From Cellulomonas sp. URHD0024 (GTDB lineage Bacteria > Actinomycetota > Actinomycetes > Actinomycetales > Cellulomonadaceae): a stretch of 64,000 bases of DNA. Shown one piece after another: positions 1-64,000 of this stretch. A program made the translations under genes and the position numbers. Numbering within the stretch: the stretch's first letter is position 1; the number at the start of each line of letters is the position of its first letter. The notes beneath the pieces are model-generated. The model was not told the DNA's origin. It saw only the letters and a program-made list of their open reading frames with translations, and did no database searches. The DNA is taken from assembly GCF_000426185.1 (NCBI RefSeq), contig NZ_AUEW01000008.1:186001-250000 (forward strand), written 5' to 3'.

Positions 1-319
1 GGCGGGAATCCTGACCCGCGGTACCGCCGCGCGGGGACAGCGCGCCCGCTACAGCATCACCGAGGCCGGCGTCCAGACCCTCCCGATCCTCTGTGCGCTC
101 GGCAACTGGGGTCTCGACTGGCGCTCGGGCAGCGACGAGCTCCGGAACCGGCAGCAGGTCATACGCGACGGAGGTCCAGCGTTGGTCGAGGACCTCATGG
201 ACGAGCTAAGAGTCCGCCACCTCGACGCACTGCCGAAGTCCGCCGACGGTCCGAGCCTGCTCGAGCGTCTCGGCGCCGCCTCGACAGCCGCCGCGAGCGA
301 CAGACCTACAGACCCGTGA
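1..319 (+). CDS. HxlR-family winged-helix transcriptional regulator, C-terminal part
   Basis: The 5' end lies outside the window; the visible frame runs from base 2 to a TGA at 317-319, about 105 residues. The segment TRGTAARGQRARYSITEAG reads like the wing and last helix of an HxlR/MarR winged helix (R-x-x-Y-x-[IL]-T-x-x-G). It is followed by LPILCALGNWGLDW, the usual HxlR dimer-helix region, and a longer C-terminal tail. Such proteins are dimeric cytoplasmic DNA-binding repressors or activators, often responding to aldehydes or redox stress. The target is unknown; the next gene is a GMC oxidoreductase on the same strand 94 bp away. Family call is fairly safe, function is inference. Confidence 0.75.
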   Translation, partial: AGILTRGTAARGQRARYSITEAGVQTLPILCALGNWGLDWRSGSDELRNRQQVIRDGGPALVEDLMDELRVRHLDALPKSADGPSLLERLGAASTAAASDRPTDP

Positions 320-413
320 GCGCCATTCGCATCCCAGCTCGAGCACGGGTCCTCGCCGCTCTCGGGGTGCGGCTATCGTCGGCTTCTCGACCTGCGACGA
401 CGCTTGGGGGTGG

Positions 414-1220
414 GTGATGACGGACCCGTCCGCCCGCCACGTCGTCGTCGTCGGCTCCGGGTTCGGCGGGTCTGTCGCGGCGCTGCGGCTCTCGGAGAAG
501 GGCTACCGCGTCACGGTCGTCGAGGCGGGCCGTCGGTTCACACCCGAGACGCTCCCGCGCACCTCGTGGGACGTGCGCCGGTTCCTGTGGGCGCCGCGTC
601 TGGGGTGCCACGGCATCCAGCGCATCCACGTCCTGCCGGACGTCGTCCTGCTCGCCGGTGCCGGAGTGGGCGGCGGCTCGCTGGTGTACGCGAACACCCT
701 CTACGAGCCGCGCTCGGACGAGTTCTACCGTGACCCGCAGTGGGCGTCCGTCACCGACTGGCGCAGCGAGCTCGCGCCGCACTACGACCAGGCCCGCCGC
801 ATGCTCGGCGTCGTCGAGAACCCCACCGTGACACCCGCCGACGAGGTCGTCCGGGCCGCCGCCCGGGATCTCGGCGTCGAGGGCACGTACCGCCAGGCCC
901 CCGTCGCCGTCGTGTTCGGCGCACCGGGCGAGCCGGTACCCGACCCGTTCTTCGGCGGGGTCGGCCCAGAGCGCCGCGGCTGCCTGGAGTGCGGGGAGTG
1001 CATGACCGGCTGCCGGCACGGGGCGAAGAACACGTTGGAGACGAACTACCTGTGGCTCGCCGAGCGCGCCGGCGCGTCGGTCGTCCCGGACACGACCGTC
1101 GCCTCACTCGTCCCCCGGCTCGACGGGCGCTGGGACGTCGTCACCGTCCCGGCCGGCCGTCGCCGACCGCGCACGACCCTGCTGGCCGACGAGGTGGTCG
1201 TCGCGGCCGGGGCCTGGGGC
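414..1220 (+). pseudogene. GMC (cholesterol-oxidase-like) oxidoreductase, N-terminal half, disrupted
   Basis: N-terminal 269 codons of an FAD-dependent GMC oxidoreductase. The FAD-binding Rossmann motif VVVVGSGFGGSVAALRLSEK lies near residues 10-30, GGGSLVYANTLY near 85-97 is a typical FAD/substrate-domain segment, and there is a Cys cluster (GCLECGECMTGC). The frame runs to AAGAWG and then stops at 1224-1226 after two non-homologous codons, because about 3.5 kb of foreign DNA is inserted. The rest of the enzyme resumes in the same frame at 4717. Start is GTG at 414 (or ATG at 417). The separated half lacks the catalytic C-terminus and is presumably inactive. Confidence 0.9.
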
Positions 1221-1336
1221 GCATGATCGCCTTGTCGGAAGACGAGGTGCTCGCGGGCACCACGCACCCGGTCCGAAGGGGTCGTCCGTGAGCATGTCGC
1301 GGACCCGCTCTAGCTTCGTCGGACCACGATCAGCGC

Positions 1337-1430
1337 GCGGGTCGCGTTGGGCAGGACGCGCCCAGGGTGGCGGAACGCCCGAGCACCGGTCGGTGTCTAC
1401 TACGTACGGACCCCAGTGGCGCTGGAAATC
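1337..1430 (-). pseudogene. Degenerate fragment of a second DNase-toxin gene
   Basis: About 94 bp aligns to 3029-3121 inside the intact toxin gene, with 8 substitutions and one 1-bp insertion (about 90% identity by hand alignment), in the same orientation. It encodes the same HWGPYVVDTDRCS stretch and then shifts frame. It lies just beyond the immunity gene stop, where polymorphic-toxin loci commonly keep remnants of displaced toxin cassettes. It has no start codon or signal peptide of its own, and the corrected frame stops soon after the homology ends. Confidence 0.8.
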
Positions 1431-1457
1431 CTCCCCTGTCGGCAGGGTCCGGGCCCG

Positions 1458-2042
1458 CTAGGAGTAGAGCCGGAACTCGGGGCGTGTGGGCTCTTCCATG
1501 TCCCAGGCCTGGCGCGCGGCGTCCCACCAGACGTAGCGCTGTTCGAGTGCCCGCAGCCAGGTCGTCACGACCTCGGCGAGGGAGCGTTCCGCGGTGTTCA
1601 TCGTGTCGTCGTCGAACATGTCGATGATTCCCACCTGAGCGCGCTCTGTTGTCGAGTCGTCGAGCAGGACTGCGAGGCGGGTGTGAGCTCCGAGTCCTGC
1701 GATCGGGAGCCATGTCGGGTCCCAGGGCATTTCACTGCCGGAGGGCCACAGCTCCATCCATCGGGCGCGATCGGCGAGGGCTTCGTCGAGCGACAGGAGA
1801 GTCCAGCCGCCAGGACCGATGGTTGCTCCGAGGTAGCGCCCCTGCACGAGCCGGGAGCCGTTGTGCCAACGCCACCACTCGAGCAGCTCGGTGGGCGGTG
1901 TGGACAGGCCGGCGTCGGCCAGTGCGGCGGTGACCTCGTCCTCGTCGATTCCGGGGTTGGCCATCTCCAGGAACGGGGCCCCAGTTGCGACCAGAGCGGC
2001 GTCGAGCTCGGCCAGCAGGGCAGTGAGCGGGGTGGTGTGCAT
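1458..2042 (-). CDS. SUKH (SMI1/KNR4) family immunity protein
   Basis: A 194-residue cytoplasmic protein with the SUKH core: TPPTELLEWWRWHNGSRLV matches the conserved [LP]P..[LY]..[WL]..WHNG signature, and LPIAGLG and VGIIDMFDD correspond to later strands. SUKH proteins are immunity factors for many bacterial nuclease toxins. The gene starts at ATG 2042, three bases after the toxin stop, with a GAAGG Shine-Dalgarno inside the toxin end (a TTG at 2048 is an alternative), so the two are translationally coupled. It presumably binds and neutralises the DNase of the preceding gene. Family assignment is firm; the cognate pairing is inferred from position. Confidence 0.88.
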   Translation of the reverse strand: MHTTPLTALLAELDAALVATGAPFLEMANPGIDEDEVTAALADAGLSTPPTELLEWWRWHNGSRLVQGRYLGATIGPGGWTLLSLDEALADRARWMELWPSGSEMPWDPTWLPIAGLGAHTRLAVLLDDSTTERAQVGIIDMFDDDTMNTAERSLAEVVTTWLRALEQRYVWWDAARQAWDMEEPTRPEFRLYS

Positions 2043-2044
2043 CC

Positions 2045-4345
2045 TCAAACCTTCGGGCAGACGAAGAACGACGGCACGTTAACCTCGACGAGCGGGATGG
2101 TCAGGTATTTCTTGCCGCCCGTGCCCGGGTTGCCGACCGCCGACTGCGCCTTCAGACCACAAGCTGTTGTGTTGACCATGCTGCGGAGGGCGTTTCCTTC
2201 AGCCTGGTTGTCGTTGTAGGAGATCGGCTTGAGGACGGCCGGGCCATAGGTGTTGAACGCTGATGGGCCGCCTTCGACACTCGTGAAGAACGGGTACTCG
2301 TCGCACTCCTGGAGGCCCGACGTCTTCTCCTCGCAGGGTTTGTTGTACGCCGCGAGGTTGTACCAGTAACGCTGTGCGCCGGTGGCGCGCTTGTTGGCGG
2401 TGGACATGTACTCGAGCTGGACGAGTTGCGGGTGTGCGGCGATGACTTCCAGGTCATGCTCTGCTGCTTCTTTGCCGAAGTCGGTGCGGCCGCCGACGAA
2501 CAGGATGGGCTGGTCGGCGCATTGGGCTTGTGCTTGGGCGCGGGTCGTGGCTGCGGAGGCGACTTGGAGTAGGGCTGTGCACTGGTTGGCTGCGGTCTTG
2601 AGTGGTTCGGGTTCGGGATCCTCTTGAGGGCCGGGCCCGAATAGATGGTCTTCGAAGATGTTGTCGTCCAGGCACACGCCGCTGCTGCTGATCTGGTCGC
2701 AGTCGGGTGTGAAGGTCGGGGGCTTGGGTGCTTGGCCGGCTGCCTCGGCCAACGTGGCGACAGCGATCGCCGGGCCCTGGGCGCCACCGGTGTCGGAGAT
2801 GAACTGCAGCGCGCGCGGCAGGTCGAAGTCGGCGCAGATGTACACGACGTCCGGGACCGCCAGAGGAGCGGGCCCGCGATCGAGGCGCACCTGCTCGCCC
2901 AGTGCTTTGCAGGCGGCGTCGGTGTCGTTGTCGTAGCGCTGCTCGAGCCGTGAGCGCAGGGTTGCCACGACGTCGCTGTCGAGTTCGAGAACTGGCCACG
3001 GGATGTAGTGGGTCAGCCCGTCGTCGCCGCGGGTCGCGTTGGGCAGGACGCGCCCAGGGTCACGGAACGCCGAGCACCGGTCCGTGTCCACCACGTACGG
3101 ACCCCAGTGGCACTCGAAGTCGTTGCCGCGATCGGGGTCGAGGTACCAGTCCGGGCACGCGACTGCGAGCGATCCGCAGGTGGCGGCCGGGGACGGGTTG
3201 GCCTTGAAGAGCTGTAGCCGGCAGTCGGCGTTCAGGCAGTCTGGGTACTCCGTCGGAATCGACGTGACCCACGCCGGTGTCGGCGTCGGCGGGAAGATCG
3301 CCTGAGCCGAACCGCCCGAAGGGGTCCAGTCGACACCGCCGCTGCCGGCCACCGTACGCGGCGGGCACAGCAGCGACGGGACCTCGAACTGCCCACCGTG
3401 CGAGATATCGGCATCGAACGTGTCCGTGACGTCGATCGAATAGCCGGCCGCGCCCACGCAGTGCACCTTGCGCGTTACGACACCGAGCCCCGGCGGCGGG
3501 GGATCGACGTACGTCGGCGCACCATCCGGCACCCACACGGTGTAGATCCCTGTGTCGCGGATCTGCTCGACCATGTGCGCGGCGTTGGCGCGGTCCCAGG
3601 GGATGGATTCGGAGTCGGGGAAACTGGCGCCGTAGATCAGCGCACTGGCGATCGTTCCCTCAGGGCAGGAGCCAGCGGGGAAGGTCTGCGGCACGACCCC
3701 GCTGAGCACTGGCGGGTGTCCGGGGTGGGTGTTCCAGTTCGCGCCGCCGTTAGCGCCTGTACGGACCCATCCGCCAAAATGGCCAGCGGGGTCTTGGCAC
3801 AGGACGGACCCGTACATGCCCACCGAACCGAAGCTCGCCGCAGGGACTGGACCAACCTCCCAGGCCCACTGGGTGCTGAACGAGACCCAGGAGCGGTCAC
3901 CCCACGCGAACGGGTCGACGCTCGGCTCGTCCACGATGATGCGGTCAGTCGAGCCGGGGAAGTACGACGTGGGCCACGTCGGGTGCTGCAGGAGCAGGGG
4001 CGACCAGCCGGTGAACTCCGACCCCTGGTCGAGTCCCGTGGCGCCCCCGTCCTGGACCGTGAACCACCCGGCCGTCCACCCGTAGATGCCGATTGTCGCC
4101 ACAGCCGTGCTGGCCGCGAGCGTGCCCAAGCTGATGCCGGCGACACCAGGCGCCGCCACCGACGTCGTCGCCACCGCGCCGGCGGTTTCGTCGCCCAGGG
4201 CGTCGAGCTGGGCCTCGACCACCAGGCCATTCGGCGAGGACAGTGAGCCTGGACCGGCCTGCGCTGGCCCCGCGACAGCGGATAGAGCGAAAAGAGCTGC
4301 GACGAGGACGAGCCCAATCGCGCGACCGGTGTTTGACAAGCGCAT
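2045..4345 (-). CDS. Secreted polymorphic toxin with C-terminal NucA/NucB-type DNase domain
   Basis: A 766-residue protein with a Sec signal peptide (residues 1-30, cleavage near AQA-GPG), a long extracellular region with paired cysteines of no family I recognise, and a C-terminal nuclease domain from about residue 640. The hallmark is CDEYPFFTSVEGG (D682, E683), the conserved Asp-Glu centre of NucA/NucB non-specific DNases, followed by a second conserved block around SYNDNQAEGNALRSM. Export plus an overlapping SUKH gene marks it as an interbacterial toxin rather than a nutritional nuclease. It lies inside the insertion, and its mid-section (3029-3121) recurs as a fragment beyond the immunity gene. 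The target cell and entry route cannot be seen. Confidence 0.85.
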   Translation of the reverse strand: MRLSNTGRAIGLVLVAALFALSAVAGPAQAGPGSLSSPNGLVVEAQLDALGDETAGAVATTSVAAPGVAGISLGTLAASTAVATIGIYGWTAGWFTVQDGGATGLDQGSEFTGWSPLLLQHPTWPTSYFPGSTDRIIVDEPSVDPFAWGDRSWVSFSTQWAWEVGPVPAASFGSVGMYGSVLCQDPAGHFGGWVRTGANGGANWNTHPGHPPVLSGVVPQTFPAGSCPEGTIASALIYGASFPDSESIPWDRANAAHMVEQIRDTGIYTVWVPDGAPTYVDPPPPGLGVVTRKVHCVGAAGYSIDVTDTFDADISHGGQFEVPSLLCPPRTVAGSGGVDWTPSGGSAQAIFPPTPTPAWVTSIPTEYPDCLNADCRLQLFKANPSPAATCGSLAVACPDWYLDPDRGNDFECHWGPYVVDTDRCSAFRDPGRVLPNATRGDDGLTHYIPWPVLELDSDVVATLRSRLEQRYDNDTDAACKALGEQVRLDRGPAPLAVPDVVYICADFDLPRALQFISDTGGAQGPAIAVATLAEAAGQAPKPPTFTPDCDQISSSGVCLDDNIFEDHLFGPGPQEDPEPEPLKTAANQCTALLQVASAATTRAQAQAQCADQPILFVGGRTDFGKEAAEHDLEVIAAHPQLVQLEYMSTANKRATGAQRYWYNLAAYNKPCEEKTSGLQECDEYPFFTSVEGGPSAFNTYGPAVLKPISYNDNQAEGNALRSMVNTTACGLKAQSAVGNPGTGGKKYLTIPLVEVNVPSFFVCPKV

Positions 4346-4711
4346 CGCGCGGCCCCCTTTTGTACTCCAAGTGGGGCGGGGCAGAACCTAGCGCTGCGGT
4401 GAGCGGCGCGTCGGCATTCCTTCGCACATTCACTCTCTTGAGCGCGAACCATCCGCACTCGGGCAAGGCGGAGCAAGGCATGAGTCCTGCCGGCGTCTGC
4501 ACGTGGGGCGTGGGACGTTCGCCGGCTGCGTTCCAGCGGCCAACCTGCCTTCGCCGAAAAGTGGGGAGGGGACCCAGGTACGGTCGCCCACTGGATGCTA
4601 CGGTTCAAGCGCGCCGGTTGCTGACAAATGAGGCCATTTTGTCATAATCGCCATTATCGGTAGTCAAACCAGTGCGAGCGGTTACGCAGGTCAAGGCGAC
4701 TTTCGCCGCAG
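4346..4711. other. Upstream region of the toxin gene and right end of the insertion
   Basis: A 366-bp non-coding stretch between the toxin start and the GMC junction. It holds any toxin promoter (I see no convincing -35/-10 pair) and, near its right end, an AT-rich patch conspicuous in this GC-rich DNA. That patch contains an inverted repeat and a dif-like site, annotated separately. Confidence 0.6.
4637..4664 (-). other. dif-like Xer recombination site with adjoining inverted repeat
   Basis: The 28 bp have Xer-site architecture: 11-bp arm TTTTGTCATAA, 6-bp centre TCGCCA, 11-bp arm TTATCGGTAGT, giving the ATAA-N6-TTAT inner palindrome typical of dif. On the minus strand it reads CCGATAAT, a 4-bp gap, then ATTATGACAAAA, very like what I recall of the actinobacterial dif consensus. 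It overlaps an imperfect inverted repeat at 4622-4644 (TGACAAATG and CATTTTGTCA). It sits 47 bp inside the right end of the toxin insertion. It could be the chromosomal dif, a plasmid-type site brought in with the element, or a chance AT-rich palindrome. Confidence 0.5.
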
Positions 4712-4716
4712 GGGGC

Positions 4717-5616
4717 ACGCAGGAGCTGCTGCACCGGCTGAAGGCCGACGGCACGCTGCCGCACCTGTCCGACCGGCTCGGGCACCTCACGCGCACGAAC
4801 TCCGAGGCGCTCGGCGGCGCGGTGCGGCGGCCGCGAGCGCCCGGGCCGCGCGTGAACAGCGGCGTGGCGATCACCTCGTCCGTCTGGCTCGACGAGCGCA
4901 CCCACCTCGAGCCGGTCCGGTACGGGCACGGGTCCAACCTCATGGGCCTGCTGGGCACGGTCCTCACCGACGGGGGTGGGCGGGTGCCCCGCTGGGTCCG
5001 GTGGCTCGCGCAGGTGGCCCGGCACCCCCGGCACGCACTGTCGGTGGTCACGGCGCTGCGGTCCTTCTCCGACCGTGCCGTCATCGGCCTCGTCATGCAG
5101 ACCGGCGGAGCGTCGCTCACCGTGCGTCCCCGTCGGACCTGGACGCGGCGGTGGCGGCTGACGTCGACGCGCGGCGACGAGCCGAACCCCACGTGGATCC
5201 CGGCGGCGAACGCCGCGTACCGGCGGATGGCCCACCACCTGGACGGCTTCCCGATGAGCAGCCTCGGGGAGGTCGTCGACGTGCCCATGACGGCCCACTT
5301 CCTCGGCGGCTGCACGATCGGCACGGACGCCTCGACCGGCGTGATCGACCCGTACCACCGGGTCTTCGGCTATCGCGGCCTGCACATCATGGACGGGTCG
5401 ACGATCTCTGCGAACCTCGGGGTCAACCCCTCGCTGACCATCACCGCCCAGGCCGAGCGCGCGTGCTCGATGTGGCCGAACGTGGGTGAGGCCGACCCCC
5501 GTCCAGCGGCCGGCGAGCCCTACCGGCGCCTCGCCCCGGTCCGGCCGCACGAGCCCGCGGTCCCGGCCCACGCCCGGGCGGCGCTTCCACTGACGGTGCT
5601 GCGCCGGACGACCTGA
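4717..5616 (+). pseudogene. GMC (cholesterol-oxidase-like) oxidoreductase, C-terminal half, disrupted
   Basis: In-frame continuation of the 414-1220 fragment: TQELLHRLKADGTLPHLSDR follows AAGAWG exactly as in intact GMC enzymes. Visible features are the substrate-domain segment HGSNLMGLLGTVL and the C-terminal catalytic block HFLGGCTIGTD...NPSLTITAQAERA, including the conserved His region and NPSLT FAD-domain signature. 299 codons plus stop. The frame is open back to 4672 but those codons belong to the insertion. Without a start or FAD-binding N-terminus it is unlikely to yield active enzyme, although the sequence shows no other decay, so the disruption looks recent. Confidence 0.9.
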
Positions 5617-5677
5617 GCCGCCCAGGTCGAACAGCCGGTCACCAGTCCGCTCGGCTCGGCTCGATAGCATCGATCGC

Positions 5678-6115
5678 GTGCCCATCAGGCTGGAGAACGT
5701 CGGCATCGCCGTCCGCGACCTCGAGGCGACGATCGCCTTCTTCACCGACCTCGGTCTGACGGTCGTCGGACGTGACACCGTCAGCGGTGAGTGGACCGAC
5801 ACTGCCGTCGGACTTGACGGAAACAACGCCAACATCGCGATGCTCCAGACGCCCGACGGTCACGGTCGCCTGGAGCTCTTCGAGTACCTCCACCCCGAAG
5901 CGATCGAGACCGAGCCCACGCGTCCGAACGAGATCGGCATGCACCGCGTCGCGTTCTCCGTCGACGACATGGACGAGGCCCTGGAGATCGCCGCGCGGCA
6001 TGGATGCCGTCCGCTCCGCGGGGTCGCGACGTATGAGGACGTCTACAGGCTCACGTACCTGCGCGGCCCCAGCGGCATCCTCGTGATGCTCGCCGAGGAC
6101 CTCCGGAAGGGCTGA
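5678..6115 (+). CDS. VOC (glyoxalase/bleomycin-resistance) family protein
   Basis: A 145-residue vicinal-oxygen-chelate protein with two beta-alpha-beta-beta-beta modules: ENVGIAVRDLEATIAFFTDL opens the first and GMHRVAFSVDDMDEALEIAA the second. E/H residues in FEYLHPE and GMHRVAF are candidate metal ligands. Such proteins are small cytoplasmic metalloenzymes (lyases, epimerases, dioxygenases) or drug-binding proteins; the substrate is not evident. GTG start at 5678. The last 22 codons and the following bases recur at 16416-16491, at the far end of the acyl-ACP gene island, suggesting this gene's 3' end was the integration target. Confidence 0.82.
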   Translation: MPIRLENVGIAVRDLEATIAFFTDLGLTVVGRDTVSGEWTDTAVGLDGNNANIAMLQTPDGHGRLELFEYLHPEAIETEPTRPNEIGMHRVAFSVDDMDEALEIAARHGCRPLRGVATYEDVYRLTYLRGPSGILVMLAEDLRKG

Positions 6116-6125
6116 CTGCTCACAC
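6062..6125 (+). repeat. Left boundary repeat of the 10-kb island (3' end of VOC gene)
   Basis: 64 bp matching 16428-16491 with 8 mismatches (about 88%), including an identical 30-bp core at 6070-6099. The repeat covers the VOC C-terminal codons, the stop, and the following GCTCACAC. At the right copy those bases encode the stop of the convergent gene at 16486. Same orientation at both ends, as expected for attL/attR or homologous exchange. Confidence 0.7.
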
Positions 6126-6180
6126 CTTCTGACAGTGCGCCCGACGACCTGAGGGCGCAATCGGCCGGAATTATGACGTT

Positions 6181-6209
6181 TTGACCCATCCGCGACAGGC
6201 GGATAGAGT
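6181..6209 (+). promoter_or_regulatory. Candidate promoter of the acyl-ACP operon
   Basis: TTGACC (6181-6186), a 17-bp spacer and TAGAGT (6204-6209) form a good sigma-70-type promoter for an actinobacterium. It lies 95 bp before the acyl-AMP ligase start and directly upstream of tandem palindromes that would overlap the transcription start or early leader. Confidence 0.55.
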
Positions 6210-6221
6210 CCGTCCGCTCGG

Positions 6222-6246
6222 TGAACCCGTTCAGTGAACATGTTCG
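6222..6246. promoter_or_regulatory. Tandem palindromic operators, probable TetR site
   Basis: Two adjacent palindromes of form TGAAC-NN-GTTCA occur at 6222-6233 (TGAACccGTTCA) and 6235-6246 (TGAACatGTTCG), 12 bp apart centre to centre less one base, just downstream of the promoter. The only regulator encoded in the operon is the TetR protein at 12409, so self-repression of the operon through this site is the natural inference. Confidence 0.5.
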
Positions 6247-6303
6247 CAGTGCTGGCGCGTGACCCACGCTGCGTAAGGACCTCGGACGGAGAACGGAGAC
6301 CCG

Positions 6304-8043
6304 ATGCGATCTCCGTCGACCATGCTCGAGGCCATGATGGCTGCCGCGGAGCTGCCGGAGAACATCGGGATTCGGTTCCACCGGACCCTCACCCAGACCG
6401 AGTTCCTCTCGTTCGCCGACCTGGACCGGCGAGCGCGCAACGATGCGCTTCGACTGCACGCCGAGGGCATGCGACCGGGAGAGCGAGCGCTGCTGGTCTT
6501 CGATGCCGGGATGGAGTTCGTCCGGGCGCTGTATGCCGCCTTCTACGCCGGACTGATCGTCGTGCCGGTGCCCGTCACGGCATCCGAGAGCGCAGATACC
6601 GCCCGCGCACGGATCCAGGCCTTCGCCGCCGACTGCGGTAGCCGGACGGCACTCACCACGTCGGCGAACGAGGGCAGGCTTCACGGCTGCGACCCGCAGA
6701 TCGTTGCGTACAGCCTCGACGAGGCCCCCGTCCATGCGGTGCCGGCGGGTCTGGAGTGGACGCCGACGGGCACCACGGCCGAGAACGTCGCACTGATCCT
6801 GTACACCTCGGGCTCGACGGGTGCCCCCAAGGGTGTGCAGGTGAGCCATGGGAACCTCACGGCGAACCAGCGCAGCATCGCCGCAGGCGCCCTGCTCGAC
6901 GAGGGGTCCGTGCTGGTGGGCTGGCTGCCGCACTACCACGACATGGGTCTCGGCATGTTCATGCAGGCCATCTACTGCGGCTTCCAGCTCGTCTTCACCG
7001 CTCCGGCTCAGTTCCTCCGACGGCCCGTGACGTGGCTGCGCCTGATCACCACGTACGGGGCCACGGTGTCCGTCGCTCCCGACTTCGCCTACAACCTCTG
7101 CACGAAGCTCGTCAGCGACGAGCAGCTCGCCGAGCTCGACCTGTCGACCCTGCGGACACTGATCACCGGAGCCGAGCCGGTCCGCGCTGCCACGATCGAC
7201 CGGTTCGTCGAGCGCTTCGCGCCCGCAGGCCTGGCCCCTGAGGCGTTCACTCCGGCATACGGCATGGCGGAGACGACGCTCCTGGTCACGGCCAAGAGCG
7301 CGGGCTCCCCGATCCGCCGCGTGACGGTCGACGCCGACTCCCTGGAGCGCGGTCTCGTCGTACCCGGTCAGGGTGCAGGTGCACGCGAGCTGGTCTCGTG
7401 CGGCGTCCCTGACGCCGTTCACGAGGTAGCGATCGTGGACCCGGCGACAGCCCGGCGGCGGCCCCCGGGACGCGTCGGTGAGATCTGGGTCAGCGGCCCG
7501 AGCGTCAGTCAGGGGTACTGGGGACAGGCCGAGATCACCAGCCTGTCCTTCGGTGCCCGCCTCGACGGCGACGCGCGCCCCTACCTGCGCACCGGCGACC
7601 TCGGGTTCCTGGACGACGGTGAGCTCGTCGTGACCGGCCGGCTGAAGGACCTCATCATCGTGCGAGGGAGAAACATCGAGCCGACCGACATCGAGCGGGT
7701 CTGCTCGCGCGAGCTCGGCACGCCCGACGACTGCGCGCAGACGGCGTTCGAGTGGGGCGACCACGGTGTCGCCGTCGTGGCCGAGACGGATGCGGGGAGT
7801 CTCGCGCGAGCCGTCGAGCGGATCGACGCCACGCGGGAGCACCTCTCGCGCCAGTTCTCCGTGCAACCCCTGAGCCTCGTCCTGGTGCGACGCGGCGCCG
7901 TCCCCCGCACCACGAGCGGAAAGGTCCAGCGCCGAGCGACCCGGGCGTTGCTCTCGGCCGGCGCGCTGCCGATGCTGCGCGTCGCCGGCCCTCACGCCGT
8001 GGACCCGGTCGGACCGGCCCCGCTGCACCAGGTCGCGCGATGA
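6304..8043 (+). CDS. Fatty acyl-AMP ligase (FAAL), FadD-like
   Basis: A 579-residue adenylate-forming enzyme. The ATP-binding loop LYTSGSTGAPKG lies near residue 168, WLPHYHDMGLGMFMQ is highly characteristic of FAALs, AYGMAETTL is the A5 motif, YLRTGDLGFLDDGELVVTGR is A7-A8, and a C-terminal Lys lies in TTSGKVQRR. FAALs activate free fatty acids as acyl-AMP and pass them to a carrier protein instead of CoA. The adjacent ACP and phosphopantetheinyl transferase fit this: it likely loads the starter chain on the ACP at 11481. First gene of the operon; its stop overlaps the next start (ATGA). Confidence 0.88.
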   Translation: MRSPSTMLEAMMAAAELPENIGIRFHRTLTQTEFLSFADLDRRARNDALRLHAEGMRPGERALLVFDAGMEFVRALYAAFYAGLIVVPVPVTASESADTARARIQAFAADCGSRTALTTSANEGRLHGCDPQIVAYSLDEAPVHAVPAGLEWTPTGTTAENVALILYTSGSTGAPKGVQVSHGNLTANQRSIAAGALLDEGSVLVGWLPHYHDMGLGMFMQAIYCGFQLVFTAPAQFLRRPVTWLRLITTYGATVSVAPDFAYNLCTKLVSDEQLAELDLSTLRTLITGAEPVRAATIDRFVERFAPAGLAPEAFTPAYGMAETTLLVTAKSAGSPIRRVTVDADSLERGLVVPGQGAGARELVSCGVPDAVHEVAIVDPATARRRPPGRVGEIWVSGPSVSQGYWGQAEITSLSFGARLDGDARPYLRTGDLGFLDDGELVVTGRLKDLIIVRGRNIEPTDIERVCSRELGTPDDCAQTAFEWGDHGVAVVAETDAGSLARAVERIDATREHLSRQFSVQPLSLVLVRRGAVPRTTSGKVQRRATRALLSAGALPMLRVAGPHAVDPVGPAPLHQVAR

Positions 8044-9725
8044 CTTCTGCGCTCGCGCAGGCCGCCCGGCTCGACCGGTTCCTCGGCGACTCCGCATCCA
8101 CCGGCGGAGTGATCCGCGACGCCGACACGCTTGCCCTCGACCAGGCCAGCGGCTTCCCGGGCCAGGCCGTCGATGCGCTCGACGGCTGGGGACTCCACCG
8201 CGCGTACGTCCCCGTGCGGTATGGCGGAGAGCTCGCCGACCTGCTGACGCCCATGCTCTCCATCCGTCACCTCGCGCGGCGTGACCTCACGGTCGCCGTC
8301 GCGCACGGAAAGACCTTCCTCGGTGCGGTGTGTGCCTGGGTCGACGGTGGCGACATGGCCCAGCACATGGCGTCGATCGTGCTCGACGGGGCACCTGTCT
8401 CCTGGGGCCTCACCGAGTCAGGTCGCGGCTCCGACCTGATGAGGAGCTCAACCCGGTTCGACCCGGAGCGACGGCGGCTCGACGGCGGCAAGTGGCCGGT
8501 GAACAACGCCACCCGGGGTCGAGCCATGTGCGTCCTCGCGCGTACGGGCGAGGAGTACGGCCCTCGGTCGATGTCGCTCGTCCTCGCCGACAAGAGCGAG
8601 ATGGGTCCGACCGGGTACACCTATGAGCCCAAAGTTCGGACTCACGGCGTCCGCGGTGCCGACATCAGCGGCATCCGATGGGACGACGCGCGCGTGCCCG
8701 AGGGGCGATTGGTCGGGCAGCCCGGCTACGGCCTCGAGATCGTGCTGCGCTCCCTCCAGCTGACCCGTCCCTCGTGCACCGCGCTCTCGCTCGGCGCGGC
8801 GGACCGCGCCGTCGCCGAGGTTCGCGGCTTCATGGCGAGTCGGAGCGCGAACGGGGGCAGGCTGCGCGATGTCCCGGTCGCGCGCGTGGAAGCCGGATCC
8901 ATCTACGCCGACGCCCTGCTCGCCGAGGCCACGTCGTTGGTCGGTGCCCGCCACGTCGGTGCTCTCCCGGGCGAGATGGCGCTGGTCAGCGGACTGGTCA
9001 AGTTCGTCGTTCCGGCCACGGTCGACGACCTGTTCCGCGACGCGACGAGATTCCTCGGCGCGCGGTCCCAGATCGTCGGTCCGCGCGGCGCCGCCCTGTT
9101 CGAGAAGGCGGCGCGGGACAACCGGGTGGTCGGCATATTCGACGGCAACTCGGTCGTGAACCTGCACGCGATCATCAACCAGTTCCCGGTCGTCGCGAAG
9201 AGTCCGCTCGCAGCCGAGCCTGATGCGCGCTCGATCGCCGGGCAGCTGGATCCGGGCGTAGACGTTCTGCCCCTCGACCTGGACGGCCTCAGGCTCGTCG
9301 CCCGTCGGGGCTCGACCCTGATCCACGCCGTGCAGGCCCTGGTCGAGGCCGTGCGGCCAGGGGTGAACGCACCGTTCGCCCGTGCTCTCGAGGTCTACGC
9401 GATCGCGACGGCTGCTCTGCTTCGGGACGTCGCGGCGCTCCCTCGGACCGCATCGCCCGGGCTGGTGCACTTCGACGCGGCACGGCGCCTCGCCTACGTC
9501 TTCGCGGGTGCGTGCTGCCTTTCCCTGCTCGTGCAGAGCGGGGCACCGTCCGGTCTTGCTCGCGGCACCGAGTGGGCTCATGCGGCACTCGCCCGAGTGA
9601 GTCAGCGGCTCGGCCACGCCCTCGATGACGCGGACGCCGCGTACGCGGACCTGTGCGTCGCTGCGGACGAGATGGTGGCGCCGGGCGTCGTCGTGTCGTT
9701 GCTCGGCGGGTGGCTCGATGGCTAG
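8040..9725 (+). CDS. Acyl-CoA (acyl-ACP) dehydrogenase family flavoprotein 1
   Basis: 561 residues, longer than a usual ~390-residue acyl-CoA dehydrogenase. The middle domain is clear: WGLTESGRGSD matches the substrate/FAD-binding [WAL]TE.G.GSD signature, and GVRGADISGIRWDDARVPEG is the typical strand before the C-terminal helical domain. The segment FDGNSVVNLHAIINQ sits where IYEGTNEI normally lies, so the usual catalytic Glu appears replaced by Asp. About 150 extra C-terminal residues are helical. It probably introduces a double bond into the ACP-bound acyl chain with the next gene product. Start ATG 8040 overlaps the FAAL stop. Confidence 0.82.
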   Translation: MTSALAQAARLDRFLGDSASTGGVIRDADTLALDQASGFPGQAVDALDGWGLHRAYVPVRYGGELADLLTPMLSIRHLARRDLTVAVAHGKTFLGAVCAWVDGGDMAQHMASIVLDGAPVSWGLTESGRGSDLMRSSTRFDPERRRLDGGKWPVNNATRGRAMCVLARTGEEYGPRSMSLVLADKSEMGPTGYTYEPKVRTHGVRGADISGIRWDDARVPEGRLVGQPGYGLEIVLRSLQLTRPSCTALSLGAADRAVAEVRGFMASRSANGGRLRDVPVARVEAGSIYADALLAEATSLVGARHVGALPGEMALVSGLVKFVVPATVDDLFRDATRFLGARSQIVGPRGAALFEKAARDNRVVGIFDGNSVVNLHAIINQFPVVAKSPLAAEPDARSIAGQLDPGVDVLPLDLDGLRLVARRGSTLIHAVQALVEAVRPGVNAPFARALEVYAIATAALLRDVAALPRTASPGLVHFDAARRLAYVFAGACCLSLLVQSGAPSGLARGTEWAHAALARVSQRLGHALDDADAAYADLCVAADEMVAPGVVVSLLGGWLDG

Positions 9726-11484
9726 CCCCCCGTCGCTCGAACGTGCCCTCGGCGACCCGCGGGAGCACGGCGCGCCGGCCGGTCACCGGGCGACCCTCAC
9801 GTCGGACGAGCGGCGCGAGCTGCCCTCCGACGTCGAGCAGGCGCTCGTGGACTGGGGCTTCGGCGCCGAGCTCGTCCCGGTCAGCCTCGGCGGTCGGTGG
9901 AGGTCGACGGAGGACTTGGTCCGCCGCTTGCTCCCGATCTTCCGACGGGACCCGGCGATCGGCCTCGGACATGGAGTGACGTCCCTGATGGCGGCCGTCA
10001 ACGTCTGGACCGGCGGGAGCGAGGCGCAGCAGCAGGAGCTCGCCGCGCGTCTGCTGTCGGGCGCACGCGTCGCCGTGGCCTTTCACGAGCTCGACCACGG
10101 CAACGACCTGCTGCGAAACGAGTGCGTGGCCGTCCGCGAGAACGACGCGCCCGCGTGGCGGATCAGCGGGCGCAAGGAAGTCATCAACAACATCAATCGC
10201 GCCGAGTCCGTCCTGCTCTTCGTCCGTACTGCCCCTGCCGCCGGGCCGAAGTCGTTCTCGCTCCTGCTGTGGCACAAGGACCAGGCGCTCGGTGGACGTG
10301 CGCGGACCGACGAACGTGTCCTCACGGCCGGTGTCCGCGCCTGTCAGATCGGCGTCGCCGAGCTCGATCAGCTGAGGATCCCCGCCGATGCACTGGTGGC
10401 CGGTGTGGGTGACGGCGCCGCGGTCGCCCTGCGGGCGTTCCAGGTGACGCGCGCCGTCGTCCCGGCGCTCGCGACCGGGACGGTCGATGCTGCCCTCCGA
10501 CTGGCGGTGCAGTACCTGCGCGGACGTCACCTCTACGGGTCGCCGGCCTGGGAGCTGCCCCACGCGCAGGGGACGCTCGCTCGGGCGTGGGGCACCTTCC
10601 TCGTCGCCGATGCGCTCGCGCGGGCCACCGTCAGGGCTCTGCACCTTCACCCCGACGAGTGCTTCGTGGTGACCGCGGCGTCCAAGTACCTCGTCCCGAC
10701 GCTGATCAACGACGTGATGCACGAGCTGTCGGTGCTGTTCGGCTCGACGTTCTACGCGGTGAGCGACGACTACGGCGTGTTCGAGAAGTGGCTGCGCGAC
10801 CTGATCGTGCTGCCGATCGGGCATGCGGGCTCGACGGCGTGCCTGGTGAGCATCGTCCCGCACCTGCCGTCGTGGGCACGCCGCTCCCGGAAGGGCACAC
10901 CCTACGACTCACGACTCTTCAGCCCGCACACCGAGCTCGACGAGGTCGACTTCTCCCACTTCGGCCTCGGCGCTGGGCACGGCGACTCCTTCAGCGCGCC
11001 GTTGGAGTCCGACGTCGTGGCCGCTGCGCTCGCCGAGGCGTGGCCCGACCTGGTGCCGGTGCTCGGTCGGTGGCGCGTCGAGCTGGAGCTCGTGCGTGAC
11101 GAGGTGTCCTGCCTCTCGCCCCAGGAGCTGGCGCCTGGCGCCTCCCCTCGGGCGTTCGCGTTGGCCCGGCGCCTGACCCAGCTCATGGCAGCAGGAGCCG
11201 TCATCGGCTCGTGGCACGAAGGTCGCGGCGTTCACAGCAGCCCGTTCCATCGCCATCCTTCGGCGTTCCCCCTGGCGCTCCACCTGCTGAGCGAGAGTCT
11301 GCCCGGGGGTCCGTCGGGACGGACCGGCCTCGACCCCGACGTGTGGGCCGGGTTCGACGTCGGAGCGATGGCGGCAGCCGTCGCCGCGGCCGTCGACTCG
11401 GGGTTCTCGTTGGGCATCGAAGAACTGCCGCTGCACTGGACCACCACCATCCACGCACCGACACAGGGGAGCAGAGAAGCATGA
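9718..11484 (+). CDS. Acyl-CoA (acyl-ACP) dehydrogenase family flavoprotein 2
   Basis: 588 residues; a diverged acyl-CoA dehydrogenase homologue. It keeps the family layout (N-terminal helices, middle beta domain around VAVAFHELDHGNDLLRNEC, helical C-terminus with QYLRGRHLYGSPAWELPHAQ) but weakly matches consensus motifs; FEKWLRDLIVLPIGHAGS is near the usual catalytic/FAD-adenine region. Pairs of such dehydrogenases beside an acyl ligase and ACP make dienoyl starters in ramoplanin- and enduracidin-type clusters. The start at ATG 9718 overlaps the previous gene by 8 bp, implying coupled translation and perhaps a heteromeric enzyme. Role inferred from neighbours. Confidence 0.75.
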   Translation: MASPPSLERALGDPREHGAPAGHRATLTSDERRELPSDVEQALVDWGFGAELVPVSLGGRWRSTEDLVRRLLPIFRRDPAIGLGHGVTSLMAAVNVWTGGSEAQQQELAARLLSGARVAVAFHELDHGNDLLRNECVAVRENDAPAWRISGRKEVINNINRAESVLLFVRTAPAAGPKSFSLLLWHKDQALGGRARTDERVLTAGVRACQIGVAELDQLRIPADALVAGVGDGAAVALRAFQVTRAVVPALATGTVDAALRLAVQYLRGRHLYGSPAWELPHAQGTLARAWGTFLVADALARATVRALHLHPDECFVVTAASKYLVPTLINDVMHELSVLFGSTFYAVSDDYGVFEKWLRDLIVLPIGHAGSTACLVSIVPHLPSWARRSRKGTPYDSRLFSPHTELDEVDFSHFGLGAGHGDSFSAPLESDVVAAALAEAWPDLVPVLGRWRVELELVRDEVSCLSPQELAPGASPRAFALARRLTQLMAAGAVIGSWHEGRGVHSSPFHRHPSAFPLALHLLSESLPGGPSGRTGLDPDVWAGFDVGAMAAAVAAAVDSGFSLGIEELPLHWTTTIHAPTQGSREA

Positions 11485-11741
11485 CGAGCGCCACCACCAC
11501 CACCGACGACATCGTCGCCTGGATCAGCAGCCGAGTCTCCGAGTACGGCGCCGTCGACGCGGGGCCGCTCGACGCGGGGAGCGTCCTGGCAGAGCTGGGC
11601 TTCGACTCGGTCTACGCGCTGACCCTGTGCGGGGACATCGAAGACCACTACGGCCTCGAGGTGGAGCCGACGATCGTCTGGGACCACCCCACCATCGGCG
11701 CGCTGGCGCAGGCCATCCGCGACCGCGTCGAGTCGAGCTAG
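11481..11741 (+). CDS. Free-standing acyl carrier protein
   Basis: 86 residues with a four-helix ACP profile and the phosphopantetheine attachment site LGFDSVYALTL (Ser43). Acidic helix II/III follows (CGDIEDHYGLEVEPTIVWDHPT), which is the carrier-protein style of PKS/NRPS ACPs rather than housekeeping AcpP. It is the probable carrier of the fatty chain activated by the FAAL and desaturated by the two dehydrogenases. The ATG overlaps the preceding stop (ATGA). The modifying phosphopantetheinyl transferase is encoded 2 bp downstream. Confidence 0.9.
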   Translation: MTSATTTTDDIVAWISSRVSEYGAVDAGPLDAGSVLAELGFDSVYALTLCGDIEDHYGLEVEPTIVWDHPTIGALAQAIRDRVESS

Positions 11742-11743
11742 GC

Positions 11744-12331
11744 GTGCAGGTCGCGTGGGCGCTGCGTCGCATCGGGAGCGTCCCGGTGCCGAAGGACGCG
11801 CTCGTCGGGGAGGACTGGCACCGGTGGATGCGTTCGGGGCCAGTGGTGCGTCGCCAGCTCGGCGCGGGTCGGTCCGTGGTCCGGCAGCTCGTGCAGTCGA
11901 CCGGTTGGGCCACGTGGCAGGGAATTCAGAGGGCCGACGGTGGCCGGCCACTCCTCGCTGGAGCGCCGGGCACCGATGTCACCATCTCGCACTCCAGGGA
12001 CTGGGTTCTCGTCGCGATCGCACGCGGCGGACGCGTCGGGGCCGACGTCGAGGAGGTGACGTCCGTGTTCGGCCGGCCCGCACTCCGGCAGCGCGCGTGC
12101 ACACCCGCTGAAGCACAGGCGCTCGACCGCCTGCCGGGCCCGCAGCAGGCCGCTGCACTGGCGGACGTCTGGACCGCGAAGGAGGCGCTCGTCAAAGCCT
12201 CCGGTCTCGGGCTGAGCGTCGATCTCCGGCTGCTGGGCGCGTCATCGGGCACGGTGACGCGCATCCGCGACGGAACATCGGGGGTATCGGCCTGCATGGC
12301 CTTCGTCCCTGACGAGATTAGGGAGGAGTGA
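11744..12331 (+). CDS. 4'-phosphopantetheinyl transferase (Sfp-type)
   Basis: 195 residues with both Sfp-type signatures: RVGADVEEV (Mg2+/CoA-binding [VI]G[VIA]D.E) and WTAKEALVKASG (W..KEA..K). An upstream TISHSRDWVLVAI segment is the usual His-containing substrate block. It transfers the phosphopantetheine arm of CoA to carrier-protein serines, presumably Ser43 of the adjacent ACP. GTG start at 11744, two bases after the ACP stop. A dedicated PPTase makes the cluster self-sufficient for ACP activation after transfer to a new host. Confidence 0.88.
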   Translation: MQVAWALRRIGSVPVPKDALVGEDWHRWMRSGPVVRRQLGAGRSVVRQLVQSTGWATWQGIQRADGGRPLLAGAPGTDVTISHSRDWVLVAIARGGRVGADVEEVTSVFGRPALRQRACTPAEAQALDRLPGPQQAAALADVWTAKEALVKASGLGLSVDLRLLGASSGTVTRIRDGTSGVSACMAFVPDEIREE

Positions 12332-12408
12332 ATCGGCACAGCCGCACAGCGAGGTGCGTACCGAACACGTGCCCCGACAGGCTCGGTCTTGGAATTCCGG
12401 GAGGAACG

Positions 12409-12996
12409 ATGACAGCTCGAGACGACCACCGGCGCGAAACGCAGGAAAAGGTGCTCCTCGCCGCCGAGGAGCTGTTTGCGGCTCGCGGCTTCAAGGGCAC
12501 GACGATCCGCGACATCTCGCACCAGACCGGCATGAGCGTCGGGGCAGTCATGTCCGTCGGCGACAAGAGCGCCCTGCTCGTCACGATCTTCGACCGGAAG
12601 ATCGGCAAGATCCACGCGCACCGGCGCGAGGACGTGACAGCGACGCACGAGACGGAGGATCCAGTCGACAGGATCATGAATCTCATCCTGCCGTTCGTCG
12701 AGGTGTTCACCGAGCACCCGGACCTCTCCCGCGAGTACGGCGCAGTGCTCATGGGCGGCTCCCACGCGTCGGCGGTGTTCGACGACCTCGGGGGGCACCT
12801 GCTCGCCGAGATCGAGACGGCGGTCGTCGCGGCCGGCGTCACAGGTCCGGAGGCGGCCGTCTCCGCACGCACCATCTATCTCAGCTATCTCGGGCTCATC
12901 TTCGTGTGGGCCGGGCGTGGGGCTGTCGACGACGACAACTTTGCGGCGAATCTCCACGCCATCGTCAGTTTCATCATCGAACGCAAGGGAAACTAA
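12409..12996 (+). CDS. TetR/AcrR family transcriptional regulator
   Basis: 195 residues. The N-terminal helix-turn-helix is clear: LLAAEELFAARGFKGTTIRDI then SHQTGMSVGAVMSVGDKSAL. Position normally Y in the recognition helix (G.[LIV]Y.[HY]F) is replaced by AVMSV, a mild oddity. The C-terminal helical domain is diverged, as usual for ligand binding. Encoded mid-operon behind a GGGAGGAA Shine-Dalgarno (ATG 12409). Likely autoregulates the operon through the GAACnnGTTC palindromes at 6222-6246 and senses an acyl intermediate or product; both are inferences. Confidence 0.85.
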   Translation: MTARDDHRRETQEKVLLAAEELFAARGFKGTTIRDISHQTGMSVGAVMSVGDKSALLVTIFDRKIGKIHAHRREDVTATHETEDPVDRIMNLILPFVEVFTEHPDLSREYGAVLMGGSHASAVFDDLGGHLLAEIETAVVAAGVTGPEAAVSARTIYLSYLGLIFVWAGRGAVDDDNFAANLHAIVSFIIERKGN

Positions 12997-12998
12997 CC

Positions 12999-13364
12999 GT
13001 GTCTCACGTGTACCTGCCTGATCCTTCCTGGACCGTCGTGGCCCTCGCCGCGCTCCTCCTGCTGGACGCAGTCCTGTCGGTCAAGCCCGCGAAGTTCATC
13101 GACGTCTGCCTCACGGGTGTCAATTTCCCCCGGAACTGGTGGTGGGCGCTGATCGTGATCAAGCTCGTCGCCGTCGCGGGCCTGATCATCGGCATCTGGG
13201 TCCCTGGCGTGGCCCTGGCCGCGACCGTGGGCGTCATCGCGTACTTCCTCTGCGCCGGCGTGGCTCATGTGCGCGCGAAGTTCTTGCAGCAGGAATTCTG
13301 GGTCAACTGCCTGGGCTTCCTCGGTTCTGCTGTCCTGGTCCTCATCTTCGCGTTCATCGTCTGA
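12999..13364 (+). CDS. Small DoxX-like integral membrane protein
   Basis: 121 residues with four hydrophobic segments (WTVVALAALLLLDAVLS; WWWALIVIKLVAVAGLIIGI; VALAATVGVIAYFLCAGVAHV; WVNCLGFLGSAVLVLIFAFIV), the four-helix layout of DoxX-type proteins. FIDVCLTGVNFPRNWWW lies between TM1 and TM2 and the following segment is the usual DoxX core. Such proteins are often linked to redox or membrane-quality functions but have no defined reaction. GTG start 2 bp after the TetR stop keeps it in the operon. A role in anchoring the biosynthetic enzymes or in export is possible but unproven. Confidence 0.65.
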   Translation: MSHVYLPDPSWTVVALAALLLLDAVLSVKPAKFIDVCLTGVNFPRNWWWALIVIKLVAVAGLIIGIWVPGVALAATVGVIAYFLCAGVAHVRAKFLQQEFWVNCLGFLGSAVLVLIFAFIV

Positions 13365-13373
13365 GGCCCGGAC

Positions 13374-14993
13374 ATGACCTGGACGGGGCTTCCGCCGAAA
13401 CACCTCGGCATGCTCTTCGACTGGCACGCCGGCAAGCGGCGCCAGACGGAGATGCACCTGGACCGCCCCTTTGACATCGCTCCGGACGGCGGGCTCGTGT
13501 ACGACGGAGCGGCCCTCGCCGGCCTCGTCCAGCAGGCTTCGGCCTGGTTCTCCGCGGCGGGGGTCCGTCGCGGAGACCGGGTCGCGGTCATCAAGCGCAA
13601 CCACTTCGACATGGTGCTGCTCGCAGCGGGGGCGGCCCGTATCGGGGCGGTCGCGGCCACGATCTCGTCCGCGAACCGCTCCGTGCACCTCCAGGAGATG
13701 CTCGAGAAGCTGCAGCCGCGCCTGACTCTCACGTCGTCCGACGTGCTGGACCGGGCGCGGAGCGCCGGGGTGGACCTGGCGCACGCCGGGAGGCTCCTGC
13801 TGCTGGACGAGCCGCAGGACGGGCTGCCGCAAGGCGCCACGCTCCTTCGCGAGCTCCAGGGGTCGGTCGTCCCGGAGGTGTCCCTGGGAGGCGACGACGA
13901 ACCGATGATGATCACGCACACGTCGGGCACCACCAGCACGCCGAAGCTGGTCGTGCACACGCCGAGCTCGGCGCGTGCGGGCACCCGCCTCGAGCTCCTG
14001 CCGCTGCCGTTCGCGGTGAACGGGTCCCGCGACGTCGCGCTCAGCTCCATCTCGTTCGCACACTCTCGCGCCTATGCGTGGGCGGCTGCGCAGCTGCGCT
14101 GGGCGCCGAAGCGGCTGGTCATCGCGAGCAGCCACGACGCTGCGGACGTCGAGCGTGTCCTCGAGACACACCGCCCGAGCACCGTCGAGGCGACGCCGAA
14201 CGTCTTCCAGAGCTGGGTCCCGCTTCTTCGGCGCCGACCGGAGCTGTTCGGTCACGTCCGCTACTACATGAACACGTTCGACATGATGCATCCGTCGATC
14301 GCTCGTCAGTTCCTGCAGGCGTCGCGACGGACGATGCCGATGTGGGCGCACAGCTGGGGACAGAGCGAGGTCGGTCCGATCGCGGGCAGCGCCTGGGGCC
14401 GACGGCAGATGCTGTCGCACGCTGGGACCGCCGAGGACAACATGAACACCCTGGGCTGGCCCTGGCCGGGTCTGATCCGTCTGCGAGTCGTCGACGCCGA
14501 CACCGGCCGCAGGGTCCGCCGCGGCGAGCGTGGAGTCTTCATGGTGAAGACGCCAGCGCTCTGCACGGACTACTGGGGGGACACCGAGCGCTATCGCTCG
14601 AAGCGTGCCGGGGAGTGGTGGAACACGGGCGACGTCGGCTACCAGGACCGACTCGGACGAGTGCACTTCGTCGACCGCGCCGTCGACGCGATCGACGGGA
14701 CGAGCGCGACCGAGCTCGAGAGCGTTCTGCTCGAGAGGCTCGCCGGAGCGCTCGAGATCATCCTTCTCGCCCGCGACGACGGGGACCCCGTGCCCGTCGT
14801 GTGCGTAGACGGTGAGTTCTCGATGGCGGCATGGCGGGACGCCACACGAGACCTGCCCGCTCTTGCGGAACCGGTCGTGATGCCCTGGTCCGACCTGCCG
14901 CGGACGTCGACGTGGAAGGTCCGGCGCAAGGAGCTGCGGCAGACCATCTTCGTCGGAGGCGACGACACCGTGCTGGACGAGCGGTTCATCTGA
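13374..14993 (+). CDS. AMP-dependent synthetase/ligase (acyl or aryl acid activating)
   Basis: 539 residues, second adenylate-forming enzyme of the operon and distinct from the FAAL. The P-loop MITHTSGTTSTPKLVVHT lies near residue 180-197; HSWGQSEVGP replaces the A5 Y-G-x-[TS]-E; WNTGDVGYQDRLGRVHFVDR is A7-A8; STWKVRRKEL near the end supplies the A10 lysine. It belongs to the acyl-CoA synthetase superfamily; specificity cannot be read from sequence. It may activate a second carboxylate for joining to the unsaturated acyl chain. ATG 13374 follows the membrane-protein gene by 9 bp; its stop overlaps the next ATG. Confidence 0.8.
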   Translation: MTWTGLPPKHLGMLFDWHAGKRRQTEMHLDRPFDIAPDGGLVYDGAALAGLVQQASAWFSAAGVRRGDRVAVIKRNHFDMVLLAAGAARIGAVAATISSANRSVHLQEMLEKLQPRLTLTSSDVLDRARSAGVDLAHAGRLLLLDEPQDGLPQGATLLRELQGSVVPEVSLGGDDEPMMITHTSGTTSTPKLVVHTPSSARAGTRLELLPLPFAVNGSRDVALSSISFAHSRAYAWAAAQLRWAPKRLVIASSHDAADVERVLETHRPSTVEATPNVFQSWVPLLRRRPELFGHVRYYMNTFDMMHPSIARQFLQASRRTMPMWAHSWGQSEVGPIAGSAWGRRQMLSHAGTAEDNMNTLGWPWPGLIRLRVVDADTGRRVRRGERGVFMVKTPALCTDYWGDTERYRSKRAGEWWNTGDVGYQDRLGRVHFVDRAVDAIDGTSATELESVLLERLAGALEIILLARDDGDPVPVVCVDGEFSMAAWRDATRDLPALAEPVVMPWSDLPRTSTWKVRRKELRQTIFVGGDDTVLDERFI

Positions 14994-15895
14994 TGCCCCC
15001 CACAACTGCTCCCGAGGTCCAGTCCGCTCCCACCACCGGCTCCCTCGATCCCTACGAGTCGGCGCTCACGCAGGTACTGCGGGATATGCCGTACAACAGT
15101 GCGACCGAGTTCCTCTCGCGCTTCGGCGACCGCCGACCCGACCCGAGGATGGGTGCGGCGTGCATCCACCAGACCCTCGAGGTCGCACGTCGGGCCGAGT
15201 CGTTCGGCGCACCCGCCGCTGTCCTGCTCCAGGACGAGAGGCATCTCGCCGCCGTCTGGGACACGGGCACCGAGATCGTCGTGCTCGATCCCTACCTCCT
15301 GCACCGGGAACCGATCCGCTTCCCGTACACGGCGCTGGCGTCCGGCCCCGCGACGGTGACCGTAGCTGCCGCACCGACCCGTGCAAGCGCCGAGGGAGAG
15401 CGTCGAGAAGGGCGGCTCGTCGCCCGCTGCAAGTGGACTGAGTCCGGCTATCGCATCCGGCTCTCCTACTCGCGGTTCAGTCGGACGCAGGGACGCTACG
15501 TCCTCGCTCGACACTTCACGCTCAAACGCGACCAGGTCTTCGACCTCGCTGCGTTCACGGCAGACATGACTGCTCTCCTGACCCATCCGGAGCAGAACAG
15601 CCTGTCCATCCGCGCGCTGACCCCCGACCTGACGGGGACGATCGAAGCCATCCTCCCGCTGCGCGGCTTCGCTCGACACGACTTCAGCGAGGACGACCTG
15701 TGGCTCCGGTCCGGCGACGGTCTGCCGGTGCGGAACCTCTCGCCGGAGAGCGGGTCGCTCTGGCGCGTGCTCGAGGAGTCGGTCGGGGCGACTGGCGCCG
15801 AGATCGCCGACCACATCCTGTCCGCCGCCAGGATCTACCAAGATCTCGCTGACCCGGACGCCGAGCTCGAGCCATACCGACTGGAAGACTCATGA
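14993..15895 (+). CDS. Uncharacterised protein with possible NAT/transglutaminase-like Cys-His-Asp triad
   Basis: 300 residues, no family recognised with certainty. Three spaced elements resemble arylamine N-acetyltransferase/transglutaminase-fold enzymes: GAACIHQTLEVARRAE (Cys57 at the start of a helix), DERHLAAVWDTG (His84 on a strand) and IVVLDPYLL (Asp99 on the next strand), in canonical order. The rest, about 200 residues, looks like a mixed beta-rich domain. NAT- and transglutaminase-like enzymes catalyse amide-forming chain release from carrier proteins in rifamycin (RifF) and andrimid (AdmF) biosynthesis, which would suit this cluster. This is inference. ATG 14993 overlaps the ligase stop by one base. 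Confidence 0.5.
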   Translation: MPPTTAPEVQSAPTTGSLDPYESALTQVLRDMPYNSATEFLSRFGDRRPDPRMGAACIHQTLEVARRAESFGAPAAVLLQDERHLAAVWDTGTEIVVLDPYLLHREPIRFPYTALASGPATVTVAAAPTRASAEGERREGRLVARCKWTESGYRIRLSYSRFSRTQGRYVLARHFTLKRDQVFDLAAFTADMTALLTHPEQNSLSIRALTPDLTGTIEAILPLRGFARHDFSEDDLWLRSGDGLPVRNLSPESGSLWRVLEESVGATGAEIADHILSAARIYQDLADPDAELEPYRLEDS

Positions 15896-16452
15896 CCAAT
15901 TTCACCAGGGTGTTCATTGCCGGCACGATCCAAGGGGCGAACCGCGGCGTCGATGTGGAGGACCAGTCCTATCGACGCGTCATCCCCGACATCGTGCGTG
16001 AGGTCTTCCCCGAAAGTGAGTGCTTCGACCCGAGCGCGCCGGTACGCGACGCGATCGCCGACCCGGAGCTCGCCACGACGATCCGGCAGATCGCCCAGGA
16101 ACCGCCCTCGGTGATCCGCACGAGCCAGCTGCCGGGGAGCATCGCCACGCTCCGCGAGACCTTCCAGGCGATGACAGCTGAGGCCGGGCGGTGCGATCTG
16201 TGCATCGCCTACCTGCCCGACCGGATCCCGTCCATGGGCACCGCGATGGAGATGTACGCCGCCCACCTGGCCGGCGTGCCCGTCGTCGCAGTGACCGCGC
16301 TCGTCGAGAACCTGGCCGTCGTCTCGACCTCCACGTGGATCGTTCGCGATCTTGCCGCGTTGCGTGAGCTCTTGGTGCGGGAGCGAGCGGGTGGATCGAG
16401 CGGCGCGGGCTCCGCGTCGACAGGCTCCGCGGTCGCAGCGGCATCCTCGTGA
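15892..16452 (+). CDS. Nucleoside 2-deoxyribosyltransferase-like protein with chimeric C-terminus
   Basis: 186 residues. RVFIAGTIQG (glycine-rich loop after strand 1), CDLCIAYLPDRIPSMGTAMEM (Asp-strand, then G-T-x-x-E with the candidate catalytic Glu) and LAGVPVVAVT match the nucleoside 2-deoxyribosyltransferase/DUF4406 fold. These bind nucleosides or related N-glycosides; the true substrate is unknown. The final ~12 residues (STGSAVAAASS) are encoded by the VOC-gene remnant read in another frame, so the natural C-terminus seems to have been lost at the island junction. Start ATG 15892 overlaps the previous stop (ATGA). Last gene of the operon. Confidence 0.7.
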   Translation: MTNFTRVFIAGTIQGANRGVDVEDQSYRRVIPDIVREVFPESECFDPSAPVRDAIADPELATTIRQIAQEPPSVIRTSQLPGSIATLRETFQAMTAEAGRCDLCIAYLPDRIPSMGTAMEMYAAHLAGVPVVAVTALVENLAVVSTSTWIVRDLAALRELLVRERAGGSSGAGSASTGSAVAAASS

Positions 16453-16481
16453 TGCTCGCCGAGGAGCTGAGGAAGACCTGA
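16416..16481 (+). pseudogene. 3' remnant of a VOC-family gene
   Basis: 22 codons reading VDRLRGRSGILVMLAEELRKT-stop align with the C-terminus of the VOC protein at 5678-6115 (VYRLTYLRGPSGILVMLAED), missing two residues. No upstream VOC coding sequence is present; the preceding bases belong to the deoxyribosyltransferase-like gene in another frame. It marks the right end of the island. Confidence 0.8.
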
Positions 16482-16491
16482 CGGCTCACAC
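16428..16491 (+). repeat. Right boundary repeat of the 10-kb island
   Basis: Direct partner of 6062-6125 (56 of 64 positions identical, 30-bp identical core at 16436-16465). It spans the VOC remnant's 3' end and the last codons of the convergent gene at 16486-16875. Confidence 0.7.
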
Positions 16492-16875
16492 GGGCTGCGT
16501 CGGCGGGGCGCTCTCCCGAAGGGCGCGCCTGACGTCCGCGCGCGAGGGCGGTCGCGGCTGGTCCCACAGTCGCTCGAACGCCTCCCGGAGAAGCGGCCAG
16601 ACGAGCCCCTGCGCCTCCTCGAAGGAGAGGGCGCCGTCCGACAGCGGCGGCATCAGGACGACGTCGTGCGGGATGGGGCGGCCGGCTTCGTCGCGACGGC
16701 CTTCGGGATCGGGGAACCGCAGCGCCACGAGCGTGCCGACGCGCCGGCACACGGTCCCCTCGTCCTCGACTCCTGCGAACGCGCGCTCGTAGGTCGGGAG
16801 TGGGTCCCGGTACCCGCCGTCGAGGAGGAACCGGAAGCCCCAGGACCGTCCGCGGGTGGCCCAGACCAGTGTCAC
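16486..16875 (-). CDS. Small partner protein of a TRAFAC-type GTPase, unknown function
   Basis: 129 residues starting at GTG 16875, which overlaps the GTPase stop (GTGA), so the two are translationally coupled. The sequence opens VTLVWATRGRSWGFRFLLDG, followed by YRDPLPTYERAFAGVED, RRVGTLVALRFPDPEGRRDEAG, and a helical C-terminus rich in Arg. I do not recognise the family. The obligate coupling suggests an adaptor, regulator or activating partner of the GTPase. Its last codons overlap the island boundary repeat. Confidence 0.7.
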   Translation of the reverse strand: MTLVWATRGRSWGFRFLLDGGYRDPLPTYERAFAGVEDEGTVCRRVGTLVALRFPDPEGRRDEAGRPIPHDVVLMPPLSDGALSFEEAQGLVWPLLREAFERLWDQPRPPSRADVRRALRESAPPTQPV

Positions 16876-18098
16876 TTGACGCTCTTGACCAGCACGGCGT
16901 CCTTCACGCCCTGGGCGAGGTCGAGCTGGAACTGGGTCAGGACGGCCGTGAGGTAGTCGTGGTTCGCCCGCGCCCGGGTGTTCCGCTCCTCGATCTTCGG
17001 ACCGTTCGCCTTGATCGCCCGCGCAAGGAACGGGAGCGCCAAGGCCAGGTACCGGCCGACCCTGGGGACCTTCACCATCAACGGCGCCGCACCGACGAGG
17101 ATGCGGGCGATGACGTCGGCGTTGTCGACGAGGCGGTCCAGCCACTTGCGCGGGATCTCGAGCCGCTCGGCCCAGTGGACGAGCCGCTCGAGGGGCAGGA
17201 TGCACGCCACGGGCAGGAGGAGGTCGAGGCCCTTCCGTTCGGCCACCTCGATCTTGCCGGGCTCGAACCTGGCGGAGGACAGCAGCATGAAGTCCTCGCC
17301 CATGGACAGCGCCTCGGGGAGCTTCACGAGTCCCTTGAGCACGTCGTGCAACGAACTGATGTCGCCGGCCGCCTTCTCGACGACGAGGTCCTCGAACCCG
17401 TGGACGTCGAGGTCCGGGTGCAGGTCGGCCTTGGACAGCGCGAGGATCCAGATGCGCGGGAACTCGGCCAGCGGCTCGCCGTCGTCGAGAAGGTCGTCCT
17501 TGAACCGCAGCAGGCCTTCGCGAAGACCCCAGAGCAACGACTTCAGGTACTTCTCCTCCTCGCCCGCGTAGTCGAGGAGCTTCTGGCCGTCGACGAGGAT
17601 GACCGCGACGTCCGACCGCAGCAGCTTCCTGAACACGTCGAGCCGACGCCTCGCCTCCTGCGCGCTGCTGGGTTCCTCCTCGAACCACTCGCCGGGGTAG
17701 TCGTGCCAGACGAGCCGAAGAGCGTCGAACGGCCTCGCCTTGGCCGCCTTGGCGTCGCCGCCCTGGTCCTTCAGCTTCACGACGAACGAGTAGGGCGTCG
17801 CCGCGAACCGGGTGGGCTCCGGCGCCAGCGCGCGGTTCTTCATGCCCAGATAGTTCTGGCGCAGGCGGTTGCCCTGCCCGGTGTCGTCGGCGATCAGGTC
17901 GAAGAGGCTGTCCTTCTGGAAGCTCTGCTCCTGAGCCGCGCCGTAGAACGAGGAGACCAGGACCGTCTTGCCGCTGCCGCTGCCGCCGAACACGGCGATG
18001 TTCTGTTCCCGCACCCGAAGAGTCCCCGCCACAGCCGTCACGATACGGCCACCCGATCGGCCCGGCACCGACCCGTTCCGGGACCGGCGGCGAGGCAT
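16872..18098 (-). CDS. TRAFAC-class (double-GTPase-like) P-loop GTPase
   Basis: 408 residues from ATG 18098 (GTG 18041 is an equally plausible start). Walker A GGSGSGKT is at residues 38-45. WHDYPGEWFEEEP contains the D-x-P-G-[ED] form of switch II/Walker B seen in bacterial DO-GTPase-type families, and ILALSKADLHPDLD supplies the S/N-K-x-D base-recognition motif. The C-terminal part is helical, with hydrophobic stretches (VPRVGRYLALALPFLARAI) that may contact membrane. Such GTPases occur with adaptor proteins in predicted regulatory or biological-conflict systems. No effector domain is visible here beyond the small coupled partner. Cytoplasmic role unknown. Confidence 0.72.
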   Translation of the reverse strand: MPRRRSRNGSVPGRSGGRIVTAVAGTLRVREQNIAVFGGSGSGKTVLVSSFYGAAQEQSFQKDSLFDLIADDTGQGNRLRQNYLGMKNRALAPEPTRFAATPYSFVVKLKDQGGDAKAAKARPFDALRLVWHDYPGEWFEEEPSSAQEARRRLDVFRKLLRSDVAVILVDGQKLLDYAGEEEKYLKSLLWGLREGLLRFKDDLLDDGEPLAEFPRIWILALSKADLHPDLDVHGFEDLVVEKAAGDISSLHDVLKGLVKLPEALSMGEDFMLLSSARFEPGKIEVAERKGLDLLLPVACILPLERLVHWAERLEIPRKWLDRLVDNADVIARILVGAAPLMVKVPRVGRYLALALPFLARAIKANGPKIEERNTRARANHDYLTAVLTQFQLDLAQGVKDAVLVKSVK

Positions 18099-18131
18099 GA
18101 TTCAGTCCGTGACCGTCCCGGTGACTCCCGC

Positions 18132-18749
18132 GTGAGCCTGTCCCTCTGGCTCACGCTGGTCGGCGCCTGCCTCGTCATCTCGTGCACGCCCGGCGCGGGC
18201 GCGATCAACACGATGTCCAACTCGCTGGGCTCCGGCTGGACGCGGTCGATCTGGGGCATTCTCGGGCAACAGCTCGCGCTCCTGGTGCACATCGCGATCG
18301 TCGCTGCGGGCGTGGGTGTCCTGGTCAGCCGGTCGCAGGTGACGTTCGACGCGATCCGCTACGTCGGGGCCGCCTACCTCGTCTACCTGGGCGTGCGTCA
18401 GTTCCGGGCGCAGACGGCCATGGGCGGCGTCGCTCTCCTGGACCGTGAGCCGGCGTGGTCGATGTTCCGGCGCGGGCTGCTCGTGAACCTGACCAACCCC
18501 AAGGCGATCGTCTTCTTCCTCGCCTTCATGCCGCAGTTCGTCCGGCTCGACCGGGCGCTCGTCCCTCAGTACGCGATCGTCGCCGCGACCGTCGTGGCTG
18601 TCGACGTCCTCGTGATGTGGTTCCTGTTCGCCAGCGCAGCGCGCGGGCTCGTCCGGCTCACGGCGCGGGAGTCAGGGCGCCGGATCGTGAACCGGGTGTT
18701 CGGCGGCCTGTTCGTCGCCGTCGGCGTCGTCCTTGCGGTCGTGCACTGA
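18132..18749 (+). CDS. LysE/RhtB family amino-acid exporter
   Basis: 205 residues with six hydrophobic segments and the family signatures SCTPGAGAINTMSNSLGSGW (LysE P-G-P loop variant) near the N-terminus and NLTNPKAIVFFLAFMPQFV in the middle. LysE/RhtB proteins export amino acids such as homoserine or basic amino acids across the cytoplasmic membrane. The start is GTG 18132, the only suitable codon before the first membrane segment. It is transcribed divergently from the GTPase gene and convergently to the LacI gene; substrate not predictable. Confidence 0.88.
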   Translation: MSLSLWLTLVGACLVISCTPGAGAINTMSNSLGSGWTRSIWGILGQQLALLVHIAIVAAGVGVLVSRSQVTFDAIRYVGAAYLVYLGVRQFRAQTAMGGVALLDREPAWSMFRRGLLVNLTNPKAIVFFLAFMPQFVRLDRALVPQYAIVAATVVAVDVLVMWFLFASAARGLVRLTARESGRRIVNRVFGGLFVAVGVVLAVVH

Positions 18750-18795
18750 CGAGCGGGGCGACTCCGTCGTCTGCAGGGAACCGGCGGCTACGTGC

Positions 18796-19806
18796 TCACG
18801 CCGACTCGCGGCGGATGAGGTGGACGATGTCCGACCCCGGCCGGCGAGGGGCGGGCTTCCCGGAGATCGCCCGGGTGACGATAGCGGCGATGTACTCGGC
18901 GATGACCCCCTGCTCGGTGTCCACCGTGGTCAACGGGGGTGAGGCGAACGGAGCGGCGGGGATGTCGTCGACGCCGACCAGCGCAAGGTCGCCGGGTACG
19001 GCCACCCCGGCGATCCGGGTGCCGGCGAGGACCGCGAGCGCGACGTCGTCGTTGTAGGCGCACACGCCGGTGACGCCCTCGGCGACCCACGCCCGCACGG
19101 CGTCGGCCGCGGCCTCCGCATCCATCGGCACCGTGCGGACCACCGGGGCGTCGAGGCCGAGCTCGGCGCACGCGGTCCGGACGCCCTCGAGCCGTGGCTC
19201 GGCGAAGCCCTTCACGCGGGGGTCGTCCGGGTAGGCGTAGCCGATCAGACGGTGCCCGGTGGCCGCGAGGTGCTCGGCCTGGACACGTCCGATGCGCTGC
19301 TGCGGGACGAGGAGCTCGCTGTGCCGGCGACCCGTCGGGCTGAGCAGGGCGACCGTGACGGCGATCCCGGCCGAGCGCATGGCTGCTATCTCGCTGTCGT
19401 CGAGCTCGTCCCACAGCACGACGGCGGCGGGTCCAAGCGAGCGCCACACCGCGGAGACCGGCCGGCCGGCCGCCCGGGGGTGGGCGTACAGCGTGAGGCC
19501 CTCGGCGGCGAGGCTCGTCGAGAGGGTCTCCAGGAGGCTTCCCATCGCGGGGCCGATGGGCCAGTCGGGCAGGAGGCACAGGACCACGTCGGACCGGCCG
19601 CTGCGCAGTGCCCGAGCGGCGGCCGACGGGGCGTAGCCGAGCCGCTCGGCGACGTCCAGGATCCGCTGCTGGGTGGCCTCCGGGATCTTCTGGTGGGGGG
19701 TCCCGTTCAGCACGTAGCTCACGGTGGTCCGCGAGACGCCGGCCTCGCGTGCGACATCCGCACTGGTCACCCGCTTGGGGCGATCGTCGACCGACATCGT
19801 CACCAA
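18796..19806 (-). CDS. LacI-family transcriptional repressor of the adjacent GH3 locus
   Basis: 336 residues. The N-terminal LacI helix-turn-helix and hinge are complete: VTSADVAREAGVSRTTVSYV then LNG...KIPEATQQRILDVAERLGYAPSAAARAL. The remaining ~270 residues form the periplasmic-binding-protein-like effector domain (GITGVCAYNDDVAL-type and LVGVDDIP signatures). It is divergent from the MFS-glycosidase operon, and a perfect LacI-style palindrome lies in the shared intergenic region. It probably represses that operon until a di- or oligosaccharide is present. Start at 19806; ATG 19797 (MSVDD) is possible. Confidence 0.9.
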   Translation of the reverse strand: MVTMSVDDRPKRVTSADVAREAGVSRTTVSYVLNGTPHQKIPEATQQRILDVAERLGYAPSAAARALRSGRSDVVLCLLPDWPIGPAMGSLLETLSTSLAAEGLTLYAHPRAAGRPVSAVWRSLGPAAVVLWDELDDSEIAAMRSAGIAVTVALLSPTGRRHSELLVPQQRIGRVQAEHLAATGHRLIGYAYPDDPRVKGFAEPRLEGVRTACAELGLDAPVVRTVPMDAEAAADAVRAWVAEGVTGVCAYNDDVALAVLAGTRIAGVAVPGDLALVGVDDIPAAPFASPPLTTVDTEQGVIAEYIAAIVTRAISGKPAPRRPGSDIVHLIRRESA

Positions 19807-19824
19807 CCTCTCTGATCGGACATC

Positions 19825-19880
19825 TTGCGCTCGGCCCCACCCTGTGCCACATTACTGACACGCGCAAGTGACACGTGTCA
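19825..19880 (+). promoter_or_regulatory. Promoter region and LacI operator of the MFS-GH3 operon
   Basis: TGACACGTGTCA at 19869-19880 is a perfect 12-bp palindrome with the central CG typical of LacI-family operators; additional TGACAC half-sites flank it at 19855 and 19882. A weak promoter, TTGCGC (19825-19830), 17-bp spacer, CACATT (19848-19853), lies just upstream, so bound repressor would sit on the start region. The site is 73 bp from the repressor's own start and 84 bp from the transporter start. Confidence 0.6.
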
Positions 19881-19963
19881 GTGACACGAATGAGTGATCG
19901 GTCCGAGCAAGGAGGCCGTGCTCCCGCAGAAGTTGCTCCCCTCGCACACGACGGAGAACGGCT

Positions 19964-21319
19964 ATGAGCCCGGAAGTGCAGCACCACCTCAACCCGCTCA
20001 CGGACGAGACGCCCAGCAGCACCGAGCTGCCGGCGTCCATCGTCACGTCGGGCATCCCGGGCCACGAGCGCCCCGTCCCCCCGTACGCCATCGACCCGCC
20101 CACGAAGTCGGTCACCCCGAAGTTCGTGGCGGCGTTCGCCTTCGCCCAGCTCGCGTTGTTCATCGCGCTGCTCGGGCCGGTCACGATCAGCATGGCCATC
20201 AAGGTCACCGCGGTGGTCGGCGACGCCCAGGCCACCACGGCCCAGGGCCTCATCCTCGGCGTCGGCGCCCTCGCGGCCCTCCTCGCCAACCCGTTCTTCG
20301 GCCGTCTCTCCGACCGCACGATGTCGCGCTGGGGCCGTCGCCGCCCCTGGCTCGTCGGCGGGTCGCTCGGCCTCGCAGCGTTCCTGTTCGTCATCGCGGT
20401 CGGCACGAACGTCCCGACCCTGCTGATCGGCTGGTTCCTCGCCCAGCTCGCCGCCAACGCGTGCTTCGCGGCCTACCTCGCGACGATCGCCGACCAGGTC
20501 CCGCCCCGGCAGACGGCGAAGATCAGCGCCCTCGGTGGCGTCATGCAGAACGTCGGCGTCCTGGCCGCCATCTGGATCGCCACCATGTTCACGTCGCAGA
20601 TGATCGCGCTGTTCATGGTCCCCGCCGCGATCGGCGTGGTCGGCATGGTCGTCTACGCGCTGGTGCTCCCCGACAAGCAGCTGCCGCAGCGGCCGCCGTC
20701 GATGACGGTGCGCGCGTGGCTCGACACGTTCTGGCTGAGCCCGCGCCGCTACCCCGACTTCGCCTGGGCCTGGATCTCTCGGTTCCTGCTCATCCTCGGC
20801 AGCTTCCTGTTCTCGACGTTCCGGTTCTTCTGGATGAAGGACCACCTCGGACTCTCCGACGCGGAGGCGGCCGGTGTCGTCTTCAAGGGTGTCCTCATCT
20901 ACACCGTCGTCCTGGTGGTCGTCGGCCAGCTGGCCGGGATCGTGTCCGACCGGCTCGCCCGTCGCAAGGTGTTCGTGTTCGCCTCCACCGCCCTGTTCGC
21001 CCTCGGCCTCATCCTGCTGACCCAGGTGAACGGCGTGAGCGGCTTCTACGTGGTCGAGGCGATCCTCGGCGCGGCGTACGGCATCTACATGGGCGTCGAC
21101 CTCGCCCTCGTCATCGGCGTCCTGCCCAACCCGGACGACTCCGCCAAGGACCTCGGTGTCTTCAACATCGCCAACGCCGCGCCGCAGTCGCTGGCACCGT
21201 TCCTCGGTGCGCTGCTGATCGGTGGGGCCGCGAAGAACTACGACCTGCTCTACATCTCGGCGGCGGCCCTGACCTTCCTCGGAGCCCTCGCGATCATCCC
21301 CGTCAAGAAGGTGAAGTGA
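19964..21319 (+). CDS. MFS transporter, probable glycoside/oligosaccharide importer
   Basis: 451 residues with an N-terminal cytoplasmic tail of about 45 residues and twelve hydrophobic segments. The loop 2-3 motif is clear (NPFFGRLSDRTMSRWGRRRPW, close to the MFS G-x-x-x-D-R-x-G-R-R consensus), and a weaker repeat (QLAGIVSDRLARRKVF) starts the second half. The R-R-P-W ending resembles glycoside-pentoside-hexuronide-like and sucrose-type symporters. The stop overlaps the GH3 start, and the LacI operator precedes it, so it likely imports the oligosaccharide that GH3 cleaves in the cytoplasm. Confidence 0.85.
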   Translation: MSPEVQHHLNPLTDETPSSTELPASIVTSGIPGHERPVPPYAIDPPTKSVTPKFVAAFAFAQLALFIALLGPVTISMAIKVTAVVGDAQATTAQGLILGVGALAALLANPFFGRLSDRTMSRWGRRRPWLVGGSLGLAAFLFVIAVGTNVPTLLIGWFLAQLAANACFAAYLATIADQVPPRQTAKISALGGVMQNVGVLAAIWIATMFTSQMIALFMVPAAIGVVGMVVYALVLPDKQLPQRPPSMTVRAWLDTFWLSPRRYPDFAWAWISRFLLILGSFLFSTFRFFWMKDHLGLSDAEAAGVVFKGVLIYTVVLVVVGQLAGIVSDRLARRKVFVFASTALFALGLILLTQVNGVSGFYVVEAILGAAYGIYMGVDLALVIGVLPNPDDSAKDLGVFNIANAAPQSLAPFLGALLIGGAAKNYDLLYISAAALTFLGALAIIPVKKVK

Positions 21320-23781
21320 TGACGAACCCGTCCTCGATCGACCCGTCCGTTCTCGTCGCGAAGGTCGACCTGGAGACCAAGGTCCGGCTGCTCACGGGAG
21401 CCAGCGCGTTCACGCTGGCCCCGGAGGAGTCGATCGGCCTCGGCGAGGTCAACCTCTCCGACGGTCCGACCGGAGTCCGCGGCCTGAAGTTCAGCGGCGG
21501 CCGTCAGGTGGCCCTGTTCCCGAACGCCACGCTGCTCGCCTCGGCCTGGGACGAGGAGACGACCGCCGAGGTCGGTCGGATGCTCGCCGAGGAGGCGATG
21601 GCGCAGGACATCCACGTGGTGCTCGGCCCGACGATCAACCTGCACCGCTCGACGCTCGGCGGCCGGCTGTTCGAGGCGTACTCCGAGGACCCGCTGCTCA
21701 CCGGCAAGCTCGCCGCCGCGTACGTCCGGGGGCTGCAGTCGCTCGCCGTCGGCGCGTGCCTCAAGCACCTCGTCGCCAACGAGTCCGAGACGGCGCGCAA
21801 CACCATGAACTCGGTGGTGGACGCCAAGACGCTGCGCGAGCTGTACCTGCTGCCGTTCGAGATCGCGACGGCCGAGTCGGACCCGTGGTCGATGATGGCG
21901 GCCTACAACGACGTCAACGGCGTCGCGGCCACCGAGCAGGACCACGTCATCAACGACGTGGTCAAGGGTGAGTGGGGCTACACCGGCCTGATCATGTCGG
22001 ACTGGTTCGCGACGAAGACCGCTGCGCCCGCGGCAGCCGGCGGCCTCGACCTCGTGATGCCCGGGCCGGAGGGGCCGTGGGGGGCCACCTTGGTCGCCGC
22101 CGTGCGCAACGGTGACCTCGACGAGTCCGTGGTCGACGACCACCTGCGCCGGCTCCTCGTCCTCGCGGACCGGGTGGGCGCGCTCGGCGAGCTCCGGTCG
22201 CTCCCGACGGATCTGCCCGCCCCCGACTCCCCGGTACGCCGGGAGCAGCTCACCCGCCTCGCGGCTGCCGGGATGACCGTGCTGACCAACGACGACGTCC
22301 TGCCGCTGACCCGCGGCACGTCTGTCGCGCTCATCGGCCGGCACGCCCTGGAGACCATCGACATGGGTGGCGGCTCCGCGCAGGTCAACCCGCCGTACCA
22401 GGTGAGCGTGGCCGAGGGCCTCACTGCTCTGCTCGACTCCGTGGAGGTCGTCGACGGGGTCGAGGTCCGCACCCGGCCCGTCCCCGCCCGTCCGGGCTTC
22501 GTGCTCGACCCCTCGACAGGGAACCCCGGCGTCCACATCACGCTGCTCGCGGCCGACGGGTCGGTGCTCGAGGAGCGCCACGACGCCCCGTCCACCGTGA
22601 TGGTCGGGTTCGACGACGACTTCAGCGAGCCGGTCGCCACCGTGCGGTTCCGCGCTCGAGTCGCTGCCGACGGTCCCGTCGAGGTCGGCGTGATCGGCGT
22701 CGGCGCGTGGGAGCTCACCGTCGGCGAGACGTCGCGCTCGTTCGAGCTGCGCTCGTCGGGCGGGTTCGCCGAGGAGATGCTCGCGCCGCCCGTCGAGACC
22801 GGGACGGTCGAGATGGGCCCCGACGACATCATCGACGGGGAGGCCATGCTGCGGCCGCCGGCCCGGACGGACGTCCTCGACGGCGTCTCGACCGTCGAGG
22901 CGACCGCCAACCCGCTCGCCGGCGTCGGCCTCTTCGGGCTCGTCGCCCGCCCGGCACCCCAGCCGGTCGAGTCGGTGATCGCCGCGGCTGCCGCGGCCGC
23001 CGCGCAGGCCGACGTGGCCGTGGTCGTCGTCGGGCTCACCGAGGAGCAGGAGACTGAGTCCGTCGACAAGTCGACGCTCGCCCTCCCCGGCGCGCAGGAC
23101 GCGCTGGTCAGCGCCGTCGCCGCGGCCGCCCGACGGACCGTCGTCGTCGTGAACGCCGCCACCCCGGTGCTCATGCCGTGGCTCGACGAGGTCGACGCCG
23201 TGCTGTGGGCCGGACTGCCCGGCCAGGAGGGCGGCCACGCGGTCGCCGCCGCGCTGCTCGGTGACATCGAGCCCGCCGGCCGGCTCGTCACCACGTTCCC
23301 CGCCGCCGACGGTGCCGCGCCCGCGTGGTCCGTCACGCCGGTGGATGGCGACCTCGAGTACACCGAGGGAACCTTCATCGGCTACCGCGGGCACTGGGCA
23401 GGGAACGCTCCGGCACCGGCCTTCTGGCTCGGCCACGGCCTCGGGTACTCGACCTGGTCGTACAGCGACGCGGCCGTCTCGCTCGACGGCCCCTCGCCGC
23501 AGGTGTCTGTGACGGTGACCAACACAGGCCCCCGCGACTCGCGCGAGGTCGTGCAGGTCTACCTCGAGCCGTCGTCGTCCGACGAGCCCGTCCGGCTGGT
23601 CGGCTGGACCGCCGTCTCGGTCCCGGCCGGTGCGTCAGCCTCCGTCCAGGTCCGCACGGACGACCGGCTCTGGCGTTCGTGGGACACCGACTCCGGTGCC
23701 TGGTCGCGGATCGCGGACGGCGGTCGGCTGCTCGTCGCCCGCGGCCTCGGCGACGTGCGGGCCAGCCTGTCGCTGGACTGA
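21319..23781 (+). CDS. Glycoside hydrolase family 3 (beta-glucosidase-like)
   Basis: 820 residues, full-length for three-domain GH3 enzymes. The N-terminal TIM-barrel contains NLSDGPTGVRG, KHLVANESET and the nucleophile motif GLIMSDWFA with Asp228. The alpha/beta sandwich includes LIGRHALETIDMGGGSAQVNP. An extra beta-rich segment at about residues 395-520 resembles a PA14 insertion, and the C-terminus is an FnIII-like domain (VTVTNTGPRDSREVVQVYLE). No signal peptide, so cytoplasmic hydrolysis of imported glycosides is expected. Start ATG 21319 overlaps the transporter stop (TGATG). A strong hairpin follows the stop at 23795-23817. Confidence 0.93.
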   Translation: MTNPSSIDPSVLVAKVDLETKVRLLTGASAFTLAPEESIGLGEVNLSDGPTGVRGLKFSGGRQVALFPNATLLASAWDEETTAEVGRMLAEEAMAQDIHVVLGPTINLHRSTLGGRLFEAYSEDPLLTGKLAAAYVRGLQSLAVGACLKHLVANESETARNTMNSVVDAKTLRELYLLPFEIATAESDPWSMMAAYNDVNGVAATEQDHVINDVVKGEWGYTGLIMSDWFATKTAAPAAAGGLDLVMPGPEGPWGATLVAAVRNGDLDESVVDDHLRRLLVLADRVGALGELRSLPTDLPAPDSPVRREQLTRLAAAGMTVLTNDDVLPLTRGTSVALIGRHALETIDMGGGSAQVNPPYQVSVAEGLTALLDSVEVVDGVEVRTRPVPARPGFVLDPSTGNPGVHITLLAADGSVLEERHDAPSTVMVGFDDDFSEPVATVRFRARVAADGPVEVGVIGVGAWELTVGETSRSFELRSSGGFAEEMLAPPVETGTVEMGPDDIIDGEAMLRPPARTDVLDGVSTVEATANPLAGVGLFGLVARPAPQPVESVIAAAAAAAAQADVAVVVVGLTEEQETESVDKSTLALPGAQDALVSAVAAAARRTVVVVNAATPVLMPWLDEVDAVLWAGLPGQEGGHAVAAALLGDIEPAGRLVTTFPAADGAAPAWSVTPVDGDLEYTEGTFIGYRGHWAGNAPAPAFWLGHGLGYSTWSYSDAAVSLDGPSPQVSVTVTNTGPRDSREVVQVYLEPSSSDEPVRLVGWTAVSVPAGASASVQVRTDDRLWRSWDTDSGAWSRIADGGRLLVARGLGDVRASLSLD

Positions 23782-23794
23782 CCGCCGAGCACGA

Positions 23795-23817
23795 GGGGGG
23801 CGTCCGCGACGCCCCCC
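23795..23817 (+). terminator. Hairpin terminator after the GH3 gene
   Basis: GGGGGGCGTC, loop CGC, GACGCCCCCC: a perfect 10-bp GC stem 14 bp past the GH3 stop. There is no U-tract, as usual in high-GC actinobacteria. Confidence 0.75.
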
Positions 23818-23906
23818 GCGTGCCCTGCCGGCGCAAGGTGACCGCCCAGGCGGCAGCCACCTGTAGCTGCAGAATCCCGCCGGCGGCCCGTCTGGGACCA
23901 TGGCGC

Positions 23907-24917
23907 GTGCTCACGTTTCCGCCGCCGCTCAGGCCAGGCGACCGCATCGGTGTCACGTCTCCGTCGTCCGGCGTCCACGGGCCAGCGGCTGCCCGCATCG
24001 AGTTCTGCGAAGACTGGCTGCGGAAGGCCGGTTTCGAGGTCGTCGTCGGGCGCGTGATGGACGGCACCGGCCTCACCGCGGGGCCGGCCGCCGCCCGCGC
24101 GGCCGAGCTCACCGCGATGCTGTGCGACCCCACGATCCGGTGCGTCATCCCACCGTGGGGCGGCGAGACGGCGATCGACCTGCTGGACCTGCTCGACTGG
24201 GACGCGCTCGCCGCCGCGGAACCGACGTGGCTCGTCGGCTTCTCCGACCTGTCCACGGTGCTGCTTCCGTTCACGACCCGGTTGGGGTGGGCGACGGTGC
24301 ACGGGGACAACCTCGCCGACACCCCGTACGAAGCGCCGGAGGGGCTGTTGAGCTGGCTCGATGTCGTCGCCGGGCCAGGCCCGCACGTGCAGCGGGACTC
24401 GGGCGTGGTCGCCGGCTGGTGGGGGTTCGAGGAGGACGTCCGCGCCACGCAGTGGAGGCGCGTCGGCGAGGGCCGGTGGACCCTGCACGGCGCCGAGTCC
24501 CTGCACGTGACGGGGCGACTCGTCGGCGGGTGCGTCGAGACGCTGTGCAACATTGCCGGAACGCCGTACGGCGACGTCGCGGCGTTCGGTCGCGAGCATG
24601 CGCAGGACGGGCTGATCGTCTACGTCGAGGCGGCCGAGGACGAGGCCGCGACGATCTGCCGCAACCTGCACGGCCTGCGCCTGGCCGGGTGGTTCGACCA
24701 TGCCCGCGCGGTGCTCGTCGGCCGGACGGCAGCACCCGACCACCCGAGGATGACCCAGCGGGAAGCCGTCCTGGACGCCCTGGGCCGGCTGGGCATCCCG
24801 ATCGTCTTCGACGTGGAGATCGGGCACGTCCCGCCACATCTGCCGCTGGTCAACGGGGCGCTGGCGACCCTGACCGTCGACGGGGACACCCGCGAGATCC
24901 GGCAGCTGCTCCGCTGA
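23907..24917 (+). CDS. S66-family peptidase (LD-carboxypeptidase / MccF-like)
   Basis: 336 residues. LRPGDRIGVTSPSSG opens the N-terminal domain, WLVGFSDLS holds the nucleophile Ser113 (G-[FYL]-S-D), VYVEAAEDEA holds the candidate catalytic Glu, and FDVEIGHVPPHLPLVNGA carries the conserved His. S66 members cleave murein tetrapeptides (LdcA) or confer resistance by hydrolysing aminoacyl-AMP conjugates (MccF); the GFSDLS form and C-terminal layout fit MccF-like members well. No signal peptide, so a cytoplasmic enzyme. GTG 23907 is chosen because homologous sequence begins immediately after it. Confidence 0.87.
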   Translation: MLTFPPPLRPGDRIGVTSPSSGVHGPAAARIEFCEDWLRKAGFEVVVGRVMDGTGLTAGPAAARAAELTAMLCDPTIRCVIPPWGGETAIDLLDLLDWDALAAAEPTWLVGFSDLSTVLLPFTTRLGWATVHGDNLADTPYEAPEGLLSWLDVVAGPGPHVQRDSGVVAGWWGFEEDVRATQWRRVGEGRWTLHGAESLHVTGRLVGGCVETLCNIAGTPYGDVAAFGREHAQDGLIVYVEAAEDEAATICRNLHGLRLAGWFDHARAVLVGRTAAPDHPRMTQREAVLDALGRLGIPIVFDVEIGHVPPHLPLVNGALATLTVDGDTREIRQLLR

Positions 24918-24944
24918 GCGTCGGCACGAACTAGCCTCGGAAGG

Positions 24945-25967
24945 GTGGGTTGGACCGACCGGGCGCCGGGCCCGACGAAGCACGCACACGCGCTGCGTGG
25001 TCTGTCGGTCGCCCTCGCCCTGCTGCTGACGACGGCGTGCCAGGCAGGACCGACCACCCCACCCAGTACGCCACCGTCCACGCCGGCCGGGCAGACCGTC
25101 GCCGCCGCACCGCCGACCAGTGCCACGCCTGACCCGTCGGCGTCGACCGTGGTCGTGAGCGACCCGGACGGAGCGCCGTGCCTCGGCGCGCCGCCCCCGC
25201 AGCGCTGGGAGCACGTGCTGTGGATCTGGTTCGAGAACAAGGCCGACGTCGCTGTGCTGGGCTCCCCCCAGGCGCCGTACCTCAACCGTGTCGCGACGAT
25301 GTGCGGCAGGGCCGACGACTACCACGGCATCACCCATCCGTCCCTGCCGAACTACCTCGCCGCGACGTCGGGTTCGACGCACGACGTCCGCAACGACGCC
25401 GGTCCGGCCGTCCACCCGATCGCCGGACCGTCGCTGTTCAGCCAGGTGGCCGAGGCCGGGCTCGAGTGGCGTTCGTACCAGGAGGCGATCCCCGCGCCGT
25501 GCGCGCAGGACTCCGCGGGCCCGTACGCGGTGAAGCACAACCCCGCCGCGTACTACACGGAGCTCCGGTCGGACTGCGCGCGGTGGGACGTGGGGCTCGA
25601 TGCGCTGACCGCCGACCTGGCCGCCGGATCGCTCCCGGCATTCGCCTTCGTCACGCCGGACATGTGCAACGACACCCACGACTGCTCGGTCGCCACGGGC
25701 GACACGTGGCTGAGCGACGTCCTGCCGACGATCCTGCGCAGCCGGTCGTACACCGACGGCACGACGGCCGTCTTCGTGACCTACGACGAGGACGACTCCG
25801 CGCACGACAACGTGGTGCCGTTCGTCGCGATCGCGCCGAGCGTCCCGGCCGGCTCGGTCTTCCCGGGCCGGACCGACCACTACACGCTGCTCCGCACGAC
25901 GGAGACCATGCTCGGCCTCCCGCCTCTGGGGCTCGCAGGCTCCGCCTCGACGCTGCCCCACTTCTGA
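24945..25967 (+). CDS. Phosphoesterase-family lipoprotein (acid phosphatase/phospholipase C-like)
   Basis: 340 residues. A type II signal peptide ends in the lipobox LTTAC (lipidated Cys32), followed by a Thr/Pro-rich linker to about residue 75. The catalytic domain has WEHVLWIWFENKADVAV (phosphoesterase E-N metal site), HGITHPSLPNYLAATSGS (nucleophile region), HNPAAYY, FVTPDMCNDTHDCS and FVTYDEDDS, the ordered metal-binding set of the PF04185 family. It would hydrolyse phosphomonoesters or phospholipids on the outer membrane face. GTG start at 24945, 27 bp after the S66 gene. Confidence 0.85.
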   Translation: MGWTDRAPGPTKHAHALRGLSVALALLLTTACQAGPTTPPSTPPSTPAGQTVAAAPPTSATPDPSASTVVVSDPDGAPCLGAPPPQRWEHVLWIWFENKADVAVLGSPQAPYLNRVATMCGRADDYHGITHPSLPNYLAATSGSTHDVRNDAGPAVHPIAGPSLFSQVAEAGLEWRSYQEAIPAPCAQDSAGPYAVKHNPAAYYTELRSDCARWDVGLDALTADLAAGSLPAFAFVTPDMCNDTHDCSVATGDTWLSDVLPTILRSRSYTDGTTAVFVTYDEDDSAHDNVVPFVAIAPSVPAGSVFPGRTDHYTLLRTTETMLGLPPLGLAGSASTLPHF

Positions 25968-26050
25968 CGACGACGAGCCGGACGGCATCACACGACCTCC
26001 GGCCGGTGACGTGGCCCGTCACGGACGACCGTCGTTGATCCGCGCGGTCG

Positions 26051-26587
26051 TCAGGTCGAAGCGAGGTCCGCCTGGATCTCGCGGATGACCGTCGCGAGGA
26101 CGCCGGACGCGAGCAGCCCGGAACCGAGCGGTCCCGCCGAGTCCTCACCGAGCGGGGGCAGCCTCCGCAGCGCCGCCCGGGTGGCTGGGGTCATGTGCTG
26201 AAGCTGCCAGCGGACCTCGTCGCCGACGGCGTCCGCGCGATCGGGGCGCCCGAGGCCGGCCGCCTTCGCTGCGTAGGCGGCTGCGCCGAGAGCGTGCGCG
26301 CCCATGTGCGCGACGCCCCAAGCCTGCGCCGCCGCCCTGGCTGCGGCGACAGCCGCGGGCGAGCGGACGACATGCGCTGCACGGCCGCCGACGAAACGTC
26401 GGCGGATCTCGTCGGCGGCACGCAGCTCGCCGCGACTGAACGCCCGCGCGCGTGCGATGGCGTCGCGCGGACGATCGTCGTCCGGCGCCTCGGCCTCGAA
26501 CAGCGGCAGGACACGCTCTGCGCAATCCGCCGCCCACCCCGCGACGGTGCGCCGATCAGCCTCGCTGAGCGCCTGGGGAGAAACCAC
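26051..26587 (-). CDS. Imm-5-like putative immunity protein (orphan)
   Basis: 178 residues. LSEADRRTVAGWAADCAERVLPLFE followed by Arg/Ala-rich helices ending AWGVAHMGAHALGAAAYAAKA is the pattern of the actinobacterial putative immunity (Imm-5-like) family: all helical, cytoplasmic. GTG 26587 is preferred because a GGAGG Shine-Dalgarno ends five bases upstream. No toxin gene is adjacent; neighbours are a phosphoesterase lipoprotein and a quinone oxidoreductase, so this is an orphan that could protect against an incoming effector or have an unrelated role. Confidence 0.7.
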   Translation of the reverse strand: MVSPQALSEADRRTVAGWAADCAERVLPLFEAEAPDDDRPRDAIARARAFSRGELRAADEIRRRFVGGRAAHVVRSPAAVAAARAAAQAWGVAHMGAHALGAAAYAAKAAGLGRPDRADAVGDEVRWQLQHMTPATRAALRRLPPLGEDSAGPLGSGLLASGVLATVIREIQADLAST

Positions 26588-26706
26588 ACGGACCTCCAAC
26601 GGGCGGCCTACGCGGAGACGGACTCCTGGGCGGCACGCTCCAGGAAGTCCGTCAGCGCGTCCCGCATCTTCTCGGGGCGACGCACCTGTTCCGGCTCGGG
26701 CCGGCG

Positions 26707-27630
26707 TCAGATGCGCACGACGACCTTGCCCCGGACATGACCGGTCGCGCTGGCCTCGTGCGCCGCAGCGGTGTCCGCGAGCTCGAAGACCTGGGCGATC
26801 TCGACCTTCAGCCGACCGTCGTCGGCCAGCGCGGCGAGAGCCTCGAGGTCCTGGGTCGACGGCCGGACCCAGACGTAGTGCCCGCCGAGCTCGTCGCGGG
26901 CCGCGGCGTCCAGGATCGACGCGATGGTGCCGCCGTCGGCCAGCAGGGCGGGGGCGGTCGCGATCGCCTCGGTGCCGCCGTAGTGCAGGATCACGTCGAC
27001 GCCCTCGGGCGCGAGGGCGCGGACGCGCTCGACGAGCCCGTCGCCGTACTCGACCGGCTCCGCACCCAGGCCCCGCAGGTACTCGTGGTTCGCCGAGGAC
27101 GCGGTGCCGAGGACCCGGGCGCCGAGTGCGGCGGCGATCTGGACGGCGAAGGAGCCGACGCCACCGGCGGCTGCGTGCACGAGCACTGTCTGACCTGCCT
27201 GGACGCCCGCGCGCCGGATCGACTGGTACGCGGTGAGGCCGGCGAGCGGCACGCCGGCGGCCTCCTCGAACGACAGCGACGCGGGCTTGCGTGCGAGCGT
27301 CCGGACGGGCGCTGACACGTACTCGGCGAACGTCCCACCGTGCACCCAGTCCTTGCGGACGTAGCCGAAGACCTCGTCGCCGACCTGCAGCTCGGGGGTG
27401 TCCAGGCCGACCCGCTCGACGACGCCGGCGACGTCCCACCCGGGGATCGCCGGGAAACCGACGTCCATCGCCCCGTCGAGGTAGCCGGCACGGACATACC
27501 CGTCGACGGGGTTCACGGACGCTGCCCTGACGCGGACGAGGACGGAGTCGGCGCCGACCTTCGGGATCGGCTGGTCGGTGAGCTCGAGGACGTCGGGGCC
27601 GCCGTAGCGGGAGTAGGTGATTGCTCGCAT
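26707..27630 (-). CDS. NADP-dependent zinc-free quinone oxidoreductase (MDR family)
   Basis: 307 residues. The GroES-like N-terminal domain (MRAITYSRYGGPDVLELTDQ, ASVNPVDGYVRAG, WDVAGVVERVG) is followed by a Rossmann domain with VLVHAAAGGVGSFAVQIAAA, the AAxGGVG NADPH loop of quinone oxidoreductases. No catalytic or structural zinc cysteines are present. It reduces quinones or enones with NADPH in the cytoplasm. ATG 27630 begins directly at the conserved N-terminus. It lies 28 bp downstream of the EPSP synthase stop on the same strand, so it may be cotranscribed, though there is no functional link. Confidence 0.9.
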   Translation of the reverse strand: MRAITYSRYGGPDVLELTDQPIPKVGADSVLVRVRAASVNPVDGYVRAGYLDGAMDVGFPAIPGWDVAGVVERVGLDTPELQVGDEVFGYVRKDWVHGGTFAEYVSAPVRTLARKPASLSFEEAAGVPLAGLTAYQSIRRAGVQAGQTVLVHAAAGGVGSFAVQIAAALGARVLGTASSANHEYLRGLGAEPVEYGDGLVERVRALAPEGVDVILHYGGTEAIATAPALLADGGTIASILDAAARDELGGHYVWVRPSTQDLEALAALADDGRLKVEIAQVFELADTAAAHEASATGHVRGKVVVRI

Positions 27631-27658
27631 ACCCGTCGCAGCAGCCGCGGCAGCAGCC

Positions 27659-28960
27659 CTATTCCGGCCCGACGCTGCCGGTGTCGAGGTGCGCCGCGAA
27701 CTGCTCGCCGTTCCGGGCGAGGCGGGCTTCGCGTGCGATCTCCTGCACGACCTCGGCCAGCACGCTGTGGAACGTGGGAAACGTCTTCTTGACGCAGGTG
27801 GGGTCGTCCAGCGTGATCCCCGGCGTTCGCAGACCGGCGATGCTGAAGGCCATGGCGATGCGGTGGTCGCGAAAGGTCTCGACACGCCCGGCGTTCGGGG
27901 TGCCCGGATGGATCCGGATCCAGTCCGGTCCCGTGTCCACCTCCACACCGAGCCGACGAAGGTTCCCGGCGCACGCCTCGAGCCGGTCGCACTCCTTCAC
28001 CCGAGTGTTCGCCACGTCGACGATCGTCGTCGGGCCCTGCGCGTAAGGAGCGATCGCGGCAAGCGTCGGCATGGTGTCGGAGATGTCGCGCATGTTGACG
28101 GTGACGCCCTGCAGCCGTCCGCCGACGACGGTCGTCGACGTGCTCGTCTGGCGGACCTCGGCGCCCATCTGCTCGAGCACGCGGACGAAGGCCAGGTCGC
28201 CCTGCAAGGCATCCCGCCCGAGACCTGGCACCTCCACGGTGCGACCGAGCAGGGCAGCAGCCGCGAAGAAGTAGCTGGCCGACGACGCGTCCGGCTCGAC
28301 CTGGTACCTGTGCGCCCGGTAGGTCGCCGCCGGAACGGTGTAGGTGCCGCCGTCGACCTCGACGTCGACACCGAAGTCGCGCATCATCGCAAGGGTGATG
28401 CCGACGTAGGGAACGGATACGAGGTCCGTGACCTCGATGGTCAGGCCGTCACGCGACAGCGGCGCAACGAGCAGGAGCGCCGTCAGGAACTGCGACGACG
28501 TGCCCGCGTCCAGGCGGATGGTGCCGCCCTCGATACCGCGCGCCTCGACGACGAACGGGTGGTGCTCCGGCTCGCCCTGGAACGTGAGGCCGGCGCCGAG
28601 CGAGCGCAGTGCCCGCGTCAGGGGCGCCATCGGCCGGGCACGCATCTGGTCGGAGGCGTCGAACGCGAACGTCCCGCGGCCCGCTGCGGCGAGGGCAGGC
28701 AGGAACCGGGCGGTCGTGGCGCCGTCGCGGCAGAAGACCTCGGCACGCGACGCGCCCGGGCCTGCGGCGCGCCCGTCGATCGTCCACTCTCGTCCGTCAG
28801 CGACGACCTGGTACCCGAGCGCGCGCAGGCCGTCGACGAACGCCTCCGTGTCGTCCGACAAGAGCGGGTCGACGAGCGTCGTGCGGCCGGCCGCCGCCGC
28901 GGCGAGCAGCAGGGCGCGCGCGGTGACGGACTTGGAGCCCGGGATGGTGACGACTGCCAT
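27659..28960 (-). CDS. aroA: EPSP synthase (3-phosphoshikimate 1-carboxyvinyltransferase)
   Basis: 433 residues, normal length. IPGSKSVTARALLLAA is the N-terminal PEP/S3P loop (with Ala replacing the usual Asn), DAGTSSQFLTALLL and RVKECDRLEA are the middle and C-terminal signatures, and FRDHRIAMAFSIAG the last. It joins PEP and shikimate-3-phosphate in the shikimate pathway. At the glyphosate-sensitive loop, the usual NAGT-x-x-R reads DGATTAR: Ala81 occupies the place of Gly96 (E. coli numbering), the substitution found in glyphosate-tolerant class II enzymes. It may be one of two EPSP synthases in the genome; it could feed chorismate to the PabAB cluster at 56 kb. Confidence 0.9.
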   Translation of the reverse strand: MAVVTIPGSKSVTARALLLAAAAAGRTTLVDPLLSDDTEAFVDGLRALGYQVVADGREWTIDGRAAGPGASRAEVFCRDGATTARFLPALAAAGRGTFAFDASDQMRARPMAPLTRALRSLGAGLTFQGEPEHHPFVVEARGIEGGTIRLDAGTSSQFLTALLLVAPLSRDGLTIEVTDLVSVPYVGITLAMMRDFGVDVEVDGGTYTVPAATYRAHRYQVEPDASSASYFFAAAALLGRTVEVPGLGRDALQGDLAFVRVLEQMGAEVRQTSTSTTVVGGRLQGVTVNMRDISDTMPTLAAIAPYAQGPTTIVDVANTRVKECDRLEACAGNLRRLGVEVDTGPDWIRIHPGTPNAGRVETFRDHRIAMAFSIAGLRTPGITLDDPTCVKKTFPTFHSVLAEVVQEIAREARLARNGEQFAAHLDTGSVGPE

Positions 28961-28995
28961 GGGCCGGGACTCTAGCCGGACCGGCGGTGCCGATG

Positions 28996-31900
28996 TCAGG
29001 CAGTACGCCGGCCGGTCGCGCCTCCCGCACCCGGGCTGCGCCTGACCGAGCGGGCCGGGCCCGGCCGAGCGAACGAACGAACGAGGACCGCGCAGATCCC
29101 GGCGAGCAGCGCCAGCAGAGCGAGCCCCGCCAGGCGGGCCCCCTCCCATCCGCTGCTCGCGAGCGGCTGCGCCGGCGCGCCGGCGGCCAGCACCTCGGCG
29201 GTGTAGGTCGCGACCGCCTTCTGGCCGTAGGCGTCGGTGACCTCGAAGGTCACCGGCGTCGCCGTCCCGACGAAGCCCAGGACCGGAGTGAAGACGAGCG
29301 CACCCGTCGCCGGGTCGATCGTGTAGGTGCCCTCGCCGGGAAAGGTCACGCTCGTCACCGCGGAACCGCTCGAGTCGAGCAGGGTGGCCGACCCACCGAC
29401 CGGAACGGCGACGACGTGGACGGGGCTCTGCGGCACTCCGGACGGACCCGTCGAGGTGAGGCCGGCCGCCGTCGGCCCGGCCGGCGGCGTCACGACCGGT
29501 GCGTAGCGGCCGTCGGCGACCTGGCCGTACGCGTCGACGACGCGAACGACGACGGCGGGCGGCGTGCCCTGGAACCCGAGCACGGGCTCGAACACGACGA
29601 CGCCATCGGGGCCGAGGGTGTACGTGCCGGCAGGGGTCGTGACCGACGCGACGGCGTTGCCGTGGCTGTCGACGAGCGTGACCGAGCCGCCGGCCGGCAC
29701 CACGGGCGTCCACGTCTGCGGCGCCGTGCCGGTGCCGGTCGTCGTACCAGCGGGAGCCGTCGTGGCGGGAGCCACGACTCTCGGCGTGTAGGTGCTCGTC
29801 GCCCGCGTCCCGTATTCGTCGGTCACCTGGAAGTCCACGGGCTGCGGAGTGCCGGCGAAGCCGCTCACGGGGACGAACGTGATCGTGCCGGTCGCGCCGT
29901 CGAGCGTGTAGCTGCCACCGGTGACCGTCAGGGACGTGGTCGGGTTGCCGTTCGCGTCGAGGAGGGTGACCGAGCCGTGCACCGGCACGGGAACCGCGAA
30001 CTGCTGCGGATCGGTCCCGGTGCCCCGAGTCGTGCCTGCGGGCGGCGCGGGCAGCGGCGGCACCACCACGGTCGGGGTGTAGGTGCCGGTGGCGGTCTGT
30101 CCGTAGGCGTCCGTCACGCGGAACGAGGCAGGGTCGGCCGCACCGTCGAACCCGGGCACCGGGATGAAGGCGAGGACGCCCGTCGCCGGGTCGAAGGTGT
30201 ACGTGCCCTGCCCAGGCATGATGACGGAGGTCGCCGGGTCACCTTGAGCATCGACCAGGGTGACGGTGCCTGACGTGGGCGGCGTCAGCGTCACCGACTG
30301 CACGGCGGTGCCGATGCCGCTGGTCGTCCGCGGAGGTCCCGCAGGCCCCGCGGGCAGCAGGACCGTCGGGGTGTAGGTGCTCGTCGCGGTCTGGCCGTAC
30401 GCATCGGTCAGCTGGTAGTTCACGGCCGAGGCCGTCCCCGTGAACCCGAGGCGTGGCGTGAACGAGAGCGTGCCGGTCGCGGGGTCGACCGTGAACGTGC
30501 CGTCAGCAGAGGTCACGGAGGTGGCCGGGCCGCCCTCGGCGTCGAGCAGCCGGATCGAACCGGAGACCGGTACGGAGACGACGCTCGCCGACTGCGTCGC
30601 CGTGCCGTAGCCGACCGAGGTCCGCGGCGCGGCGCTCGGACCCGCCGGGATGGTGACCGTCGGCGTGTAGGTGCTCGTCGCCGACTGCCCGTAGGCGTCT
30701 GTCACGCGGTAGTCGACGGGCTCGGCCTCGCCCACGAAGCCCAGCGCGGGCGTGAACGTCAGGACGCCGGTGGTCTCGTCGACCACGAAGGTTCCGGCGC
30801 TCGTCGTGAGCGTCATCGCCGGATCGTCGTCCGCGTCGAGCAGCGTTGCGGTGCCGCCGGTGGGCACGCTGAGGGTCACCTGCTGCTCGGAGGTGCCGGT
30901 GCCGGTGGACGTGAGCGGTGCGGCACCTGGGCCGGCGGGGCTCATCACTGTCGCCGTGTACGTGCCACCGCCGATCGTCTCGCCCGACGGCGACGTGACG
31001 GTGTAATCAGCCGTCGCGGAGCCGGTGAACCCGAGCTCCGGCGTGAAGGTGAGGATGCCGGAGACGACGGTGAACGTCCCGCCGGGCACCGTGAGCGTCG
31101 TGACGGGCGTGTCGTCGTCGAGCAGTGCCAACGTGCTGCCCCCGGGGACCGTGACTGTCTTGGTCTGGGCTGCCGTACCGGCTCCGCTCGAGACGAGCTC
31201 GGCCGGTGTCGTCGTGATCGTCAGGGTCGACGTCGTCGTCACCGGGTCGAGCTCGTTGCCGACGACCGTGATGGTGCTCGTCGCCGTGGCGCCCGCTGCC
31301 GACGGCGCTGTGGCCGTGAAGTCGTACGTGTCGGAGTCGCCGTCGGCGAGCGGTCCGCTCACGCACTGGACGACACCGGACGTCGTGGTGCAGCCGCTCG
31401 GCAGCGTCAGTCCGGTGACCCCTGTGGGGACGGGGAAGGAGAACGTGCCGCCCGACGAGCCGCCCGGGCCCTCGTCCGTGAGCGTGACGGTCCAGCTGAT
31501 CGCGTCGCCCGGCGCCACCGTGGGCGGCGTCGTGACCGCCGCTGAGAGGTCCGTGGGCGACGACGGCGTCGTCGTGCCGTCGTTGTTGCTCGTGGCCGGG
31601 CCGACGATCCGTGAGACCAGCGCGACCGTGGGCGCGGCTGCGGTGGGGTTCGTGACGGCGACCTGCGTGATCGTGCCCGTGGCGTTGTGCGAGAACCCGA
31701 GGTTCCCGTTTCCGTACGTCCATGCCGCTCCGTAGCCGCTGCCGCCTGTGCCGTCGGCGGTGAAGAGGCTGCCCGTCGCGATCTTCGTCACGGTGCCCGT
31801 CGGGCTGATGCGGACGAGGTCCTTCGACGTGTTCTCGACGCCCCACAGGTAGCCCTGGAGCCAGGTGAAGTCGATGACGTCCGCGTTCTGCGTCAGCGCC

Positions 31901-32415
31901 ACGGACGTCACCGTGCGGGTCGTGGCCGACATGTCGATCTTGTAGAGGGCCGACGTCGCGGAAAGGGGCTTGAGGAAGAAGGTGTCGGCGTAGCCGCCGT
32001 CGCCGAACGCCCCGGAGACCACCTGGGTCGGCATACCCGTGACCGCTCCCAGGTCGGTGGGCGCACCGAGGCTGTCGACCTGCACGAGGTGCCCGGTCGC
32101 GGACCCGCTGAATCCCACCGCGTACAGGTAGCCGTCGGCGGTGCGGTAGCCGAGGGCGTTGTACTGGTAGGCGGCCTGCGAGCCCACCGTGACGATCTGG
32201 ACGCCGCCCGCTCCCGCGTTCGCGAGCCGCGACTGGGCGACGCGCCGCATCGTGGTGTTCGTGTCGCCGGTGATCACCTGGGAGATGAACACCGTCGGGT
32301 AGGCGGGCGCGACGGGGGCGGCGCTTGCGCCGATCCCGAGGCCGGTGGCAAGGAGCGCCGTGATACCAGCGATCGCGGCGCCACGGAGCAGCGGCGTAGA
32401 GCGGGGGGTGCGCAC
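28996..32415 (-). CDS. Large secreted/membrane-anchored adhesin-like protein with seven CshA-type repeats
   Basis: 1139 residues. Signal peptide 1-32 (LLATGLGIGASAAP). Residues 40-275 form a beta-propeller-like domain (YPTVFISQVITGDTN...GFSHNATGTITQV). A DUF11-like domain follows at about 300-385 (AISWTVTLTDEGPGG), then seven repeats of about 90 residues, each ending like VTDAYGQ-x-A-T-x-TYTPTV, the CshA fibril repeat. The C-terminus has a hydrophobic helix (AGLALLALLAGICAVLV) and an Arg-rich tail but no LPXTG. The architecture suggests a wall-spanning surface fibril anchored by its C-terminal helix. Monocistronic. Confidence 0.82.
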   Translation of the reverse strand: MRTPRSTPLLRGAAIAGITALLATGLGIGASAAPVAPAYPTVFISQVITGDTNTTMRRVAQSRLANAGAGGVQIVTVGSQAAYQYNALGYRTADGYLYAVGFSGSATGHLVQVDSLGAPTDLGAVTGMPTQVVSGAFGDGGYADTFFLKPLSATSALYKIDMSATTRTVTSVALTQNADVIDFTWLQGYLWGVENTSKDLVRISPTGTVTKIATGSLFTADGTGGSGYGAAWTYGNGNLGFSHNATGTITQVAVTNPTAAAPTVALVSRIVGPATSNNDGTTTPSSPTDLSAAVTTPPTVAPGDAISWTVTLTDEGPGGSSGGTFSFPVPTGVTGLTLPSGCTTTSGVVQCVSGPLADGDSDTYDFTATAPSAAGATATSTITVVGNELDPVTTTSTLTITTTPAELVSSGAGTAAQTKTVTVPGGSTLALLDDDTPVTTLTVPGGTFTVVSGILTFTPELGFTGSATADYTVTSPSGETIGGGTYTATVMSPAGPGAAPLTSTGTGTSEQQVTLSVPTGGTATLLDADDDPAMTLTTSAGTFVVDETTGVLTFTPALGFVGEAEPVDYRVTDAYGQSATSTYTPTVTIPAGPSAAPRTSVGYGTATQSASVVSVPVSGSIRLLDAEGGPATSVTSADGTFTVDPATGTLSFTPRLGFTGTASAVNYQLTDAYGQTATSTYTPTVLLPAGPAGPPRTTSGIGTAVQSVTLTPPTSGTVTLVDAQGDPATSVIMPGQGTYTFDPATGVLAFIPVPGFDGAADPASFRVTDAYGQTATGTYTPTVVVPPLPAPPAGTTRGTGTDPQQFAVPVPVHGSVTLLDANGNPTTSLTVTGGSYTLDGATGTITFVPVSGFAGTPQPVDFQVTDEYGTRATSTYTPRVVAPATTAPAGTTTGTGTAPQTWTPVVPAGGSVTLVDSHGNAVASVTTPAGTYTLGPDGVVVFEPVLGFQGTPPAVVVRVVDAYGQVADGRYAPVVTPPAGPTAAGLTSTGPSGVPQSPVHVVAVPVGGSATLLDSSGSAVTSVTFPGEGTYTIDPATGALVFTPVLGFVGTATPVTFEVTDAYGQKAVATYTAEVLAAGAPAQPLASSGWEGARLAGLALLALLAGICAVLVRSFARPGPARSVRRSPGAGGATGRRTA

Positions 32416-32496
32416 GGCGATCTCTTCTCAGTCCGGGGTCATCGACACCATCGGCGCCCGCACCACGTTGTTGAGGGCTCGCAGGAGTCGGCAACC

Positions 32497-32994
32497 TCAC
32501 CAGCCCAAGGTGCCCGGCCCGCCCTTGAACGGTCCGACGACGCTCGAGGTGATCCAGCCGCCGTAGAAGCCGCCGTCCTGGGCCTGGACGACCTCGCCGT
32601 CGACCGTGCACCGGTCCATCGCCCCGGGCATGACGGCGATCGCCCCGGCGAGCACCTCAAAGCCTGCCGCTGGTTCCGGATACGTCCACCCTGCGCCGGG
32701 CGCCACGACCGACCCGCCGAGGATGTCGACGTACGCCGCCTGCCCTTTCCACTCGCACCAGGAGGCTCCGACGGCAGGGCGCACCGACCCGTCGGCGAAC
32801 GCCGAGCGCGGCAGGTAGTACGTCGGCGGGTGGCTCGTCTCGAGCACGCGCCACGCGGACGAGGTACGCGCGACCACCTGGCCGCCGAGCTCGATGACGA
32901 GCTCGGCGGTGCACGGCTCGACACGCGGGGGGCGCGGGTAGTCCCAGACGGACTCCTGCCCGGGTGCGGGACGGACCGGCTCGGGACGCGGCAT
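32497..32994 (-). CDS. DUF427 domain protein
   Basis: 165 residues. VARTSSAWRVLETSHPPTYYLPRSAF, then WCEWKGQAAYVDI and WTYPEPAAGFEVLAGAIAVMPG are the defining blocks of the DUF427 family: a small beta-rich domain, cytoplasmic, function undefined. The C-terminal extension ends in GGWITSSVVGPFKGGPGTLGW, which is also standard for actinobacterial members. Start ATG 32994. It faces the next gene divergently with 94 bp between. Confidence 0.88.
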   Translation of the reverse strand: MPRPEPVRPAPGQESVWDYPRPPRVEPCTAELVIELGGQVVARTSSAWRVLETSHPPTYYLPRSAFADGSVRPAVGASWCEWKGQAAYVDILGGSVVAPGAGWTYPEPAAGFEVLAGAIAVMPGAMDRCTVDGEVVQAQDGGFYGGWITSSVVGPFKGGPGTLGW

Positions 32995-33088
32995 GCGATC
33001 GACGGTACGTCGACGCCAACACCCGCGCAGCGGCTCCACGTCCTTCGTCGGCCGCGCGGGTTCGCCCGGTCCGGGTGACGATGGGGCG

Positions 33089-33553
33089 ATGAGTCCGTCG
33101 CCGGACGGTCCGGACGAGGACCACACCGCCCCCGCGGGGGTCTCCGAGGAGCTGGTCGAGGCGGTCGGAGGCGTCACCGCCGCCTTCGAGGTGATCGAGC
33201 ACGCACGCGGGATGCTCTACGCGTTCCACCGGCTCGTCGGCCGGGCGGACAAGGAGCTCGCCGAGGCCCTCGATCAGCTCGAGTCCGCCGGGCGGCCCGA
33301 CCTCGCCGAGGCGTTGCGGATCGGGGTCGTCGGACGCAACGTGCTCGACGGGCGCTGGACGTTCCAGCTCGTCGAGGAGTTCGACTCCGGGTACTACACG
33401 GCGTTCGCCGACGCCGAGCGGTCCGTCCGGGACGCGACGATGGGCGGCCGCCGGCACGTCTTCGAAGCGCAGCTGAAGGAGCGCGAACGGACGCGCGGAC
33501 GCGCAGGGCACGAGGCGCGCCCCGCGGCGCAGCACGAGCGGGAACCGGAGTGA
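33089..33553 (+). CDS. Conserved hypothetical helical protein
   Basis: 154 residues with no recognised domain. The core, residues 20-130, is helical: FEVIEHARGMLYAFHRLVGRADKELAEALDQLE, a loop with VVGRNVLDGRWTFQLVEEFDSGYY, then an acidic/basic helix. The tail is Arg/Glu-rich and probably disordered. No signal peptide or membrane segment. GRWTFQLVEEFD looks like a conserved family hallmark. ATG 33089 is preceded by GATGGGGCG; it is converging with the TspO-like gene. Confidence 0.6.
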   Translation: MSPSPDGPDEDHTAPAGVSEELVEAVGGVTAAFEVIEHARGMLYAFHRLVGRADKELAEALDQLESAGRPDLAEALRIGVVGRNVLDGRWTFQLVEEFDSGYYTAFADAERSVRDATMGGRRHVFEAQLKERERTRGRAGHEARPAAQHEREPE

Positions 33554-33574
33554 CCCGCACCTACGGCGTGCGCC

Positions 33575-34396
33575 TCAGCGGCGGCGCGCGACAAGGGAGG
33601 TGACGATCGGCGCGAGCAGGGCGATCCCGGCCGCCACGAACGCGGCTGTCGCGACCGTCCGGTCCAGCACAGGGCCGTTGGCGCGGCCCAGGCCGATCCA
33701 CGCGAGGCCCCACGCCATCGCCACGCCGATCGGCAGGATCACCGACGGACGAGTGCGGCCGAACACCGCATAGGCGACCGCCAGCGCGGCGGCGGCCCCG
33801 AGCACGATCACGGACCAGGCCGTCGCGCCGAGCCCGAGCTCGCCCACGTCGGCGACCGTGAGGAACGCGGCGATGTTGGCGAGCGACGCGACACTGACCC
33901 AGCCGAGGTACAGACCCATGGTCACGTCGGTGATCAGGGACGTCGCGGACCCGGTGTGCGGGAGGCGCACGAGCCGGACGAAGACCACCGACAGGACGGC
34001 GAGGAGCGCGAGGATGACCACGACACTGCCGCCGACCGAGCCGGCCTGCACGACGCCGATCCACAGTGCGTTGAGCAACATCGACGCCAGCACCCACCAC
34101 GACACCGCACGCAGTCGTGGGTCGGCGCCCCGAGAAGGCAGGGCCTGCACGACCGCGAAGACCCCGAGACCCAGGTAGATCAGCGACCAGATGGAGAATG
34201 CCGGCGTGTCGGGCGCCAAGGGCGTGGCCGTCGCGGACAGGGCGCCGTCCGCGGCCTCCGCGATGGGCTGGCCGCCGAACGCGCCGGAGCCGACGGCAGC
34301 CCCGCCGATCGCGACGATCGCGCCGACGAGGACGGTGACCTGTCGGACCCGGTCGCGGGAGGTGGCCGTGGCGCGGGTGTCGAGGGCGGTCTCCAT
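33575..34396 (-). CDS. TspO/MBR-like tryptophan-rich sensory protein
   Basis: 273 residues with about seven hydrophobic segments. DTPAFSIWSLIYLGLGVF and SMLLNALWIGVVQAG are the Trp-rich motifs of TspO/MBR-like membrane proteins (equivalent of P-x-W-x-F-x-x-W...N-x-x-W). It is longer than classical five-helix TspO (~160 residues), with extra N- and C-terminal segments. Family members bind porphyrins or act in stress signalling; a transport function is unproven. Monocistronic, convergent with the preceding hypothetical gene. Confidence 0.75.
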   Translation of the reverse strand: METALDTRATATSRDRVRQVTVLVGAIVAIGGAAVGSGAFGGQPIAEAADGALSATATPLAPDTPAFSIWSLIYLGLGVFAVVQALPSRGADPRLRAVSWWVLASMLLNALWIGVVQAGSVGGSVVVILALLAVLSVVFVRLVRLPHTGSATSLITDVTMGLYLGWVSVASLANIAAFLTVADVGELGLGATAWSVIVLGAAAALAVAYAVFGRTRPSVILPIGVAMAWGLAWIGLGRANGPVLDRTVATAAFVAAGIALLAPIVTSLVARRR

Positions 34397-34552
34397 GGCG
34401 CCATCGTGCCAACCCTCGGCCCTTGAGCATCTCGAGGGACAGACGAGTTGTGCGGCGTCGCCTACCCCGACGAGTGATTTCCGCGGCGTCGTGGGGTGAA
34501 TATCCCGTTCGACACCGGTTTGGGTGGGTATGTCGCCCCTACGGTTGGCGCC

Positions 34553-37500
34553 ATGGCTCCGTCGCCCCAGTCAGCGCCCAGCTCTCGTCGTGCGGTCGCG
34601 GGGGTGATGGTCGCGGTGCTCGCGCTGGCCACGGCCCTCGTCGTCTCGGTCTCGGCCCTACCCGCGGCCGCGGTCGACGCGACCTGCGACTGCGTCGAGG
34701 TCGGCCCGTACCAGGCTCCCGACGCGGTCGAGCCCTTCGTCCCGGACGCGCTGACCGGGCTCTCCGCGCCGAGTGGTGCGCGCTACCACCTCGACGCGGA
34801 CTCGGTCGCCGGCGGCATCCACCTCACGGTGACCCGCGTCGCGGGCGGCGCGACGGTGCTCGACCTCGTCACGACGCTCACGCAATGGGGATTCAGCCCG
34901 GACCAGGACGCCCTGCTGCTGACCGGGGAACAGGCCGGGTTGCAGGTGGTCGAGCTGTACCAGCTCACGCGGCCCCAAGCGCAGGCCCGGGTCTACAACC
35001 GCAGCGTGCAGACGGGCGCCGACGGCTTGTCCTTCAGCCCGCACGGCGAGTTCCTGGTGGACACGTACATCATGACCGGCACGGCCGACCACGTGGTGCA
35101 GCGGGTGCTCACCACCGCCGACGGCACCACCCGTCACCTGTCGGAGTACTCGTTCGCGATCCAGGAGGCCGCGGGCGACGAGTTCGGGGCCGTGGCGTTC
35201 GGCTTCAGCCCGGACGACGACGAGTTCTTCCGTGCGTACGTCAGCGGCCCGACGACGGTCGACCCGCTCGTCGTGAACCTCGAGACGACGGCGGCGTACA
35301 GCCTCGGGACGATCTCCGGCGGGATCGCCTGGTCCTTCAGCCCGTGCGGCTCGATGCTGGCCCTCCGGTACGACGCGCCAGGTGCGCAGCAGGCCGTCGT
35401 GCTGCGCGACACGGGCAGCGGGGACATCGCCTACTCGGGCCAGCACCCGCTCGCGGCGACGAGCCTGCAGACGACGGCGACCAAGCACGTGCTGACGGTC
35501 GGCGGCGTGGTCACCGAGATGGCCGACGTGGTGGCGCCCTCCCCGGACCGGTGCGCCCCGCGCTGGCCCGGGGCCGCGCTGACGGCCGACGCGATCACCG
35601 ACGCGTCCGCGCGCCTCACCTGGACCGCCGCGGTCGACGCTGCAGGCGTCACGCAGTACCGCGTGCTGAGGGAGGGCTCACCCGGGTCGTGGACCGAGGT
35701 CGGCTCGGTGCCGGCGTCCGCGACCGCGTTCGTCGTGAGCGGTCTCGCCGCCGACACCGCGTACCGGTTCGCCGTCGAGGCGCGCGACGCGGCCGCGAAC
35801 TGGTCCACGGACGGGCCGACGGTCGACCTCCGGACCCTCACGGCAGGCCCGCGCTGGCGCGAGGGGTCCCAGCTGTGCGCCGCGCCGCAGTCCGGCACCG
35901 TCGTGAGGCTGTGCTGGCCGAAGGCCTGGGACGGCGACCCCGTGAGCGCCTACCGGGTGCTGGTCGACGGCGCGCAGGTGGCCGAGGTCCCCGGCACCAT
36001 CCGGCACTACGACGTCCCGGGGCTGACCGCCGGGTCGACCCACGAGTTCCGGGTCCAGGCGGTCGCACCGGACGGCCGCGTCACGACGGACGGGCCATCG
36101 AAGACGGCGACGACCTTCGGCTTCGGCGCGGGACCCACCGGAACGCTCAGCGGCGAGGTGTGGGTCGACATCGTGGAGAACGGCAGGCATGACGCGCTCG
36201 AGCACGCGATCCCCGGCTACCTCCCTGAGATCGGTGCGTACCGGGTGGGCGCCGGCGGGCTGGTGCTGGAGACCCGGGGGACGACGGCCAACGGCGACGG
36301 CACGTGGTCCATCGCGGACATGACCGTCGGCAGCTGGGTCGTCGTGCTGAAGGCGCACAACGGGTTCAAGGGCTGGGCGCAGACGACTCCGGCCAACCAG
36401 CAGCCGCACGTCGTCACGGTCGGCGCCACGGGCGTCACCGGCGTCGACTTCGGCGTGCGCTTCGAGGACTACAGCTTCCCCGAGGGCACCCTGCCCCGGA
36501 CGGCCAGCATGGCCGTCAGGTACTTCGAGGACCTCGACGCGAACGGGTCCGTCGACTCCGGCGAACCCGGGGTGCCGGGCAAGCAGTCGAGCTGCACCTA
36601 CCTCAACACCTTCGGCGGGTCCGCCTACTGCAAGGGCGTCTCCGACGCGAGCGGGGTGGCCCGGAGCGACGACCTGTGGCCGGGCGTGTACCTCGTCTTC
36701 GCCGGAAGCTGGCCTGACGGCTGGTACCCGACGGCACCCGGCCGGGAGTACGTGGTTGTCACCGGAGGCGACGGGGTGGACTGCCCACCGGACCCGGTCG
36801 CGCCGTCGGCCTCGTTCGGCGCCGTCGCGGGACACGCCGTGATCAGCGGCGACGTCTGGGTCGACGCCGACGCCGACGGCGTGCGTCAGCCGGGCGAGCT
36901 GCCGTTCCAGGACTATGCGACGGTCTGCGCAGAGGGCGCGGCGATCACGCTCTGCGACCACGCGGTCGACGGCGCGTACGCGATCGAGAACCTGCCGGCC
37001 GGCACGTACCAGGTACGTGTGCGCACCGGCGACGGCGCCACGACCTGGCGCCAGTCCTACCCCGCGGGGGGTGCCGCGTACACCGTCGTCGTCGGGTCGG
37101 CGGGCGAGGTCACGGGTCGGGACTTCGGCATGGACCCGAGCGGCTTCGCGCGGGTCGTCGGGTTCGTGTGGCACGACGCGGACGGCGACGCGACGCGCGA
37201 TCCCGACGAACTCGGGCTCGCGGGCGTCGAGGTGTGCGCGTCCGGGAACCAGCCGGTCCGGTGCGCGACCACGGACGCGACCGGGGCGTACGCCGTGGAG
37301 CGCGTGGTGCCCGATGCCGCTGTCGACGTCTTCGTGCCCACGCCGCCGGACGGGCTGTGGCCCACCTCGTCGCCCCAGGTGACGGTCGCGCTAGGCCAGG
37401 GCCAGACGGCCACCCAGGACTTCGGGTTCGACGAACCGTCGGTGCGCGCCCCGTCGGCGCCCACGAGCGTCGTCGCGGCGCCTCGGGCGGGCGCGGTGCG

Positions 37501-38314
37501 CCTGACCTGGGCGTCGCCCCAGGACGACGGCGGCGCAGCGGTGACGAACTACGTCGTGCAGCGCGCGACGACATCGGGCGGGCCGTGGACCACGGTGCCG
37601 CACCCGACGTCGACCGCGGCGTCGTTGACCGTCAGCGGGCTGACCAACGGCACGAGGTACTGGTTCCGCGTCGCCGCGGTGAACGACGCCGGGACCGGGG
37701 CGTGGTCGTCGGTGCGGTCCGCGACGCCCCGCACGGTGCCGGGCAAGGTCACGCGCCCCACCGCCACCGCGCTCGTGCGCTCCGTGAAGCTGACCTGGTC
37801 GCTCCCGGCATCGACGGGTGGCGCGCCGATCCGCGACTACGTGGTCCAGCGCGCCACCGCCGCCGGCGGTCCATGGGTGACCGTCACGGACGGCGTCACC
37901 ACCACCCGCTCGGCGACCGTCGGCTCGCTGACCAACGGCAAGGCGTACTGGTTCCGGATCGCCGCGGTGAACGACGCCGGGACCGGGGCGTTCTCGTCGG
38001 TGGTGTCGGCGACTCCCCGCACGGTGCCGGGTAAGGTCACGCGCCCGGCCGCCACCGCGCTCGTGCGCTCAGTGAAGCTGACCTGGTCGCTCCCCGCGTC
38101 GACGGGTGGCGCGCCGATCCGCGACTACGTGATCCAGCGCGCCACCGCCGCCGGCGGTCCATGGGTGACCGTCACCGACGGCGTCAGCACCACCCGCTCG
38201 ACGACCGTCGGCTCGCTGCGGACCGGCACGGCGTACTGGTTCCGTGTCGCGGCGGTCAACGACGCCGGGCGGGGCGCTTGGACCTCCACGACGCTCAAGG
38301 CGACGCCCCGATAG
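34553..38314 (+). CDS. Secreted multidomain surface protein: propeller, FnIII and SdrD-B-like domains
   Basis: 1253 residues from ATG 34553 (signal peptide to about residue 42, ALPAAAVDA). Residues ~85-335 form a WD/TolB-like beta-propeller whose blades carry FSP motifs (WGFSPDQD, LSFSPHGE, FGFSPDDD, WSFSPCGS). Two FnIII domains follow (~345-520), then three SdrD B-like domains, each starting W-x-D-x-x-x-[DN]-G (VWVDIVENG, FEDLDANGS, VWVDADADG, VWHDADGDA), and three FnIII domains (~970-1253), the last two nearly identical. There is no C-terminal anchor, so the protein is secreted or held by binding. Likely an adhesin or polymer-binding protein. Confidence 0.82.
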   Translation: MAPSPQSAPSSRRAVAGVMVAVLALATALVVSVSALPAAAVDATCDCVEVGPYQAPDAVEPFVPDALTGLSAPSGARYHLDADSVAGGIHLTVTRVAGGATVLDLVTTLTQWGFSPDQDALLLTGEQAGLQVVELYQLTRPQAQARVYNRSVQTGADGLSFSPHGEFLVDTYIMTGTADHVVQRVLTTADGTTRHLSEYSFAIQEAAGDEFGAVAFGFSPDDDEFFRAYVSGPTTVDPLVVNLETTAAYSLGTISGGIAWSFSPCGSMLALRYDAPGAQQAVVLRDTGSGDIAYSGQHPLAATSLQTTATKHVLTVGGVVTEMADVVAPSPDRCAPRWPGAALTADAITDASARLTWTAAVDAAGVTQYRVLREGSPGSWTEVGSVPASATAFVVSGLAADTAYRFAVEARDAAANWSTDGPTVDLRTLTAGPRWREGSQLCAAPQSGTVVRLCWPKAWDGDPVSAYRVLVDGAQVAEVPGTIRHYDVPGLTAGSTHEFRVQAVAPDGRVTTDGPSKTATTFGFGAGPTGTLSGEVWVDIVENGRHDALEHAIPGYLPEIGAYRVGAGGLVLETRGTTANGDGTWSIADMTVGSWVVVLKAHNGFKGWAQTTPANQQPHVVTVGATGVTGVDFGVRFEDYSFPEGTLPRTASMAVRYFEDLDANGSVDSGEPGVPGKQSSCTYLNTFGGSAYCKGVSDASGVARSDDLWPGVYLVFAGSWPDGWYPTAPGREYVVVTGGDGVDCPPDPVAPSASFGAVAGHAVISGDVWVDADADGVRQPGELPFQDYATVCAEGAAITLCDHAVDGAYAIENLPAGTYQVRVRTGDGATTWRQSYPAGGAAYTVVVGSAGEVTGRDFGMDPSGFARVVGFVWHDADGDATRDPDELGLAGVEVCASGNQPVRCATTDATGAYAVERVVPDAAVDVFVPTPPDGLWPTSSPQVTVALGQGQTATQDFGFDEPSVRAPSAPTSVVAAPRAGAVRLTWASPQDDGGAAVTNYVVQRATTSGGPWTTVPHPTSTAASLTVSGLTNGTRYWFRVAAVNDAGTGAWSSVRSATPRTVPGKVTRPTATALVRSVKLTWSLPASTGGAPIRDYVVQRATAAGGPWVTVTDGVTTTRSATVGSLTNGKAYWFRIAAVNDAGTGAFSSVVSATPRTVPGKVTRPAATALVRSVKLTWSLPASTGGAPIRDYVIQRATAAGGPWVTVTDGVSTTRSTTVGSLRTGTAYWFRVAAVNDAGRGAWTSTTLKATPR
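37733..38308 (+). repeat. 288-bp tandem repeat encoding duplicated FnIII domains
   Basis: Two head-to-tail units start at 37733 and 38021, exactly 288 bp (96 codons) apart, with long runs of identity, e.g. the segment encoding TGGAPIRDYV-x-QRATAAGG. The preceding FnIII unit (37457-37730) is related but more diverged. Recent in-frame duplication inside the surface-protein gene. Confidence 0.9.
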
Positions 38315-38352
38315 CGTCGCGGCGGATTCCCGGTGCTCGACCGACCTGGCAT

Positions 38353-38766
38353 CTACCTCCGTCCCGACGGGCTGCGGCCGTAGTCGTCGTCGGACACGTG
38401 CTCGAGCCAGGTGACGACCTGGCCTTGCTGGTCCGCCTCCTGCATCGCGACGTGCGCCATGAACCGGTCGGTGGTGGCCCCGTGCCAGTGCTCCTCGCCG
38501 GGCTCGATGTAGACGACGTCGCCAGGACGGATCTCGCGGATCTCGCCGCCCCGCCGGGCGACGTAGCCGATGCCGTCGGTCACGTAGAGCGTCTGCCCCT
38601 TGGGGTGGGTGTGCCAGGCGGTGCGCGCGCCGGGTGCGAACCGCACGTGGGCACACCCGATCGCGGTCTGCGCGTCGGGGTTTCGGATGGTGTCGATGTA
38701 CACGGTGCCGGTGAACCAGTCGGCGGGTCCTGCGGCGGTCCGCCCGCCGCTCTCAGTGACGATCAT
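38353..38766 (-). CDS. Single-domain cupin protein
   Basis: 137 residues. The two cupin motifs are visible: HVRFAPGARTAWHTHPKGQTLYVTDG (motif 1, G-x5-H-x-H-x4-E with a T in place of the last Glu ligand) and EIRPGDVVYIEPGEEHWHGA (motif 2, G-D-x-x-x-x-P-x-x-x-x-H). Metal-binding His residues are kept. Such small cupins may be isomerases, dioxygenases or carboxymuconolactone-related enzymes. ATG 38766 with GGAAGG upstream is preferred over ATG 38787. Located 41 bp downstream of the alcohol dehydrogenase gene on the same strand, so they are probably cotranscribed. Confidence 0.85.
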   Translation of the reverse strand: MIVTESGGRTAAGPADWFTGTVYIDTIRNPDAQTAIGCAHVRFAPGARTAWHTHPKGQTLYVTDGIGYVARRGGEIREIRPGDVVYIEPGEEHWHGATTDRFMAHVAMQEADQQGQVVTWLEHVSDDDYGRSPSGRR

Positions 38767-38807
38767 GGGCTTACTTCCTTCCATCAAGCAGCGGGTCGAT
38801 CCGGGGG

Positions 38808-39827
38808 TCAGACGGTGAGCAGCACCTTGGTGGCGCGGCGCTCGTCCATCGCCCGGTAGCCCTCGGCGGCCTGCTCGAGGGGCAGCGTGAGGTCGAAGAC
38901 CTTGCCGGGGTCGATGGCGCGGTCCCAGATGAGCTTGATCAGCTCGGGCAGGAACCGGCGCACCGGCGCGGGTCCGCCGTGCAGGTGCACGCCGGAGAAG
39001 AACAGCTCCTCACCAGGCAGCACGACCTCGTGGGACACGCCGACGTACCCGACGTGGCCGCCCGCCCGGGTGGCACGGATGGCCTGCATCATCGACTCCT
39101 GGGTGCCGACCGCCTCGATGGTCGAGTGCGCGCCGAGCCCATCGGTGAGCTCCTTGATCCGCTCGACGCCGGCGTCGCCTCGCTCCTCGACGATGTCGGT
39201 CGCGCCGAACTCCCGGGCCAGGGACTGCCGGTCGGCGTGCCGCGACATCGCGATGATGCGCTCGGCACCGAGCTGCTTGGCGGCGAGCACCCCGAGCAGA
39301 CCCACGGCGCCGTCACCCACGACGGCGACCGTCTTGCCGGGGCCGACCTCGGCGGCGACGGCGGCGAACCAGCCGGTGCCGAGCACGTCGGAGGCGGCCA
39401 GCAGCGACGGGACCAGGTCGTGGTCCGGCATCGCCGGGGTCGCGACGAGGGTGCCGTCGGCGTGCGGGATCCGCGCGTACTCCGCCTGGGCGCCGGGGAC
39501 CGCACCGGGTCCGCGGTGCACGCAGTGGGTCTGGTAGCCGGCCCGGCAGATCTCGCACGTGTTGTCGGAGGAGAAGAACGTCCCGACGACGAAGTCGCCG
39601 ACCCTGATCTCGACCACGTCTGCGCCGACCTCCTCGACGACGCCCACGTACTCGTGGCCCATGGGCTGGTGATGGACGTCGTCGGCGCCGCGGTAGGGCC
39701 ACAGGTCGGAGCCGCAGATGCAGGTCGCGGCGAGCTTGATGACGGCGTCGGTCGGCTCGACGATCGTCGGCCGCTCGGTCTCGTCGACCCGGACCTCGCC
39801 GGGGGCGTACATGACGACTGCGCGCAT
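38808..39827 (-). CDS. Zinc-dependent alcohol dehydrogenase family protein
   Basis: 339 residues. Catalytic zinc ligands are visible in TCICGSDLWPY and GHEYVGVVEEVGADVVEIRVGD. The structural-zinc region DNTCEICRAGYQTHC keeps three cysteines only, so the second zinc may be altered. VAVVGDGAVGLLGVLAAKQLGA is the NAD(P) Rossmann loop. It probably oxidises an alcohol or reduces an aldehyde with NAD(P). Start ATG 39827. Divergent from the XRE regulator across a 143-bp intergenic region with a 53-bp palindrome, and followed by the cupin gene; regulation by that XRE protein is likely. Confidence 0.88.
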   Translation of the reverse strand: MRAVVMYAPGEVRVDETERPTIVEPTDAVIKLAATCICGSDLWPYRGADDVHHQPMGHEYVGVVEEVGADVVEIRVGDFVVGTFFSSDNTCEICRAGYQTHCVHRGPGAVPGAQAEYARIPHADGTLVATPAMPDHDLVPSLLAASDVLGTGWFAAVAAEVGPGKTVAVVGDGAVGLLGVLAAKQLGAERIIAMSRHADRQSLAREFGATDIVEERGDAGVERIKELTDGLGAHSTIEAVGTQESMMQAIRATRAGGHVGYVGVSHEVVLPGEELFFSGVHLHGGPAPVRRFLPELIKLIWDRAIDPGKVFDLTLPLEQAAEGYRAMDERRATKVLLTV

Positions 39828-39885
39828 GGTGGTGATGCCTCTCTGTCGGGTAACGAAACCAGCGAACCGGACGGCTCGCGCGCCG

Positions 39886-39938
39886 GGGAGTCCCTGACGT
39901 GGGGTGTACCCGCGGTACACCCCACGTCGTGGACTCCC
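39886..39938. promoter_or_regulatory. 53-bp nested palindrome between ADH and XRE regulator genes
   Basis: Inner arms ACGTGGGGTGTACC (39897-39910) and GGTACACCCCACGT (39914-39927) are perfect inverse complements around CGC. Outer arms GGGAGTCC (39886-39893) and GGACTCCC (39931-39938) are also exact complements, each three bases away from the inner arms. Being centred between divergent genes, it is best read as an operator for the XRE regulator, covering both promoters. Confidence 0.7.
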
Positions 39939-39970
39939 TGGACGGCGGCCTCCGGCCTACCGTCGTGACC

Positions 39971-40855
39971 ATGGACAACCGATCGGACGTGCGCGAGTTC
40001 CTCATGTCGCGGCGCGCGAAGGTCAGCCCCGACGCCGTCGGCGTCATCGGCGGGACCAACCGCCGGGTGCCGGGCCTGCGCCGCAGCGAGGTCGCGATGC
40101 TCGCCGGGGTGAGCGTGGAGTACTACGCCAAGCTCGAGCGGGGTGCGATCGCCGGCGCCTCGGCCTCCGTCCTCGAGGCCGTGGCCCGGGCGCTGCAGCT
40201 CGACGACACCGAGCGCGCGCACCTGTTGGACCTGGCCCGCGCGGCCGACGGGGTTCCGTCGTCCGGCCGTGCGCGTCGTCGGACGGCTCGCTCGTCCGTG
40301 CCGCGGCCGAGCCTTCAGTGGACGCTGTCGGCGATCACCGACGGGGTTGCGTTCGTGCGGGACCAGCGCCAGGACCTGCTCGCCACCAACGCGCTCGGCC
40401 GGGCGTTCTACTCCCCGGTGATCGGGGACGGTGGCCGCATTCCGAACCTCGCCCGCTTCCAGTTCCTCGACCCCGCGGCCCGCGACTTCTACCCGGACTG
40501 GGACCTGTTCGCCGAGATGTGCGTCGCGATCATGCGCGCCGAGGCCGGCCGCGACCCGCACGACAGAGGCCTCCAGGATCTCGTCGGCGAGCTCTCGACC
40601 CGCAGCGACACCTTCCGCCGGCTCTGGGGCGCCCACGACGTCCGCACCCATGGCGCCGGAACGAAGCGGTTCCACCACCCGGTGGTCGGTGACCTCACCC
40701 TCGCGTACGAGGAGCTCGCCATCACCGCGGAACCCGGCCAGGTGCTGATGGTCTACACCGCCGAACCCGGCTCACCGTCGGCCGAGAACCTGCACCTGCT
40801 CGCTTCGTGGGCGACCGACCACGCAGGCACCCCCCAGGAGAGGAGCACCAGGTGA
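39971..40855 (+). CDS. XRE-family regulator with MmyB-like ligand domain
   Basis: 294 residues. The N-terminal helix-turn-helix is [23 protein letters not shown] followed by [20 protein letters not shown], standard for this actinobacterial class. The C-terminal region ([34 protein letters not shown]...[16 protein letters not shown]) matches the MmyB-like PAS-fold ligand domain. Such proteins commonly control a divergently encoded dehydrogenase or reductase, here the gene at 38808. ATG 39971 with the palindrome directly upstream. Its stop overlaps the start of the acetyltransferase (GTGA). Confidence 0.9.
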
Positions 40856-41460
40856 ACCTTCAGGACTTCGTCGACCACGTGCGGACCGGAGCCGTCATCG
40901 AAGGCGGCTCCGCGCAGCACACGTTCCAGCACGAGAGCGCCCAGGCCGCGCTCCGGATCACCGCGGAGCTCAACAGCGGCTACCGCACCCCGGAGGAGGT
41001 CCGCGAGCTGCTGTCCCGGTTGACCGGAAGGCCGGTGCCTGAGTCGGTGACTCTCTTCCCCCCGTTCTACTGCGAGTTCGGCAAGAACCTGGTGCTCGGG
41101 GAGGACGTCTTCGTCAACATGGGCTGCACCTTTCAGGACGCCGGGGGCATCACAATCGGGGACGGCACGCTTATCGGGCACGGCAGCACCGTCGTCACCC
41201 TCGACCACGCCGTCGACCCTGCCCGTCGGGCCGACATGGTCCCGGCACCCGTCGTGATCGGCCGCAGGGTCTGGCTGGGCGCCAGCGTCACCGTCGTGCC
41301 CGGCGTGACGATCGGCGACGGTGCGATCGTCGGCGCCGGCGCCGTCGTCACGAAGGACGTGCCAGCCAACACCATCGTGGCCGGCGTACCAGCCCGACCG
41401 ATCCGCTCAACGGGGTTCGACGCCTCCGAGTCGAGCCCGGTCTGGAGTCCCGCGCTCTGA
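40852..41460 (+). CDS. Left-handed beta-helix (hexapeptide-repeat) acetyltransferase
   Basis: 202 residues of the maltose/galactoside O-acetyltransferase group. The N-terminal helical part is shortened; the hexapeptide repeats run from about residue 75: [77 protein letters not shown], and the family end [11 protein letters not shown]122-type catalytic His is in TLDHAVDP. Uses acetyl-CoA to acetylate a sugar or related acceptor. GTG 40852 overlaps the XRE stop, so it belongs to the regulator's operon. Confidence 0.88.
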
Positions 41461-41567
41461 CCGGCGCAGCCCGATCACTCTGAGAGTCGTGCGCCCGTGC
41501 GTCACAGCCGAAGGCTCGGTGACCGACCCGAAGCAGCCGTCATCGGGACTTCGCTAGGGTCGCCTGC

Positions 41568-41987
41568 ATGTCCTTCGACCTCGCCATCTGGCGTCGCGCG
41601 CCCACTGCGAAGACCGCGATGATTGTCGAGGTCTACGACGTGCTCGGTGACGGCGAGCACGAGCACCCAGCGGTCGGGATGTTCGATGCGCAGGAGTTCG
41701 TCACCGCCGCCGGAGAGATGTTCGGCAGGCTCCCCGAGTCAGGCGAGGACCCGACTCAGATCTATGTCGCGGATGATGCAGGTGAGGTCGCCAGCGTCTC
41801 GTTGTGGGCCTGGACAGGCCGGACGTCCGCGGCCGTCCACGTCTCCGGGCCGTTTCCCTGGCGCAGGTCGGCGATCGGCACGCTCCTGCCCCTCGTCGAG
41901 GCGCGCAACCTGATGCTCTACGACCCGCACTTCCAGACGGTGTACAACAACCGGCGCCAGTATCCCGAGCTTCGCGCGGAACGCTGA
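41568..41987 (+). CDS. Uncharacterised protein, possible immunity-type fold
   Basis: 139 residues, cytoplasmic, not assigned. The opening MSFDLAIWRR and the pattern of short strands and acidic loops (YVADDAGEVASVSLWAWTG) are reminiscent of small immunity-type proteins that begin MS[FY]D[LI]A[VI]W, but the match is weak. The C-terminal NLMLYDPHFQTVYNNRRQ region is distinctive. It stands alone, with 107 bp upstream and a convergent gene downstream. No toxin partner is visible. Confidence 0.55.
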   Translation: MSFDLAIWRRAPTAKTAMIVEVYDVLGDGEHEHPAVGMFDAQEFVTAAGEMFGRLPESGEDPTQIYVADDAGEVASVSLWAWTGRTSAAVHVSGPFPWRRSAIGTLLPLVEARNLMLYDPHFQTVYNNRRQYPELRAER

Positions 41988-42046
41988 CCGACGACTCCGT
42001 CGCCGGGGCGTTGACCGCAGGCGTGCTGCGGGACGTGGCTTCAGAG

Positions 42047-42850
42047 CTAGTTGCCGCCGGCTGATTTCCACGGGGCTGGGGAGTCGTACAGCGCGGCAAG
42101 GCCAGCCGTCAGGTCATCCGTGGCAACCGTCACGCCGCTGAGGGCGCCAGGCACCGCGTCGAAGGTGGCAGTCTTCGTGGCCGTGTCGATCGTCGACGAT
42201 CCCACGGCCTCGTACCCGGAGCCGGCCGATCCGAGCGCGCTCGAGACCAGGAAGCCGAGGATCTCCTCGCCTGCTGCCGGCACGTCGGCCTCCGTCGGGA
42301 AGCCTCCCTCAGTGACGTCCGCGTGGTTCCCGACAGCCGACGTCTGCGCGGGATCAAGGACGTTGAAGCCGACGGGGATCGTGTCACCCTTGTTGAGCTC
42401 GGCTGGTGCATCGGGGCGAGCTCCCACCACCTCGGTCACCACCAGGTGCACGACCGCGTAGTGCGTCACGTTGCCCGGCTCGATCTCACCGAACGAAGGC
42501 TTGTCCACGACAGTGCCTCGCACGAGGTACTCGCTCGCCTGAGCCAGCTGCTTCGGATCCGTGAAGTTCGTGAAGCTGGCGATGTCACCCGACGTTCCAC
42601 GGGGAACGTGTGGGGAGTTCACGGCGCTCACGATCAGGACAGCGGCGGCCAATCCGCCGACGGCGGCGCCTGCAATCACCAGCACTCGCCAGCGGCGCGG
42701 CCGTCGTCCCTTCGCCGATGGACGTGCTTCGGCCTGCACGCCCCTCTCCAGTGCCGCGCGCGAGACGAGCAGGGCGTCAGGGTCTGGCGGAACGTCGGGG
42801 GCCAGGGCCGCGATCTGCTCCATGGCGGCAACCCCGTTCGCGCGAGTCAT
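42047..42850 (-). CDS. Membrane-anchored partner of the ECF sigma factor, unknown function
   Basis: 267 residues: a cytoplasmic N-terminus of about 55 residues (helical, Arg-rich), one membrane helix (VLVIAGAAVGGLAAAVLIVSAV, ~56-77) and an extracytoplasmic domain of about 190 residues rich in Thr, Val and Gly. The layout is that of an anti-sigma or sigma-linked sensor, though no zinc-binding H-x3-C-x2-C anti-sigma motif is seen. Its ATG (42850) overlaps the sigma-factor stop (ATGA). The external domain resembles none I know. Likely senses an extracellular cue or is a product of the sigma regulon. Confidence 0.6.
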   Translation of the reverse strand: MTRANGVAAMEQIAALAPDVPPDPDALLVSRAALERGVQAEARPSAKGRRPRRWRVLVIAGAAVGGLAAAVLIVSAVNSPHVPRGTSGDIASFTNFTDPKQLAQASEYLVRGTVVDKPSFGEIEPGNVTHYAVVHLVVTEVVGARPDAPAELNKGDTIPVGFNVLDPAQTSAVGNHADVTEGGFPTEADVPAAGEEILGFLVSSALGSAGSGYEAVGSSTIDTATKTATFDAVPGALSGVTVATDDLTAGLAALYDSPAPWKSAGGN

Positions 42851-43419
42851 GAGCTACTCCGGTGGCTTGACGTGGTCATCTGGTCGGTACGAGCGAGTTC
42901 CGGCGCGTCCTGGACCTCGATCGCGCTCGTGAGATGCCGCCGTGCGCGTGAGAGTCGCACTTTGAACGCGGCGATTGAGCACCCCGCCACCGTGGCTGCT
43001 TGCGCACCGCTCAGTCCGTCCCAGGCCACCAGGAGCAGCGCCTCCCTCTCCTTCGCTGAGAGAGCCGCTAGCGCACCAAGGGCTGTCGCGCGCGCCTCGG
43101 ATGCCTGATCGGAACTCGACGACGGCTGCGCAAGGTGCGCCACCCGAGCCATCTCACGCTCCAACCCGCGAGCGCGGTGGTGCGACCTGCGTTGATTGGA
43201 GATCGTGTTGCGAGCGACGACCAACAGCCAGGGCAGCGGGTCACTCGGGACGTCCTCGAGACGCCGCCAAGCGATCAGGAACGTCTCGGAGACGACCTCC
43301 TGGGACGCGTGTCCGTCGACGTGCCTGAGCGCGTACGCCTGAACGCGCCCGGCGTACTGCTCCCACAGGTCCGCCAGCCGACGGCCATCGCCGTCCGCAC
43401 CCACACGATCTCCGCTCAC
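42847..43419 (-). CDS. ECF-type RNA polymerase sigma factor
   Basis: 190 residues from GTG 43419. Region 2 is LWEQYAGRVQAYALRHVDGHASQEVVSETFLIAWRRL with WLLVVARNTISNQRR; region 4 is ALSAKEREALLLVAWDGLSGAQAATVAGCSIAAFKVRLSRARRHL, with the helix-turn-helix. A long linker separates them. An upstream extension is open but has no better start. It directs transcription of a small regulon; the coupled membrane protein downstream is its likely modulator. Confidence 0.85.
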   Translation of the reverse strand: MSGDRVGADGDGRRLADLWEQYAGRVQAYALRHVDGHASQEVVSETFLIAWRRLEDVPSDPLPWLLVVARNTISNQRRSHHRARGLEREMARVAHLAQPSSSSDQASEARATALGALAALSAKEREALLLVAWDGLSGAQAATVAGCSIAAFKVRLSRARRHLTSAIEVQDAPELARTDQMTTSSHRSSS

Positions 43420-43669
43420 ACTCAGCAATGTCCGGCAAGGCCACCAAGGTGACACGTCGATCGCACATTTCGCTCCGACGCAATCCCGCCGAGGGGACCC
43501 GAGGCGCCGCACCGCTGCTCACGTCGCGGCGCGACGACATCGCGGGATCCGTCGACTTCATGCTCCAGCCCGGCGAGGAGGGCCACGACGGTGCCCTGAT
43601 CATGATCTCGGAGGGCGCGCTCGAGGGCCGTCTGGCGACCGCACGAAGTGTCGAGGAGCACTGTCGATA

Positions 43670-44917
43670 TCAGCTAGATGCCGCGCTCAGTTCGCCGCCG
43701 GCCTGGGAAGGCTCCGGCGAGGCCGCCGTACCGCCGTCCTTCCACCAGCGTGCGCCGGCCGCGGCGACGAGCAAGACCAGGAAGCCGGCACCCGACACCA
43801 CCCAGAAGCCGGACAGCTCGCCGAGCTGCGTGGCCGCTATTCCGCCGATGAAGGCGCCGGCAGCCATGCCGATGACCAGACCCGAGTCCGCGATCGCCAT
43901 TCCCTCGTTGAGCCGCTCCGGCCGGGTGAGCTGCTGGAGCAGACCCATGGCCGAGATCATGACGGGCGCCGTCGCTGCTCCCACGACGACGGCCCAGAGA
44001 CCAAAGAGCCAGAGGTTGCCGTCGATGACCAGCGGAACGGGGAGCATGCACAGGAAGAGGATCACGGACAGCAGAAGATTGCGCCGGCGGGTGTAGCTCG
44101 TGAGCTTGAGGTTGCCGTAGATCAGACCGGACACGCTCGCACCAAGGCCCCCGAGGGCGAGGAAGACGCCCGGAGACATGTTCGTGTTGAGGGACCCGAC
44201 GAAAGCGATCGTCGAGATCTCCATGGCCCCCGATGCGAGACCCACGATGGGAAAGAGGGCGACGGCCGCGCTGACTCCCGGGGCCAGCAGTCGGTGATGG
44301 ACCGCGTCGGGGTCGTGCGGGAACGGGGTCGGCTCCGTGCTGCGCTGGGCAGCGAAGAGCAGGGTTCCCACCAGGAGCAGCGTGTTCGCGGTAAGAAGGC
44401 CGGCCGCGGGGCCGAACGCCACGCACAGCCCCGCGGCCACAGCGGGCCCGGAGATGAACGTGATCTCGTCGACGACGCGCTCGAAGGCGTTCGCCCTCTG
44501 CATCATCTCCGGCTGGCTCTCGTAGATGCGGACCCACCGGGCGCGCGCCATCACTCCGACGAAAGGCACGCCCGCGGAGAGGAAGTAGGTCACGTAGAGC
44601 GTCCACCGAGGCGCGTCGGAGTACGCGCAGATGATGGTGCCCGTGCTCGCGACGACCGAGATCACCGTCGCGGGAACGGCGATCCGCGCTTGTCCGTACC
44701 GGTCGACGAGCCTGCCCACGCGGGGCGCGGCGATTGCCACGCCGACGAGCCCAGCCGCGGACACTCCACCGGCGACGGCGTAGGAACCCGTGGCGTCGGC
44801 GACGAGCAGCAGGATGCTCACCCCGAACATGCCCATCGGAAGGCGGGCGACGAGGCCGGCGAGGGTGAAGCGAACGCTGCCCTTGGCGGAGAAGAGCAGC
44901 CGGTACGAGCGGATCAT
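43670..44917 (-). CDS. MFS exporter at the edge of the biosynthetic cluster
   Basis: 415 residues, about twelve membrane segments, no large soluble domain. The loop 2-3 signature is GRLVDRYGQARIA, and the C-terminal half begins with a helix at ALFPIVGLASGAMEISTIAFVG. The overall pattern resembles drug/metabolite exporters. ATG 44917 has AGGAG eight bases upstream. It is the last gene of the minus-strand arm, 139 bp after the ketosynthase-like gene, so export of, or self-resistance to, the cluster product is the natural inference. Confidence 0.8.
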   Translation of the reverse strand: MIRSYRLLFSAKGSVRFTLAGLVARLPMGMFGVSILLLVADATGSYAVAGGVSAAGLVGVAIAAPRVGRLVDRYGQARIAVPATVISVVASTGTIICAYSDAPRWTLYVTYFLSAGVPFVGVMARARWVRIYESQPEMMQRANAFERVVDEITFISGPAVAAGLCVAFGPAAGLLTANTLLLVGTLLFAAQRSTEPTPFPHDPDAVHHRLLAPGVSAAVALFPIVGLASGAMEISTIAFVGSLNTNMSPGVFLALGGLGASVSGLIYGNLKLTSYTRRRNLLLSVILFLCMLPVPLVIDGNLWLFGLWAVVVGAATAPVMISAMGLLQQLTRPERLNEGMAIADSGLVIGMAAGAFIGGIAATQLGELSGFWVVSGAGFLVLLVAAAGARWWKDGGTAASPEPSQAGGELSAASS

Positions 44918-45056
44918 CGAGCGAAGCTCCTGGTGTGGAGGTGTGTCGTCTGCCCTGAGCAGGACAAGACGATAGAGGCGGCGCCTACCGAGCGGAGGGC
45001 GTGGACACAGGTCGGGCGTCGGGAGGGCACTCGGGCCGACGCAACGCGCGAGGGCA

Positions 45057-45875
45057 TCACGGATTCTCCCAGGACAGGGAGCCGACGGCGACGGTGACCG
45101 AGCCGCTGCGGGCGTCCTGGCGCAGCAGGTCCGCTCCTCGGTCGCACAGCTCCATGATCCCCGCCAGCCAGCCAAGCCTGGCGAACGGCTCCGCCGCGCA
45201 CGGGGAGCCCGTCGAGTCGGTCCCTGCACGGCTGCTCTCGCCGACCGTGCGAAGACGAAGCTCAGAGTCGCCGGTGACGGGCTTCGCGAGAAGCAGGGCG
45301 AAGCCGGCGGCGGACGCCGGCGCCTTCGCGCGTCCTGCCGGCCCGCTCAGCTCCAGGTGGGAGACGCGAGGGTTGGGCGACGCCTCCACCCCTACGACGA
45401 GCACGTCGTGAACTTGAGCGAACCCGAGGAAGTCGTCGACGACCGCCCAGACCTCTGCTGCGGGGTCCGGCCCTCGCACGGAGATGCAGGCCATAGGCCC
45501 GAGGAATCCATGCACTCGTGACAGGTGACCGAGCGCCGCGGTAGGCGCCGACTGGAAGAAGAGCAGGGGATTGACAGGCTGGTCCGCGGCCAGACGCTGG
45601 GAGGCACCGTCCAAGGTCTCGGTGTCCCCGTGGACACTCGCAAGGACGAGCGCCGTCGCTGCGCCGCCCGAGGCACCCGCAGAGGCTCCGTTGATGCACT
45701 CCGTCGCCACAGCGACAGCGAGGGGACCGTATCGGGTGTAGGCGAACCCGGGGACCGAGGGGAGCTCTTCGGGAGCCGCCCCGGGAAGCGCGTCGGCCTC
45801 GTCCTCTCCCCAGGGGGCCAGGCTGCTCAGGCCCTTGACGGCGAATACCCGACCAGATCGCTGCACGGGAGTCAC
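45057..45875 (-). CDS. Degenerate ketosynthase-like (chain-length-factor-like) half protein
   Basis: 272 residues that align with the N-terminal half of a beta-ketoacyl synthase: TECINGASAGASGGAATALVLAS, ALGHLSRVHGFLGPMACISV, and VHDVLVVGVEAS are recognisable thiolase-fold blocks. The active-site Cys expected after the GP...IS segment is not at the usual position, and the C-terminal half with the two catalytic His is missing. It overlaps the methyltransferase start by 4 bp, so it is expressed. It may act as a non-catalytic partner of the full ketosynthase at 47934, like a chain-length factor. Confidence 0.65.
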   Translation of the reverse strand: MTPVQRSGRVFAVKGLSSLAPWGEDEADALPGAAPEELPSVPGFAYTRYGPLAVAVATECINGASAGASGGAATALVLASVHGDTETLDGASQRLAADQPVNPLLFFQSAPTAALGHLSRVHGFLGPMACISVRGPDPAAEVWAVVDDFLGFAQVHDVLVVGVEASPNPRVSHLELSGPAGRAKAPASAAGFALLLAKPVTGDSELRLRTVGESSRAGTDSTGSPCAAEPFARLGWLAGIMELCDRGADLLRQDARSGSVTVAVGSLSWENP

Positions 45876-46543
45876 CGGGCGCTCCGCTGCCGGACGAGCT
45901 CGAGGAGGGAGTACGTGATCCGCGCCGGTCCTCTCAGCGAGTCGAGCTCTTCGACGTCGAACTCGGCCTCGTGGGCGAGCTGCCGGAGCAGAGCCTCGTT
46001 CCCGAGACTGCTGAAGCCGAGCAACAGGCGCCCGCCCGCCGAAAGGAACTCGGGAGCCTGCTGGAGGAACCGACGGTGCACGACATAGCCGGAGTCGAAG
46101 ACCGTGTTGGCCAGCTCGGCCGGGAGGCCGGCAGGCGTGGGCTCGTCGACGAAGGCGGAGTTCCAGAAGACGACGTCGAACTCACCGGCCGGAACGTCGT
46201 CGAACAGGTCGCTCTGGAGGGCGCTCACCGAGTCCGCCACGCCATGGCGTCGGGCGTTCAGAGCGGTGTTGCGGACAGCCGCGGCGCTCACGTCGACGGC
46301 CATCACGCGAGTGCAGCCGCGGAGTGCGGCCGTCACCGCGGTCACCCCCGCCCCGCACCCCATCTCGAGGAACGTGCCGGTGCCGTAGGGCATGCGCGCG
46401 GTGAAGAAGGCAGTCGAGAAGTCGTCCGTCGGCGAGAACACTCCCTCGAACAGGTCCCAGTCCCGCCCGTTGAGCGTGCACACCGTCGGGCCCGTCCGCG
46501 CGGCATTGCGCCTGACGAGACCTGCGGCGAGATCGAGGCTCAT
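45872..46543 (-). CDS. Class I SAM-dependent methyltransferase (PrmC/HemK-like)
   Basis: 223 residues. FLEMGCGAGVTAVTAALRGC is the SAM-binding motif I, RVMAVDVSAAAVRNTALNARRHGV motif II, and DVVFWNSAFVDEP stands at motif IV. Where PrmC/HemK N5-glutamine enzymes have N-P-P-Y, this has W-N-S-A-F, so the substrate is probably a small molecule rather than release-factor glutamine. Overlaps both neighbours (ATGA with the KS-like gene; start at 46543 overlaps the ligase stop), in the same operon. Likely C-, N- or O-methylation of the cluster product. Confidence 0.8.
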   Translation of the reverse strand: MSLDLAAGLVRRNAARTGPTVCTLNGRDWDLFEGVFSPTDDFSTAFFTARMPYGTGTFLEMGCGAGVTAVTAALRGCTRVMAVDVSAAAVRNTALNARRHGVADSVSALQSDLFDDVPAGEFDVVFWNSAFVDEPTPAGLPAELANTVFDSGYVVHRRFLQQAPEFLSAGGRLLLGFSSLGNEALLRQLAHEAEFDVEELDSLRGPARITYSLLELVRQRSAR

Positions 46544-47940
46544 CGGGCACCTTCCACAGGGGTCTGTTCAACGGCGTGTCGACGCAGGACGCCGGCGTCA
46601 CGTACGACTTTTCCGGAGACGGTGCGTGGCAACGCATCGCACACGACGAAGGTGGACGGGATCTTGTAGCCCGACAGGTGCTCACGGCACCAGGCGATGA
46701 GACTGGCAGTCTGGACGCCTCCGCCGGGGGAGCCGATGTAGGCCTTGACCGACGAGTCCTGGATGACCACGGCCTCGGCGACCTGCGGATGCCGGCCCAG
46801 CAGGATCTCCACCTCACGCAGGTCGACCTTCAGGCCGCCTACCACCACGAGGGAGTCGGCGCGGCCCTGGAGCCGGAGCTCACCGGTGGCGTCGAGGGTC
46901 CCTCGGTCGAAGGTGCGCAGCCAGCCGTCACGGACCCGGTGCTCGTCGCCCCGGCCGAGATAGGGCGACGTGCCGACGTGCACGAACACCTCGTCGTTCT
47001 GCACGACCACACGAGTGCCGGGCAGGACTTTCCCCACGGACGGCGGGGGGCAGACAGCGACCAGTTCGGCCGAGATGACGCCGGTCTCGGTGGTTCCGTA
47101 GACCGGGCTGATGGGAACTCCGAGACGCTCATGGAACCTGGCCCAGACGTCGTCCTTCATGATCTCGCCTGCGGAGACCGCCAGTCTGAGCGCCGGCAGC
47201 GCCACGGCCGAGATCCGGGAGATGACGTCGAAGTGCATGGGGACACCGAAGACGGCCCGGATCGTCGCGGCCTGCGGCCCTCGCAACGCTGCCGCCAGCC
47301 CCTGGCCGGTAGGAAGCATCACTTCCGCTCCGACATTGAGCGCGTGGAGGATCCCGCCGACCAGACCCATCGTGTGAACCGGGGAGTTGAGGACCAGCGT
47401 CCTCTCGCCGGCTCGCGGCATGCCCGGCAGCGCAGCGTACTTGGCGAGCTCGTCCTGGATCGACCGCGCCGACCGGCCGATGATCTTCGGCGTGCCCGTC
47501 GATCCGGAGCTGAACTGGACCAGGCAGTGCGTCCCCTCTGCCGGCTGCCCGTCTCGGAGCTCCTGCAGGTCGACGCGGCACTCCTCCGGTGCTGCCGAAC
47601 CGGTGGCGTCGGCCGCAGTCGTCACCAGGGTCTGGGGCCGGCTGAGCTCCAGAAGCCGGCGCAGCTCCGACGAGGTGTGCCGGAAGTCGATGAGCACGAC
47701 CGTCGCCTGTCGAGACCAGAGCGCCAGCAGCACCTCGATGAGCGTGAAGCTCGGCGGCAGGCACAGGGCGACCGAGCTACCGGGTCCGATGCCGGCTTCG
47801 GCGAGCCGAGCGCCGTGATCACTGACGCGTCGCGCCAGCTCACCGAACGTCAGTGTGCCGCCGATGCGGGCGAAGACCGCGTCAGGGTCCGCATCGTCGA
47901 GCAGACTGGCGCCCCACCATGCCGGCGCGGGCGTCAGCAC
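46540..47940 (-). CDS. Acyl/aryl-acid adenylate-forming ligase
   Basis: 466 residues, GTG 47940 overlapping the ketosynthase stop. Motifs: LVQFSSGSTGTPKIIGRSA (P-loop, FSSGSTGTPK), VYGTTETGVISAE (A5), LGRGDEHRVRDGWLRTFDRG (A7-like, D present), GRADSLVVVGGLKVDLREVE (A8), and RTVSGKVVRDAG (A10 Lys). Compact N-terminal domain. It activates a carboxylic acid and could load p-aminobenzoate or a fatty acid onto one of the two ACPs. Specificity cannot be read with confidence. Confidence 0.83.
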   Translation of the reverse strand: MLTPAPAWWGASLLDDADPDAVFARIGGTLTFGELARRVSDHGARLAEAGIGPGSSVALCLPPSFTLIEVLLALWSRQATVVLIDFRHTSSELRRLLELSRPQTLVTTAADATGSAAPEECRVDLQELRDGQPAEGTHCLVQFSSGSTGTPKIIGRSARSIQDELAKYAALPGMPRAGERTLVLNSPVHTMGLVGGILHALNVGAEVMLPTGQGLAAALRGPQAATIRAVFGVPMHFDVISRISAVALPALRLAVSAGEIMKDDVWARFHERLGVPISPVYGTTETGVISAELVAVCPPPSVGKVLPGTRVVVQNDEVFVHVGTSPYLGRGDEHRVRDGWLRTFDRGTLDATGELRLQGRADSLVVVGGLKVDLREVEILLGRHPQVAEAVVIQDSSVKAYIGSPGGGVQTASLIAWCREHLSGYKIPSTFVVCDALPRTVSGKVVRDAGVLRRHAVEQTPVEGAR

Positions 47941-49145
47941 CAGGACCCCGCTTTCACCGTACTGAAGAGGAGTGCCGCATTGGCGCCGCCGAAGGCGGCG
48001 TTCAGGGAAAGGGCGTGGGTGAGCTCCGCCTGCCTGCTGCTGTGCGGAACGCAGTCCAGGGCGCACTCCGGGTCGGCCTCCAGGTGGCCGACGGTGGGTG
48101 GGACACGCTGGTCCGTCAAGGACAGCAGTGTGATGACGGCTTCGACCGCACCCGTGGCCTCCAGCATGTGCCCCGTCGCCCCCTTGGTGGAGCTCACCGC
48201 GACGGCGGCACCCTCGCCGAACACCTGGTGGACCGCGGAGGTCTCGGCCTTGTCGTTGACCTTGGTGCCGGTTCCGTGTGCGTTGACGTACTGGACCTGT
48301 TCAGGCGAGCTCCCTGCGGCGCTGAGCGCCGACCTCATCGCGCGTGCCATGCCGCCGCCGGTGGGGTCGGGCTGGATGGGGTGGTACGCGTCGGCGGACA
48401 TTCCCCATCCCTGCAGGAGCGCGAGCGGTGATGCCCCGCGTCGGTCTGCGGAGCGCACGGACTCCAGCACCAGGACGGCTGCTCCGTCGCCGTGCAGCAT
48501 TCCGTCCCGCTGCTTGCAGAAGGGGCGGACCACGCCGGCACGGCTGAAGGCCCCGCCCGCGTCGAACTTCGAGAAGATGTCCTCCGACACCACATGGGCA
48601 CCACCACAGACCACCTGGTCGGCCCGGCCTGAGCGGATCAGCTGGGCGCCGTAGGCCACCGCGGTGGTCGAGGCTATGCAGGCATTCGTGAAGGTCACCG
48701 GGGTGGCGCCGAAGCCGAACTCCTCCGCGAGGGTGGCGGAGAGCGCAGCAGGCGCGCTGGTCTCGAGCCGGGCGTCCCACCCCTCGCCGTCTTCTCGCCT
48801 GCCCCTCCAGAAGTCCACCACCGCGGACCTGTCGCCAAGGGTCCCGAGGAGCAGGGGAGCACCCTCAGCCGCTGTTCCGGCCATCGCGAGCGCCTCCGCC
48901 ACGGAGGCGCGAAGCAGGTCCAGCTGGTTCGGCCTGCCAGACGCCCAGACCGCGTCATCGTCGCGCAAGGTCGCGGCAACTCCAGCGCGGTAGGGCGCGA
49001 CGTCGAAACGGGTCACCGGCCGGATCCCCGTCTCGCCGGAGAAGATGCCGCGGCGCAGGGCCTCGACGCCCGCGCCGAACGCGGTGCATACGCCGACCCC
49101 GGTCACCGCCACAGGAGCTGGAGGCGAGAGGAGCTCAGACATCAT
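47934..49145 (-). CDS. Beta-ketoacyl-ACP synthase (FabF/KAS II type)
   Basis: 403 residues. The full Cys-His-His triad is present: TFTNACIASTTA (Cys156), NAHGTGTKVND (His290) and KGATGHMLEATG (His326), with FGGANAALLF at the end. It performs decarboxylative Claisen condensation on ACP-bound chains. Start ATG 49145 (or 49142). Its companions are an ACP, an acyl ligase and the degenerate KS-like gene, with no ketoreductase or dehydratase nearby. This suggests one or few extension steps, giving a beta-keto product. Confidence 0.9.
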   Translation of the reverse strand: MMSELLSPPAPVAVTGVGVCTAFGAGVEALRRGIFSGETGIRPVTRFDVAPYRAGVAATLRDDDAVWASGRPNQLDLLRASVAEALAMAGTAAEGAPLLLGTLGDRSAVVDFWRGRREDGEGWDARLETSAPAALSATLAEEFGFGATPVTFTNACIASTTAVAYGAQLIRSGRADQVVCGGAHVVSEDIFSKFDAGGAFSRAGVVRPFCKQRDGMLHGDGAAVLVLESVRSADRRGASPLALLQGWGMSADAYHPIQPDPTGGGMARAMRSALSAAGSSPEQVQYVNAHGTGTKVNDKAETSAVHQVFGEGAAVAVSSTKGATGHMLEATGAVEAVITLLSLTDQRVPPTVGHLEADPECALDCVPHSSRQAELTHALSLNAAFGGANAALLFSTVKAGSWC

Positions 49146-49184
49146 CGACCGTTGCTGAGGCCGTGTCGTCGCAGACGGGCAGAG

Positions 49185-50195
49185 TCATGAGACGGACGCC
49201 GCTTGTGGCTGGTCCACGGACGGGGCGCCTGCCGTGAGTGCGCGCCGCCGGGTGAGCAGGGACAGGCGCGCGGGCAGTCCTCTGTCTTCCACCAGGGTGA
49301 CCCAGTCCTCGGCGACGCGGAAGAAGGCCGAGTTCAGCACCTGTCCCGGCGAGACCTCGCCCGGCGCAAGCACGCCCCACCGGCTCAGGCTGTTGACGAG
49401 GTGCGGATCGAAGGCGGTCCAGACCTCGTCCAGCAGGACCTCGGGCCAGTAGTGCTCCAGCGAGTAGGGACTCGAGAGCAGCAGCCCGAAGCTGCGTCGG
49501 GCCTGCCATCCCTCCTCCGTCGCCCGTCGCACCAGGTACCGCGTCGCGAGCTCGCAGTCGGCGAGCGACGTTTCGGCCAGGAACGCAAGGTCGCTCCGCA
49601 AGGCCTCAGGGAGAAAGTAGAACTCGACTCCGGCGAGCTCGGCGAAGACTGTCTGCAGGCGCGAAGGAGCCTCGCCGGTGCGACCACAGCCCCCCACGTC
49701 GCGGCGCAGTCTGAAGGCTCGCGGCCCTTCGTCCGAGGCCGTGACGAGCGACTTCACCGGACCGGGCAGGCCGAAGTCGCACCGGTGGCCGGGGTCTGCG
49801 GAGCCGCACTCGGCGACGACCTCCACCTCGTAGCGGACCGGGTCGTCGGCCACGACGGCACGGAGCACGTCGGGCCACCGTCGCATGGCGAGGTACCGGG
49901 GCGAAGGCAGATGCAGGGTGAGCGAGACATTCGCCAGGTCCAGCTCATCGAAGTAGCGCTCGCCGCCCGACAAGCGGTGCGGAAACCCGAGATCCAGCAG
50001 AGCGGACAGAACGTCGGGCAGGATCCGATGGACCTTCTGGACCAGGGAGGTGTCCTGGTCGAAGACCCGGTGCTGGTCACCGACGAGGCGAGTCCGCTCC
50101 ACGACGTCCCGGAGCAGCTCTGCGCTCACTCCGTCCCCACCAAGAACGGGCACGCCGACACCACGGCCTCCGGGAACCCGGTCACCATGCGTCAT
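49185..50195 (-). CDS. Transglutaminase-like protein with Cys-His-Asp triad
   Basis: 336 residues. The C-terminal third reads LADCELATRYLVRRATEEGW, ARRSFGLLLSSPYSLEHYWPEV and WTAFDP, the order and spacing of the transglutaminase core (Cys214, His248, Asp263). The first 190 residues are unassigned. Andrimid's AdmF, a transglutaminase homologue, forms an amide between ACP-bound acyl chains and an amine, which is an attractive role here given two carrier proteins and an amino acid-activating enzyme. Family call moderate, role inferred. Lies 39 bp upstream of the ketosynthase start. Confidence 0.6.
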   Translation of the reverse strand: MTHGDRVPGGRGVGVPVLGGDGVSAELLRDVVERTRLVGDQHRVFDQDTSLVQKVHRILPDVLSALLDLGFPHRLSGGERYFDELDLANVSLTLHLPSPRYLAMRRWPDVLRAVVADDPVRYEVEVVAECGSADPGHRCDFGLPGPVKSLVTASDEGPRAFRLRRDVGGCGRTGEAPSRLQTVFAELAGVEFYFLPEALRSDLAFLAETSLADCELATRYLVRRATEEGWQARRSFGLLLSSPYSLEHYWPEVLLDEVWTAFDPHLVNSLSRWGVLAPGEVSPGQVLNSAFFRVAEDWVTLVEDRGLPARLSLLTRRRALTAGAPSVDQPQAASVS

Positions 50196-50293
50196 CGCGC
50201 GAGCACCCCCTCGGCGGGTGGCATGACGATGCCCGAATCTCGCACCGCCTCCGGCCATGAGCCGGAGCGCCGTGCGCAGCGGTTGGAGGGTGG

Positions 50294-51739
50294 TCAGACA
50301 CTCGCCGCCCGCCCGGTGCCGTAGAACTTCTTGAGCATGGCCACGAGGTCGGGGGCGTAGCGCGCGGCCGCGAGGATCTCAGGGGGCGGCGTGAAGTCTG
50401 GGTGGATCATCTCGGCGAACCGGGAGAACTCCAGCCGCAGGCTGTGCTCGATCGTGCGCGGCCACTCGACCGGTACGCGCCAGTCGTGCTCGTAGCCCGT
50501 GGCGACCATGTGAGTGACCGCCGTCTCGACGATGTCGCGACGGCTCGCGGTCTGCACCGGAGCACGGACCGGCGAGAACAGGGAAAGGTCGAGGCGACCC
50601 TCCTCGCCCAGGATCCTGGCGGACAGCTCGGCAGCCAGAAGCGGCGAGAGGTGGAGCCCGTCCCGGTAGGTACCGGTCAGCATCCACAGCCCCGGCACGG
50701 CCGGACCGATGATGGGAAAGCCGTCGAGCGCGACCGGGCGGTTGCCCACCTGGATCCGCTTGACTCCGGAGGTCCAGAAATCGCGGTGCAACTGCTTCGC
50801 CGCGCAGTCGAGAAGGAACTGCAGATCGCGCGTGACCGGAGTGCTGACGGGCGAGGTCGAGATGATGTTCGTTGCGCCCACGTACACCTCGCCCGCATTC
50901 CTCGGCACGAGGTGCAGACCACAAGCGAAAGCGCGATTGGGAGTACGGATGACGTGCTCCGGTTGCCGCCGCTCCGGCGACGACAGAAGCAGCGAGAGGC
51001 CATATCCGGAGATCAGCGGAGGCACCTGTGCCGCGATCTCGGGAACGCTGTTCAGCACCGCCTGGGACGCCGCCCCCGCTGCGAGCACGACCTCCCCGGC
51101 CGAAAGCGTCGCGCCCGAAGCGAGAACGACCCCTCGAACGCGGTCACCGACGTGATCGAGGGCGGTGACGGAATCGTCGGCGAAGACCCCGCCGTGGGCG
51201 AGGAATGCAGACTCGAGGGTCGCCAGAAGTTCGGCGGCGTTCACGGCGTGCTCGTCAGGCAGGAACATTGCGCGCAGGGGTCGGGCCAACGCGTCGGGCG
51301 AGATCCAGTCGACGTTGTCGACGTCCAGATCTTCATACTTCTGCTCGTACATCGTCAGGGCTTGATGAATCGCACGGTAGTTGGCGCTGTCGATGCCGGG
51401 GACGCCAATGGCGTTGAGGAGGACCACCGTTCCCTGTGCGGTGAGCAGCTCGGCGGAGGTCCGACCGGTGTCCGCCTCCAGGGTGTCGAGCCACTGCGGC
51501 CAGAGCTGCTGGGCCTGCACGCCGAGATTGAGCTTCTGCCGGCCCTGACTGCTCGCGAGGAGCGTGGCCGTCGTCTCCCCGAAGGCCCCCAGCATCGCTC
51601 CAGCTGCGGCGGAGGCCGAATACGGGCGGGCCTTCTCGCCCACCAGGACCACGGAGAGGCCCCGACGGGCCAGGCTCAGGCCGAGGGAAAGACCAAGAAC
51701 GCCATTCCCCACGACGACGACGTCGTAGTTCCCGTTCAT
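50294..51739 (-). CDS. FAD-dependent oxidase of the glycine/D-amino acid oxidase (ThiO/DAO) family 1
   Basis: 481 residues. YDVVVVGNGVLGLSLGLSLARRG is the dinucleotide-binding motif, VLAAGAASQAVL and GFPIIGPAVPGLWMLTGTYRDGLHLSPLLA (the DAO-family G-x-x-G...Y-R-x-G-x-x-x-x-P block) the later FAD-binding elements. Longer than ThiO (~370), with about 80 extra C-terminal residues. It would oxidise an amine to an imine or ketone with O2. Start ATG 51739 with GAGG five bases upstream. Second DAO-family enzyme in this cluster (see 61695). Confidence 0.85.
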   Translation of the reverse strand: MNGNYDVVVVGNGVLGLSLGLSLARRGLSVVLVGEKARPYSASAAAGAMLGAFGETTATLLASSQGRQKLNLGVQAQQLWPQWLDTLEADTGRTSAELLTAQGTVVLLNAIGVPGIDSANYRAIHQALTMYEQKYEDLDVDNVDWISPDALARPLRAMFLPDEHAVNAAELLATLESAFLAHGGVFADDSVTALDHVGDRVRGVVLASGATLSAGEVVLAAGAASQAVLNSVPEIAAQVPPLISGYGLSLLLSSPERRQPEHVIRTPNRAFACGLHLVPRNAGEVYVGATNIISTSPVSTPVTRDLQFLLDCAAKQLHRDFWTSGVKRIQVGNRPVALDGFPIIGPAVPGLWMLTGTYRDGLHLSPLLAAELSARILGEEGRLDLSLFSPVRAPVQTASRRDIVETAVTHMVATGYEHDWRVPVEWPRTIEHSLRLEFSRFAEMIHPDFTPPPEILAAARYAPDLVAMLKKFYGTGRAASV

Positions 51740-51811
51740 GACAACCTCAATGTGCGGCACAAAAGTCTCCTTGGCGGGGCAACGGGCGCTGTTGCTCGAT
51801 TGCGGTAGGGC

Positions 51812-52087
51812 TCACGACTCCGGGCTACCGTCGTCAACTGCCGCGAACGTGTCGGGGCTGATGTGGGCCAGGTGGCGGTGAATGGCGCGAGGCGAGTTGA
51901 ACGTATCCATCACGCCGCGCCCGGGTTGCTCAAGATCGAAACCGCATCGCTCCTCGAGCAGGTGCTGCAACCAGACGAAGCCAAAAGAGTCCAGGGCGAT
52001 CTCGGTGTCGTACTCAATCGGGACATCGACCATCTGGATGGACATGCACTCCGCCATGATCGCCGTGATGTCACCGCTTGTGAACAT
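51812..52087 (-). CDS. Acyl/peptidyl carrier protein
   Basis: 91 residues. A helical carrier protein with the attachment motif EIALDSFGFVWLQHLLEE, Ser34. The DSF (not DSL) is unusual but within the observed range. GGAGAAGTA precedes ATG 52087. Acidic helices follow. Stands apart in the left arm, followed 72 bp later by the DAO oxidase. Needs a phosphopantetheinyl transferase in trans; the one at 11744 or a chromosomal enzyme might serve. Confidence 0.78.
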   Translation of the reverse strand: MFTSGDITAIMAECMSIQMVDVPIEYDTEIALDSFGFVWLQHLLEERCGFDLEQPGRGVMDTFNSPRAIHRHLAHISPDTFAAVDDGSPES

Positions 52088-52475
52088 TACTTCTCCTGCT
52101 CTTTCACGTGTTCGCACCGGCGCGCGGAAGCGTCCCTGCTGGTGTGGTGGGAAAGCGAACGTCACGCTCGTGGGTATGAGCAGACGCTCGCGTTCCGGCT
52201 TTGGACTCGAACGCCAAACACACCCATTCGGCGTGACAGCAGCGCGCAGTCTATCCTGCACCCGAGGGGTTATGTCCAGCGCGCCCCACCCGACCGAAGA
52301 ACGCCATGCGGGGCCGCCGTGACGATCGCCGCCCGGCCGCGTCAAACTGCTCTTCCGTGGGTTTCGGGCAGCTGAAACGATTTCGTGGCGACTGCTCTCC
52401 GCCACCCTGTCTTTGGGCCCGAGCGTCGGTGATGAATCGATGCGCACCGCGTGGCCTCGCCGCTGCTCGGGCACC
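52088..52475. other. 388-bp intergenic gap upstream of the carrier-protein gene
   Basis: Between the ACP start and the ADC-lyase-like stop. No credible gene in any frame. It may hold a separate promoter for the ACP-to-MFS genes: TGGACA and TAGACT occur on the minus strand near 52250-52280 but with a 19-bp spacer, so support is weak. Confidence 0.4.
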
Positions 52476-53249
52476 TCAGACCTCGTCCCCAGGCAGGGTG
52501 AGGTACCGGTGGCACACCTCGTCGAGGAGACCGGTTGCCGTGTCGTAGGGAGTGTCGTCGAGTGCGGCGATGGGCCGGACGCCGACCGCGGCGCTCGTCG
52601 CGAAGGCAACCGGGAAGCCGGCTGCCGCCCTGAGGTCCAGCTCGCGGGTCACCGACGTGACGACGCCGAGGGACTGCACCAGGTGCATCGTCACGCCGAG
52701 CAGCTGCTCGCCGGACGGCCACACCAGCTCGGCGCCGTCGTGAAACCCGATGTTCCACGTGGTGCCCTCGAGGACGCGCGAGCGGTCGTCGACGAACAGC
52801 GCGTCGTCGAATCCCGCTCGCTGGGCGAGGCGTCTCTGCCGGACCGCCTCGAAGAGCCCCACGTGCTTCACGTCGGGGACGTCGCGCCGGTGTGCCACGG
52901 ACCGCAGGCGAAGCGGCGGCAGCTCTCCGCCTGGCGCGGGCCGCGTCGTGACGAGGACGTGGGCGTCCAGGTCCGCCCCGGGCCGGGCCAGCTGAAGCTG
53001 CGGTGCGTAGACCGTGACACGCACCGTCTGCGGTACCTCGCTGTCGACCCGACGGACGAGCGCACGCACGCGGTCGACGTCCAGCTCGGCGTCGAGCAGC
53101 TTTCGACAGTCCCTGACCAGGCGCTGGAGATGCAGGGAGAGCCCCCGCACCCGCCCTTGGCTCATCAGCATCGTCGTGAAGTGCCCGTAGTTGCACAGGG
53201 CGAGCCCGGCCACATCGTGTGCTGTGACGGCACGGCCGTCGAGCTCCAT
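52476..53249 (-). CDS. Class IV PLP aminotransferase, aminodeoxychorismate-lyase-like
   Basis: 257 residues, size of ADC lyase. The PLP lysine is Lys128 in DVKHVGLFEAVRQRRLAQRAGFDDALFVD, and LEGTTWNIGFHDGAELVWPSGEQLLG is the PLP-binding block (E-G-T-[TS]-x-N). The ADC-lyase-like K-h-x...A-x-x-x-G-[FY]-D-[DE]-A-L-F pattern and the PabAB in this cluster suggest it removes pyruvate from 4-amino-4-deoxychorismate to give p-aminobenzoate. D-amino acid or branched-chain transaminase activity is the alternative. Start ATG 53249 overlaps the GT2 stop. Confidence 0.75.
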   Translation of the reverse strand: MELDGRAVTAHDVAGLALCNYGHFTTMLMSQGRVRGLSLHLQRLVRDCRKLLDAELDVDRVRALVRRVDSEVPQTVRVTVYAPQLQLARPGADLDAHVLVTTRPAPGGELPPLRLRSVAHRRDVPDVKHVGLFEAVRQRRLAQRAGFDDALFVDDRSRVLEGTTWNIGFHDGAELVWPSGEQLLGVTMHLVQSLGVVTSVTRELDLRAAAGFPVAFATSAAVGVRPIAALDDTPYDTATGLLDEVCHRYLTLPGDEV

Positions 53250-54361
53250 CACTCCGGCGACGGCGCGTGCACGTCGTTGCTCACTGACCGCCGTGCGGGC
53301 GGCGACGCGCTCGTCTCCGCCGCACCGGCGGGCTTCAGGCCGGTGAACAGCCCGGTGGGTCGACGCAGCTGGAGCGCTGCCTGGAACCCGCCGTAGTCGA
53401 AGAGCAGCTCGACCGAGGCGCACGCGAGGCGTTCCACGACGCCGCCCGGTGAGGACGGGTGGTCGCCTCGTAGCCGCCGGGCACGCAGGGCCACGATGAG
53501 TCCGAGGACCACGGGCGCCACGATCAGGCTCCATCCGCCGGTCCGGGGCGCGAGCGCGACTCCGGCCGCGGCGGCAAGCGCCGTGACGGTGAAGGCGTTG
53601 AGCACCGGCTGGCGGTGGTGGGGATGAACGCTGCAAACCCACTGTTCCGAGCGACCGTAGCCGTAGAGCCTGCGGCCCGCGGTGGCGACAGAACTCGTGA
53701 TTTCCTGGTCGTGGAACACGACCGCCTCGGGGTCGCAGGTGATCGTGTATCCGGCATCCGAGATCTTGATGCCGAGGTCGCAGTCCTCGCCCCCGACGAT
53801 GTCGAGGCTCTCGGAGGGGAATCCGCCGACCTCTTCGAACACCTGCCGGCGAACGGCAAGGTTCGTCGTCGTCGCCCAGGTGACCTTGGCGGCTTGGCCG
53901 GGGCGCTCCAGATCGTCGTTGATCAGCCTGGACCACCGCAGGACCCGACCGGCCCGGGTGTCCGGGTGCTCCACGAAGGTAGGGCCCGCGACGGCCCCGA
54001 CGGTGGCGGCGGCGGCCCGTAGCGTCTCGACGTGACGCTCGAGGACATCCGGTGACACGCGGCAGTCGGAGTCGGTGAACAGGATCAGGTCGTACCGTGC
54101 CCGCTCGACCCCCAGGTTGCGCTTGGCGCCGACGTGAGCGGGGCCGACCACGTAGCGGGCCCCGAACTCGTGGCAGTTCGCTCTGTGGGCCGCTGCATCC
54201 TCGGGTTCCGAGTCGTCGACGACAAGGATCTCCGCTGCCTCCGGGCTGCGGTCCAGTGCGGCGCGCAGGGAAGCCAATTGTTCGCGCAGCAGCGCAACTC
54301 GGCCCTTGACCGGAATGACGACGGAAATCCCGTGCGGCGACACTGCCGTAGACACACACAC
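53249..54361 (-). CDS. Family 2 glycosyltransferase
   Basis: 370 residues. ISVVIPVKGRVALLREQLAS, EILVVDDSEPEDAAAH, GAKRNLGVERARYDLILFTDSDCRV (the D-x-D metal site), and GGEDCDLGIKI (ED catalytic motif) are the ordered GT-A elements. Two hydrophobic segments (NAFTVTALAAAAGVALA; SLIVAPVVLGLIVAL) after the catalytic domain anchor it in the membrane. It resembles polymer or natural-product GT2s including mycofactocin-type ones. First gene of the minus arm; it may glycosylate the product. Confidence 0.85.
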   Translation of the reverse strand: MCVSTAVSPHGISVVIPVKGRVALLREQLASLRAALDRSPEAAEILVVDDSEPEDAAAHRANCHEFGARYVVGPAHVGAKRNLGVERARYDLILFTDSDCRVSPDVLERHVETLRAAAATVGAVAGPTFVEHPDTRAGRVLRWSRLINDDLERPGQAAKVTWATTTNLAVRRQVFEEVGGFPSESLDIVGGEDCDLGIKISDAGYTITCDPEAVVFHDQEITSSVATAGRRLYGYGRSEQWVCSVHPHHRQPVLNAFTVTALAAAAGVALAPRTGGWSLIVAPVVLGLIVALRARRLRGDHPSSPGGVVERLACASVELLFDYGGFQAALQLRRPTGLFTGLKPAGAAETSASPPARRSVSNDVHAPSPE

Positions 54362-54774
54362 TCCTGGGGCCGGTGAGACATGGGGCTAGGGACGTGTACG
54401 GTACTGCACCGTGCGAGTGCTTGTGCACTCACGCGAACCTGCCCGCCAGGTCGTGTTGTCATTCGTCAGGGGTGCGCTTCTACCAGGTCGCCGAGCCCCT
54501 TGCCTTCTTTCGGACGCACACCGAAGATGCTCGACAGTTCCAGAAGCCCCTGGCACGATGCCTGACGCGAAAGAAGAATTCGTGAACCCCCTGTGCGTGT
54601 GGTCGTTGGCCGGTCCCGGAGAAGGGCAGGAAATGCCGACGCAGCAAGACGCGTCGGCGTGGACGGCCCCGAGCGGGCGGTCAGGGCGAGTTCGCGTCCG
54701 GGCCGGTGGCGCGCGGCACGCGCACGGGTCGATCCCTGCCTGCACATCGTCGCGCGACGGCCAGAGGGCCGCAC
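54362..54774. promoter_or_regulatory. Divergent control region of the biosynthetic cluster
   Basis: 413 bp between the GT2 start (minus) and the ACP start (plus), the only divergent junction of the cluster. Nearest the GT2 gene, two short inverted repeats lie close together: ACGGT-N5-ACCGT (54398-54412) and GAGTGC-TTGT-GCACTC (54415-54430), candidates for a regulator site. TTGTCA at 54456-54461 might be a -35 for the plus arm. No regulator gene lies in the cluster. Open frames here are unconvincing as genes. Confidence 0.5.
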
Positions 54775-55056
54775 GTGCCTGAGCCGACGACGTCAGCCGC
54801 GCTGGAGCCAGAGTTCGAGGCCGTGCTGCGGACATGCCTGTACGGGCTGCTCGAGCCCCAGGATGCTCTCCACGAGGACACCGACCTTGCGGCGCTCGGT
54901 ATCGACTCCCTCGTCGTGGTCGCGCTTCTGGTCGCCGTGGAGGACACCTTCGGTGTGTCCATCCCTGACGAGGTCATCGGGTTCGAGATCTTCGCCTCCC
55001 CCGGCGTCCTGTGGGGCATCGTCTCGGGCCTTCTGGAAGAGCAAGGTCGACACTGA
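54775..55056 (+). CDS. Acyl/peptidyl carrier protein
   Basis: 93 residues from GTG 54775. The attachment motif is LAALGIDSLVVVALLVAVED with Ser45, and FGVSIPDEVIGFEIFASPG is the usual helix III region. More canonical than the other ACP at 51812. First gene of the plus-strand arm, 115 bp before the monooxygenase. With the adenylation enzyme at 58317 it probably forms a loading pair for an amino acid. Confidence 0.88.
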   Translation: MPEPTTSAALEPEFEAVLRTCLYGLLEPQDALHEDTDLAALGIDSLVVVALLVAVEDTFGVSIPDEVIGFEIFASPGVLWGIVSGLLEEQGRH

Positions 55057-55171
55057 CGTGCTCGACCTCGTCCAGCCGACATGACGCTCGCCAGAGTCGA
55101 CATCCGCCGCAGACGCCGACCGCCCGAGAGCAGCACCCTGTGCGCGACCACACCAGCCGACGAGGTGGCCC

Positions 55172-56179
55172 ATGAGTGAGTACCCGAGCGACATCTCGGT
55201 CTTCGGCACCTGCCCGCCCTCGGTCCAGGAGCACGGCCGGGACTACCTGGACCGGGTCCGGGACGTCGCCCGCTGGAGCGACGAGGCAGGTCACGAGGGA
55301 ATCCTTGTCTACACCGACAACAAGTCGGTGGACTGCTGGCTCGTCGCCCAGACCGTCATCGACGCGACGGCCAGGCTGTCCCCGCTGGTCGCCGTCCAGG
55401 CGGCGTACATGCATCCCTTCAGCGCGGCCAAGATGGTGGCCGGTCTGGCCTACCTGTACGACCGGCCGGTCCACCTCAACATCGTCGCCGGCGGATTCGG
55501 AGGTGACCTGGAGGCACTCGGGGAGTCCCTCCCGCATGATGCGCGGTACGACCGCGCCGTGGAGTACGCGACGATCATGCGGCAGCTGCTGACATCCCCG
55601 CAGCCCGTCACCTTCGACGGGGCCTACTACTCCGTCGCAGGGCTCCGCCTGGAGACGCTGCCGGCGCCGCACCTCGCCTCACGCTTCCTCGTGTCCGGCT
55701 CCTCCCCGGCCGGGATGGCCGCCGCGTGCGCGCTCTCGGCGACCGCCATCGTGTACCCGGAGCCACCGGAGCAGCAGGCGCCGGTGGTTTCCTCGGTCCC
55801 ACAGGGCCTACGGATCGGGGTGATCGCCCGTCCCACCGCGGCCGCGGCCTGGGAGGTGGCGCACGCGCGCTTCCCGGAAGACCGAGCGGGTCGGATCAGC
55901 CACCGGCTGGCTATGTCGCACTCCGACTCGAGCTGGCACCAGCAGCTGTCGCAGGCCGCCGACCAGCAGGGCACGTACTGGATGGGACCTTTCAAGAACT
56001 ACAAAACGTTCTGCCCGTACCTGGTCGGTGATTACGCGACGGTCGGGCAACAGATCGGACGCTATGTCGAGCTCGGATACACCACATTGATCCTCGACGC
56101 ACCGGCCGAGCAGCGGGACCTCGAGCACACCGCTGTCGTGCTGGACATTGCCCGCGGCAGCCTCCGGGTGCGCGCATGA
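55172..56179 (+). CDS. Luciferase-like (LLM class) flavin-dependent monooxygenase
   Basis: 335 residues, close to alkanesulfonate-monooxygenase-type LLM enzymes. EGILVYTDNKSVDCWLVAQ, PLVAVQAAYMHPFSAAKMVA and RPVHLNIVAGGFGGDL are the TIM-barrel flavin-site blocks, FLVSGSSPAGMAAAC the late loop. Needs reduced FMN from a reductase not in this window. In butirosin synthesis the LLM enzyme BtrO hydroxylates an ACP-bound substrate, and this one sits next to an ACP, so an ACP-tethered substrate is plausible. ATG 55172; overlaps PabAB by 4 bp. Confidence 0.87.
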   Translation: MSEYPSDISVFGTCPPSVQEHGRDYLDRVRDVARWSDEAGHEGILVYTDNKSVDCWLVAQTVIDATARLSPLVAVQAAYMHPFSAAKMVAGLAYLYDRPVHLNIVAGGFGGDLEALGESLPHDARYDRAVEYATIMRQLLTSPQPVTFDGAYYSVAGLRLETLPAPHLASRFLVSGSSPAGMAAACALSATAIVYPEPPEQQAPVVSSVPQGLRIGVIARPTAAAAWEVAHARFPEDRAGRISHRLAMSHSDSSWHQQLSQAADQQGTYWMGPFKNYKTFCPYLVGDYATVGQQIGRYVELGYTTLILDAPAEQRDLEHTAVVLDIARGSLRVRA

Positions 56180-58320
56180 GAACTCTGCTTATCGACAACT
56201 ACGACTCCTTCACCTATAACCTGGCGCACTATCTGGGCGAGGTCACCGGATCTGCGCCCACGGTCATCCGAAACGACGAGCCCGGGTGGCGGCTGGACCA
56301 TCTTGACTCCTTCGACAACGTCGTCATCTCCCCCGGGCCCGGAACTCCCGGAGTTCCGGCCGACTTCGGAATCTGCCGCGAGGTCATCTCCACCGGCAGC
56401 ATTCCGCTGCTCGGGGTCTGTCTCGGTCACCAGGGCATCGCGATGCTCGGCGGCAGCGGTTCCATCGCGCTCGCCCCAGAGCCTCGGCACGGTCGCAAGT
56501 CCCCCGTCCTCCACGACGGCACCGGTTTGTTCGCGGGCATCCCGTCGCCGCACGAGGTCGTGCGCTACCACTCGTGGGCCGTGGACCGACTCTCGGACGA
56601 CCTCGAGGCCCTCGCCTGGACGCCCGACGGGGTGCTGATGGCGCTTCGGCATCGGCACCGCCCTCAATGGGGGGTGCAGTTCCATCCTGAGTCCATCGCC
56701 ACGGAGCACGGCCACCGCCTGCTGGCGAACTTCGCCGAGCTGAGCAGCGCATGGAACCAGCGCCGCGGCCGGGTTCCTCGACCGCAGCGCCCGCAGCCGG
56801 CGCCCAGCCGACCCGAACCACAGAAGCTGGTCCAGTACCGCCTTCTGGTCGAGAAGCTTCCGACGCTGTGCGAGGCCGAGCAGGTCTACGAGGCGCTCTT
56901 CCTGGAGCAGCCCTTCGCGTTCTGGCTCGACAGCAGCCGACCGGACCCGCGCCTGGGTCGCTTCTCGATCATGGGGGCGGCCGACGGCCCCTCTGCGACG
57001 TTGGCGACGGCGAGTGTCGCGGACGGCACAGTCACCGTGCGGTCGGGCGACGACTGCCATACCGAGGTCCGGCCGCTGCTGGACTGGTTGGACGACCAGC
57101 TCGGCGGGGCAGAGGTCGTCGGCGGGGCAGACCTGCCTTTCGATTTCCGCGGTGGTTGGATCGGCTACCTCGGCTACGAGCTCAAGGCCCAGTGCCACCC
57201 GACCCAACGCCCCGAACGGCAGGGCGGCGGACCCGTTCACCTCGCCGAGCAGCCCGACGCGGCCCTGCTGTTCGCGGACCGCAGCGTCGTCTTCGACCAC
57301 CTCACCTCCACCACCTACCTGCTCGCTCTGCACCTCGAAACAGACGTCGAGGCGGCGGCGAACTGGCTTGCCGACACCCGCGCTCGCGTCCACGCGATCA
57401 CCGGCGCCCCCAGGCGGACGGCCGTCGAGCCGACAACTGACACGACTCGGGTCTCGCTACGCCACGACCGCAGCGCCTACCTGGACCTCATCGAATCCTG
57501 CCAACGCGCCATCACCGCCGGCGAGAGCTACGAGCTCTGCCTGACGAACATGATCGACGTCGAGTGCACGCTCGACGTGTGGGCCGCCTACCTCGAGCTG
57601 CGCCGGAACAACCCGGCTCCGTTCGCGGCCCTGCTTCGCCTGGGTGAGCTCTCCGTGCTCAGTACCTCCCCCGAGCGGTTCCTGCGGGTCGACGGCGAGC
57701 GGCGTCTGGAGGCGCGTCCCATCAAGGGCACCCGACCCCGCGGCCTCTCGACCGAAGAAGATCGAGCCCTCCGGGACGGACTGGCCTTCTGTGAGAAGGA
57801 CCAGTCCGAGAACCTGATGATCGTCGATCTGCTGCGCAACGACCTGGGGCAGGTCGCGACGATCGGTTCCGTCACCGTCCCCGAGCTGTTCAAGGTGGAG
57901 ACCTACGCGACCGTTCACCAGCTGGTCAGCACGGTGACAGCGCAGCTGCGTCCGGGCAGCAGCGCCGTCGACTGCGTCCGGGCAGCCTTTCCGGGTGGAT
58001 CGATGACCGGTGCCCCGAAGCTGCGCAGCATGCAGATCATCGACCAGCTGGAGGCAGGGCCCCGCGGAATCTACTCCGGGGCCATCGGGTACTTCTCGCT
58101 CTCGGGGACCGTCGACCTCAACATCGCGATCCGCACTCTCGTCGCCCAGCCAGGGCGGGTCAGCTACGGGATCGGCGGTGCGATCGTCACCATGTCCGAC
58201 CCTGTCGCGGAGTTCGACGAGACGGTCGTCAAGGCCACGCCGCTGCTCGCCCTGCTCGGCATGCACTTCCCCGAGGATCGTGACTCTTCCGTGGGCGCGT
58301 CGTCCGGGAGCACGCGATGA
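56176..58320 (+). CDS. pabAB: Aminodeoxychorismate synthase, fused glutamine amidotransferase-synthase (PabAB)
   Basis: 714 residues. Residues 1-190 form the class I glutamine amidotransferase: LLGVCLGHQG with nucleophile Cys82, and QFHPESI with His170/Glu172. A Pro-rich linker follows. Residues 230-700 are the chorismate-utilising domain, with ARPIKGTRPRG (Lys517, the ADC-synthase lysine; anthranilate synthases have Ala here) and FPGGSMTGAPK. Amidotransferase-first order is the PabAB arrangement of Streptomyces antibiotics such as candicidin. It makes 4-amino-4-deoxychorismate from chorismate and glutamine. ATG 56176 overlaps the monooxygenase; ends overlapping the next gene. Confidence 0.92.
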   Translation: MRTLLIDNYDSFTYNLAHYLGEVTGSAPTVIRNDEPGWRLDHLDSFDNVVISPGPGTPGVPADFGICREVISTGSIPLLGVCLGHQGIAMLGGSGSIALAPEPRHGRKSPVLHDGTGLFAGIPSPHEVVRYHSWAVDRLSDDLEALAWTPDGVLMALRHRHRPQWGVQFHPESIATEHGHRLLANFAELSSAWNQRRGRVPRPQRPQPAPSRPEPQKLVQYRLLVEKLPTLCEAEQVYEALFLEQPFAFWLDSSRPDPRLGRFSIMGAADGPSATLATASVADGTVTVRSGDDCHTEVRPLLDWLDDQLGGAEVVGGADLPFDFRGGWIGYLGYELKAQCHPTQRPERQGGGPVHLAEQPDAALLFADRSVVFDHLTSTTYLLALHLETDVEAAANWLADTRARVHAITGAPRRTAVEPTTDTTRVSLRHDRSAYLDLIESCQRAITAGESYELCLTNMIDVECTLDVWAAYLELRRNNPAPFAALLRLGELSVLSTSPERFLRVDGERRLEARPIKGTRPRGLSTEEDRALRDGLAFCEKDQSENLMIVDLLRNDLGQVATIGSVTVPELFKVETYATVHQLVSTVTAQLRPGSSAVDCVRAAFPGGSMTGAPKLRSMQIIDQLEAGPRGIYSGAIGYFSLSGTVDLNIAIRTLVAQPGRVSYGIGGAIVTMSDPVAEFDETVVKATPLLALLGMHFPEDRDSSVGASSGSTR

Positions 58321-59900
58321 TGCTCTATCAGCGGTTCGCGCAGGCAGTCGCCCGAAACGCCAGCCAGACAGCGCTCGAGATCGACGGCACGCGGTACAGC
58401 TACGGTCAGATCGGCGACATGGCCGAGGCGCTCGCCGCCCGCATCCACGGTCAGCCGGACGCCGTCCCTGCGAGGATCGGCCTGCTGGCCAATCGAAGCC
58501 TCCTGGCCTACGTCGGCTACCTCGCCGTCCAACGCCTGGGCCGGTCCGTCGTCCCGCTCAACCCGGCCTTCCCGGAAGCGCGCACACGTGCCATGGTGGT
58601 CGACTCCGGCGCCGGTCTGGTGCTCGCCGACCTGCAGGCCACTGCTCCTCAGGTCGACGGTGTCCGCATCCTGGCTGTCGACCCCACGCTGGTCGACGTC
58701 GGGACACCAGCCGGATCGCCGCCGCCCCTGCTGGACGAGCCTGCCGCGGAGGCGTACCTGCTGTTCACTTCTGGCTCGACCGGCGTGCCCAAGGGTGTTC
58801 CGATCCGCCAGAGCAACGTCTCCGCCTTCTTGGAGGCGACTCAGGACCGGTACGACATGGCGCCGGGCGACCGCTGCTCCCAATGCTTCGACCTGACCTT
58901 CGACCTGTCCGTGTTCGATCTCTTCGCCGTCTGGTCCGCAGGGGCCACCCTGGTGGTGCCGAGCCGGAACGACCTGTTGCGCCCGGTCCGCTTCGTTGCC
59001 GACAAGGCTCTGACCCACTGGTTCTCGGTGCCCTCAGCCATCAGCACGGCGCAGGCCAGCGGACGGCTGCAGCCGGGCACCATGCCGTCCCTGCGCGCCA
59101 GCCTGTTCTGCGGTGAGCCGCTGACCCGGCAGCAGGCCTCGGCCTGGAAAGAGGCCGCTCCCGCAAGCACACTGGTCAACCTGTACGGGCCCACCGAGCT
59201 CACCATCAGCTGCAGCGACTACGTTCTGCCAGCAGATCCCGGCGAGTGGCCCGCAACGTCCAACGACGTCCTCCCGATCGGAACGATCTACCCGGGGCTG
59301 GAGTACGCAGTCCTCGACGAGTCGGGGCACGACACCCCCGAGGGTGAGCTGTGCGTCCGGGGACCGCAGCGCTTCGCGGGTTACCTGGACCCGCACGGGA
59401 ATCGGGGTCGTTTCCACCCGGAGCCCGCCGCCGCGGACGACCGCGTCGTTCCCAGGGACCACTGGTATCGCACGGGAGATCGGGTCAGCGTCCGTGGGGG
59501 CCTGCTGACCTTCCTCGGTCGAGCCGACCAGCAGGTGAAGATCAACGGCTACCGGGTGGAGCTCGGCGAGATCGAGGCAGCGCTGCGTTCCCTCGGCGGC
59601 GTCGCTGACGCCGTCGTGGTGGCCGTCCCCGACCAGGCCCACGTGCTGGGCCTGTACGCCGTGTGCCTGTCTCACGACAGCGAGCCCGCCCACCTGCGGG
59701 GGGAACTCCTCCGTACTCTGCCGGCGTACATGGTGCCTCGGCGGGTGCTCGTCGTCGACCAGCTGCCCAGCAACGCCAACGACAAGGTAGATCGGCGGGC
59801 CGTCGCGGAGCTGGTCAGGACGGCTCTCGCGCTTCCCCCGGCCGAGTCGGCGCGAGCGGCTCGGAACGACCGGACCTCGACCGGGGCGATGTCGTCGTGA
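58317..59900 (+). CDS. Stand-alone amino acid adenylation enzyme (NRPS A-domain-like)
   Basis: 527 residues. YLLFTSGSTGVPKGVPIRQ (A3), CFDLTFDLSVFDLFAVW (A4, with the Asp that binds an alpha-amino group), NLYGPTELTI (A5), GELCVRGPQRFAGYLD (A6), HWYRTGDRV (A7), GRADQQVKINGYRVELGEIE (A8) and LPSNANDKVDRRAV (A10) are all in order. It lacks condensation and carrier domains. It should adenylate an alpha-amino acid and load the nearby ACP (54775). ATG 58317 overlaps the PabAB stop. Confidence 0.9.
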   Translation: MMLYQRFAQAVARNASQTALEIDGTRYSYGQIGDMAEALAARIHGQPDAVPARIGLLANRSLLAYVGYLAVQRLGRSVVPLNPAFPEARTRAMVVDSGAGLVLADLQATAPQVDGVRILAVDPTLVDVGTPAGSPPPLLDEPAAEAYLLFTSGSTGVPKGVPIRQSNVSAFLEATQDRYDMAPGDRCSQCFDLTFDLSVFDLFAVWSAGATLVVPSRNDLLRPVRFVADKALTHWFSVPSAISTAQASGRLQPGTMPSLRASLFCGEPLTRQQASAWKEAAPASTLVNLYGPTELTISCSDYVLPADPGEWPATSNDVLPIGTIYPGLEYAVLDESGHDTPEGELCVRGPQRFAGYLDPHGNRGRFHPEPAAADDRVVPRDHWYRTGDRVSVRGGLLTFLGRADQQVKINGYRVELGEIEAALRSLGGVADAVVVAVPDQAHVLGLYAVCLSHDSEPAHLRGELLRTLPAYMVPRRVLVVDQLPSNANDKVDRRAVAELVRTALALPPAESARAARNDRTSTGAMSS

Positions 59901-59985
59901 ATCTCGCGCACCATCCGGTGGCGCCGATCCGCGGCGCCCGACCGGGCTGCGGTCGCCCGTGGGCGTGTACTGAAGGACGGATGCA

Positions 59986-60882
59986 ATGTCGGATCGGGTG
60001 ATGTGGTTCAACGGGCGTTGTGTGCCCTGGGAGGACGCGCGCGTCCACGTCTGGGATGAGCTGGCGCTTCGGGGCGCCAACGTGTTCGAGGGCATCACGG
60101 CGTTCTGGAACGCTCGGGAGCTGCGGCATGAGGTGCTGGCCGGCGACGCGCACCTCGACCGGCTCTTCCACTCTGCTCAGGTGGCCGACATCCCGGCGCC
60201 GATGACCAAGCGGGAGGTGTTCGGCGCCCTCTGCGAGGTTGCGGCGCAGCTGCCCGGCACGGACATCTACCTGCGCCCGACCTTCTACGCCAAGAAGGGG
60301 CGCTCTGCGCTGGCTCCGGACAGCGAGGGCGCCATGTACATCGGCGGCTTCCCATTCCGACCCACCCGGCCGCCGGCCGTCCGGGCTGTCGTGAGCGAGC
60401 ACTCGCGCTACGGCGGGCCCATCGGGGCAGATGCGAAGTCCGGCGGCTCTTACCTGGACTTCCGTGTCTTCGAGCGAGAGCGCATCGAGCACGGCGTGGA
60501 GCACGTGTTCTTCCTCAATGATCGCGGGCACGTCGCCGAGGCAGACGGTGCCGCGATCCTGCTGGTGCGCGACGGCCTGGTCATCACACCGTCGGTGGAC
60601 TCCGGGGTACTCGACTCGATCACCAAGAGGATCGTGCTGGCCATCGCACTCGACCTTGGCCACCGGGTCGAGGAGCGGCCGGTTCAACGCGACGAGCTGT
60701 ACCAGGCACAGGTTGTGCTGGCCGGAACGCTGCTGGGGCTCCGGACGGTCGACGAGGTGGACGGGCAGCGTGCCGGTGACCGCGCGGGCGCGGACACTGC
60801 GGCGGCACTGATCTACGAGTACAACCAGTTGTGCCGAGCGGAGAGCCCACTGGCCGGCGCTCACCTGGCCCCCCTGCAGTGA
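59986..60882 (+). CDS. Class IV PLP aminotransferase (branched-chain-aminotransferase-like)
   Basis: 298 residues. The PLP lysine is Lys151 in GADAKSGGSYLDFRVFERER, and HVAEADGAAILLVRDG holds the E-x-x-G-[AS]-x-[IN] phosphate region in a diverged form (EADGAAI). The layout follows BCAT/D-amino acid aminotransferases. It is distinct from the ADC-lyase-like protein at 52476 and might supply a non-proteinogenic amino acid to the A enzyme or amine to the assembly. ATG 59986 with GAAGGA upstream. Confidence 0.85.
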   Translation: MSDRVMWFNGRCVPWEDARVHVWDELALRGANVFEGITAFWNARELRHEVLAGDAHLDRLFHSAQVADIPAPMTKREVFGALCEVAAQLPGTDIYLRPTFYAKKGRSALAPDSEGAMYIGGFPFRPTRPPAVRAVVSEHSRYGGPIGADAKSGGSYLDFRVFERERIEHGVEHVFFLNDRGHVAEADGAAILLVRDGLVITPSVDSGVLDSITKRIVLAIALDLGHRVEERPVQRDELYQAQVVLAGTLLGLRTVDEVDGQRAGDRAGADTAAALIYEYNQLCRAESPLAGAHLAPLQ

Positions 60883-61424
60883 GCCCACCCGCCATGCACC
60901 TGGTCAGCACCAGCACGTCCCACAGCAACCCGTGGTTCACCGTCGAGCGCCGGCAGTACGAGTCCGAGAGCGGTACGCGGCACCCGTACTTCATGGTGTG
61001 CCGCCCCGATTCCGTCCTTGTCGCCGCACGCCGCGATGGCCGGTACGTCCTGGTCGAGCAATCCCGTCCGACGATGGACGGCGCGCGGAGCCTGGAGTTC
61101 CCCCAGGGCTCCCTGAGCGGCGATGAGTCCCCCGACGTAGCCGCCCGCCGGGAGGTCCGCGAGGAGACCGGGCTGGAGCTTGCTGGCCTGCGTCATGTGG
61201 GCACCTTCGCGGAGAGCAACGGCTTTGCGACGTCGTCCTGCCATGCCTTCGTCGCCGAGGTCGGAGGAGTCGGCGAACCCGATCGGGACCTGTTCGAGGC
61301 GGACATGGAGATGCACCTGCTCTCCTGGCCGCGGTTGAGGGAGCTCGTGGCGGCCGGTGCAGTCCGGGACTCCGCGACGCTGGCCGCGCTTGCCCTGATC
61401 GAAGCGCGCGGCCATGCCGGTTGA
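60879..61424 (+). CDS. NUDIX hydrolase
   Basis: 181 residues (GTG 60879 overlapping the previous stop; ATG 60894 also possible). GSLSGDESPDVAARREVREE followed by TGLE is a complete NUDIX box (G-x5-E-x7-R-E-V-x-E-E-x-G-h). The N-terminal strand pair carries PDSVLVAARRDGRYVLVEQSR and an upstream HPYFMVCRP, as in ADP-sugar pyrophosphatase types. It hydrolyses nucleoside diphosphate derivatives. In this operon it may clear a nucleotide-linked intermediate; the HAD phosphatase at 62927 could complete dephosphorylation. Confidence 0.88.
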   Translation: MSPPAMHLVSTSTSHSNPWFTVERRQYESESGTRHPYFMVCRPDSVLVAARRDGRYVLVEQSRPTMDGARSLEFPQGSLSGDESPDVAARREVREETGLELAGLRHVGTFAESNGFATSSCHAFVAEVGGVGEPDRDLFEADMEMHLLSWPRLRELVAAGAVRDSATLAALALIEARGHAG

Positions 61425-61713
61425 CAGCCTGGAGGTCGTCGTCGGCCTCGCCACTGACGTCCGGGTCAATCTGCGCACAGGCGACCTCACGGCGAGCACC
61501 GGCACGAGCCAGGACCGGCTGCTGCTGGCCGGGCTGGGCCCGCTCCGGTGGGCCGCCCGGTACGACGAGGACGTGGTGTTCCTGGAGACCGTCGAAGGGG
61601 AGCGCTGGCTGGTACGAGTGTCGCCCATCTCCGGCTTGGTCGCCGCAGTCGAACCGGCCGTCGGGGTCCGGCCGCCGCTGCAGGGAGACGGTCTATGCGT
61701 GACGCGGACGTAA
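61414..61713 (+). CDS. Small uncharacterised protein between NUDIX and FAD oxidase
   Basis: 99 residues from ATG 61414, overlapping the NUDIX gene by 11 bp and the FAD oxidase by 19 bp, so it is very likely expressed. The sequence is a run of short beta strands (VVVGLATDVRVNLRTGDLTAS, LAGLGPLRWAARYDEDVVFLE, RWLVRVSPISGLVAAVEPAV) with no helix, cysteine or motif I recognise. Possibly a small beta-barrel or a subunit of the FAD oxidase encoded next, comparable with small companions of amino acid dehydrogenase complexes. Confidence 0.6.
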   Translation: MPVDSLEVVVGLATDVRVNLRTGDLTASTGTSQDRLLLAGLGPLRWAARYDEDVVFLETVEGERWLVRVSPISGLVAAVEPAVGVRPPLQGDGLCVTRT

Positions 61714-62930
61714 TCGTGGCTGGCGCAGGGGTGGCCGGATTGTTGACCTCACTGGCCCTGGCGCGCCGAGGCGCCCACGTCCTGCTCGTGGAGCCCTCAC
61801 GGCTCGGCGCCGGCCAGTCCGGGCAGTCTCACGGCTACCTCCATCACGGCTACGCCTATGGCCCGAACGAACCGAACCTGCCGGCTCTGCTCAGCAGCGC
61901 CTGCAGGCAGTGGCAGGGGCTGCTCGAGCGGGTCGCGCCGGTGACCACTCACTCCACCATCGCCTTCTCTGACCTGGCTGCGGTACGACGCGCTGAACGG
62001 TACTGGCGAGACTCGGGGTTGCCGGTGTGCCCACAGGTTTCCCCGCCGTGGCTGAGCCGCACAGAGGTCACCTGCTTCGACAGCGCCGAACCGACGTACA
62101 ACGTCGGTGAGATCCTGCGCGGACTAGGGGCGCAGGCGAGCGCGGCCGGGATAGAGGTGCGCCGTGGCACGGTCGAATCCGTCGAAGAGCTCGGCCTCGG
62201 CATCCGCGCCCGGGTCACGGGGATGGATGGGGATACCTCCATCGTTCGCGCCCGGACCGCGGTCCTCGCGGCGGGCGCCGGTGCGCCGGGGCTGCTCGTC
62301 CGGTCCCGGTTGCCTTCCGCAATCCAGCTGCGTCGCGCGTTGATGCTGGTGCTTCGGGGACGTCTGCCTGCCGTCAGCGCGGTGTTCCGCGGACAGGAGG
62401 AGCACGGCTTGTTTCTTGCCAGCCGGCTCGACGAGGACGGGCAGGCCACCTGGCTCATCTCCGACTTCCATTCGTTCGACAGCGGTCACAGCGATCATGG
62501 CCAGCTCTCGGGCTGGTGGGCGCGCCGGGTGCTGCTGACGCTGCGCCGGGTCGTCGACGCGGCGATCCTGGCCCGCGTGGACTCCGTCTCGGGGTACACG
62601 GCCACGAAGTCAGGCTTGCTCCCGACCAGTGGAACGGTGGCTCACGAGTTCGGCATCGAGCTGCTCGACCGGCGGGTCGTGGTCGCCAGCCCGTCCAAGC
62701 TGACCCTCGCGCCGCTGGCCGCCCGACACGCGGCGGGGGTCGTCGCGGCCCGGATGGGGCTGCGGGCCGACACCGACGGCTGGGAGCCGATCAACCCGGT
62801 CGAAACTGATCAGTCGCCGGCCCGCGAGAGCTGGGAGACCCCCATGTCGACACTGAACGGACCGGATCTGCTGGGGGAACTTCCCGGCATCGGGAGGCTC
62901 AGCGAGCTCTACCGTCGCGCGACCACGTGA
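61695..62930 (+). CDS. FAD-dependent oxidase of the glycine/D-amino acid oxidase (DAO) family 2
   Basis: 411 residues. DVIVAGAGVAGLLTSLALARRGAHVLLVE is the FAD-binding fold (G-x-G-x-x-G), GAGQSGQSHGYLHHGYAYG the loop that often binds flavin covalently, TAVLAAGAGAPGLLV the second FAD contact. The C-terminal DAO block is less clear than in the sister enzyme at 50294. Start ATG 61695, AGGGAGA upstream. Probably oxidises an amine or amino group in the product pathway. Confidence 0.82.
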   Translation: MRDADVIVAGAGVAGLLTSLALARRGAHVLLVEPSRLGAGQSGQSHGYLHHGYAYGPNEPNLPALLSSACRQWQGLLERVAPVTTHSTIAFSDLAAVRRAERYWRDSGLPVCPQVSPPWLSRTEVTCFDSAEPTYNVGEILRGLGAQASAAGIEVRRGTVESVEELGLGIRARVTGMDGDTSIVRARTAVLAAGAGAPGLLVRSRLPSAIQLRRALMLVLRGRLPAVSAVFRGQEEHGLFLASRLDEDGQATWLISDFHSFDSGHSDHGQLSGWWARRVLLTLRRVVDAAILARVDSVSGYTATKSGLLPTSGTVAHEFGIELLDRRVVVASPSKLTLAPLAARHAAGVVAARMGLRADTDGWEPINPVETDQSPARESWETPMSTLNGPDLLGELPGIGRLSELYRRATT

Positions 62931-63739
62931 CTTCGGCGCTGCCGTACGCGCTCGTCGCGACGGACCTCGACGGCACCCTGCTGCGTTCTGACGGCACGGT
63001 CGGCGCCCGGACGCGGGCGGCGCTGGACGGGCTCGCCGCGCGCGGCGGTCAGCACGTCGTCGTGACCGGCCGCTCCGTGGCGTGGACCAGACCGGTGCTG
63101 ACAGCGCTGGGCTACACCGGCCTGGCGGTCTGCGGTCAGGGCGGTCAGGTGTACGACGCGGGCGCGCGACGGGAGCTCACGTCGTACTCCCTGGACCGGG
63201 ACGTGGCTCGGCAGGCCCTGGCGGCCATCGAGGCCAGGACCGGCCCGCTCGCTCTGGCCGCCGACGAGGAGGGCCTGGAGGGCGCCGTCCTCGCCGGCCC
63301 CGGTTACCGCCCCGACCCGCTCGACGGCCTGCCGGTGGTGCCTACCGACGTGAACGGCTTGTGGGCGACGCCGGTGCGGAAGTTCTATGTCCAGCACCCT
63401 CGCTTCGACGAGAACCGGCTGCACGAGATCGCATCGCGGCTCGCCGGGCACCTGGTGAGCATCGCGATCGCCGGACCAGGCGAGATCGAGATCCTGCCCC
63501 TCGGGCTCTCCAAGGCGACGGGGATAGCCCATGTCGCCGATCTGCTCGGGCGCTCTGGCGCGGACTGCATCGCGTTCGGCGACATGCCGAACGACGCCTC
63601 GTTGCTGGCCTGGGCCGGGTACGCGGTGGCGATGGGCAACGCGCATCCCGACATCAAGGCACTCGCGGACGAGGTGGCGCCCAGCAACGACGACGAGGGT
63701 GTCGCGGCGGTTCTCGAGCGGATCGTGGGCACGTGCTGA
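62927..63739 (+). CDS. HAD-superfamily hydrolase (Cof-type phosphatase)
   Basis: 270 residues. Motif I ALVATDLDGTLLRSDG, motif II VVTGRSVAW, a type IIB cap domain at about 80-190, and motifs III/IV GLSKATGIAHV and FGDMPNDASLLAWAG are all intact. It dephosphorylates sugar phosphates, nucleotides or flavins. GTG 62927 overlaps the FAD oxidase stop, so it ends the plus-strand operon. Could be a pathway phosphatase or housekeeping flavin/sugar phosphatase captured by the operon. Confidence 0.88.
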   Translation: MTSALPYALVATDLDGTLLRSDGTVGARTRAALDGLAARGGQHVVVTGRSVAWTRPVLTALGYTGLAVCGQGGQVYDAGARRELTSYSLDRDVARQALAAIEARTGPLALAADEEGLEGAVLAGPGYRPDPLDGLPVVPTDVNGLWATPVRKFYVQHPRFDENRLHEIASRLAGHLVSIAIAGPGEIEILPLGLSKATGIAHVADLLGRSGADCIAFGDMPNDASLLAWAGYAVAMGNAHPDIKALADEVAPSNDDEGVAAVLERIVGTC

Positions 63740-63804
63740 CGATCAGGTCGTTCGCCGCGGGTACCGATGAGGCGGCCACGGACCACTTCCTCTGCAGCGG
63801 CCCG

Positions 63805-64000
63805 CTATGAACGGCGCCGGAGCAAGCCCGCGAGCGCAACCAGGCTCATCGGTCGGCGCAGGTCTGCAACCGTCAAGCCGTCGAAGCCGCTGTCCTTGAG
63901 CAAGGACAGCACGCGGGGGGCGGAATGGAGCCGGCCGCCGACCGTCAGGTAGGTGCCGCTCATTCTCAGCTCGGTCAGCTCGTTGGCACCGGCTACCGCG
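63805..64000 (-). CDS. Uncharacterised gene, C-terminal 64 codons (extends beyond window)
   Basis: An open minus-strand frame enters from base 63999 and ends at TAG 63805-63807. It reads as ...ELTELRMSGTYLTVGGRLHS then VLSLLKDSGFDGLTVADLRR and SLVALAGLLRRRS. The LLKDSGFDGLTV pattern resembles the last helix-strand of class I methyltransferases, but too little is visible to name it. Convergent with the HAD gene, so it probably lies outside the biosynthetic operon or starts another arm. Confidence 0.55.
   Translation of the reverse strand, partial: AVAGANELTELRMSGTYLTVGGRLHSAPRVLSLLKDSGFDGLTVADLRRPMSLVALAGLLRRRS

Follow-up and report, generated by a model that had tools for sequence, protein, structure and literature searches.

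How does a toxin-immunity locus come to reside inside an unrelated oxidoreductase gene, and from where has it come? Toxin-immunity genes are constantly exchanged among competing bacteria and, to our knowledge, the relocation of whole toxin-immunity loci without a transposase is seldom seen. We have addressed this question for a locus of Cellulomonas sp. URHD0024 contained in an analyzed stretch of 64,000 nucleotides (hereafter, the window; Table 1), for which an initial annotation had raised the possibility of a self-contained non-autonomous toxin-carrying element.

Table 1. Features of the interrupted GMC oxidoreductase gene and of its insert (window coordinates).
Feature	Position	Strand	Evidence
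GMC oxidoreductase gene, 5′ part (left GGGGC included)	414..1220	+	ORFs, Pfam, homologue comparison, junction reading
Left GGGGC, 5-bp target duplication	1216..1220		Sequence and empty-site comparison
Inserted segment, 3,491 bp	1221..4711		Empty-site comparison, junction sequence
Decayed, frameshifted toxin-trunk copy (residues about 407–439), second-cassette remnant	1336..1430	-	Alignments
SUKH (SMI1/KNR4) immunity protein, 196 aa	1458..2048	-	Pfam; adjoins same tip in G054 and G053
Toxin C-terminal tip, residues 561–766 and stop; NucA/NucB DNase domain 653–725	2045..2665	-	Pfam, alignment
Toxin trunk, residues 1–560; common to proteins ending in AHH nuclease	2666..4345	-	Alignments
Ectopic dif, 28 bp; core TGTCATAA-TCGCCA-TTATCGG at 4640–4660	4637..4664	+	Genus scan, own-genome scan, F. 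alni dif
51 bp homologous to flank of own genome's native dif	4661..4711	+	Alignments, shuffle and genomic controls
Right GGGGC, 5-bp target duplication	4712..4716		Sequence and empty-site comparison
GMC oxidoreductase gene, 3′ part	4717..5616	+	ORFs, Pfam, junction reading

The interrupted gene and its empty site

A segment of 3,491 bp (1221–4711) splits the GMC oxidoreductase gene, with one copy of GGGGC on each side. The 5′ half is an open reading frame at 414–1226 (plus strand), the 3′ half restarts at the right GGGGC and runs to 5616, and Pfam matches on the two halves are to GMC_oxred_N (E 5e-13) and GMC_oxred_C (E 8e-13). Joining the flanks with removal of 1221–4716 yields a gene of 568 codons without an internal stop, which reads VVVAAGAWGTQELLHRLKADG over the junction, in agreement with the initial annotation that both halves are intact and in the same frame. 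The claim made there that the insertion is precise and has duplicated a short stretch of its target is likewise upheld, whereas the insert bounds that it gave (1221–4716) take in the right GGGGC copy and have been corrected to 1221–4711.

Uninterrupted GMC genes, for which that annotation had pointed to related genomes, are indeed found in them. With the GMC 5′ half as the query against 58 genomes (its own included; cut-off E ≤ 1e-40), 23 genomes were matched, i.e., its own and 22 others at 61–90% identity. The homologues in these 22 other genomes all have open frames without stops and are all continuous at the insertion site, with TGGGG(C/T/G)AC in 20 of the 22. The duplicated GGGGC is exactly 5 bp long, the adjacent bases on either side not being identical, and the chance identity of two random 5-mers from the window is 0.0023. 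A short target duplication, here GGGGC on both sides of the insert with the empty site intact in the 22 homologues, is one of the features by which DDE-type transposons are recognized. The G+C content of the insert is 67% vs. 75% for the GMC halves.

The toxin-immunity cargo

The cargo is the toxin-immunity pair that had been named at the outset: Pfam assigns the toxin ORF at 2045–4345 (minus strand) to NucA/NucB (E 1.6e-7) and the ORF at 1458–2048 (minus strand) to SMI1_KNR4/SUKH (E 6.6e-6). No transposase or recombinase gene was recognized among the ORFs of the insert (Pfam was run on the two main ones), which also accords with the earlier account. The toxin has the organization of a polymorphic toxin, with a conserved N-terminal trunk and differing C-terminal toxin domains in relatives: residues 1–560 align with P0002 and P0003 (36–37%), both of which end in AHH, not NucA, and a further trunk homologue occurs in G010 (32%). 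Also typical of this class, SUKH adjoins the NucA tip in all three tip loci found (the window, G054 and G053). By family, the toxin would be exported and its C-terminal nuclease would hit competitors, with SUKH shielding kin. By eye, its N-terminus resembles a signal peptide.

When 297 genomes of the order were searched for the toxin protein, its own genome and one partial trunk match (34%) were returned, with no others, and none of 11 pattern matches in genome_contigs was confirmed. Just inside the left edge of the insert lies a remnant of a second toxin trunk (Table 1), as would be expected of a fragment of a larger locus.

A dif site and dif-flank sequence near the right end of the insert

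The right edge of the insert holds two features overlooked in the initial annotation, a dif site and DNA of a dif flank. dif is a site normally present once per chromosome, and its core, TGTCATAA-N6-TTATCGG, lies some 50 bp in from that edge. A scan of the genus with this motif (first base A or T) found it in 66 of 81 genomes, as a single copy in 63 of the 66; the reversed motif, scanned as a control, gave no matches in the genus. The site has the two-arm structure of dif (11-bp arms, 6-bp centre) and matches all 15 fixed core bases at 4640–4660. Its core is the same as that of the dif suggested for F. alni (PMC3025954), and its outer arm on the tail side is unlike that of F. alni and identical to that of the native dif of its own genome.

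The genome has two exact dif cores, the native site (contig C1) and the insert copy, with no dif-like sites at one or two mismatches and ten at three mismatches; the insert dif is, thus, a second copy instead of the one copy at the terminus. That the C1 site is the native one follows from the collinearity of L075 and the G005 dif region on both sides (75–86% identity, in blocks of 0.4–2.7 kb). The central hexamer of the insert dif differs from that of the native dif at 3 of 6 bases, which may be why a second dif is tolerated. Five relatives with single-contig genomes have both the GMC gene and dif; in four of them the two lie 1.4–1.8 Mb apart, and in the fifth, G014, a 65% GMC homologue lies 83 kb from dif. 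Two other interpretations of this right-end dyad, as a resolvase site and as the core at the terminus of an element with a tyrosine recombinase, were dropped when the genus-wide scan identified it as dif; the latter had been adopted because DNA homology among four such elements begins at the dyad. In this genus, four recombinase-bearing elements adjoin dif.

The tail of the insert (4661–4711) aligns with the native dif flank with a score of 48; the highest score was 33 among 2,000 shuffles and 43 among 5,000 stretches of the genome, so that none reached 48, and the best score against 67 other dif flanks was 29 (no match). Homology to the native locus starts at the toxin-side arm of dif and extends to the junction itself; a weaker similarity between the G005 dif flank and the native flank likewise ends at CGCCGC. 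Tail and native flank are only about 80% identical and, therefore, the genome's own native locus is not the direct source. What is new here is the presence of a dif core and native-dif-flank DNA at the right edge of a toxin insert.

Origin of the insert

The stray dif at the edge of the insert suggests an origin in the dif region rather than a self-contained jumping gene, and together with the dif-flank DNA it points to the chromosome-dimer-resolution locus. We consider it moderately probable that a toxin-immunity locus from beside dif entered the GMC gene in one piece by unprogrammed capture. A polymorphic toxin-immunity locus (trunk, NucA/NucB tip and SUKH) would have been resident next to the chromosomal dif of a related bacterium or an ancestor, and the 3.49-kb segment would have moved whole, taking along dif together with 51 bp of its flank. 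It would have entered the GMC gene at a 5-nt staggered break, leaving GGGGC on both sides. The joining would have been not a transposition but an unprogrammed event, e.g., the uptake of a linear fragment by Ku-dependent end joining. A Ku gene was found in the genome (the control of the same search was positive in 1 of 14 named genomes).

Several observations count against capture. A clean 5-bp duplication without target loss is the usual mark of transposition, and the tail homology reaches the junction, with the G005 flank similarity stopping at CGCCGC as it would at a real element terminus. The homology of the tail to the native flank is modest, and no donor has been found: the tip loci of two relatives, L074, of 14 kb, and L076, which a contig end limits to 8.3 kb, do not contain dif within two mismatches, nor do they show the toxin beside dif.

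An unlikely alternative to capture, and the best of the contenders, is a non-autonomous transposon along the lines of the initial annotation, whose fixed ends would be 1221 and 4711 and which a transposase producing 5-bp duplications would mobilize in trans. The exact duplication, the intact target and the two flank similarities stopping at the same bases would all be expected of it, but terminal inverted repeats do not rise above chance (the best ungapped matches of 20–38 bases are equalled by 45–49% of random pairs) and a decayed toxin remnant adjoins the left edge. Nor has a second copy of the whole insert been found in the genome or in 97 relatives, and the right end (4560–4715) is present in one of 396 genomes of the order, its own, and absent from the 395 others; its exact pattern has 0 matches in genome_contigs. 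On these grounds of repeats, copies and left edge, the self-contained element of the initial annotation, which had looked to copies of the 3.5-kb insert at other sites, is not supported. Among candidate matches at the ends, a gapped one of 22 bases (score 22; reached by 4 of 200 shuffles, maximum 26) does not line up with the junctions; another, of 42 bases between the left edge and L049, was dropped because the toxin has no match in L049.

Somewhat less probable again is an IMEX-type origin, in which the toxin locus would be, or would once have been, a circle integrated by XerCD at dif, and the GMC insert a mis-integrated or truncated copy keeping one dif. As in IMEX and dif modules, a dif-like site joins the cargo to a native-type dif flank, exactly where the toxin side meets it, and the recombinase-bearing elements that adjoin dif in this genus are in line with such a route. 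So are the vgrG effector-immunity clusters flanked by dif in Neisseria subflava (PMC10210955), which likewise associate antibacterial toxin-immunity genes with dif and one of which has a lone dif on one side, as here; these are Type VI systems of a proteobacterium, and the available part of that report does not describe relocation into an unrelated gene. Unlike IMEX and dif modules, however, the segment is not at dif, the window contains one dif within two mismatches instead of one at both ends, neither junction is at dif (both are formed by the 5-bp duplication within the GMC gene), and the GMC target is unlike dif.

We give only a slim chance to a toxin-immunity transposable element that adopted the host dif, in which 5-bp duplications would be made on insertion, host XerCD would resolve intermediates, and the drifted hexamer would prevent recombination with the distant native dif. 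A shade slimmer is the chance of a replicative toxin-carrying transposon that relies on dif and the XerCD of its host for resolution: a dif core does lie near one end of a segment bearing a 5-bp duplication, but inverted repeats, a transposase and other copies are lacking, and a literature search on XerCD cointegrate resolution, the Tn3 family and dif-like sites yielded only a paper on the Acinetobacter dif modules. A false join of two genome regions during assembly, conceivable for a draft of 23 contigs, is very improbable, as both junctions lie within one 269.5-kb contig and the duplication is exact without loss of target sequence.

Relation to known systems and significance

The available text on Tox-NucA/Imm-SUKH polymorphic toxins (PMC3482391) describes the same trunk with an exchangeable C-terminal toxin, NucA-type DNase tip, adjoining SUKH immunity protein and downstream remnant of a further cassette; compared with these, the toxin-immunity pair is ordinary, and its carriage with dif inside an unrelated gene is the difference. 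Plasmid dif modules of Acinetobacter with toxin-antitoxin genes, as far as they are covered by the accessible part of PMC13141974, are also small, Xer-site-linked toxin units without a recombinase gene, but they are bounded by pdif on both sides, in contrast to the one dif and non-dif junctions of the GMC insert. The CDI composite transposon of Burkholderia thailandensis (from the portion available of PMC6350997) similarly carries polymorphic toxin genes as the cargo of a mobile unit, although it is about 210 kb long and bounded by insertion sequences with a transposase, of which the GMC insert has none.

The locus of Cellulomonas sp. URHD0024 makes an apparently recent move visible from both sides, with the empty site intact in relatives and the cargo bearing dif-locus DNA at its edge. 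It presents dif as a possible staging post for toxin-immunity loci, and the insert dif itself, a naturally occurring ectopic copy whose centre has changed, could be used for testing how a second dif is tolerated.

Results

The interrupted gene and its cargo

A single precise insertion with a 5-bp stagger has interrupted the GMC oxidoreductase gene of this draft genome (G000; 4.47 Mb in 23 contigs, the window being C6:186001-250000), and the right end of the inserted segment is DNA of the dif locus (see the table). The insert is bordered by a target duplication, GGGGC, of exactly 5 bp (two random 5-mers from the window are identical with a frequency of 0.0023), and joining its flanks yields 568 codons with no internal stop. 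With the 5' half of the gene as query, 23 of 58 genomes were matched at E<=1e-40 (35 had no match at this threshold), among them the source genome, which holds no second copy at E<=1e-40; the homologues in the 22 others are all open frames without stops, all uninterrupted at the insertion site, and 20 of them carry TGGGG(C/T/G)AC there. The insertion proposed in the initial annotation, along with its expectation of uninterrupted relatives, is thereby borne out, and since both gene halves lack stops the event looks recent.

The cargo was likewise correctly described as a NucA/NucB toxin with a SUKH immunity protein. Toxin residues 1-560 (the trunk) align at 36–37% with two database proteins that have an AHH nuclease end instead of NucA/NucB, and a locus in the related genome G010 aligns to them at 32%, so that the ORF encodes a polymorphic toxin of trunk-plus-tip type. 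Tip and SUKH gene are adjacent also in G054 (61 and 64% identity), where the tip sits in a short ORF that lacks the trunk, and in G053 (41 and 34%); the pairing of Tox-NucA with Imm-SUKH has been catalogued already (PMC3482391). The left edge of the insert falls just past a decayed second copy of part of the trunk. A 22-codon ORF at this edge presumably resembles the start of aminoglycoside-phosphotransferase-like proteins and, if so, the edge would be a further gene fragment.

Features of the insert, the native dif region and related elements (window coordinates unless a contig or locus is named)
Feature	Location	Description
GMC oxidoreductase gene	414 to 5616	broken after 1220, then resumes
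Target duplication	1216-1220, 4712-4716	GGGGC
Insert	1221-4711	3,491 bp
22-codon ORF (MIALSEDEVLAG..)	1223-1288	just inside left edge
Trunk copy, residues about 407-439	1336-1430	frameshifted, beyond immunity gene; decayed second cassette
Immunity ORF		196 aa, SUKH protein, behind toxin ORF
Toxin ORF		766 aa, minus strand; NucA/NucB domain at residues 653-725
Imperfect palindrome TGACAAATG-AGG-CCATTTTGTCA	4622-4644	overlaps toxin-side arm of insert dif
Second dif copy	4640-4660	within insert
Tail	4661-4711	insert dif to junction
Island around native dif	L075:7300-12400 (own C1:443300-448400)	gene fragments
3.15-kb recombinase elements	L089:5635-8786, L090:4679-7832, L091:4621-7777, L092:5072-8227	four relatives
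Imperfect palindrome CAGGCCAGGGCGC..GCGCCCGCTGCTGCGGCAGCCTGG	L090:8375-8424, L092:8770-8819	G+C-rich
Piece of recombinase element's third gene	G000:C1:1114510-1114710 (L088)	near C1 end
Second dif motif, other genomes	L166:5710 (G028:C1:1689710), L125:7652 (G450:C27:7632)

A second dif site with a native-type flank

A search of 396 genomes of the order for the right end (4560-4715) gave one relative, at C1:445418-445471 of the source genome. Of 81 genus genomes, 66 contain the dyad TGWCATAA-N6-TTATCGG: 63 have a single copy and three (G000, G028 and G450) have two, and the reversed control does not occur in any of the 81. Read on the other strand, the dyad gives the core of CACGCCGATAATGCACATTATGTCAAGT, the suggested F. 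alni dif (PMC3025954); according to the authors of that source, no actinobacterial dif had then been confirmed experimentally. Matches to TGTCATAA-N6-TTATCGG in the source genome number two when exact, none at one or two mismatches and ten at three. As the C1 region is collinear on both sides with the dif region of G005, the C1 copy is the native dif. Both sites share the tail-side arm ACTACCGATAA, with outer bases unlike those of F. alni, and their centres (TCGCCA in the insert vs. TGTGCA) differ at three of six bases. Mismatched centres hinder recombination, and this might explain the coexistence of two dif sites in one genome. Strand cleavage and exchange take place in the central region (PMC5357621). 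The palindrome overlapping the insert dif is absent from the native one.

The tail aligns with the native dif flank at a score of 48, which none of 2,000 shuffles (highest 33) and none of 5,000 stretches of the genome (highest 43) reached, and its top score against 67 other genus dif flanks is 29. Homology to the native locus ends at the dif arm on the toxin side; the insert thus reads, by alignment, as toxin locus, dif, native-type dif flank. Of the genus genomes in a single contig, five contain the dif motif along with a GMC match. In G006, G011, G021 and G033 (GMC identity 80–85%; genome length exact for G006, rounded for the others) these are separated by about 1.4–1.8 Mb, taking the shorter path, and in G014, whose 65% homologue is possibly a paralogue, by 83 kb. 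Given these distances, the dif in the insert, which in our draft is on a separate contig from the native one, is very probably ectopic.

Recombinase elements at dif

The native dif lies in an island, absent from the G005 dif region, that holds a piece of a recombinase-element gene, unknown ORFs and a broken transposase, which we take to be IS481-like. Near C1:445418-445471 lies part of a large gene; its full-length relatives occur in 3.15-kb elements comprising a tyrosine recombinase (Phage_integrase, E 1.4e-19), a ~100-aa HTH-like ORF and a ~500–530-aa ORF (no Pfam match for the one ORF run). In four relatives the DNA common to these elements starts at the same dyad, and they may form a family of elements, hitherto undescribed, that target dif by means of a recombinase which they encode themselves; a palindrome near the end of homology of two of them is perhaps their other end. 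The second dif of G028 may be carried by an integrative element, because a TrwC relaxase gene lies about 4–9 kb off.

Discussion

The initial annotation interpreted the insert as a self-contained and possibly non-autonomous toxin-carrying element, and this is supported in part: the precise insertion with its 5-bp duplication stands, but terminal inverted repeats do not rise above chance (45–49% of random pairs equal the best match) and the search for the whole insert at other sites gave no copy in the source genome or 97 relatives, the longest partial match being 873 bp at 68% in G054, spanning tip and SUKH gene. A transposase acting in trans may nevertheless have moved the segment. The tail homology reaches the junction itself, and a weaker similarity to the G005 flank stops at the same CGCCGC, both like a true element end, which counts against capture of a fragment from the dif locus. 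Such a capture is nonetheless the reading we favour: the toxin locus probably once stood beside dif, the site where the four genus recombinase elements abut, and the incoming fragment could have been joined to the GMC gene by end joining, which is possible since the genome has a Ku gene. It also counts against this reading that a donor locus with the toxin beside dif was not found.

Related arrangements include effector-immunity clusters linked to dif in Neisseria subflava (PMC10210955), dif modules with toxin-antitoxin genes (PMC13141974) and chromosomal dif modules (PMC12907356) in Acinetobacter, IMEX elements (PMC5357621) and a composite transposon carrying polymorphic toxins (PMC6350997); a limited literature search gave no account of a polymorphic toxin locus relocated with dif into an unrelated gene. 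A toxin-immunity insert with a second dif was seen once. The toxin-immunity pair itself is ordinary, and the unusual passenger is the second dif with its native-type flank.
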